Shown here: piece by piece, positions 1 through 64,000 of the stretch | Position numbering within the stretch: the stretch's first letter is position 1 | Layout: every line of letters starts with the position of its first letter | The notes under the pieces: model-generated | What the model was told of the DNA's origin: nothing | What the model saw: only the letters and a program-made list of their open reading frames with translations | The model's database searches: none | DNA from: Odontocerum albicorne | Lineage: Eukaryota; Arthropoda; Insecta; Trichoptera; Odontoceridae | DNA length: 64,000 nucleotides | Direction of reading: 5' to 3' | Assembly (NCBI GenBank): GCA_949825065.1 | Contig: OX463849.1 | Coordinates: forward strand, 28,322,043-28,386,042 | Translations under genes and position numbers: made by a program

Positions 1-308
1 CAAACCCCATGAGTTTGTTGCATTGTTTGTGTGTTTATATGTGAATTTCACAGGTATATCATAAGTCAAATATCTCAGTGCAGGCAATGAACCTTATGAA
101 ATGACTAATATAGATAATTTATCTTGTGTAAAGTAAAATTGTGTAAATATTTGAATAAATAACATAAAAAAAACATTAAAATGGTAGTGTCAATCTTTGG
201 AATTAAACAACTCATATTATTTATTCTACACATATTGTGTGATTCCATTCTATTTAACTTTTCGTTTTTGATAGAGTTGTGTCAATATTACTTTTTTGTT
301 GAAAGTTG
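1..308. other. AT-rich sequence before the gap, no gene seen
   Basis: No coding exon, RNA gene or recognised transposon end is visible. The only open frame running through here continues into the block of N and is not meaningful. Confidence 0.5.
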
Positions 309-508
309 NNNNNNNNNNNNNNNNNNNNNNNNNNNNNNNNNNNNNNNNNNNNNNNNNNNNNNNNNNNNNNNNNNNNNNNNNNNNNNNNNNNNNNNNNNNN
401 NNNNNNNNNNNNNNNNNNNNNNNNNNNNNNNNNNNNNNNNNNNNNNNNNNNNNNNNNNNNNNNNNNNNNNNNNNNNNNNNNNNNNNNNNNNNNNNNNNNN
501 NNNNNNNN
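309..508. other. assembly gap (200 N)
   Basis: Exactly 200 consecutive N. The round size suggests a placeholder rather than a measured gap. The sequence to its right (509-640) is a dispersed repeat also found at 17777-17912, which may be why the assembly broke here. Confidence 0.99.
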
Positions 509-640
509 GTTTCTTTGTAGTTTGTCTTCCCTTGTTAAGTTTTCTGTGGTTTTTTTTTACCGAATATCTTAACATATACAGATGCGGAGAAGTAACTAAT
601 CTACTGGCCACAGCTACCACCTTCTTATCCTGATACTCAA
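509..640 (+). repeat. dispersed repeat, copy 1 (beside gap)
   Basis: Starts gtttctttgtagtttgtctt and contains agatgcggagaagtaactaat. The same text, slightly diverged, is at 17777-17912, and its left part lies reverse-complemented at about 8795-8865. Three copies in 18 kb mark it as an interspersed repeat of unknown class. No ends or coding capacity can be defined. Confidence 0.6.
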
Positions 641-744
641 CATGAATGAGTTTTATTATACTTGAGAAATTGTAGCATGGTCCCTGTGAAAGTTCAAAAT
701 TTTTCCCAATACAACCTTGTAACGACGTTCAGTAATTTTAATTA

Positions 745-1160
745 TTTTATCAACTTTAATATAAGCCTTGATTCTAATAAATAGCAAGTTATTTAGGTAA
801 ATACATTACATAAAACTAACAATAATGACAAATTAATACATCTTGTTACAAATTAGCAAAAATGTGGCAGTTTGTTAAAATCAAATAATATTTGGTGACG
901 TTTGTCAAAGTCACTACGTTAGTCTGCATTGGCTAGGGATGGGGTATTCGATAATTGGATTTTCGATTTTTTCATACATAAAATTAAATGTTTGTAATTA
1001 GTATTAATTCAAAGTGGATCTTGGTCTATTTAAAGATATATACAAATCATACAATACATTAGAAAGTCAGTATAATAAAAATTAGGAATTAAAACGTCAG
1101 TTTAGAGAAAAACAATTTTTCGATTTATGAAAAAACTATTCGATTTGTAAAAAAAATTAT
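745..1160 (-). mobile_element. fragment of the Helitron-associated sequence found in SAMTOR
   Basis: Bases 750-890 match 58855-58990 closely (shared text ataaatagcaagttatttag and cttgttacaaattagcaaaa). Bases 1045-1130 match the start of the tandem unit at 59950, 60412 and 60889 (shared tagaaagtcagtataataaa). In the Helitron the two blocks are separated by helicase sequence; here only about 150 bases separate them. This is likely a deleted, non-autonomous relative without visible Helitron termini. Confidence 0.6.
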
Positions 1161-1589
1161 TTTACCCCATTCCTTTGAGACATGACATTTCAAATGTCAC
1201 AGGAACCATCCTACATTTTCTCAAGTATAAGTATTATTTTTAATCTGGCAATAATAATGGGTTTGAATCCTGAGTGTGAGTGCGGTTGAGGAGAGTCGGC
1301 TCTCTAAATGGCACTTTATAAATTGTCCTTTTATTATTATTATTTAGACATAATAAATAACAAAATAACTTTGAAACTGACCTAATATCTAATTTTTAAA
1401 TAACTTGATGAAACAGTCTTAGGAATATTAGTGTGTTTGTTTTTTTATAAAACAGGCTTTAATGTGTATTGAATCGTTATAAATGAATAGAACGCTCACC
1501 AATCATAGTCATAGGTCATCGTATAGAACAGCTGTTTTATTTTTAATACCTTTTATGAATATCTAAGGTAAAGTCCCAAATGAATATGT
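1161..1589. other. no gene seen
   Basis: AT-rich, without exons. Around 1255-1290 there is a short tract (gggtttgaatcctgagtg) reminiscent of the B box of a tRNA-derived SINE, but no full tRNA fold. Confidence 0.4.
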
Positions 1590-1599
1590 AAAATAAATT

Positions 1600-1745
1600 G
1601 CAACACTTTAATTGATTTCTCAATCAGATTGAACACTTTTTCTTTCTATTCACTCATGTTATATTTATTGAGTTCAATACCGACTTCAATGACTCATGCC
1701 TTCTTCGTCAGGCGATAAGGAACTTAATAAAGAAGACAGATGTAT
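1600..1745 (-). repeat. Penelope-like (pLTR/hammerhead-type) repeat, degenerate
   Basis: On the minus strand it reads cctgacgaagaaggc, then tcattgaagtcggtattgaa, then an A-rich tail. This resembles the hammerhead-like 3' repeat of Penelope-like elements (CUGANGA, stem II, GAAA). A better preserved copy is at 5100-5195. The GAAA box is mutated here (GAAG), so the ribozyme is unlikely to work. Confidence 0.4.
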
Positions 1746-2905
1746 TTGAAAGTGATAGTGAATTCAATAAATAAAACAGTGGGGAACACATATAAAAAAG
1801 AGTGTACATTATTATTTTTTTCCAGCACCATTTATTGACAAAAGAAAGGCCTATATATTGGGCGAGGAAACCCTGGATAATGTTTTCTTTGAATGTTCTC
1901 TGAGAGACGTTTATACTTTACTTAATTATAAATGTTCCCCATCCATTCAACATGTCCCACCTACTCGCACTTAATTCTCCATTAATTTATAGTCCCGTAT
2001 CTGAATTTATTGTCCAAAACTCCTTAAATATTTAACTACAGTAGTTTCTTACATATTCTTACACTGCCTTCTTTCCTTTAAATTGTTGTTGGCACAAATC
2101 ATCCTCTTTATGAAATAGAATGCTTAATTAATTAATAATAATTAATAGCCCCAGATAACTAAATGTGTCTACTTTTCAATATAACATCTCTCAAATAATT
2201 TGACTTAAGAATATTCTTGAATGCTTTCAAGTCATCAATGTATCGGGAGAACAGACCTGGCTACTTGTTACATTCTGAAACACAGACACCCTCAGTGTAG
2301 TGTGTCTCCAAGAGGACACATTGAATCACATAACTCCGTCATGTACTACGGCTCCAGATCATTCAAAGCAGTGAAGCTCCTTATACAGGAGTGTTATTCA
2401 GTTTGAATTTTTCTGCATAAAAATCAAATATATTATTGCATTGAAAACTCTTTCCAGCCTGTCAAACTGTATCTTAGGTAGCCCGATATATGGTACAATC
2501 CATTACAGTTATCAAGTTAAAAGACGATGAATACATTTACTGGAGTCATGGCTTCGTTTATTGGATTATATCTCTATATCGACTAAAGTTGCCTAATAGA
2601 AAATAATCCGGATCTGACCGTTTTGGATACCTGCAACATGGAAACACAGACATAGTCAATGAGAAACATATAACATCCAAACATGGTTAGAAGGTATAAC
2701 GTAAATAAAATAATTAGTGGAAGATATGAATTCAACTTTATCACAGAATAAATTAAAAACTTGTCTAATGTGTCAAGGGCAGACATGTAATCTAAATGTT
2801 GTTATTTTCTAGAAAATTTTCCATTTTGTTTACTCTGTGTAATTCACGTACAACATATAATGTTTATTTAACTACAAACAACACAGATATATACTTCTTC
2901 CTTCT
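1746..2905. other. no gene seen
   Basis: AT-rich sequence with short chance open frames only (2221-2406 plus, 2583-2786 minus). No splice-consistent coding block and no recognised repeat ends. Confidence 0.4.
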
Positions 2906-3770
2906 CTTAAGTTAGACCTGGTATGTTATCATCAGGGCAGCCTCTCTTGAGATGCAGATTCCCAGCTATCCTTTGATTTTTTTGGATGACTGCCAGCTAA
3001 TATTTCATGCATTACCACATAGGGAACTCTTTTGTTAGTCATTCCTTCCACATGGCCTCTTACTCTGTCTCTAAGTGTTTTTCTGGCAATAGCTCTGAGG
3101 GTTTTCATTTCATTACTTCTGAGTATTCTTTTTGTTTTTGTTGTAGACACTTCAGTAGACTTGATTATCGGGGGTCGCGTTAATCGGGGCAATTAAAAAT
3201 TCTAAAAAAAAAATTGTCTTATTAAAAATGTTATAAAAAATCAGATTTTTTTACTGACCAGGTCCGCAACTCAGTCATTGTAACTCTTGATATTTGAGAG
3301 TTTACTGTATTTCATAAGTGATTAGTTTCACATATACTTTGTAAATTTTTACCCATCCATTCTCGTATATCTGTTATCTCAGACCACATAATTTAGATAT
3401 CCGAAGACAATAGTAGCTTTATTTACTTGGTCTTTTGTTTCTTTGTGGATATCATTGTAACTGAGCAAATTGACACTTAGGTATTTGAATTCCATCAGTT
3501 GATCAATAAGTTTGTTATCAATCATAAGTTGGCATCTCATTGAATTTTTTGAAAATGTTGAACATTTAGCTTTTTCAACAAATGGTCATTATATTTGTGT
3601 GATGAAAGATCAAACCTATGGAGAATCCTTTAGAGGTTTTCTTCACATTCTTTTACAATTGCTTTATCATCGGCAAAGCAGATGATACTTATTAAATTGT
3701 CCCCTATTCTGTAGCCCAACCCAACTGGTAAATAGAAGATACAACTTTTTCTCTCTTGCTTTAAACCAGA
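2906..3770 (-). mobile_element. non-LTR retrotransposon fragment (RT and C-terminal part)
   Basis: On the minus strand the right part encodes LISIICFADDKAIVKECEEN. The FADD box is a variant of the YADD catalytic motif of LINE reverse transcriptases. The left part (3192-2932) encodes RVRGHVEGMTNKRVPYVVMH, the C-terminal tail of the same type of ORF2. Stops and gaps lie between them. It is a dead remnant of the LINE family scattered through the window. Confidence 0.75.
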
Positions 3771-3771
3771 T

Positions 3772-4310
3772 GTGACCAACCTTTTTGGGGCGAGTGCCAA
3801 AACCAATATTGGATAAAAGCTCGCGGGCCACACATGTTTTCCACAATGTGAGTGCCTAAAAACAAGGTAACATGCTCCAAAGTACAGCGTTTAACTACTA
3901 ATCAACCAACCAAAAAAATCGAGATTCAAACCTATAACCCTTCATTCGTGAGTCAAACGATTTAACCACTGAACCATGTGGGCTGACAAATTCTTACATT
4001 GGTTTTTTTTATTCAATATAAATAAAATTCACATTTTAGATACCTGTTACACGTAAAAAATAAATATGTACCTACATTGTATTTTATTTCAAATTTTTGT
4101 CTATATCTAGTATTATATTAATATCATTTTGGGTCATATTTAAATAAGACTTATATTTTGATATAAATCCTCTTCTTCGTGTTAGAAATCTAGAGTGTAT
4201 CGCTTTTATTAAACAATTATGTTTTATTATTATTTCTTTCGTGATTTATATATAAACAGCTTGTGGGTCACATAAAATACTCTGGCATGGTCAACCCGAA
4301 ACCGGGTTTA
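3772..4310. mobile_element. hAT-type non-autonomous element, probable
   Basis: The left end gtgaccaacctttttggggc, with ctcgcgggccacaca inside it, is typical of hAT ends of the 'gccaaccttttt...gggccaca' type. The right side carries a related inverted text (gtgggtcacataaaa, tggcatggtcaacc). I could not find a clean 8-bp target duplication, so the ends are approximate. Confidence 0.45.
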
Positions 4311-5094
4311 ACGCCTGCCATAAACAATTTGTCAAAACTTTTTAATTAGAATTAAAATTCTAAGCCCAAGGGCAAAAAAGGTTTAGTGTAATAAATTTTG
4401 TTACCATCGACACAAGTCGAGGTTATTTGTCACATGTTAAGAGTGTTCATGTGATATGTAAACATAAAGTATTATCGATAAAGCATATTTTATAAATATG
4501 TTTTTTTTTAATAAAACATATACATGCAATATTTTTTTTTTATTCAACAAAATAATATATTGTACAAATATTTGCCAAGGCTATACCTACCATATATACA
4601 AATTTATTACTTAACTAATCTTATTTACATATTATAATTTATGAACTTACTTAATCTTATTTTTTATAATCTTAATATATGATTTCTTAGAAATAATTAA
4701 CACCTACATACTACTTATAACTAGATAACAATTCTAACAACTAATTATTTAGCAAGAACAAGTCCACTTGTTCAGGCTACTTGTATTCCATCACATTCAC
4801 TCAGACCTTGGTCGTCCCAGCTAATACCGTAGGTGGACTAGTCAGGCAACAGATGATGCTTCGGGAGCCTGTGCTTATAACGGAAGGGTAGGTCGGATTT
4901 ATTCTCGTAAGCCCCCAGGGCAGCGACTAAGGGATTGCTGTGATTTTGTTGACTTTTATAGAAACAGGCAATCTTCGACACATATATAATTTGTTCCTGA
5001 AAATGTGTACGAAAGTAGAGATATTAAAAAATAACATGAAAAGGTGTATTTTAAAATATTTATTTTATTAATTTTGAATTAAATAAATAAAACA
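4311..5094. other. no gene seen; GC-richer island at 4740-4990
   Basis: 4490-4740 is very AT-rich. 4740-4990 is clearly more GC-rich, with no long open frame, and does not resemble any other part of the window. It may be a fragment of an unrecognised element. Confidence 0.4.
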
Positions 5095-5200
5095 CATTTC
5101 TTTTCTTTTTTATTCACCATTGTTTTATTTTTGCGAGTTCACAACCGGTTTCAATGACCTCCGTCTTCTTCGTCAGGTGAAGTGGAACTAAATTATATAT
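5095..5200 (-). repeat. Penelope-like hammerhead-type repeat
   Basis: The minus strand reads cctgacgaagaagacgg, then tcattgaaaccggttgtgaa, then cgcaaaaataaaacaatgg. The order CTGACGA, possible stem II, GAAAC, CGGT fits the short-stem-III hammerhead ribozymes known in the terminal repeats of Penelope-like elements. Compare 1600-1745, 54207-54298 and 54519-54612. Confidence 0.5.
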
Positions 5201-5284
5201 CATATTGGTAAATTTTGACATTGATTGATTTAAATATGTCTTTTAGTGACCTATTGACTTTGTTTATAGATAAATTAGTATTTT

Positions 5285-5790
5285 ATTAAGGTATACATAC
5301 ATACATAACCATCACACCAACTCCCTGTCGGTTGTCAAGCAGAGAAGAGAGAATGCCTAATTTTTCTATCTCTACACATATCCTCTGTCTATTCTACAGC
5401 CACATACAACTTCTAATGCAACTACGACTTTCTGCATTTTTTTCTAAATATCATTCACTTGATCCAACCATACTTTCCTTGGTCTTCCTCTCACACGCTT
5501 TCCTCTCACATCTACACTATACACCTGTTTTTTTAGTCTTTCTTCTTCATTCGTTCCACATGCCCAAACTATCTCATAGTATTTCTCTTCATTTTACTCA
5601 ACACATCAACCTTAAGTTCACATTTGTCCCTTATCACTTCATTCCGTATTCCGTTATACTAATTTATTTAACTCCTATTAGTCTTTTCCACGTACACTTC
5701 TATACATCAAAGTCGGCATTAAAATACTGTTGTGGACTATCTTAGCAGATTTTGATACTGTCCAGTTCAAGTATATAAATTTAGATGCCC
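5285..5790 (-). mobile_element. LINE 3' fragment with tatgtatg tail
   Basis: On the minus strand this ends in a (tatg)n-like tail preceded by ccgacagggag-type text. The same 3' terminus appears at 27165-27230, 34436-34470 and 54930-54985. The plus-strand open frame at 5332-5745 is antisense to this LINE and is not a gene. Bases 5700-5760 match 8070-8150. Confidence 0.65.
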
Positions 5791-6470
5791 CATTAACTTT
5801 GTTTCCTTTTTTCATATAGATAAATTAGTGTTTTATTTTGGTATAGTTTCTATAATGCGTGCATTCAAAGTTACGGTCAATTTAAAGTTAAATCAATAAT
5901 GCTAAATAAACATGGTCTAAATTGTGGCAAAAACATACACACGCTCGCATATTTTTAGATCAGAAACAAAGAAATATGTTTCCTGTTTATTATTCACAAT
6001 TCAGGACAGAGATAAGTCAGTAACAGAGCTAAAATTATAAATTTCGTGACTCATATCATGCTCAACATTACGTGCAGTGCCACATTTGTATAGATTACGT
6101 GCAATGCCACATTGCTCCTATGCATTTTGCAACTTGCAGCCCCCCCACAATACGTAATTAAAAAAAACACTTCACATTTCGGATAATGACTTTGGTAGAT
6201 CATGTATTTCACGCAATGCAGCAAACCACTACAGTTTGCATCTTGCTTTCTTCCCCACAAATGCATCTACAACGTCATTGAATTTCATATTCACTTATGT
6301 CTGATTCTATTGATAATATGGTTAGTTAGTCTGTTTTATTTTAGAGTGGATCTTAAATATGTTTTAGTTTTTTCACTAATAAACTTCATTTTGCGAACCA
6401 GTTTGTTAATCGTGTGCATAAATAATATAGCGTAAATATTTGGATAAACAGTTACAAATTTTTTGTTCAT
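5791..6470. other. no gene seen
   Basis: No exon-like block or transposon end. Carries a C-run (6141-6147) and leads directly into the minisatellite. Confidence 0.4.
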
Positions 6471-7514
6471 TATTAGTTGAAACTGTAGCATTGAACAGTC
6501 GAGGTTATCATTATATTTTAAATATGAATAAAGTGAATGCATTCTTCCATAAAACATTATTAGTTGAAACTGTAGCATTGAACAGTCGAGGTTATCATTA
6601 TATTTTAAATATGAATAAAGTGAATGCATTCTTCCATAAAACATTATTAGTTGAAACTGTAGCATTGAACAGTCGAGGTTATCATTATATTTTAAATATG
6701 AATAAAGTAAATGCATTCTTCCATAAAACATTATTAGTTGAAACTGTAGCATTGAACAGTCGAGGTTATCATTATATTTTAAATATGAATAAAGTGAATG
6801 CATTCTTCCATAAAACATTATTAGTTGAAACTGTAGCATTGAACAGTCGAGGTTATCATTATATTTTAAATATGAATAAAGTAAATGCATTCTTCCATAA
6901 AACATTATTAGTTGAAACTGTAGCATTGAACAGTCGAGGTTATCATTATATTTTAAATATGAATAAAGTGAATGCATTCTTCCATAAAACATTATTAGTT
7001 GAAACTGTAGCATTGAACAGTCGAGGTTATCATTATATTTTAAATATGAATAAAGTAAATGCATTCTTCCATAAAACATTATTAGTTGAAACTGTAGCAT
7101 TGAACAGTCGAGGTTATCATTATATTTTAAATATGAATAAAGTGAATGCATTCTTCCATAAAACATTATTAGTTGAAACTGTAGCATTGAACAGTCGAGG
7201 TTATCATTATATTTTAAATATGAATAAAGTAAATGCATTCTTCCATAAAACATTATTAGTTGAAACTGTAGCATTGAACAGTCGAGGTTATCATTATATT
7301 TTAAATATGAATAAAGTAAATGCATTCTTCCATAAAACATTATTAGTTGAAACTGTAGCATTGAACAGTCGAGGTTATCATTATATTTTAAATATGAATA
7401 AAGTGAATGCATTCTTCCATAAAACATTATTAGTTGAAACTGTAGCATTGAACAGTCGAGGTTATCATTATATTTTAAATATGAATAAAGTGAATGCATT
7501 CTTCCATAAAACAT
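6471..7514. repeat. 87-bp minisatellite, 12 copies
   Basis: Twelve almost identical 87-bp units in perfect register (12 x 87 = 1,044 bp), each beginning near ttagttgaaactgtagcatt. The main variant is one base in the motif aaagtRaatgc: units 1 to 12 read G,G,A,G,A,G,A,G,A,A,G,G, so the middle has a two-unit (174-bp) higher-order period. Because 87 is a multiple of 3 and the unit is stop-free in one frame on each strand, both strands show long open frames (360 and 392 codons). These are by-products of the repeat. No known protein repeat is recognised. Confidence 0.97.
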
Positions 7515-7784
7515 TCATCTAAATCGTTCATGTACATATTTCTATAACCTATTTATGAATCTTTAGGAGTTCCTGTTAGCAAATGCATCTCTGACTATGT
7601 GAAATAAAATTTTGGTATTATTGGAGAAAATCAATGCATAGTCACATATTTTGATGTCAACGTGTTGAAATATAAATTTAATTAAAATTTATTCAACACT
7701 GATAAATAATTTGTTTTTTTACATTTACTTTGAAGCGCATGTATTCATTCATACCATGATGCTTTTTCGTCATGATGGTACGAG
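7515..7784. other. no gene seen
   Basis: Unique-looking AT-rich flank of the minisatellite without coding features. Confidence 0.35.
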
Positions 7785-8200
7785 AGCAAAATTCCTTATC
7801 CTGACACACATCTTTCACTTGTTCTACACCTCTTATGGTTTCTTTGACTTTTAACATTTCTTTCTTTCTAAATATTCACTTAATCGAACCATACTTTATT
7901 TGGTCTTCTTCTAGCACGTCTTCCATTCACATTTCAAGTATATTTTATTTATTAGTCTTTATATTCATTCATTCTACATGCCCAAATTTCTTCATCTTAC
8001 TCAACACATCAGCCTTAAGTTCACATTCATCCCTTATCATTTCATTACATTCTTAGTATTTTTACTTCCATACATCAAAGTTGGTAGTAGAATATTATTG
8101 TAGACTCATCTTAGTAGAATTTGATACTGTCTGGTTTGAATTTATATGTTTTAGTGTGCCGTTGACTTTTTTTCTATCGCTACTAACCGTTCTTCCATCA
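7785..8200 (-). mobile_element. LINE fragment, same family as 5285-5790
   Basis: Shares with 5630-5790 the block around 'cccttatcatttcatt', then 'tacatcaaagttgg', then 'gaatttgatactgtc', in the same order. It is antisense to the RT-coding fragments at 18700-19190 and 52600-52740. No intact frame. Confidence 0.6.
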
Positions 8201-8876
8201 TCTGGGAAAATACTATGTCAAAATTCTTTAAATTTAAAGTGCATGTAAATAAATAGAAAAAAAAACATCTATGAGTTTAAATATCTAAACAAGTCTAAGA
8301 ATATTATTCATAGGTGGCCAGCTTATCAACAAAACGTGAATAATTAAGAGCCGGCGTATTAATCGTGGAAAGTGAGATGATATGTTAGGTAAAACAAGGT
8401 CTCTGCTGACCCGGTAAGGCAGATAACCTTTTTATCGAATTCTAGAAATAAAAATAACATATTGCTAAATTATATTCCGATGTATTGTTCGAGTGCGAGA
8501 GCTTATCACGTATTGTTTTTGCAGAGTTATCAGGAATAATAATTGTTTGCACAGAGGACAAAACCAATGACCCCACAGAGTGAGTGTATCTGCAGCACTC
8601 GGACTCCATCTGACTGATATCACATGTCCACAGTTAATGAACAGTTTATCGTTACTTATCGGTACTAAGTAAAATATCATTAATTCATGGAAAAATTTTA
8701 CATTTTATCAAAAAGGTCAAATTACGTTTATTGTAGATATTTACAGACTAGATAAACTAGTTGCTACAAGTAAAAAAAACATATTTTGTAAGAAAACCGC
8801 TGAAAACTTACCAAGGGAACATGGACTACAAAGAAACCTTTCGACTTTAGGTGTGGTGTAGTGTACCAGGTCTGTA
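8201..8876. other. no gene seen; repeat copy at about 8795-8865
   Basis: 8795-8865 is a reverse-complement copy of the repeat at 509-640 and 17777-17912 (gactacaaagaaacctttcg, ctttaggtgtggtgtagtg). The minus-strand frame 8680-8465 has two Cys-x2-Cys-like pairs, but no splice context or relatives can be argued. Confidence 0.4.
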
Positions 8877-10149
8877 CCTATGAAACCGGATTTTTTTTAT
8901 AGAAAAGGCACATTTTTTGTATGAAAATGGTAAAAAATATTTTATTCAAAGTATTGCCCATCGCTAGCTACACATGTTTCCCATCTCTCTGGCAATTTGT
9001 GGATGCCACGCCAAAGAACCTCTTGCTCTTTTGAGGCTAACCAATCATCGAGCCATTTTCGTACATTTTCGTAAAAAGTGAAGCGCTGCTCAGCAAGTGC
9101 GTGTCCCATCGATGCAAATAAGTAGTAATCGGATGGAGCCAAGTCTGGTGAGAAAGCCGCATGCAAAAGTATTTGCCAACTCAACGCCTCAATCGTTTCC
9201 TTGACCGGTTTTGCTGTGTGCGATGGTGCATTATCATGAAGCAAAATTACTTTGCGTTGCCTCTTTTGATATTCTGGTCGTTTTTCATGCAATACTTGAT
9301 TCAAATCCATCATTTGTTGTCAGTAGCGTTCAGTATTAACGGTTTCGCCAGGTTTAAGCAGCTCATAATAGATAACACCCTTCTGATCTCATCAAACACA
9401 GAGCATTGTCTTCCGTCCATAGCGATTTGGCCTTCCAGTCGATGTCGCTGGTTTGCTTAGAGTTACCCATGATCTTTTACGCTTAGGATTCTCGAAATAT
9501 ATCCATTTTTCATTGCTAGTCACAATTCGATTGAGAAATGATTTTCTTTTATACCCGCCGAGCATCATTTCTTAAGTGGTTTTTCAGTTTTCCTACTGTC
9601 ACTTTTGGTTTTCATTCAGTTCATGTGGAACCCATTTTCCCACCTTCTGGATCTTTCCCATGGCTTTCAAACGTATGGAGACGGCTCTTTGTGTCACATT
9701 TAATTGATCCGCGAGTTGTTATTGTGTTTGAGCGTCATCCTCATCCAACAATGCTTGCAATTCGGCATCTTCAAACTTTCTCGGTGGTCTTCCACGTTCT
9801 TCGTTTCTCATGTCAAAATCTCCACTTTTGAATTTTTTTAACCACTCAAAGCACTGTGATTTACCAAGAGCATGCTCACCGTAAGCTTCGACAAGCATTC
9901 GATGCGATTCTGCAGCAATTTTCTTTAAATGGTAACAGAAAATCAATGCTGTCCGCAAATCGTAGTTTTCAGACACAAAAACAGACATGTTCAACGCTAT
10001 GAAAACATATGTGATGTATTAAACTTGCATTGTTGTGAGTTAAAAATCTTTGACAAATGTAAACACAAAAAAAAGGCGCCAATGACAAGGTTTGACAGTC
10101 ACTACATTCACAAGTAGAGCCATCTGTGAGCAAATTTCGGTTTCATAGG
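8877..10149 (-). mobile_element. mariner element, mauritiana-like (dead)
   Basis: Inverted ends cctatgaaaccg (8877) and cggtttcatagg (ending 10149), each flanked by TA, as mariner requires. At 1,273 bp it is full length. The minus-strand transposase resembles the Mos1 (mauritiana) group: YHLKKIAAESHRMLVEAYGE near the N-terminus, VILLHDNAPSHTA and FSPDLAPSDYYLF for the second and third catalytic Asp (34 residues between them). Confidence 0.93.
8942..9994 (-). pseudogene. mariner transposase pseudogene (mauritiana-like)
   Basis: The DNA-cleaving transposase of the element at 8877-10149, recognisable as an N-terminal helix-turn-helix part (9994-9719) and a C-terminal catalytic part (9313-8942). 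The middle, including the region of the first catalytic Asp, is shifted between frames and contains stops. The start methionine at 9988 (MSVFVSENYDL) matches the usual N-terminus of this group. The element cannot make an active transposase. Confidence 0.9.
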
Positions 10150-10151
10150 TA

Positions 10152-11070
10152 CACACTTGGTATGTGTGAAGTGTTCATACAATAAAAAAACTAATCCCTC
10201 AACCTTCTATTGTGCGGGCCCTAGTCTCCAGCAGAAATTCTTGTTATTCTCATTGTTCTTCGAAAAGAAGCTGTGTCTATGGAATATCGAACTGATAGCC
10301 CCGATGAAAACATTGAATAAAAACTAAAAGTTATTCCAAATAAAAATATAAAACATATTTAATAAATACTTCACGTTCACTGAAAATTTGCTTCCATTGT
10401 AACATATATAATCATGTCAAAATCTGCTTCCATTATAACATGTACAATCATGTCTAAATAATTAACGTTCACTGAACATCTGCTTCCATTATAACATATA
10501 TAATCATGTCTAAAATTCATGACAAATAAAATTGTTTGGATACATATACTTTTCTTTTAATTATGCATTGTAAATAATTCAAATTTTTCTTTCTTTCAGT
10601 CATAACCACAACTAAGACAAGACTGGCAAATGGAGATTAGCAGGAATCAATAAAGACTGAGAGTGTTTGTGATGTTAAAGTGTAGCTAGGTCCTCAAGGA
10701 TTAAGAATTTTTCTATGTGTATCTTTTTGAGTATTTTTTTATATGTTTAACAATGCATTTACATTTATATTATTTGCATGTTGTTGTTTTGATAATTATA
10801 TGCTCTATTTGAAATATATAATTCATTTTAAGGTTTTTAAATCAATTTTAGTTTTTATTCCTCACTAAACTATTCACCCTCAATATTTTTTGGTAGAATA
10901 AGAATAACTTACATGGTAGTACAGGTATATAGACTATAAAATAAGTGGATAGCTGCCACTTCATCCTCGGAGATTACGGCATGACTTCAATTAGTCTGGG
11001 TGAAAAAAATCCTTTTTGACTAGCAGAACATAGTTGAAAAAAACACAATATGAATTTTCAGACGAGAATG
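10152..11070. other. no gene seen; short degenerate tandem repeat at 10370-10520
   Basis: 10370-10520 has about three imperfect copies of a block containing ctgcttccattataacatat and atcatgtctaa, with part of the unit missing in the middle copy. Otherwise AT-rich spacer between two mariner elements. Confidence 0.5.
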
Positions 11071-11072
11071 TA

Positions 11073-12404
11073 CGAGGCATATCCAGAAAGTAAGTGTACT
11101 GAATTTTTGTAGGTTACAATTTTTTTTATTTAAACAAAAAAATTACGTGGTTACCGTAGTACATATGTAAGCTATTTTTCGACATGGTCGCCATTCCTCT
11201 CAATGCAGGTGGTGAAGCGGGGTATTAACTTTTTGATGCCTTCCTCGAAGTAGTTTCCCGCCAACCCCTCCGTCCACTTCTCCACCTCCTCCTTTACCTC
11301 CTCGTCGGTTGAAAACCTTTTTTCACCCATGTGCAGCTTCAGGGAGGTAAAGAGATAGTAATCTGAAGGTGCTAGGTCAGGGGAATGCGCGGGATGGTTC
11401 AGGACATCCCATTTAAACGAGGTGAGCAGTTCCTTCGTGGCGTTGGCCGTGTGTGGTCTGGCATTGTCGTGCAGCAGGCAGACTCCCTTTGTCAGCATGC
11501 CTCTCCTCTTGTTCTGAATCGCCCTCCGCAATTTTTTTAGGGTCTCACAGTATCTTGCAGAGTTGATGGTCTTCCCTTGAGGCATACATTCAATTAAAAT
11601 TATGCCTTGACAGTCCCAAAACACGGATGCCATGATTTTCTTGGCTGAAATTGTGGTTTTGAGCTTTTTGGCGGAGGGTGAAGAGGTGTGACGCCACTGT
11701 TGAGACTGCCTTTTGGTTTCAGGCGTGTAGTGTGCAACCCAAGTTTCATCTCCAGTAACGATGAAGCGGAGAAATTCATCTCCATGGAGTTTGCAGCGCC
11801 TCAAAAACTCTTGCCCGGCCTCCACTCGATTCAACTTGTGTTGGTCTGTCAGCTGTTTTGGGACCCACCTCGCGGACAGTTTCCGATATCTGAGGGTTTC
11901 TGTGATGGTTTCGTGTAGTAGAGATCTGGAGATTTGCAGAAACATTGCAGAAAGTTCATCCACAGTCAATCTGCGATCGTCACGGAGCGCATTTTCGATT
12001 TTTTCCACAATTTCGTCAGTCACAATTGAAGGTCTTCCGCTCCTCTGATCATCATGCACAGACGTACGACCGTTTTTAAACTCGCGACACCACTTGTACA
12101 CACTCGTACGATTCATAGCTTTATCACCATATGCAGTTTTCACCTCGTTATAAACCTCAACCGGAGGTTTTCCCTTGCAAACGAGATAACGGATGACGCC
12201 GCGTATTTCGCACTTGGCGGGAGATTGGATTGACATTTTTCACGAAACGTGTTGTCGCGTCGACACTTCTCAACGTACTGACCTCGAACCGGTCTCGTTG
12301 CGGAGGGGAAGGGTCAGGCTACACGGAAGTGTAGCCAACATGTCGAAAATAAAATCCATCCGGTCGTGAGAGCCTCAGTACACTTACTTTCTGGATACGC
12401 CTCG
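11073..12404 (-). mobile_element. mariner element, apparently intact
   Basis: Inverted ends beginning cgaggcatatccagaaagta (11073) and, reverse-complemented, cgaggcgtatccagaaagta (ending 12404), bordered by TA at 11071-11072 and 12405-12406. It is 1,332 bp long with one uninterrupted transposase gene. It is related to the deleted copy at 49260-50181, which has similar ends (ccagaaagtaaagaacg) and protein. Confidence 0.96.
11172..12236 (-). CDS. mariner transposase, intact 354 aa
   Basis: This protein would cut and paste its own element in the nucleus. It is a full-length mariner transposase: N-terminal paired helix-turn-helix DNA-binding region (about 1-115, with SVYKWCREFKNGRTSVHDDQ near 45-64), the linker motif WVPKQLT (124-130, variant of WVPHEL), and a DDE/D domain with Asp163 (VTGDETW), Asp257 (LLHDNARPH) and Asp292 (APSDYYLF). 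The spacing Asp257-Asp292 is 34 residues, the classical DD34D arrangement. The start at 12236 follows the element's short 5' region and the stop (TAG) lies about 100 bp inside the other end. No frameshift or stop is present, unlike every other mariner here. Whether it is expressed or active cannot be seen. Confidence 0.95.
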   Translation of the reverse strand: MSIQSPAKCEIRGVIRYLVCKGKPPVEVYNEVKTAYGDKAMNRTSVYKWCREFKNGRTSVHDDQRSGRPSIVTDEIVEKIENALRDDRRLTVDELSAMFLQISRSLLHETITETLRYRKLSARWVPKQLTDQHKLNRVEAGQEFLRRCKLHGDEFLRFIVTGDETWVAHYTPETKRQSQQWRHTSSPSAKKLKTTISAKKIMASVFWDCQGIILIECMPQGKTINSARYCETLKKLRRAIQNKRRGMLTKGVCLLHDNARPHTANATKELLTSFKWDVLNHPAHSPDLAPSDYYLFTSLKLHMGEKRFSTDEEVKEEVEKWTEGLAGNYFEEGIKKLIPRFTTCIERNGDHVEK

Positions 12405-12406
12405 TA

Positions 12407-12856
12407 TTTCGATTCATTTTGCCTCCTTAAAAAGTTCATCGCAAGTCGCAAGCATATCGATCTGACAACTTACACCCTTCCTTAGCTCATTCTTTGCCAA
12501 GCGGTCATTGCATCCGAGGATCGTTCGATACCTGCTAATTGGTCCGCTTCAACTTATTCATTTTTACCCAAGCCGTCCGATCCATAATAATGCGATAATA
12601 CAAGGAACACACAAACAGACATGTTATTACAATATAACAGTGTTATTAACAAGTCATGTAACTACAATTTACATTATTAATCTATGTGACGCATACTTTC
12701 GATACACCTGGTAAACAATCTGCCAAACTGAGTTCAATTTTGGACTGATTTACTTTTAACCTTAGTTCATCTTAATTTGTGGTTTTCTATAACTTATTAG
12801 CTGCCTTGAACATGTTGGGAATGGAACAATTTTTTTTCTACAGTAGTATGAATCAA
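12407..12856. other. no gene seen between two mariners
   Basis: Spacer of moderate GC content. The text gtgacgcatactttcgatac (12686) recalls gtgacgcatacgtccaatac at 22688, so a shared unrecognised element (possibly an LTR) may have left pieces at both places. Confidence 0.35.
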
Positions 12857-14142
12857 CGAGGGCGGTCCGATAAGTACTTAGCCTCACCGCCCAATAGCAC
12901 CACTATCGCAAGAGCAATTTTTTATCGCGTAGTACATTCTCGTTGACAGCTACTGTCAAAATTTCAGCCGAATCAGACGCGTAGTTTTGTTTTGACCGCA
13001 TGTGGAAGCGAGCGTGTCCGCGGATTTGAGAAAAATGGAAAAAGAGCAAAATCGGTCGGTGATTCGATTCTTGTTTTTAAAAGGGAAATCGCGCAGCGAA
13101 ATCAAAGAGCGCTTGGATGCTGTGTACGGTGACTCTTCTGCTTGGATGGCGACCGTCAAAAATTGGTTTAACGAGTTTCAACGTGGTCGCATGTCGGTTT
13201 TTGATGAGCCATGCCCAGGTGCCCCGAAAACGGCTACCACAGAGGATAACGTGACAAAAATCCATGATCTCGATTGGCAGACCACGATTGGCAGACCGCC
13301 GATTGAAGGTGCGCGAGATAGCTGAGACAGTAGGCATCTCAAAAGACTGCGTGGGTCATATCCTGCATGAAGTATTGGGCATGAGAAAGCTGTCGGCACG
13401 ATGGGTGCTGCGTTGGCTCACTCCGGACAAGCGCAACCGTGAGACCACTTCAGAGCAGTGTTTGACGATGTTTAAGCGCAATCCGAAGGAATTTCTGCGT
13501 CGTTTCATGACCGTCGACGAAACATGGATACACTGGTACACACCCGAGACCAAGGAACAGTCGAAACAGTGGACTTCACCCGGCGAACGTGCTCCGAATT
13601 AGGCGAAGACTGTCCTATCGGCCGGAAAGGTGATGGCCACCGTTTTCTGGGATTCAAAAGGTGTGATCTACATCGACTTCCTGGAGAAAGGCAAAACGGT
13701 CACAGGGCTCTACTATGCCGAATTATTGGGCCGATTCGACGCCGAATTGCAGAAAAGACGGCCCCATTTGGCGAAGAAAAAAGTGCTCTTCCATCATGAC
13801 AACGCACCGGCTCACACCTCCGCCGTCGCCACGGCCAAATTGGTAGAATTAGGCTACGAACTGCTGCCCCATCCACCGTATTTGGCCCCGTGCGACTTCT
13901 TTTTGTTTCCAAATTTGAAAAAGTCACCAGGCAGAAATTTGAGTCGAATGAGGTTATCGCCGCCACGGAGGCCTACTTTGCAGACCTCCAGAAAACGTAT
14001 TTTTCAGACGGGTTAAAGAAATTGGAGCATCGCTGGGTCAAGTGTATCGAACTCAAAGGAGATTATGTTGAGAAATAAATCGCCACTTTTCCAAAATTTT
14101 TGTTATTCTTTTGTAGGCTAAGTACTTATCGGACCAAGCTCG
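12857..14142 (+). mobile_element. mariner element, third lineage (dead)
   Basis: Inverted ends cgagggcggtccgataagta (12857) and its imperfect complement tacttatcggaccaagctcg (ending 14142). TA follows the right end, while the left flank is AA, so the target duplication has decayed. The transposase has frameshifts. A second, truncated copy is at 33722-34435. Confidence 0.93.
13035..14078 (+). pseudogene. mariner transposase pseudogene
   Basis: The coding trace starts at ATG 13035 (MEKEQNRSVIRFLFLKGKSR) and runs through several frames to VKCIELKGDYVEK before the stop at 14078. Catalytic boxes are visible: TVDETWIHWYTPET, FHHDNAPAHTS and, eroded, LAPCDFFLF. Frame changes occur near 13280, 13600 and 13930. 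The element's own ends survive, so it could only move if another source supplied transposase. Confidence 0.9.
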
Positions 14143-14144
14143 TA

Positions 14145-14465
14145 ATTGGAAAAAATATTTTTCAGGATAGTAAAAAAATTGGACTACAAAATAATATCGG
14201 CGTTCTACTGTACCATTGATTTGTGTTTGAAAGAATACACTTGAATTTTTGGTTTTATAGATAAAGATATTTTAACAACCAGTTAGGAGAACCTGTAGCA
14301 AATTTTAAATTAGCTGACCTGAACCACTGCTTATTATAGAGCCTAAATTACAAAATTTTACATCAAAACAACTCTTTTTGCAAATTTTACTTTCTTAAAT
14401 CTGAAAATGATCTCCACTAGTTGAGATTTTTTTTTAAACAATTTTCATATTCTTTTTTTAATATC
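14145..14465. other. no gene seen
   Basis: AT-rich spacer after the mariner; no exon or repeat end recognised. Confidence 0.35.
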
Positions 14466-14469
14466 TTAT

Positions 14470-14765
14470 TGGAAACTTATATTAAAATCCGAAAGGTGTA
14501 TTTGGGTCATGTGCCTTCGAGGAGAAAAGTACAAATTACTGCACCTGATCATCCAAGTCAAAATAGATGGTCGAAGAGGTGTTGGCAGGAGGCAAATCTC
14601 CTGGCTCCGCAATATATGTGATTGGACTGGTATAAGGAGCGTTGGGGATCTTTTTCGGGCTGCCAGGGACAAAGATGCCTACTCTCAGGTGATAGTCAAT
14701 GTGGGGGGACCTGACATGACACTAGGAAGAAGAAGATTGGATAAAAACAAGCTAAAGGAAAGAGA
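14470..14765 (+). mobile_element. LINE ORF2 C-terminal fragment
   Basis: The plus strand encodes LLHLIIQVKIDGRRGVGRRQ followed by WLRNICDWTGIRSVGDLFRA and VNVGGPDMTLGRRR. This is the characteristic C-terminal tail of an insect non-LTR retrotransposon ORF2. It is followed by an A/T-rich tail. A dead 5'-truncated insertion. Confidence 0.75.
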
Positions 14766-15529
14766 TTATTATTTTTTTTTCAATGAAAGTTTTGTTAATT
14801 TTCAGCATAATTTATTTTATTACAAAAATAGAAACTATCACAGATATTTACAATGCGTTTTATTAAGGTAAAAAAAATCTTTAAGATCCATTTTTTTTAA
14901 TTCAATAGGGAATTTTATATGACATTCGGTTATCAATTTATTTTTTGCCACACACACATTTTTAAAAATAAAACTTGAATTAGATTATTCAGTACATAAT
15001 AAAATGTAATTTATATTATTTTTAAATTAATGATTTTATTCGGAATTGATAATATCTAAAACACAAAAAATAGTGTTTTATCCTAAAGGTACTTTGCCTA
15101 TAAATTTAAAATGTTGGCACTACAGCTTGTATAAGGTTGTTATTGTTTATTAAATACTAAACTAATTATTTTCAAATATTTCAAGTATTAATTTCCATCC
15201 AAATATTTCAAGTATTAATTTACCAGTATAATCTTAACAACTGCATATTATTTTTAAAACATTTCAGATTCATTTATAATAAAACTCTATTATTAAATCT
15301 ATAATAATAAATAAATGAAATTATTTAAGGTTGATCGGTTTGAAGGAATTCTTAGAAAACAATAAACCAGAAAGTCCCGGTTTGAATACTTTACTTTCAA
15401 ACCTTACTTTACCTAATTAAATTTAGTGATGCTTATAAACTGCATACTTTAAATTTAAAAAAATTACAGACTTCACGAGGGAACTGCATTTTCAGAGTCA
15501 TTAAGGTTTTTTTATTTTAATTACAAGTA
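14766..15529. other. no gene seen
   Basis: Strongly AT-rich with a small direct repeat (tccaaatatttcaagtattaat-like at 15168-15220). No coding features. Confidence 0.4.
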
Positions 15530-15810
15530 CAGTGGAACCTCAGTTTTGGAACATAATCTGTTCCAGAAGGCTGTTCAAAAACCGAATCCGAGTTCGAGAA
15601 AAAACCGAGTTCAAAAATCGAATTTATGTTAGGTGACCGTTCTTTCTCTTTTCTATCTCACTAAAAACCTGTCCAATGAGGTTTGTTTTTGTTTGCGTTT
15701 ACAAAAAAATCTGAATTGAGAGATGGCATTGTCATTGAAAATATATGTTCGAGATTGAATCAAAAAAATACATTCAAGAACCAGATTGTTCAAGAACCGA
15801 GGTTCTACTG
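15530..15810. mobile_element. MITE, pogo/Tigger-like ends, 281 bp
   Basis: Begins cagtggaacctcagttttgg and ends caagaaccgaggttctactg, an imperfect inverted repeat, with TA on both sides (15528-15529, 15811-15812). The same family is at 30474-30937 and, diverged, at 48071-48662. No coding capacity. Assignment to the pogo/Tigger group rests on end sequence and TA target only. Confidence 0.8.
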
Positions 15811-15814
15811 TATA

Positions 15815-16090
15815 TGGAAATATATAATACGGAACTCTTTAGAGGACTTACATAAGTAGAAAATATTATGAGATAGGGTAGAGAACAGGGAAGACACTGG
15901 AGAGGCAGTCTGGAAAGGATAGATAACACAAGAGTTCCTCATGTGGCAATGCATGAAATATCCTTCTGGAAGTCGACTCCCGCGAAGACCACCAAAATAG
16001 ATGAAAGAATAACTGGGAATCAATATCTCAAGACAGGCACTCCTGATAGCAGACCACAGGTCTGACTTAAGAGAAAGAAGAATGAGTATA
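15815..16090 (+). mobile_element. LINE 3' coding fragment
   Basis: Text such as gttcctcatgtggcaatgca, and the decoded WQCMKYPSGSRLPRRPPK with ADHRSDLRERRMS, matches the C-terminal LINE remnant at 2932-3192 (RVPYVVMHEILAGSHP) in the opposite orientation. Several stops. Confidence 0.6.
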
Positions 16091-16574
16091 ATTGATATTT
16101 AAGAAAGAACTCATCTACTTGATGTTGATGATATTTTGGAAACCTAGAAAGGACTTACAGTAGAATAAATTAAGCTGTTAAACTTCCAGAACGGCATGCA
16201 TGGTGTTCGACATAAAATTCCAAACCTGGAACATGGGGCAATCGCAAAGTATATTTTCTCATAATTAATATATATTGGATGATTTATAGCCAGAATCTCT
16301 CAAAATAAAGGAAGTAAATACTCCCAACACTTATTAATATACATATCCATATGGGCAAAAGATATATAATAACAGAGAAAGTGTTCCGCCAATACTTTGC
16401 CTTGATAGCCTACAGTAGTATGGTCAGTTAGCGTAAATTCCTGAACAGAATAAGGTTGTAGATCGTATCTCACCTGCTGAAATATTTATTGCATGGTCAT
16501 TTCGAGTTGAGGCATTTGGTTCAAATTTTTTTCTGTTGTTGGTAATATACTCTTGTACAAAACAAAAGTACTTA
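16091..16574. other. no gene seen
   Basis: Spacer between two LINE fragments; no further structure recognised. Confidence 0.35.
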
Positions 16575-17205
16575 TTGTGAACTGTTTCGAGACTGATTAA
16601 TGACACCCTAAGAGATTACGAAGAGGTCAACAAGTTCATTTACCTACGTACTCTTATTTCAAGAAATGGAGGATGTGAAGTGGAGATTCGAAATTGGAAT
16701 TGCAGACATGACAAGCCTAATAAATATATGGACTAACCGGTCTATACTGAGAACTAAAATCTGTATGGCTAAGTCTCTATTATTCATATAGCACTGTATG
16801 TAGTAGAAACGTGAACAATGAGAAGGAAACAAACAAACATGATAAATGCCATCGATATGTAGTGTTGGAAGCACATGCTCCGTATCCCATGGACCGCAAG
16901 GCGCACCACGACTATATCATCCAAAAATTGGTGATAACCGAAAGACTTTCGACAACATGCAAAAAAAGAATCATAACATACTTTGAGTATGTTGCTTGAA
17001 ACAATGATGAAAGGAAGCTGGAGATCGCAGGGACAGTTGAGGGAAGACGAGTAAGAGGAAGGTGTCTTATGAGATGGACGGATCAAATAAGGGAGTTAAC
17101 AGGATACTTTTTAAGTGCAGCATTCAACATGGCCCAGGGCCGGGAAGGAGAACGACAGGTGGTACATCGAGTTTGAGATACTCAGCATTGAGCACATGAT
17201 CAAGA
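16575..17205 (+). mobile_element. LINE ORF2 fragment (connection to C-terminus)
   Basis: Decoded plus-strand pieces YEEVNKFIYLRTLISRNGGC, HMLRIPWTARRT, RLSTTCKKRIITYFEYV and GRVRGR-like text match the end of an insect LINE ORF2. The minus-strand copy at 42660-43310 (VNLEVVTDFIYFGSSITNSE) is the same region of a relative. Many stops. It ends shortly before the intersex 3' end. Confidence 0.75.
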
Positions 17206-17226
17206 AGACTCTTGTACAATAGAAAC

Positions 17227-17232
17227 TTTATT
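17227..17232 (-). terminator. polyadenylation signal of intersex/Med29
   Basis: AATAAA on the minus strand, about 90 bases after the stop codon of the Med29 gene (17319). It is the only such hexamer close downstream. Confidence 0.55.
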
Positions 17233-17318
17233 TAAGAATAACTATATTATTTAAAATAATATTTTTAAAGTGTTTCGCAACTTAAAAGAAACAGAGACTT
17301 CTTAAAGACAGGACTCAT

Positions 17319-20300
17319 TTACTCAGTGGTAGTGATATTCTGAGCGGCGGCCACAAGCGTGTCATGTATCTCTTTGGCATAGGTGACCTGCTGTCTTGCT
17401 GTGGCCAGGAACTGGGGGTACAGTAGCACAGGAGGTGCGGGAGGCGCTGGGGGTGAGGGTGGGGGTGGAGGCTCTGCCCGTGCTGCCAACACCGCTAGAG
17501 GTAACTGCTGCGCTGCCCACCCTGCTTGCTGAAGACACGCAATCGATGTTTTCTGCAAAATTTTCATAAACTTCAATTAACATTGTCAAAGAGAATTTAA
17601 CGAAATAGCTGAGAAATTGATGAGATTTCAACATTTATTTATGATAATGATACGAGTATCAATATCTAGAATCGATCTACATACTTCCAGGCATACAGAA
17701 CACCAGATTAACAGCATATTCTTTCAAAGAACTTTATTACACTACACCTAAAGCTGAAAGTGTTGCTATCACATGTCCGAATATCTAAAAGGTTTCTTTG
17801 TAGTTCGTCTTCCTTGGTAAGTTTTCTAAGCAAATATATTTTCTGAACATATTCAGATGCGGAGAAGAAACTAATTTAATGGCTGCAGTCACTACCTTTC
17901 TATCTTAACACTCAACTTATGTAATATTTTTAACCTGTTAATAAAAGTGAGCTCGACTCCCAAGTTGGAGTACCCTTGAGGAAAAATCTTGCCTTTTTAA
18001 ATTTTAATTAAAACAATAGTTCGATGGGAGGAAACGAAAACAATCATACACACATATAATTATACAGTTTCCCTGTTGGGATAGGCAGAGACAGCAGAGC
18101 ACAAGAATTTTCTATCATGACAAATCTTTCGCCTCTTCAACATCCATCTTCTCATATAACTCTCTTGAGTTTCCTTACCATTTTACATTTCCTTCTTTTA
18201 ATCAGTTAATTCAATTATTCCTTTGTGGCTCTTCCATAAATCACACTCACATTCGCTTTGGAAATTTGTTTTATCGACATTTCATCACCAACTATCCATT
18301 CTTTCAAACCACCTGAAAGTTTTCTTCTTCATTCTGCTTTTTATATAAGTCATTATTACGCAATAATTATTAATTTTCAACTTCATAATCTGCCATACTT
18401 CATGACATCCTTATTCTTCTTAGTGCACACATTTATTCAGCTTCTGTCATTCTTGGGTCCACAGTGCTTGATCATTTATACTGGATGGATTCCATCTATT
18501 TTTTAACAAAATAAATGTAATACTTACCAAATGCAACTCAATCTGATCACAAATAGAATAGAATTCTTCCATATTTTTATCGAAACGTGGAGTGGGTGAT
18601 GTTAATCCTTTCCTGTAATGAAAAGAATAAAAGTAAATTAAAAAAATGTAAGAAACTTATACATCATGAAAAAAAAATAGTAACATTTATTTATTATACT
18701 GTTATTTAATGCTGTATGCTGATGACATGCTAGTTTTTGCGACGAATGAGGATGAAGTACAGAGTCTGATGAGTAAATTGTACGAGAGATTTAAAATGAA
18801 TGTTGCAAAATCTTTAGTCATGGTGATAGAAAAGTGTGAAAGTAAAAGTAAATTTGATATATGGGTGAATAATGAAAGATTGGAACAAGTTGAAGAATTC
18901 TGCTATTTGAGTAATATTTTCTCAGATGATGGAAGAGTTAAGAGGGATATCAAGTGGCGTGTAGTGATAGAAAACATTCGATGGGGCACTAAATCATATA
19001 TACGCAAACTGAACAATTTCAAAATCTGCTAAGAGACAGTCCACAACAGTATTTTAGTACAATCTTTGATGTATGGGAGTGCAATGTGGATGTGGGAAAG
19101 ACTGAAAGGAGCCGTAGAAATATATGCGCTTAGAAGTATACTTTTGAATTTTCAGAATTCAATTGAAAATATTTTTAAACATAACTTCGCCTATTTACAG
19201 GATAGCATGAACTATTGTTTTTATTAGTTCTTTTTAGCATTATCTTATATTATTGAAATTTTCTCTTATTATGAGTATGTGTGATGTACTCGTATATACT
19301 AGTATAATCTGCAACATTTAAATAAAATAAAATAATATTTGAAACAACTTACTGTGATCCCACATCTACAAGATAGTTTTGGTGAAGGACTTGTGCAGCT
19401 GATTTCAACGTTACCTGGAAATATAAATTATTATTTCTCAAAATATATTAAATATATTTATAAACATTCGACACATTACTTGGGTATGGTATAAAATATT
19501 TCTTCAGTAAGTTAAATTTGTTTTATTTCATATGTTGCTCCAAGATTGCACTAAGAATTTACATAGGGCAGCTGCTTACTGCTAGTTAAATAAATTCCAA
19601 TGAAAAAAGTCTGAAAATGAAATGATCGCGGAACACCTAGGTGCTTAACAAGTTAATCATGGTGCTGACCAAACATTACCATTATTTATTACAATGACCT
19701 GTACCACCAACTATGTTTCACACAACACTAGAGTTTTGCGAAATGTTTACTATATTTCATGAAAGATTATTAAATATTATGTAATTAAAGAAAGTTTTAT
19801 CATTCATTATAATTCAGTGATGAGTAACCTATGACACGCGTGTCAGAGGTGACACGCCACGACATTTTGGGTGACACGCATCGTTTACGGACGATCTTCA
19901 AGACAGCATCTCTGGGCTTAAGAGTTCGTCGACTTGAGGTCCAAACTCGTGAATCTAGAAAGAAATCGTTTGGAAAATGAAGAATAGTGCCACTACGAAC
20001 AAGATATTTTGAATGCTTGGAACCGATTACCGAACACTTTTGGCACTCCGAAAAATCTAGCGATGGCTTTACTCACAATATTTATCTCAACGTACTTTTG
20101 TGAGACCTTATTCTCGGCGTTGAATAATATTAAAACAAATAAAAGAAACCGACTGACTGGTGAAGTTTTAACGCTTGCTTGTGTTTAAAATGTACGAAAT
20201 ACCAACCTTCAATTGAAGATTTAGCAAATGCAATTCAACAACAAAAAAGCCACTGATGTAAATAATTATTTGTTTTTGCTTTTTAATAATAATAAATAAA

Positions 20301-21559
20301 TAGTTCAAAAACAAAACTCTTTCATTTACTAGGGCTGCAAAAATTATTAATATTCTTAGATGCGACACGGCACCCGGGTCAAGTCAGGTTTTTTCAGAAT
20401 TTTGACACGCCGAGCTAAAAAGGTTACCCATCACTGTCATAATTCGTTATTACTCCACCTACCCAGCGAAGCCTTGTATGGTAGATTTTTCATTTCAATA
20501 AATAAAATGTATAGACCTTCTTAAAAAGCAACCTAACTATTCATTATTAAGTTTGAAAGACTCTTGGTCTGGTTACATGGCAAGAATGGATGATGTCCAA
20601 GATTCGATAAGTATTCCAGATAGGCCTGAAGGTCTGTAGTGTTTATTTTTTCGCAGTACATTTGAATTTTCTCCTTAGCCAAAACTGAGGCATTGGAAGC
20701 ATTGCAGTAGACGTAATTCTCCACATGCACCCTAGATTGACTCAACTCTTGATTAAAAGTGTGATCTTAGCTGTGGCGACACCGATGCAACAACATTCTT
20801 CAGACTACTGTTACAGTTTGGCAATTTTCTAATGATCTTAAGGTGTTCCTAGATCTGGCTGCCTCTCGAGGTCTCGTATACTTCGTCATTTTGTACGACC
20901 AGCTCCTCTATCAGGTCGTCTTCAGTTCCCGCCTAACTGGTACACTTGAAGATTACGAGTGGCCTTCTCCTCTTACCCTCGGTCGCGGTGAGGTCCTTAA
21001 CTGAGTTTATGACTACTTTGAGTTTCTCCATGTGCCTCTCCTCTGGGCAAGTTTTCACATGATTTCAGTTAGAAGTCGCTTAGTCCATATACATTAGAAT
21101 TTTCAAAATGAGAATATATAACAACCGGTAAAAGCATCAACCTATTTTTTCAGTATGTCCTCAGTAAGATACAAAAGCTTTAGGTTACTTGGCAAATAAA
21201 AGGCAACAAACTCGGATCCATATAATTTCAGAGTCCACTTTAAATTACTCATTTTTGTTTGTCTCATATTTCACATATTATGTACACTAATTAGATAGTT
21301 TGATATTTAAATAAAGAAATACAATACTCACAGTCAACGACTCCCTAAGCGGCCCGACAAGGAACTTGACTTTGGAGATGTTATCCAACTTCTCGAGCGG
21401 CTGTTGCGGCTGTGCGGGCATAGCTTGCTGCACCTGAAGCTGCTGTTGCTGCGGAGAGGCCTGCTGCATCATGCCGGTCACCCCGACCCCTACACCCCCA
21501 CCGGACATGGCCATACCCACTCCCTGCCCTCCCATGCCCACGCCGTGCATGTTCATCAT
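17319..21559 (-). CDS. ix: Mediator complex subunit 29 (Intersex homologue), four exons
   Basis: A subunit of the Mediator tail that links transcription factors to RNA polymerase II; in flies Intersex also works with female Doublesex. Exons on the minus strand: 21559-21332, 19414-19353, 18612-18528, 17552-17319. All introns are GT-AG, phases 0/2/0 fit, and the protein is 202 residues (fly Intersex is similar in length). Residues 1-29 are Met/Gly-rich and 31-56 are Gln/Pro-rich. The Med29 domain starts at LDNISKVKFLVGPLRESL (about 59-76) and continues through AAQVLHQNYLVDVGS, PTPRFDKNMEEFYSICDQIE and KTSIACLQQ. A Pro-rich stretch follows (about 152-165), and the protein ends QVTYAKEIHDTLVAAAQNI. 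The first of the adjacent ATGs (21559) is taken as start. Intron 1 carries a hAT remnant and intron 2 a LINE RT fragment; the gene itself looks intact. Confidence 0.92.
17690..17930 (+). repeat. dispersed repeat copy in intersex intron 3
   Basis: Longest copy of the repeat seen at 509-640 and about 8795-8865: cactacacctaaagctgaaa, then aaggtttctttgtagttcgt, then agatgcggagaagaaactaa. Class unknown; the left part (aactttattacactacacc) is present only here and, partly, at 8850-8865. Confidence 0.6.
18040..18500 (-). mobile_element. LINE fragment, antisense
   Basis: Resembles 5290-5600 in order (ccctgttgggataggcagag, then ctcttcaacatcc, then cattctttcaaaccacctga). It is the antisense of the LINE 3' region whose minus-strand tail is catcccctgtcgg-like. 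No intact frame. Confidence 0.5.
18700..19190 (+). mobile_element. LINE reverse-transcriptase fragment in intersex intron 2
   Basis: Encodes MLYADDMLVFATNEDEVQSL, the catalytic YADD box of a LINE reverse transcriptase, then FDIWVNNERLEQVEEFCYLS and VKRDIKWRVVIENIRWGTKS. After the stop at 19032 the same frame goes on as ETVHNSILVQSLMYGSAMWM. A similar piece is at 52600-52740. It lies antisense to intersex and is dead. Confidence 0.85.
19815..20436 (+). mobile_element. hAT element remnant in intersex intron 1
   Basis: Ends cagtgatgagtaacctatga (19815) and ttttagctcggcg-type text whose complement starts cagtgatgggtaaccttttt (ending 20436). Flanking octamers ttataatt and tcataatt match at 7 of 8 positions, as expected for an old hAT target duplication. 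Inside, LLTIFISTYFCETLFSALNN then KTNKRNRLTGEVLTLACV is the C-terminal hAT dimerisation domain. The rest of the transposase is deleted. Confidence 0.85.
20445..21331. other. rest of intersex intron 1, nothing else recognised
   Basis: A GC-richer patch at 20770-21060 has no long frame. The minus-strand frame 20745-20533 shows no splice or family support. Confidence 0.35.
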
Positions 21560-23269
21560 CAAGCGGGCGGATCGTTATCGGGGTATTTAATTCAAACTCT
21601 AACCTAGCCTTAGTTCGAGAGTAGTTTATTCAAATCTAACCTAATATTTCTTGGAGTGAAACAGTGAGATAAAATATTCTATTGTGACGTCGGATACATT
21701 AAATCGACAGTTTATTAATGAAGCAATGTAAATATATTATTAGAATAACTTAATACTGTATTAACGAAAAGGTAAACTTGGCAAAGCTACAAAACACTGT
21801 CCAGAGATTGACAATTGTCACTGTCAACACCATAGACACCCATAATTTGAGAGCGAACTGTAATCTGTCATCAGCAATTTAGTCTATGGTCAGCCCACTT
21901 CAATACAAATACTTCATTAGATATATGTACAACGATTTATTTTAAATAAAAAAAATCCGGCTACAATCTCACAAAATAAAAAAATATGAGATGTATCTTC
22001 AATTATTACAAAAAAAGGAATATCAAAACTTGCCATGCGAAAGTAGTTGATGGATTTAAGTTATAAAGTATTGGAATAAAATTTTGATATGGCGTAATAT
22101 CAAATAGCTAATTAACCACTTTTGATTCTGAAATATGAGCTAAATTCGAAAATTTCCTTTTGTAACGGATAGGGTACTAATAACTGTATATAGATGCGAT
22201 GGTTGCTGCGCAATTCTCGGAGAATTCAGTTGCGAATTCCAAAAGGCGTAGATCGGTGACAAGGTGGCGTTGGTGAAGAGATTCCTCTTATGGCAGGTTG
22301 TAGTAGGTCTCAAGTAAAAACACAGGAGGTCGATTGTATTGAGAATATATTCAAAAATTGAAATGGACCCCTCTTATGAACAGTCAGTCGGTCATCACAA
22401 GCGCTCACACCTCGCTAAATTCAACCATTTTCGGGAGTTTTGCGTATGGCTTAGACCGACAGGTCAGCGATATACTCTGGCGACGACCGTTCACAAGTCT
22501 CATCTCCTCTGCGGTCGCGACAACGATCGGAACCAAACAAACAAACATTTTATACAAAAGTAAAAAATATCAAGAATTTACATACATCAAGGAAATACCA
22601 AATATAACAAGATTTACATCTTAATATGAACAAGAATTTACATAACAAATATCCAAGAAATATATAAATCTACACATATTAATCAGGGTGACGCATACGT
22701 CCAATACAGCATTGAATAATATTTTTTTAAATGACGCTACCAAAAACAAATTTTAGATATTATAAATATGACGTGAAACACTGCTCAGACTTTTTTTATA
22801 AATATCTTTTATTAAATTCTATACTTAGGAAACTTATTTTTCCTCTTTAAGATTGATTACAAACCCCTAGTTGAAAGGAAGTTTTATATTTTTTTTAATT
22901 TTTCGTAAGACCTTGATATTTCAAGTTCGCTTCTAAGGTATTGGTTTTATTTTATTTTGGTTACATTTTTTATTTAATCAATGCATTATTTTATATATTG
23001 GGCAGTAAAGTATGAGAGTCAGGAATAAAATAAAATAGTTTGTGAATAACACCAATTAATAATTATAAGAAAACAGATAAATTTAAACTAAAATAAAATG
23101 TTGGAAAAATAACACGTTCCAAGTAGTTTTACAAGAAAATTTAACATCCGAGCATGAGGTTGGTCATAATAAAAAAAAGATGAAGTTTTAATCAGTCTCA
23201 TTTGCAAAAGGAAAATTTTGTATTATACAGTACGACCTGACAGGCATTTTGTCATTTGACAGTTTCCTT
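21560..23269. other. intersex upstream region; possible solo LTR 22161-22711
   Basis: Holds the presumed promoter of intersex; no core motif can be asserted. 22161 (tgtaacggatagggtac) to 22711 (gtccaatacagca) is a GC-richer block with TG...CA ends and no long gene-like frame, which could be a solo LTR. No direct target duplication was found, so this is weak. Confidence 0.3.
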
Positions 23270-23274
23270 CAATT

Positions 23275-23410
23275 AACTAGAACGATGTTAAAGAAGCCGT
23301 TAGTGCTGACCAGACTGGATTTTTTTTTTAAATAAATTTGTGTTCTATCGGGAATTGAAGTCGCCACCCTTGGGTTGGAAAACAAACGTACCAAATAAGC
23401 TACATAATAC
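23275..23410 (-). repeat. tRNA-like SINE fragment
   Basis: Contains gggaattgaagtcgccaccc and a following tract that reads, on the minus strand, like an eroded tRNA T arm and anticodon arm. Related tRNA-like scraps are at 3905-3985, 33200-33290 and 34863-34915. None folds as a functional tRNA. Confidence 0.4.
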
Positions 23411-23806
23411 ATTTTTTGCATTAAATAAGTTTATATAGTAGTTAATATTTTATTTTTTATCTCAGTTAATATTTAGTTTTAAATCCTATTTTTTGTGGAG
23501 TCCTCCCTGTAGAGTATAAAATAATAATAAATTTTCATATTTCATAAAAAAAATATTTTTATTCAACATAACTTGTACGAAAACTTTGAGACCGACAATC
23601 GGCCCCGTGGGATTAAAAGGATTAACGATACTTGCCTCTTTATTTTGTGTGAATTTGCATAGGTATATTTAAAGCGTGTAAAAACTTCCTGAATTTTCCA
23701 ATGCAATTGCAAAAAATATATAGCGAAATGTGAAATTTATCCTTTTGTATAACACATATCATCGTACGGTTACTGAAGACAGAAGGAAAGGAATCTTTAA
23801 AATATT

Positions 23807-25255
23807 TTGGAGGAACTATTCTTGGGGAGAAAAAAAGTGTACATCGATGATACTGTAAAATCACTTCCGATAAAACGTGCAAGAGATAGAAAAGACTCGG
23901 ATATATCTCGAAGATCACAATGGTTTTCGTACCACATGAAAGTGAATGACGAGGATGTCAGGGTATGCAAAACAATGTATTTATATACATTGTGTATCGG
24001 AAGGATGACTGCAATAGCCTGGAAAAATACAATGAAACACAACCCTCTCCCTGGTCAGCGTAGAGCTCTTAAAGAGAGAGCCAACCTATATGCAGACAAA
24101 CAACGTTCTCTGAATGAATTTTTCCATGTCATACCTGTAATGGACTTTCATTACTGCCGTGCTTCGTCATCTAGAAAATATCTTCATCCTGACTGGCAAA
24201 CTAAAATGGATTTGTACAAGTTTTACGTATCTGACTGGTGCACGTCGCATAACACGCAGCCGTTGTCCTGAACTGTTTTTTTATTTAGACCAAAAAAGAC
24301 GAATATGAAAAATGTACAGCGTATAAAGTGGGGATGATAGAAGAAAGTAAATACCAACTACATATATAGAAGAAAGAAGAAACCAGAGAAGAAAAAATTA
24401 GGAAGAACAAACACTAGTATTTACAGTAGATATGCAAGCCATTTTAATGCCCCCAAAATCGAATGTGAGTGTGCTGTACTACAAAACCAAGCTTCAAGTA
24501 CATAACATTTGCTTTTATTATACAACAACATAAACAAATATGGTTACTGCTTCTTGTAGAACGAGACGGAAGGAGGTCTCAGTGCAGAAGAGTTTGCCTC
24601 AATATAAACATATTTTCTTGAACAGAAGATTTTACCTAAAGTCGAAAAACGAGAAGATGTGCAGTTGATTATTTACTCAGACGGATGTGGCTATCAAAAT
24701 CGTAATGTTACCCTATCAAACACTCTACTAATCATTGCAGTATTAAATAATATAACGATAGTGCAGAAGTACCTCGAAGTTGGGCACACTCAAACGCAGG
24801 TGGATAATATGCACTCATTAATAGAACGTAAAATGCGATACAAAATTATAAACGTTCCTGCGGACCACGTTCAAGTGATTGTAAAGCTTACAAAAATCCA
24901 TTTGAAGTGACTTACTTAGAACACACGTTTTTCAAAAAGTTCGACAGCGTGACAAGCTACAAAAATATTCGTCCGGGGCGATCTGCAGAAGACCCTAAGG
25001 TCACTGATATCCGTGCGCTCATGTATTCGCCGTCAGAAAATATTTAATACAAACTACGGTTTGAAGACTCCTGGACGTTATTACCTCAAAGAAAAAGTTC
25101 TGTGCAACCAACCACCTGGAGTGAATTGGAATAACTGAACCAAAACAGGCTTGTAATCAGCGCCCGAAAATATGGAGACTTGCAGCTAATTAAGCAAACT
25201 CTCTCATCCGATTTTAGAGATTTTTATGACAATCTGCCACATAACTAATGATAAG
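23807..25255 (+). pseudogene. multicopy transposase-like protein, broken; family not named
   Basis: A protein trace runs through several frames: SQWFSYHMKVNDEDVRVCKT, MDFHYCRASSSRKYLHPDWQ, then KDEYEKCTAYKVGMIEESKY, VLYYKTKLQVHN, LIIYSDGCGYQNRNVTLSNT, VGHTQTQVDNMHSLIERKMR, INVPADHV and SYKNIRPGRSAEDPKVTDIR. This looks like a family of multicopy insect genome proteins with a conserved YSDGCxxQNRN box, possibly the Asp of an RNase-H-like transposase core. I cannot name the superfamily with confidence. At least four frame changes and several stops make this copy inactive. No clear inverted ends were found. Confidence 0.65.
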
Positions 25256-25882
25256 ACATTTGTGTATCTCAAAAGATCTCATTAATGATTATACTCGTAT
25301 GTGTGTTTCTTCTCAATTTATAATAAAACTTCTATTGGCACTATTTATTGTTTAAAAATATAATATGTTAACTCCTGGAAAACAGCAACAAAAAACGAAT
25401 TTTCCAAAACATATAACTTGCTAACTCCCATTTTTTCTTATAACTCCGACAAAGTTAATGGGTTATTTCATAAATAGGTAATTCGTAATAAAATAATCTA
25501 CCAACGGGATTTTCAATCTCTTTATCCTGTGAGTCATATTAAAATAAATCGGTTTTTTCGCTCTCCTGAAAAATTCACCCAAATGGAGTTAACAATTTAA
25601 CACTCTTAGCCGACGATATGCTCTTTCTAATGAATATGATTTATATCTTTAAACTTAATGAAAATTCAGACTCACCTAATTTTCTATGCCTTAAATGGTC
25701 ATAATTTGTTTGAGAAATGTGTTTGATTATATTTTTACGCATACCTGCACCTTTGTGAATTTGCTTCGCTTTTAATAATTTCAGAAAAAAAATGACTATG
25801 ATTTTTCCAAGAAAAATCATTGTTAAAAAGGTATTTATATAATATTTTAAAATATAGTCAAAATTTGTATTACTATTACATT
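25256..25882. other. no gene seen upstream of the NOC3L promoter
   Basis: AT-rich. The minus-strand frame 25931-25641 has no support as a gene. Confidence 0.35.
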
Positions 25883-25918
25883 GAAAAATTAATGACTTGT
25901 ACAAGTCATTAATTTTTC
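25883..25918. repeat. perfect 36-bp palindrome
   Basis: Two 18-base halves (gaaaaattaatgacttgt and its exact complement) with no spacer. Two bases separate it from a second, longer palindrome. About 290 bases before the NOC3L start codon. Confidence 0.95.
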
Positions 25919-25920
25919 TC

Positions 25921-25974
25921 TGAAATAGCATGATAACGCTTTGTAGTACTACAAAGCGTTATCATGCTATTTCA
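25921..25974. repeat. perfect 54-bp palindrome
   Basis: Two 27-base halves meeting at the central agtact, each with tgaaatagcatgataacgct at the outer side. Perfect complementarity and no spacer. About 230 bases before the NOC3L ATG, probably in or next to its promoter. Confidence 0.95.
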
Positions 25975-26205
25975 CGAGGCACTGAATCTCTACATAACAA
26001 TGAAGTGCCACATTATTTTGTATTGGATAGCAGTGCTGCCAGCTTACATTTCTACCAACTTACCGATCAAATGTCAAACTCAAAATTTACAAACTTGTCA
26101 TAAAAGAGGCACACGTGAAATATTCATAACCTTACTTGGTTGAATATTTACCTTTTTTAATTTATTAGATATATTAATCAGTTTAATTTATTTCAATAAT
26201 CCAAA

Positions 26206-47674
<21,469 letters not shown>

Positions 47675-47687
47675 TATTTTATTAGAA

Positions 47688-47693
47688 AATAAA
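47688..47693 (+). terminator. NOC3L polyadenylation signal
   Basis: AATAAA 14 bases after the NOC3L stop codon (TAA, 47672-47674); a very short 3' UTR is implied. Confidence 0.7.
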
Positions 47694-47699
47694 ACATTT

Positions 47700-48070
47700 T
47701 TTTTATAGAATAAGGCTTTTATTTATATCAATATTATACAGATTAGAAGGGAGATGGTGAAATATTGAAGGAGACAAGTTTGATTACATTTCCAAAGGCA
47801 AATGTTTGAAGACAGAAGCACATTAAATAGTGTAGTCATCAAGATTGAAAGTAAGAAAACTACAGATTTCAATCTATAGAAAACAAATAAAAAGATCTAT
47901 GGAAAGAAAATAACTTGGTTAAAATGACATTTTTTTAAATCGCAGTTTTTCGATATATGAAAATTTTACAACTTGCATTTTTAAAACCACCGACTCTCAG
48001 ATAATTTTATTACTATTTTAAAATACATAACCAAACCCAGTTTTAGAGTCAAACCTAACTGATTAAAATC
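47700..48070. other. spacer between NOC3L and the convergent minus-strand gene
   Basis: No exon or recognised repeat. A second cluster of A-rich signals at 47720-47730 could be an alternative end for NOC3L. Confidence 0.35.
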
Positions 48071-48662
48071 TAGTGGAACCACGGTATTCATACACAATTC
48101 CTTCTAGGTGGCTGTTTGAATCGCGATTTATACAAATGCTGAATAAATTTTTCCACAAATAAATAACGTAAGTAGGATTAATCCATCCCAGAACCCAAGG
48201 TGATTGTTTATTTAAACTTTTATAATAAATAATGCATTAAATCATATGTAAGATCTATAAACCAATGAAATAAATTAAAATTGAACTAAACTTTATCTGT
48301 ACTAAATAGAGCTGATGGCTTAAGTGGAAGGAGGAGAGATGTTACTGTTTGGAAAGAGAGTCGCCTTGCATAAAAATGTCAGGAGACAGTCCTCGTGGAT
48401 TTCTTTCTCTTTTCTGTCTCACTAAAAACCTGCCCAATTAGGTTCATTTTTGTCTGCATTTAAAATTTTTAAGTGAGACATGATATTGTCATTGAAAATA
48501 TATGTTAGAGAACTGAATTAAAACAATATTTATTTTGTTGCCGCACTATGTATTCTTGGAGGTCTGGAACGGATAAATCCAATCTATATTATTTTCTTAT
48601 GGGAAAAATTTATTCAGTTTTCAAAGAAATCAGTTTTCGAACAGCATTCTGGAGCAGATTAA
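48071..48662. mobile_element. diverged pogo/Tigger-like MITE
   Basis: Left end tagtggaaccacggtattca and internal cttctaggtggctgtttgaa correspond to the family at 30474. The right part (gttttcgaacagcattctgg, reverse of the same motif) shows the inverted arrangement, but the terminal bases and TA are eroded. It may form part of the 3' UTR of the minus-strand gene. Confidence 0.55.
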
Positions 48663-48723
48663 AAGGCTAAACACATTGGTTTTAAATTCGATCCTACGTT
48701 TTGCTTTCTTCACTATTTCATAT

Positions 48724-51700
48724 TTAACCAAAACACTGTTTAAAGTTTTTTTCTACTTGATCTACAAACTGTGAGAAATCTGGGTCTAATATGCATGTTT
48801 TCATGAATTCCTCCAAAGGAAAGTCCTGCGGGAATATTGTTGCTGAAAAAATATAATTTTTATTACTGTAGAAATTCGTGCATTGAGAAGAATACATGGA
48901 GAGATGATGTATGATAGAATACGGAATGAAATGATAAGGGATGAATGTGAAATTAAGGGTGATGTATAAAGTAAGGTGAAGAACACACTGAGATGATTTG
49001 GGCATGTGGAAAAAATGAATGAAGAAAGATTAACAAAACATATAGTACAGATGTTAGTGGAAGACCAAGGAAAGTATTAAGTGAATAATTTTCTGATAAA
49101 AGGAAATGTGGAAAGTCAAAGAAATTGTAGAAGTTGTATGAGTACATCCAGTATCAGTTGGTTCAAAAATATTAAGTGGAAAATTCCAATATAACGCCTG
49201 AAGATTAATAGTAGCTTAACACTGCCACAATACCTACATCATTCACCAAACTTGATATACGTGGGTCGTCCAGAAAGTAAAGAACGTTTTGGCATAACTA
49301 AATAAAAACGAAAAATATCAACACAAAACTTTATTTACAAAGTCACAGTACCTTACTCTATTTTTCAATGTAGTCGACATAGCTGTCAAGGCACTTATTG
49401 CAACGTGGAACCAATTTTTCAATTCCGATGTTATACTCTTCTACCGCCAAAGATTTGAGCCAGGAAGTCAATTCTTGTTTGAGGTCTTCATCGTTTGTGA
49501 ACTGTTTTCCACTAAAAAATTCCTTTAGTTTCGAGAATAAGTGAAAATCACTTGGTGCCAAGTCAGGGCTGTAAGGAGGATGTCCAAAAATTGTTCATGC
49601 TGATGCATGAGGCCGCGCATTATCATGAATCAAAACCACCTTTCCCGACAACATTCCACGTCTCTTGTTTTGGATGGCGCGTCTAAGTCGTTGAAGAGAT
49701 TCACAATAGGCCTCTGAGTTTATTGTGTGTCTTCTTGGCATAAACTCCACGTGGATCAAACCCTTTCGTTCCCAAAAAACTGTTGCCATCATTTTTCTGG
49801 TGTCAAGATTCGGTTTTTCTTTTCCGAGCACACATCTTTTTGTAGCCAAGGTGCTCTGTCACTATTTCATATAGGAGCGATTGTGAAATTTGTGGGAAAG
49901 ATTCATGTACTGTGCTTAAAGTTACCTATAAATTTCGATAGGCCGAACATTTTGTGCATTCAGAAAACGAATGACACTACGCACTTCACATTTGGCGGGA
50001 TTTTCGATGGGCGCAGCCATTTTGAAAGATGACAGAACAAAGATGCATGACCGTTCAGCAACAAAACTCGGCTTGCACTGAAACAAGGGAAGGAGCTAAC
50101 TGGAGCGCATACGATCGCAGTGGTGTGGGATCGGCACAGGCCGTGGTGCGCAATCGTTCTTTACTTTCTGGACGCGCCTAGTATCTTATCACTATCACAA
50201 GAAGAAGGGTGAGTACAGTACAGTGAAATATTTCCAGAGAGAGGGAGAGATGACACTCAAATAAGTTTTATTACAATTTAGTCCTATTATTTTTCTATTT
50301 TATTATAAGTTATTGTTAATCTCTTACTGTGCCTAATTTATAAATTAGGCACAGATTATCATAGATATTTATGTATAAGAAAAAACAGTATAGGTATATA
50401 TAGAGTTTGATGCTATCTGTGGTTTCAGGCATCCACTGGGCGCCTTGGAACATATGCCCTAGACCAGGGGTCTCCAAACTTTTTAGCCTAAGGGCCACAC
50501 TGACACCTTCAGTATGTCCCGAGGGCCAAGAAAAAAAATTGTTTTGTTTCAATCTCAATTGAACAAAAAATGTTTCACGCATTTCAATACCATACATGCC
50601 AAACATTCAGTTAGCAAACTGAGACTCCATTTCTGGTAGATTTCGCTATTGAAGCTTTGGGTGCTTTAAAAATAAATTTTGAGTCTTGTTTTTCAGATTT
50701 TGATGCAATTGTAAACAATATCAAGATTTTTCAAAATCCTTTTAATGCCGATATACAAACCCTTGCCCCAGAACTTCAAATGGAAATTATTGATTTGCAG
50801 TGTAGCGATATTTTTAAAGAAAAATATTTAAAGCTATCATTGCTGGAATTTTATAAGAGTCTTCCACTCACAGTTTTATCAGTTGCATAAATTTGCTCGT
50901 GGCCTTTTTCCGCTTTCGGCACTACTTATCTGTGTGAAAAAACATTCTCCAAAATGAAATATACAAAAAATATTTACAGATACAAATTAACTGATGAGCA
51001 TTTGAAGTCGCTGCTGATAATTTCCAATAGTAAACTTGATCCACAACTGCCAAAAATTGTCAGTGGAAAGTTACAGCTAGATAAATTATAATGTTTAATT
51101 TTATTATGTGAATTACCTATGTATGTCACTTATTGTAAGTTTTTAGGATAAATCTCATATCATTAATTACAGTTAAAATGTTCAATTTCATTATGTATGT
51201 CAGTTATTGTGTTTCTTAATTGGTTGTTAAATAAAAACATCTGATTATTATTTTGTATGATTTACTTACATTGTAAATTTAATCAAAATAAACTATGACG
51301 GGCCGGATACCGGGCATATTCGGCCTGCTACCGCAGACCGGATTGGTGGTACTCGCAGGCCGGTGTTGGCCCGCGGGCCGTAGTTTGGAGACCCCTGCCC
51401 TAGACTAATGTACTTATGATATATACTCAAGATTGAAAATATTATATATATGTTGACTGATTTTGAGCTATTATCCTATGGGCGCCTTGATAATTTCTCA
51501 AATATTCAGAACATTTAATTGAATATGAAAAAAAAAGAGTAGAATAGACCAAGAAAATACGAGTATAATACCAATGTTGACTAAATTGCTCTGCCTGTCC
51601 ATCTCTTCCTTGAACATGTCTCGGAATGTTTTATAAGCTTCTGAAGACGAGACTTCTGACAATTCTTCAACATAAGTCAGAGGGAAGTGCGACTCCAATA

Positions 51701-54700
51701 TTTTCATCAATTTGCCAATTTCTTCATCGGAGCAAGAAAATTTCATCTTTGCCTTCTGAAGAGTTTCCTGAAGTGTAAAATGATAAATAAGGGTAAATCA
51801 ATTTAGATTTAAAGGATTCAAATAGTTTTTCAGGTTGGAACTACACAATATTTCTACTAGAGACTAACAAGTAATTACATCATCAAGAACACTATGTACA
51901 TGTGAGGTTAAGTAAACCTCATCACTTCTCCTTAACTGCCAAGCATTGTGTACGTGTAGTGAATTGTTGGTGATCAAACAGGAATTCAAAATTCCCTGAT
52001 AATTGTGCGAGTTCAAAATAAATTTCTGCAACATCTTTATTGGAAAGAGTATGAATTTACCCATAGCTCTCTATCCCACATTTTTTTAATAGATATGTTT
52101 GGATATTACGCCTTAAGTCTTAGAAGAGATTTATGCACCTGCTTATACATATACAAATTCCTATTGGGAAAAAAAGCAAACCCTTTGTTGATTCACAGAC
52201 TTGTATTTAAAGTACCTGACAATTGAGTGGGTCAGATCCAGACATGACTATCCCACATTTATCTTGTTTTGAGATAACTGACTTCAAAGTTGCAAATCTA
52301 TTAAAAATTGGTTTATTTTCTGTTGTTTCCAAAATGTAACGGTAGATGTCTGCACTTATTGTGAACTATAAACTCATAATCATGTTTGGTTCTGATAGAA
52401 ATGGGTATAAAGATGTAGCGTATGTGCCTGACTCAAATTTTATATTTTTGTGGGATAGTCGAGTCTGGTTCTGACCCACTCAATTATTGATACCAATGTG
52501 GATTGTTTTTGGTGGTGTATTCACGAACTGAGCTGTTTAGAGCACCACCACTCTTACACAGAACAACCTTGTTGAATGAATTCTGCTCTATAGGTAGTAT
52601 TTTTTAGATGATGGAAGAGTTAAGAAGGATATCGAACGACGTTTAGCAATAGAAAACAAAATCAACTAAAATATATAGTATACTCGGACTGGATAGTATC
52701 AAATCTGCTAAGATGTTCACGACAGTATTTTAATGTATTATTGGGAGTACAAATTAGTTCGGTCCGTTTCCAAAAGATGGCTCTGGCTGTTATGAATGGT
52801 TCATAGTGACAGCCGATTTTGGCGGTTTCAGAGAGGTTAGACATCTGCCAATAATATTCAGTTTATATCGCTTTGAGTTTCATGCAAAAAACTTGTTTTG
52901 TACAGTGTTGAAAATGTCGAATTTTGTGTTAACCAAGCAGGGAGGTTTTAATTTTCTGCTTTAATTGGAAGAAAAGTGCAGCTGAAGCCCATCGAATGCT
53001 TGTCGAAGTTTATGGTGACGCTGCTCCAACTGATAAATCATGTAAGGAATGGTTTCGAAGTTTTAAGGATGGAGATTTCAGCGTCGAAGACAAGCCTCGC
53101 TCTGGACAGCCAAAAAAATTCGAGGACAAAGAATTAGAGGCATTACTCGAAGAAGATCAGAGTCAAACGCAAGAGGAGCTTGCAGAATCATTGGGAGTGA
53201 CTCAACAAGCCGTTTCCGTATGATTGAGAGCCATGGGAATGATTCAAAAACAAGGAAATTGGGTGCCTTATGAACTGAAACCGAGAGACGTTGAAAGGCG
53301 ATTTTTCACTTGCGAGCAGCTGATTCAAAGGCAACAAAGAAAAGGTTTTTTGCATCGGATTGTAACTGGAGATGAGAAGTGGATATTCTACGACAACCCC
53401 AAGAAGAAAAAATACTACGCTAAGCCCGGTCAATCGTTGCCATCGACCTCAACATCAACACCAAAACCGAACATACATGGTTCGAAGATCATGCTCTGTA
53501 TCTGGTGGGACCAAAGGAGTGTTGTTTACTAAAAATACTACGCTAAGCCCGGTCAATCGTTGCCATCGACCTCAACATCAACACCAAAACCGAACATACA
53601 TGGTTCGAAGATCATGCTCTGTATCTGGTGGGACCAAAGGAGTGTTGTTTACTATGAGGTGCTGAAACCTGGCGATTCCATTACGGGCGATCGGTATCGG
53701 CTACAATTATTTAGTTTGAGCCGTGCATTGCGAGAAAAACGGCCGGAATACGAGCAAAGACGTGATAAAGTTATTCTTCTTCATGACAACGCTCGGCCTC
53801 ATGTCGCAAAAGTTGTAAAAAAGTATTTGGAAACGCTCAAATGGAATGTTTTACCGCACCCGCCGTATTCCCCGGACATTGCTTCTTCTGATTACTAGTT
53901 GTTCCGAAGGATGCAGCACGATTTGGCAGGTCACCGGTTCACTTCTTTCGTAGAAACCGAAAATTGGCTCCAAACTTGGATTGCCTCAAAAGACGAGTCA
54001 TTTTTTCGAGATAGAATTCGAAAATTGCCCGAGAGATGGGAAAAAGTAGTAGCCAGCGATGGACAATACTTTAATTGATCTGTTCATTCATTTTGTTTAG
54101 AAATAAATGCATTTTTGAACACAAAAAAACGCACCGAACTAATTTGTACACCCAATATTTATAGTTAAGGCATTAACATTGTGGAGGTTTAAAGACATTG
54201 TCATTTGTTTTATCAAACACTGTTTATTCCACTTTTTGTAACGGTATAACCCTACCGGTTTCAAGGCTTTCACCTCATCATCAGGAGCACAAACAAACAA
54301 TTCTTACATATCAGTAGTAACGGAAATAAATTGGACAGATTAGAGGCCCTAGAAATTTCGAAGTCAGTGCATCGAGATGAACATCCGGCAAACACATATA
54401 TTCCAAGAATCTCGCCGCTGCTCGCCGAGGTCGTCCCATGCCTCCCCGATCCGCCAGTCTCCAACCCGAATGTTTACCATTAAAAGTGTATGTCGGTGCC
54501 AGTTCGAACCGAATTCAGTCTTGTTTGTGCTCCCCTGATGATGAGGTGAAAGCCTTGAAACCGGTAGGGTTATACCGTTACAAAAAGTGGAATAAACAAT
54601 GTTTGATAAAACAAATTACAGTATTTTAGTACTAACTTTGACGTTTACATTTCACTTCCATACATCAAAGTTAAGTCAAAAGATTGAAAGGATCTGAATA

Positions 54701-56975
54701 AATGCATCCATATATGGGTCGACAATGTATGACAGAGTATGAAATGAAGGGATAAGGGTGAATGTAAAACAAATAAATGAAGAAAAACGAACAAAATAAA
54801 TATATGTTATAGTTCAAATGTAAGTGGCAGGCGTGTATACATATAAAAAGTCAGAGAAATCATAGTTCTAGGAGAAGATGTATGAATCTAGAAGAAGTGA
54901 AATAGGTGTGTTGAGACAGGAAAATCTGGCACTCTGTCATCTCACCTACCCCGACAGTGAGACGACATGATAGTATTATACATGTAAGTAAATATTTATC
55001 TATATTCAGAAAAATATAAAAATTAGTTTGATAGATTATCGTGTTTTGTGTAAAAAAAATATTTACAAATCTTTACCTGTTCTAGATAAATTAATAATAA
55101 AGTTTTATGTTTCAAATATGCTTTTTTGATATTTTTTAATTTGAATGTTTCAAAAATGATATTATTTGATATAAGAAATGCTTGATCAAAGAAAACTTTC
55201 AATACAATCTCATCTTTTAATATTCTTGTCCATTTCTCATTTAATAATTTTCCAAATTTCTCTACATTCCAGGTCTGTATTTCTAAAAATTAAAATAATA
55301 TAGTTCAAGGAAAGTTTGTTAAAAAAATTTGATTGAAAAACAAATATTTAATTTATACCTGATGCCATTTTTCTTAAAATACAATAAGATTCATTCCCAT
55401 CTATCTTTTTATTTCTTACATTGTTTTTTTCCACTTACTCTTTTATGAATTAGTTATAAACTTTTTAAGAACTAGAAAACTTGGTAATTCTATATCTATT
55501 TAGTTCGTTCTGTAGAAATTAAAATATAATAAAAAAAACATGTAAATTATTGAAAAAAAATTATACAATAAAGAATAGGATTATCAAGAAAAAATAAACA
55601 TTGAATTCCTCTTGACGTGTGATAAGCTAATATTGTGAACAAGGTTAAATAAGGTTTTTCACAGTGGTTTACTGTGTTGTTTGGCTATTATGCACTATGA
55701 GTGTTTTACCGCGTGGATTAGCTTATGAAGTATCATAGACAAACCACGCGATAAAACACTCCGAAAAACCTTACCTAACTGATAGGAAGAACCGCGAAAC
55801 TCTTAAAACATTGTGAACATGGGACTTGTTTCTGAAATTATGGTGTTGACTGGGAATAGAATCAGCTGCAGTGATAGATGATATAGTAACTTCAAAGATG
55901 CATCTTCTTTCTTGAAGTGTGTAATAATAAAATTTAATAAAAGGACTGGTTAAAATGATTACTTTCAAAAGAGCAGTAATTTGCAGTTCATTTTAAAAAC
56001 TGAGACTAGTACCAAATACGATAAATGTAACATTCCTATTTCAAAGGTGTTTCTATACACCATAGATATTTTTTTTTCTACTTAATACAATTTTCAAATT
56101 ACAATTCCATTTTGATTCCATGATGCCCAATGGGGCTAGATTCCCATTAGACAACTTTGAAAGTTATTCCGTGTATCTTTTGGGAAGTGTACATTAGACT
56201 CTGCGCTTCTACCTAAATCGGTCACTAGAGCTGTAAAACAAAATCATACCACCATTTCGAGAATGAACATCATATTTGGATAGAAAAGCCATGTGTATAT
56301 GGCTGCAAAATATTTAATATGCTTCAATGAAAAAAATACAACAAACAAAAGAAAGAAAGCATTATAAAAGTAGATAAATGTCAGTCACGATTGTTGAGCA
56401 ATTTTGGTCGCATCACCATACTAGTACATTAGTGTATAAATGGGTGCTAGTATGAAATTAATAATAATTGTTTCATGTCGCGGAGATGTACAAGTTACGC
56501 TGGTCACTGGACGTCACTAGATTGGACAAGATCCGAAATGAACAAATTCGTAGAACAATCAAAGTAGCGTTAGTAGATAGAGCCCGAATGGCACGATTAC
56601 GGGACGAAGGGTCTACGCTAAAGACATACACTAATTGAGATCTTCCAAATAGATACAGAGGGAGACCCATAAATAACATTAAGTGTGAAATTAATAAATG
56701 TGATATTCGTTTTTTCCTTACTTTAAATGGTAGATTTGTAAAATGATTCAAAGCTCTGATATAACTTTTAAGCATTTTTACGATTTTCGATCTCCAAAAG
56801 GATATTTTCTTTACTAGTAGTGCTACTATGTTTTACCTCATGCTGTTCCTGTGCTACTATGCATTGTTTTCGTAAGCTAAGTCGCCTTTCATTTCCAAAT
56901 TGCGGATCACATTTTCTCATATCTCTTTTTTCTCGGCAATCGCTATCAAACCCTTTGTCCTTAGAAATTAGCTTT
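48724..56975 (-). CDS. unrecognised gene, at least four coding exons
   Basis: Exons on the minus strand with good splice sites and matching phases: 55282-55077 (AG before, GTAAAG after), 51767-51572 and 48842-48724 (stop TAA). Upstream, 56975-56837 is an open block (SKDKGFDSDCREKRDMRKCD), but its donor is ambiguous. It ends at GAG|GTAAAA, needing a small exon at 55359-55408, or a few codons later at GTAAAG, which joins directly. The last three exons read TWNVEKFGKLLNEKWTRILK ... LEQ-ETLQKAKMKFSC ... EELSEVSSSEAYKTFRDMFK ... DRQSNLVNIA-TIFPQDFPLE and DPDFSQFVDQVEKNFKQCFG. The protein is Lys/Glu-rich, probably helical, at least about 220 residues. I do not recognise the family, and the start codon is unsettled (a Met lies in the first block). 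Introns contain mariners at 49260 and 52750 and a hAT element. It faces away from SAMTOR, so the two may share a promoter. Confidence 0.6.
48866..49150 (+). mobile_element. LINE ORF2 C-terminal fragment
   Basis: Plus strand encodes RIHGEMMYDRIRNEMIRDEC then LRWFGHVEKMNEERLTKHI, the C-terminal tail of the same LINE family. The minus-strand frames here are antisense. Confidence 0.7.
49260..50181 (-). mobile_element. mariner, internally deleted, related to 11073-12404
   Basis: Ends cgtgggtcgtccagaaagta (49260) and tactttctggacgcgcctag (ending 50181), with TA outside. 922 bp: the first third of the transposase is mostly deleted. The protein trace starts ENPAKCEVRSVIRFLNAQN near 50010 and resumes at MATKRCVLGKEKPN (49849). 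Confidence 0.88.
49358..49849 (-). pseudogene. mariner transposase pseudogene, C-terminal half
   Basis: MMATVFWERKGLIHVEFMPR, VVLIHDNARPHASA and, after a frameshift at about 49570, DLAPSDFHLFSKLKEFF show the second and third catalytic Asp. The first is lost in the deletion. Most similar, within this window, to the intact transposase at 11172-12236 (shared RRAIQNKRRGML). Confidence 0.88.
50327..50354. repeat. perfect 28-bp palindrome
   Basis: ctgtgcctaattta followed directly by its exact complement. Between the mariner at 49260 and the hAT at 50465. Confidence 0.9.
50465..51397 (+). mobile_element. hAT element, deleted, perfect 8-bp target duplication
   Basis: Ends caggggtctccaaacttttt and, reversed, caggggtctccaaactacgg. 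The octamer ccctagac flanks both sides (50457-50464, 51398-51405). Inside are a transposase remnant (50657-50890, FDAIVNNIKIFQNPFNADIQ, LAPELQMEIIDLQCSDIFKE) and, after a stop, the hAT C-terminal dimerisation block (YLCEKTFSKMKYTKN, RYKLTDEHLKSLLIISNS). The intact octamers suggest a fairly recent insertion of an already deleted copy. Confidence 0.95.
51770..52599. other. intron of the minus-strand gene, nothing recognised
   Basis: A pair of inverted short texts (gacccactcaatt at 52470-52490, aattgagtgggtc at 52221-52233) could form a hairpin about 270 bp long. Otherwise no structure. Confidence 0.4.
52600..52740 (+). mobile_element. LINE scrap
   Basis: DDGRVKKDIERRLAIENKIN matches the fragment at 18920-18990 (DDGRVKRDIKWRVVIENI), followed by the usual tctgctaagatgttcacgac block. 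Ends at the TA used by the mariner at 52750. Confidence 0.65.
52750..54146 (+). mobile_element. mariner with internal 123-bp tandem duplication
   Basis: Ends caaattagttcggtccgttt (52750) and its imperfect complement (cgcaccgaactaatttg, ending 54146), flanked by TA at 52748-52749 and 54147-54148. It is 1,397 bp; without the 123-bp duplication it would be 1,274 bp, the usual size. Confidence 0.95.
52914..54078 (+). pseudogene. mariner transposase pseudogene with duplicated segment
   Basis: Starts MSNFVLTKQGG at 52914 and shifts frame near 52955. It is then open as AHRMLVEVYGDAAPTDKSCK to a TGA at 53221, and open again as RAMGMIQKQGNWVPYELKPR through VTGDEKWIFYDNPKKKKYYA. Copies 53408-53530 and 53531-53653 are an exact tandem duplication of 123 bp (41 codons, in frame), but the junction itself creates TAA. 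The frame then continues to VILLHDNARPHVA and IASSDY, with a TAG after the third catalytic Asp. Related to the mauritiana-like group at 8877. Confidence 0.92.
54207..54612. repeat. inverted pair of Penelope-like hammerhead-type repeats
   Basis: Arms of about 92 bases at 54207-54298 and 54519-54612 are nearly perfect inverses around 220 bases. The right arm reads cctgatgatgaggtgaaagc, cttgaaaccggtagggttat, accgttac, then an A-rich end. CTGATGA (54535) and GAAAC (54557) are spaced as in hammerhead ribozymes, with a possible cggta/taccg stem III. The interior is GC-richer and non-coding. Confidence 0.7.
54640..54990 (+). mobile_element. LINE 3' fragment
   Basis: cttccatacatcaaagtta, aatgtatgacagagtatgaa, then aaaatctggcactctgtcat and ctaccccgacagtgagacga end in the shared LINE 3' terminus. 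No open frame. Confidence 0.6.
55640..55780. repeat. imperfect hairpin
   Basis: gagtgttttaccgcgtgg (55698) pairs with ccacgcgataaaacactc (55744), and aaggtttttc (55649) with gaaaaacctt (55764). Possibly a small foldback MITE; no target duplication was identified. Confidence 0.5.
55982..56470. other. intron sequence, nothing recognised
   Basis: AT-rich; no exon or repeat ends seen. Confidence 0.3.
56475..56700 (+). mobile_element. LINE ORF2 fragment
   Basis: Plus strand encodes LRWSLDVTRLDKIRNEQIRR then TIKVALVDRARMARLRDEGS, a conserved stretch just before the C-terminus of insect LINE ORF2 (TRLDKxRNExIRRT). Followed by GRPIN-like text. It lies inside the intron between the two upstream blocks of the minus-strand gene. 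Confidence 0.7.
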
Positions 56976-56979
56976 CTGA

Positions 56980-57642
56980 AAAAATGTTAATTAATTTTGC
57001 AAAAAAATAGCCACCTTTCTCATTTTATTAAAATAATAAATCATATACAATACAATATGTAAATTAAAAAAAAAAAGAACTCAAGTTTATGATGAAAACA
57101 ATACTTTTTACAAAAATATGGTTTTGAAACCAAAAACATGTTTAATTTAGTGAATCTTTTGTAAAAATAATTCTATTGATCGATATCTGACTCTTAACTT
57201 TTCTTTCCTACGTATATAACTCGAAATTTTAGAAATATATAGTGTTTTGGGTCGTTTTTGTGTGTTATTATATTCGAAATATATCTACTCTGAATATTAA
57301 AACCCCGCGACTTATATCATATACTAAAAAACAAAATAAAAATTCAACGAATAATACAATAAAAACTCTATAATTATGTTTCACTTGATTCCGATATTAA
57401 AAATAGTTGGAGCCTTGTTTTTCTAAACTCTTCAAACGTCAATGTCAAAAAAATGTGTATGTCGGAATTGTCAATATTTTTATCATAATAATAATATTTT
57501 CATTAGAAATTCGCGTGACATTACAGAATATTTGTGTGAAACTCATCTCCATTAATACTTTAATATGTTTAAAAACTATATCCAGTGATTCATGCATTAG
57601 TTTTATAAATATCACGAAATCTGCAGCAACACGCTGTTAAAT
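56980..57642. promoter_or_regulatory. presumed shared promoter region, SAMTOR and minus-strand gene
   Basis: 663 bases between the first recognised exon of the minus-strand gene and the SAMTOR start. No other gene or repeat is seen. A bidirectional promoter is inferred from the head-to-head arrangement only; no core motif can be asserted. Long poly-A (57067-57077) and AT-rich stretches. Confidence 0.35.
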
Positions 57643-60600
57643 ATGGCTTCAAAAGAACATAAAAATTGTGCCAATATTATAAAAAGGACTCACTCTTCTC
57701 TGAGGAAACTCTCTAATAAGATCGGGTTCAACGATGCTTGGAGTAGACATTTGTCTGATGAGGATACATTAAAGATTTATGCAGAATCGATGAAAACATT
57801 AGGAGCGGAGCATTGGGAGAAAAACGCTAGTGATCCAACTAAATCGGCTTCTTCGAGAATATCCTGGATTGCTGATTATTGTTATAAATATTTCTTTGAA
57901 AAGGGAATTTCAATTTATCGTTCTAAAGAAGAAACTATCGCTAATAAATTGAGGATTGCACTAGGTAGCCCTCTTGAAAAAAATATTGAAAAACTGCAAG
58001 TTTTAGATGTTGGCAGCTGCTATAATCCTTTCAAATTTTACGAATACATGAATGTTCTGCCTATAGATTTATGTCCCGCTGAAGAGAGTGTTTTCAAATG
58101 TGATTTTCTTGCTGTGGAACTTGGCGATGACTTAAAAAGTGAAGAGAACACCGTGAAACAATTAGTGCGGAACCATTTCGACGTTGTGATATTTAGTCTA
58201 TTATTAGAATATCTGCCAAATTCTGTTTTAAGGAAAATATGTTGCCATAAAGCTTTTAACCTTTTAAAACATGAAGGTTTATTAATAACTAGCTGTACCC
58301 AGCCACGCGTTGCTGTGGCTCAGTCTGGTTAAATGTAAAAGAAAGAAAAGAGAAAGCACACGTTTCAATTGTGTTTAATTTCACAATGCGTATACAATAT
58401 TTTTGATGTCTTGTATACAATCTGGGTATACAATATTTTTGATGTCTTTCAGGCACTCTCAGTCTGTCGCGTTTATCACCGTGCTTGCAAATGATCGCGT
58501 CACTCCAAGAGGTCAATTCACGATATGATTTGAATTCAAATCAAAGATCGATTGCACTGAAAAAGAAGAAAAATAGTTATAACAAAAACATATAAAATTG
58601 CGAAACATTAAAAAACGAACTCAATAATATTGTTAAGTTCGGATACATCTTTGTTCTTGCCGCCAACAATAGCTCACTTAGCTAATCGTGATTCTTATAA
58701 TTGATTTGAATATAGGGAAATACTTTTTCAAACAATTCCTCTTTTAACGTCACTAAATTGCATAAGTTCTATTACCGTCATTTACAACTGCATCTCGCAA
58801 ATCAACGTATACTTCAGAGCGAAGCTTGGTCCGATTCAAACGGATGAATATCAAATTTTATCAACTTTAATATAGGCCTCGATTGTAATAAATAGCAAGT
58901 TATTTAGGTAAATACATCACATAAAACTAATAATAAATCTTGTTACAAATTAGCAAAAATGGGCAGTTCGTTAAAAATCTAATGTGACATTTGTTAAAAG
59001 TTAGTTGCATGAAACTTTTAATAATTCAAATGTATAAAACATACACAGATATATACCATTAATTCAAATGAAAATCAATAATAACAAAAATAACAAAAAC
59101 CGGTTTAAAAAACCCGAATTGAAAGATATTTAATATTCGGAATTAAAATAAATTGAAATCTATATTGCGTGTGTTGCCCTTACATTCAACAGGGGGCGCT
59201 CTTATTATATTGTCTGTTTTATATACAACTGTTTATTAAATTTCACAATCCTTTTGAATAAACAATATTTTTTGTTAAAAATCAATTCTTCTTTTGACGT
59301 CACTAAGTTGCAGAAGTTATGAGGCAATGAAATTCGTCCTGAGATCAGATCAACTGGTACCTTTCCATTCCCGATTTCCAGCAATTGATGTGAGAATATC
59401 TCAGCTGATCGATCGTTTTGCAACTGGACATGCATATTTGTAGTTAATTTCAACGTCTTTACGTGTCGCCACAAAATAGAGTATTTCAGGCAAGCATTTA
59501 TTTCATCCGCCGGTGTCGATCGAGGAATTACAGGTAATGTTTGCCTGAAATCTCCTGCAAGCAATATAAATTCGTTCCCAAATGGTCTGATGTTTCCACG
59601 CAAATCTCGCAATGATCGATCAAGAGCTTCGAGCGACTTTTTGTGTGCCATTGTGCATTCATCCCAAACAATAAGTTTGCATTTCTGCAATACTTTTCCC
59701 ATGCCGGATGCTTTGGAAACGTTGCACGTGGGAGTTTCAATGAATCGCATGTTCAATGGCAATTTCAAAGCGGAATGAGCAGTTCTTCCACCTGGTAGAA
59801 GTGTCGCAGCTATTCCTGACGACGCAAGAGCTAAGGCTATGCCATTTTGGGATCGAATTGCTGCCAGAATCAATCTAATTAGGAACGTTTTACCAGTTCC
59901 TCCTGGCGCATCTAAGAAGAAGATTTCTCCAACCCCTTTATTGACAGTCATTAGAAAGTCAGTATAATAAAAATTAGTAATTAAAACGTCAGTTGAGAGA
60001 AAACAATTTTTCGATTTATAAAAAAAATCAACAGCTTACCATTTTACAGTTGACAAATTTGCCCCAATACGATGTGCTGGGCTGAAAAAGCTAGGGTGTG
60101 AAAACATCTGGTGTCCCCGTGGCTGGGTTCGCCCTATATTGGTGGGGTGTATCTTGGCCGAAGGGATGCTATTAGATGAGCCCACACCTTTTGATAGCTT
60201 CTGTATATAATGTATTATCTGCAATTTATGTGTTTTAAAAGTGTTATTTAAATATAATCTGGACATACTATGCTGCTATCAATAAACCTATTATTTATTT
60301 ATGTAACAACGTTCAGTAAGAAAAAAGAAAGTTAAAACATATAAAATTGTGAAACATTAAAAAAGGAACTGAGCAGCGTAAAAGTTTGTTTTAATTTTCA
60401 TTCATACAATACATTAGAAAGTCAGTATAATAAAAATTAGTAAATAAAACGTCAGTTTAGAGAAAACAATTTTTCGATTTATAAAAAAAATCAACAGCTT
60501 ACCATTTTACAGTTGACAAATTTGCCCTAATACGATGTGCTGGGCTGAAAAAGCTAGTGTGTGGGCTGCAAAACATCTGTTGTCCCCGTGGCTGGGTTCG

Positions 60601-62707
60601 CCCTATATTGGTGGGGTGTATCTTGGCCGAAGGGATGCTATTAGATGAGCCCAGACCTTTTGATAGCTTCTGTATATAATGTATTATCTGCAATTAATGT
60701 GTTTTAAAAGTGTTATTTAAATATAATCTGGAAATACTATGCTGCTATCAATAAACCTATTATTTATTTATTTATTTATGTAACAACGTTCAGTAAGAAA
60801 AAAGAAAGTTAAAACATATAAAATTGTGAAACATTAAAAAAAGAACTGAGCAGCGTAAAAGTTTGTTTTAATTTTCATTCATACAATACATAAGAAAGTC
60901 AGTATAATAAAAATTAGTAATTAAAACGTCAGTTTAGAGAAAACAATTTTTCGATTTATAAAAAAAATCAACAGCTTACCATTTTACAGTTGACAAATTT
61001 GCCCCAATACGATGTGCTGGGCTGAAAAAGCTAGGGTGTGGGCTGCAAAACATCTGGTGTCCCCGTGGCTGGGTTCGCCCTATATTGGTGGGGTGTATCT
61101 TGGCCGAAGGGATGCTATTAGATGAGCCCAGACTTTTTGATAGCTTCTGTATATAATGTATTATCTGCAATTTATGTGTTTTAAAAGTGTTATTTAAATA
61201 TAATCTGGACATACTATGCTGCTATCAATAAACCTATAATTTATTTATGTAACAACGTTCAGTAAGAAAAAAAGAAAGTTAAAACATATAAAATTGTGAA
61301 ACATTAAAAAAGGAACTGAGCAGCGTAAAAGTTTGTTTTAATTTTCATTTTTTTTGCGATATTTCTACGGGTACTTCTTTCTAATGTACCACCAAATAAT
61401 TTATTTATTTAATTAATGACATAAAAGTGTCTTTATATACAAATGAACATGTGACAGGTTATACAAGTACTTAAAATTATTGACAAATAATACAACTTTA
61501 TCTTAAATTAACATGTGTACTTTTCTTTTTGAAAAAAGTTAGGTTAACTTTTGAAATATGAATCAATAATGAAAGTTTTTCATCAAATATAATTCTTAAG
61601 TCCATTATTTTTTAAACTTACAACTTACCACAACCACTCAAGTCAATTTTATGACAATATAACTATTTTTAATTATTTTTTATGAAGTTTTTTATTAACG
61701 ACGTAAGATCGCGTCACAATGATAATATAAAATGCGTCACAATGATAATATAAAGCTTGGTTCGTGTCTAGAATAAATATATTTACGAAAAAAAAACCTG
61801 TATTATTTATAAAATTTATAAAATATGTATTATATATAAAATTTATTATTTAATATTAAAGATAAAATTATTTTATATTTTATGTATATAGACTTATTTG
61901 AATAAAAATATTCATCACGAAATGTCAAAATAGAATAACTGTCAAAATGTTTGTCAAAATAACTGTCAAAAGGTCAACTGTCAAAATGTTTAGTTGATAA
62001 AATTTATTATTTATGAAATATGTATTAGTTATAAAATTTATGATTTAATATTAAACATAAAATTATTTTATATTTATATTATGTATATAGACTTTATAAA
62101 TATTAATTACGAAACGTCAAATAGAATATGGTCAACTGTCAAAATGAGATTCGTCTTGTCCCCGACAGGTTCGCATAGATATTTCTTTTTGATTTAAAAA
62201 AAAAATTATATACACTGATATATATATATATAAATAAAAATCAAAAAACATTTCCGTTGACGAATATTAACTTTACTCAAAATTTCAAAGCGATCGGTAG
62301 AGAACTTCCGGAGATTAGCTACCAATAATTAACGAACATTTACATTTTTATTTATATAGATTGTTACCCCTGACTCGAAACATGTCGGAGCTAATGCTAA
62401 AATAATGAAAAATTGGAGGTACACATTAGCTCTAATGGGATTTTCGAGAATCCACTATGAAAAATTGCCTTTTCTCCATTGTCTCGTGTTTAGGAAATCT
62501 TTAAACTTTCAAATAGCAAAAAGATGGGCTGATCTTTATAAAGAGGAGTACATGCAAAATGAAATATTTATTCCTCAAGATTTCCAAACCCTTAACCCTG
62601 ATTCAGAAGAGACAAAAGGACTTGATTTGGATTTACTTGAAAATAATTCAGAGCTGACTGTTGATTTATTTAATGAACTCCCTCGAGAGGATGATTTTTC
62701 ATTTTGA
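57643..62707 (+). CDS. SAMTOR homologue (SAM sensor upstream of mTORC1), split by a Helitron
   Basis: SAMTOR has a class I methyltransferase fold; it binds S-adenosylmethionine and inhibits mTORC1 through GATOR1/KICSTOR when methionine is low. Part 1, 57643-58288, gives residues 1-215: SAM-binding motif I LDVGSCYNPF (near 124-133), the acidic site in SVFKCDFLAVEL, and FDVVIFSLLLEYLPNS. Part 2, 62361-62707, continues in the same codon: GLLII-VTPDSKHVG across the break, then KNWRYTLALMGFSRIHYEKL, IFIPQDFQTLNPDSEE and the stop. Joined length is 330 residues, with no other lesion. Between the parts lies the Helitron 58289-62360. Without splicing, translation would read 14 foreign residues and stop at 58332, losing about 115 residues. 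The start at 57643 is the first Met and begins the conserved N-terminus. Confidence 0.9.
58289..58335 (-). other. Helitron 3' terminus (hairpin plus CTAG)
   Basis: Read on the minus strand: gccacagcaacgcgtggc can fold back on itself (gccac ... gtggc) a few bases before the final CTAG, the usual Helitron 3' signal. In this orientation it supplies the first codons read after the break in SAMTOR. Confidence 0.8.
58640..59951 (-). pseudogene. Helitron helicase (PIF1-like), broken into two pieces
   Basis: A helicase of the RepHel protein of Helitrons. 59951-59205 encodes Walker A FLDAPGGTGKTFLIRL, LALASSGIAATLLPGGRTAH, Walker B region IVWDECTMAHKKSLEALDRS and FILLAGDFRQTLPVIPR, then CNLVTSKEEL. 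The continuation is at about 58775-58640 (CNLVTLKEELFEKVFPYIQI, NYKNHD, LSELLLAARTK), after an insertion of about 520 bases that partly repeats CNLVT...KEEL. The N-terminal end at 59951 is replaced by the tandem array. No catalytic Rep part remains. Confidence 0.88.
59950..61350. repeat. three tandem copies of an approximately 470-bp unit inside the Helitron
   Basis: Copies start at 59950, 60412 and 60889 with tagaaagtcagtataataaa and end gcgtaaaagtttgttttaat. Unit lengths are about 461-477 bp, varying by small indels and the number of ttta repeats. Each contains a GC-richer core (cccgtggctgggttcgccct, attggtggggtgtatcttgg) and aataaacctattattta, which looks like a retroelement 3' end. Minus-strand frames within the units repeat three times but are not supported as genes. 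Confidence 0.92.
61393..61513 (-). repeat. LINE-type 3' end repeat inside the Helitron
   Basis: About 90% identical to 36188-36315 in NOC3L intron 6 and in the same orientation. It shows that the Helitron carries passenger retroelement sequence. Confidence 0.6.
61514..62340. other. remaining Helitron interior near its 5' end
   Basis: Very AT-rich with internal repetition: 61790-61990 and 61990-62130 share taaaatttattatttaat, aaaattattttatattt and aactgtcaaaatg blocks. No coding sequence. Confidence 0.5.
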
Positions 62708-62760
62708 AAAGTGCTCATCAATTTTTTATCCGTTTCATATTTTTATTATATATAAATCTT

Positions 62761-62766
62761 AATAAA
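62761..62766 (+). terminator. SAMTOR polyadenylation signal
   Basis: AATAAA 54 bases after the SAMTOR stop codon (62705-62707). Confidence 0.55.
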
Positions 62767-62962
62767 CATCGCAACACTGACATACCATATATTTACACAT
62801 AAAATTCGAAAGTTAAAAAATTAAAGAAATGAGACTCACTATTAGTTGAATGTTGATGAAATGGTAATTGCAAAACTGATACCTTAATATGTAATATTAT
62901 TGTTATAGACAGGTTAAGTGTAACTGTCGCATATTCATAAAGAAAAAGCAAAAAAAAAAATT

Positions 62963-63459
62963 AAGGCTAAGGCCACACCAAAGTGGGTGCTACGTGACTA
63001 ATATGACTTCATGCTTGGCCACACCAAAGTGCTTCGCACAAATTCATTTGACATTTGGGAGCGGTTGAGTCAACAAACGATGCCACTCTCAAAATAAACC
63101 AATTTCATTACAACTTACCATCTTTATTTACTTCCTGTGCAACTTCATTCCAAAGTGATTTTATTACAGGTACATTTTTGTATAATTTGCTCGATGGGTT
63201 CCACAAAGGCTCCCTTTTATACACAGCTGTTATTAAAATTTCCTACATCTTCTAAAATCACTTGGTGACACAATAAAATTAACCACGTTTTCGCTAGGAG
63301 ACTCACGAGGTGACTAGTCGTCATGTAGTGTGGCGCGAAGCGTGCAGTGTGGCCATTGCGATAGTATGCGGTGCGTTGGTTCGCTAGGATATGCCACCTA
63401 GCTCGCAGCGTAGCTTTAAGCACCAAGCGAGGCTCCTACCTGTGTGGCCGAGGCCTAAA
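62963..63459. mobile_element. MITE-like element with inverted ends
   Basis: Left end aaggctaaggccacaccaaa and right end tgtgtggccgaggcctaaaa are imperfect inverses. Internal subterminal repeats (ggccacaccaaagtg twice at the left; cgcgaagcg, gcgtgcagtgtggcc at the right) support a MITE of about 500 bp. Target duplication not resolved. Confidence 0.6.
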
Positions 63460-64000
63460 ATAATAAGTAAAGGAAACAAAGAGCACTTGTTTGTATTAAG
63501 TAACTTGACGGTTTTTAAACTGATTCAATGTCGCAGCACTCACTGTACTATTGAAAAGTTTGTTTCAATATTCCACAACTCGATTAGCAAAACAATGTTT
63601 CCTTGGATTATCATGGAATTACTTTTGGAGAATTTCAACTGATGTCCTCTCAATTTTTTTACCAAATATTTTATCCTTAACATTTTATAAAGAAAAATCA
63701 CAATTTATAGATTTTTTTTTTTACAAATTAAATCTTACACAATTTCAAGTGTTCCGTGTATGGATTATTTTTTCCATTAACTCGAAGAGTTGGATTGATA
63801 ACTGGGTACGGCCATACTAATAACTTCCGGCACTTAAAGGGTTAAGCTTTCTTTCTTTGATTGTATTTGTAACATATTTTGGTTGAAACAATAATCACAT
63901 CTTTCATTATTTATCCCCTAAATCCTTAACTCAGTACCATTCCCTCGATTAAAAAATATCTCATGCTTGGATTGAGTGAAATCAAGTTTTACATTTGTAC
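63460..64000. other. no gene seen at window end
   Basis: AT-rich. cttaaagggttaa at 63833 resembles a piggyBac-type end (TTAA-flanked, aaggg), but no partner lies within the window. Chance frames 63391-63642 and 63551-63820 have no support. Confidence 0.35.

Follow-up and report, generated by a model that had tools for sequence, protein, structure and literature searches.

Organization of the interrupted SAMTOR gene

The window, i.e., the whole 64,000-nucleotide stretch of Odontocerum albicorne DNA that was analyzed, contains the coding sequence of a SAMTOR homolog which is split by a Helitron lying antisense to the gene (Table 1). By a base-level reading, the left flank ends with ...TTTATTAATAA, the insert reads CTAGCTGTACCC...TTTATATAGA on the plus strand, and the right flank resumes with TTGTTACCCC. 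On the minus strand, the insert begins with TCTATATAAATAAAAATG and finishes with GCTGGGTACAGCTAG (TC...CTAG). Codon 215 (ATA) ends at 58287, and the next base is the first of the split codon 216. Joining the flanks by script gave an unshifted frame of 993 bases (330 codons plus a stop); the host target lies between A and T, and the empty site carries no target duplication. When 13 break positions (-6 to +6) were compared, two yielded the same empty site, and thus the ends of the insert are fixed to within one base. The boundaries and split codon given in an earlier note on this DNA were correct to the base.

Table 1. Features of the interrupted SAMTOR locus (positions in the window)
Feature	Positions	Strand	Basis
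SAMTOR coding, codons 1-215 plus base 1 of codon 216	57643..58288	+	open frame; 7vkq_A match; Pfam Bmt2
Non-autonomous Helitron, 4,072 bp, inserted between A and T	58289..62360	-	exact ends; second 4,071-bp copy; multicopy family
Helitron 3' end: hairpin, core AGCCAC/GTGGCT, terminal CTAG	58289..58324	-	last 20 bases same in 10/10 copies read
Two frame-0 GT donors (58309, 58315) found from 58230 up to the 58330 stop	58309..58316	+	approximate weights
Helicase fragment, 276-aa frame, PIF1 domain	59205..60035	-	Pfam and PDB matches
Three tandem units (463, 477, 461 bp; 97.8-98.9% identical) within the element	59949..61349	.	other full copies align along the element's length
Helitron 5' terminus TCTATATAAATAAAAATG	62343..62360	-	first 24 bases identical in three other full copies
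Frame-0 AG acceptor at Helitron terminus	62358..62359	+	84.9th percentile, approximate weights
SAMTOR coding, remainder of codon 216 to stop	62361..62707	+	frame open from 62360; 7vkq_A match

Homology searches agreed with the proposal that the joined frame encodes SAMTOR, a BMT2 homolog, the similarity extending over the SAM-binding methyltransferase fold. The joined protein matched 7vkq (fly SAMTOR) with E = 1.5e-77, scored 27.9 bits against PF11968 (cut-off 20), and had 937 homologous proteins at E <= 0.001 (best 120 of 937 listed). The upstream half (215 aa) alone matched residues 3-228 of 7vkq_A (E = 8e-46) and Pfam Bmt2 (PF11968, 27.1 bits, cut-off 20), and the downstream half (115 aa) alone matched residues 229-302 (E = 1.1e-23), with no Pfam family detected at E <= 0.1. 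The halves adjoin between residues 228 and 229 of 7vkq and between residues 274 and 275 of 9o5d (human SAMTOR). These two chains belong to the same protein family and are colinear across the junction, whereas in the window's gene codon 216 is split by a 4,072-bp insert. The junction was gap-free in an alignment of 40 rows, and in a structure model of a relative it falls within strand 210-221. Where the other 39 rows are at least 90% conserved, the window's protein agrees with them at 51 of 54 columns in its upstream half and at all 32 in its downstream half; with an 80% threshold, the downstream half agrees at 46 of 48. In the tree, the host SAMTOR groups outside the sampled Lepidoptera.

The SAMTOR frame is intronless and is followed by a poly(A) signal with an A11 run some 190 bp beyond it, as might be found in a dead duplicate or retrocopy with an intact SAMTOR elsewhere. 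However, this run stands away from the signal, comparison of 57300-57643 with 62705-63000 revealed no direct repeat exceeding 10 bases, and the hallmarks of a retrocopy, although sought, were not convincingly found. Moreover, the window's protein retains the 54 columns that do not vary among the other 39 rows, and its end branch (0.43) does not exceed that of its nearest relative (0.51) in length. A search of the assembly (1.287 Gb) for a second SAMTOR, which the earlier note had proposed, was carried out with the N-terminal half as query; it gave one candidate with one match, which was the present locus. We therefore regard a duplicate or retrocopy as very unlikely.

The insert belongs to a family of closely related Helitrons

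The insert had been called a Helitron, and this identification was confirmed by both termini, the target site, a Helraiser-like helicase and copies in the same genome. In the 3' hairpin, a core stem of 6 bp lies 12 nt from the end of the element, and among the 97 CTAG motifs of the window, only that of the insert is preceded, at a distance of 2-13 nt, by a GC-rich stem of 6 bp. Control runs on order-1 Markov sequences (30 trials) gave a mean of 0.1 such motifs per 64 kb and at most 1, so the terminal pattern is beyond chance. Taken by itself, the folding energy of the hairpin does not stand out (DNA z = -1.69; an equal or better fold in 10 of 200 shuffles), and the recurrence of the same ends elsewhere in the genome is stronger proof of a Helitron than the hairpin. 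The helicase fragment matched PIF1 (PF05970, E = 1.7e-59) and, as its best PDB match, Helraiser 7lcc (E = 2.2e-36), and its frame has the same length in three other full copies. No Rep-sized open frame was found in the element, as expected for a non-autonomous copy. An Rfam search gave no matches at gathering scores, and an NCBIfam search with three pieces gave no match.

Three other full copies, which measure 4,068-4,130 bp, can be aligned with the element over its length. One of them, 4,071 bp long, lies 4.26 kb downstream on the same scaffold in flanks that differ from those of the SAMTOR copy, and shows no substitution and one 1-base gap relative to it over 4,071 aligned bases. The other two are less similar to the SAMTOR copy, with 28 and 26 substitutions relative to it. 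In alignment columns where none of the four copies has a gap, these two have 16 and 13 private changes, and the SAMTOR copy has none. Out of 1,460 candidate 3' ends, 40 were scored, and nine, including those of the SAMTOR copy and its neighbor, reached the full score over 200 bp. In ten other copies whose ends were read, the 3' end adjoined a T in every case, and the two 5' ends that could be located were both next to an A. The neighboring copy has a less usual target, TT on its own strand, a type also known for Helraiser (PMC4778049). The family is young and multicopy in this assembly, a finding that goes beyond the earlier note.

The absence of substitutions relative to the neighboring copy, together with a downstream half that shows no visible decay, bears out the suggestion that the insertion is recent. 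It should be noted, however, that gene conversion could be partly responsible for the zero divergence. A near-identical copy 4.26 kb away is also a setting in which assemblers can err, but the breaks within SAMTOR fall precisely at Helitron ends and at a valid site between A and T, the flanks of the two copies are unlike each other and their sequences differ by one base, and the scaffold is 45 Mb long. Misplacement of the element into the gene by the assembly is thus highly improbable. Human SAMTOR has introns, and an old ordinary intron at codon 216 might have been filled by the Helitron later. Nothing in the sequence favors this; no non-Helitron sequence or intron remnant occurs between the coding halves and the SAMTOR copy of the element has no private substitution, and we assign this origin an almost negligible probability.

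Effect on the gene

Our preferred explanation, to which we give a probability of about 0.8, is that a recently active non-autonomous Helitron was copied into an uninterrupted SAMTOR frame, with loss of function as the most likely effect. As read from the sequence, the element inserted at an AT dinucleotide in codon 216, in antisense and without target duplication; its family suggests that copying was by rolling-circle transposition. Reading through into the insert leads to the stop at 58330, after 215 native and 14 foreign residues. In the model, such a truncated product would break off midway through a core beta strand and would have neither the two strands that follow nor the C-terminal helices. 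The lack of visible decay in the downstream half fits a very young insertion, probably a null allele that is either still segregating or only just fixed, with no second copy of the gene known in the assembly. The allele could be heterozygous or fixed; alternative haplotypes may have been removed from the assembly by purging.

However, an intact downstream half (32/32 columns at 90%, 46/48 at 80%) is also expected if the gene is still functional, which would be the case if the Helitron were removed as a new intron. On the plus strand, the 5' terminus of the element reads as an acceptor-like sequence (TATAG/A); the acceptor, ...TTTATTTATATAG followed by A, arises from the antisense terminus exactly at the edge of the insert. 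It is a fair acceptor, in frame 0 and at the 84.9th percentile of the 3,233 AGs in the window (approximate weights), and two frame-0 donors precede the stop. On the other hand, these donors score -7.4 and -3.2 bits (best possible 9.3), at the 30th and 71st percentiles of the window's GTs by approximate weights. Frame-keeping GT-AG splicing from these weak donors adds TSCTQPR or TSCTQPRVA (7 or 9 residues), which in the model would fall inside a core strand. No GT-AG pair restoring the native protein was found among the sites scored, and exact restoration requires an AC-AG intron. The insert also has 14 plus-strand AATAAA motifs, so that transcripts may end early, although such motifs are common by chance in AT-rich DNA. 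We consider splicing with retention of SAMTOR function unlikely. More broadly, members of this family might act as ready-made introns when antisense: the 5' terminus, identical in the four full copies compared, gives when reversed an acceptor one base short of host DNA, and a coding exon could then survive insertion with a short in-frame addition. The idea that a SAMTOR intron has in this way been caught at birth is quite improbable.

Discussion

SAMTOR is a conserved protein which, in mammals, senses a methionine-derived metabolite. The earlier note had described the interrupted gene as nutrient-sensing; it is indeed a SAMTOR homolog, but its sensing role in insects is disputed. Fly SAMTOR is reported to have no action in the TORC1 pathway and flies to have no KICSTOR (PMC10957897), while strong RNAi is reported to be lethal (PMC10253371).

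The element shares 5'-TC and CTAG-3' termini, a subterminal hairpin, an AT target without duplication and a related helicase with the bat Helitrons Helraiser and Helibat (PMC4778049). Unlike Helraiser, it is non-autonomous, with a helicase fragment only and no Rep-sized frame, and has three tandem units of about 470 bp. Similar by description are lepidopteran Helitrons, namely Hel-2 (PMC4344730), for which 5'-TC/3'-CTAG termini, flanking A and T and a hairpin at the 3' end are described, and silkworm families (PMC3789558); the present host groups outside the sampled Lepidoptera. Viral contigs were also scanned with two Helitron ends, which gave 13 stretches each. Comparison of one scan's 13 stretches with the element revealed only matches of 16-17 bases at the pattern itself in three stretches and a 41-base match (83%) in a fourth, which were taken as chance.

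No paper in the literature library searched combines SAMTOR and Helitron, and the papers matching Helitron together with caddisflies did not, by their titles, concern this subject. Papers on Helitron insertions in exons were, among the matches listed, mostly on plants or human. Maize sh2-7527 and morning glory pearly-s are reportedly plant mutants caused by Helitron insertion in a gene, whereas the present case concerns an insect coding frame and is known from sequence alone. Disruption of a gene by a transposon is a known kind of mutation, of which this is a clean example.

With its exact ends, empty site and near-identical neighbor, the locus offers a very clean insect case of a Helitron that has only recently entered a conserved coding frame. 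If heterozygous, the insertion would be ordinary mutational load, and if spliced, it would illustrate intron gain. If fixed, it would be a natural SAMTOR knock-out, testing the need of insects for SAMTOR, a point contested in fly work.

A Helitron within the SAMTOR coding frame

The assembly comprises 1.287 Gb in 1,241 contigs, and the window corresponds to positions 28322043-28386042 of the 45.0 Mb scaffold C17. An earlier note had reported a Helitron inserted in a SAMTOR coding exon, and this observation was borne out. A 4,072 bp insert divides the gene, and the flanks, joined by script, form a frame of 330 codons with no internal stops and no frameshifts. Left unjoined, the frame reads 14 foreign residues from the insert and then meets a stop (58330-58332). 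The table also lists other features detected in and near the window.

Features in and near the window (window numbering unless a contig is named)
Feature	Position	Strand	Remarks
SAMTOR upstream coding part	57643-58287		open frame, ATG to end of codon 215; 58288 is first base of codon 216
Insert (SAMTOR copy)	58289-62360		4,072 bp, foreign to gene
SAMTOR downstream coding part	62361-62707		frame resumes; stop 62705-62707
Second full Helitron (neighbour copy)	66620-70690 (L029:2620-6690)		same orientation, 4.26 kb downstream, just beyond window
Third full copy	C7		4,068 bp; 28 substitutions vs SAMTOR copy
Fourth full copy	C22		4,130 bp; 26 substitutions vs SAMTOR copy
Older fragment of related Helitron interior	744-1135	-	85-96% over short pieces
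Run of N	309-508
Twelve 87-bp tandem units	6468-7515		99% alike; one open frame on either strand
Mariner-type transposase frame	11172-12239	-	355 aa, without stops
Mariner-type frame, interrupted or partial	13603-14013	+
Mariner-type frame, interrupted or partial	45551-46582	+
Weakly NOC3-like frame (nucleolar complex protein)	35738-36133	+	E = 0.0072, below curated cut-off
Two identical 123-bp tandem units	53408-53654

Homology identifies the interrupted gene as SAMTOR. The joined protein had 937 protein matches at E <= 0.001 (the best 120 were listed) and matched four distinct solved sequences, all named SAMTOR, with 7vkq the best (E = 1.5e-77). When the two halves were searched separately, they covered residues 3-228 and 229-302 of 7vkq, 4-160 and 161-234 of 7yri, and in 9o5d one reached residue 274 and the other began at 275. 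As the halves abut exactly on all three chains, no residues were lost or duplicated at the break. Aligning the window protein to 39 of the 120 listed homologues likewise left no gap at the junction. Columns invariant in these homologues were kept at 36/36 positions upstream and 18/18 downstream of the break; the corresponding values were 51/54 and 32/32 for columns at least 90% conserved, and 68/75 and 46/48 for those at least 80% conserved. In a 21-row tree, the window protein paired with its relative P0001 (59% identity) and lay outside an 11-row group in which the eight rows with names all come from butterflies and moths. By path, the caddisfly Arctopsyche was next nearest after P0001, with the fork joining them unresolved. 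The host may belong to the caddisflies or to a moth lineage that branched early.

The insert itself has the sequence features of a Helitron. Its minus strand starts with TCTATATAAATAAAAATG and ends with GGGTACAGCTAG, a hairpin precedes this end, and the host bases A and T flank the element; reports on bat (PMC4778049) and moth (PMC4344730) Helitrons describe the same hallmarks. Within the insert lies a frame of 276 aa containing a PIF1 helicase domain; in the PDB, its top match was to Helraiser, a Helitron transposase, at E = 2.2e-36, well ahead of the second at 1.2e-12. A survey of frames of at least 45 codons detected no other frame of Rep-domain size in the insert, which is therefore called non-autonomous. 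Three tandem units of ~470 bp each fill its middle.

Helitron family and age of the insertion

The 200-bp 3' end, used as a query, gave 1,460 candidates, a figure that is not a copy number. Nine of the best 40, which were scored, had the full score across 200 bases, including the SAMTOR and neighbour copies. Another ten copies were examined, drawn from the top 13 rows of the scored list and thus the most similar ones; T follows the 3' end in 10/10. Assuming equal length, the 5' terminus was located in 2/10, both preceded by A, whereas two other placements fell inside an element and six had no match. The neighbour copy is inserted at TT on its own strand, one alternative Helitron target named in PMC4778049. 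Its flanks, which contain other repeats, are unlike those around the SAMTOR copy. Short pieces similar to the older Helitron-interior fragment at 744-1135 occur in neighbouring stretches L032, L040-L044, L047 and L048, and a Helitron 5' end occurs on its own twice in L030.

Over 4,071 aligned bases, the neighbour and SAMTOR copies differ by no substitutions and by one base missing in the neighbour. In columns gap-free in all four full copies, private changes numbered 16 in the C7 copy, 13 in the C22 copy and 0 in the SAMTOR copy, and 12 columns unite both C17 copies against the other two. The family is young, and the earlier reading of a recent Helitron insertion in SAMTOR is supported by the termini, helicase, gene homology and lack of private substitutions. 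The butterfly mutation rate is near 3e-9 per site and generation; at this rate, absence of private changes in ~4 kb implies an insertion less than some 250,000 generations old (95%), if gene conversion erased no differences. In a neutral-hit simulation of the 345-bp downstream half, the probability of showing no visible damage was 0.08 for 7 changes (2.0%) and 0.05 for 8 changes (2.3%). This bound is independent but weaker, and is inapplicable if the downstream half is still under selection.

The C17 pair forms 4-kb direct repeats flanking the SAMTOR 3' half, and unequal recombination between them could delete that half.

Consequences for SAMTOR

In the P0001 model (mean pLDDT 87), the junction is at residues 217/218, within strand 210-221. 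Truncation would cost the protein the remainder of this strand along with helix 226-243, the strands at 245-253 and 256-263, and the helices beyond them. It is possible that the insert is spliced as a frame-keeping intron. Exact restoration of the protein requires an AC-AG intron. GT-AG introns that preserve the frame with the acceptor AG at 62358, at the very edge of the Helitron, would have to use donors 58309 or 58315. This acceptor ranks fairly well, at the 84.9th percentile of 3,233 AGs; the donors score -7.4 and -3.2 bits, respectively (best possible 9.3, approximate weights), and splicing would add 7 or 9 residues within a core strand. The simplest reading is that the insertion causes SAMTOR loss of function. 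A whole-genome search with the N-terminal half found it only at this locus; a divergent paralogue may still exist elsewhere in the assembly. No separate contig with the N-terminal half of an empty allele was detected, which is uninformative on zygosity if alternative haplotypes were purged.

The earlier note had also called the gene nutrient-sensing. Its identity as SAMTOR stands, and the label calls for caution. According to PMC10957897, SAMTOR in flies does not belong to the TORC1 pathway, and dTORC1 is still inhibited when SAMTOR-null larvae are kept on a diet free of methionine; PMC10253371 reports that strong SAMTOR RNAi is lethal in the whole body and several tissues. Describing the insertion as the loss of a nutrient sensor would therefore be premature. 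The literature searched contained no paper combining the terms SAMTOR and Helitron. Helitron mutants of plant genes are known. The present case is an unusually clean and very recent Helitron insertion, an event of a kind already known.
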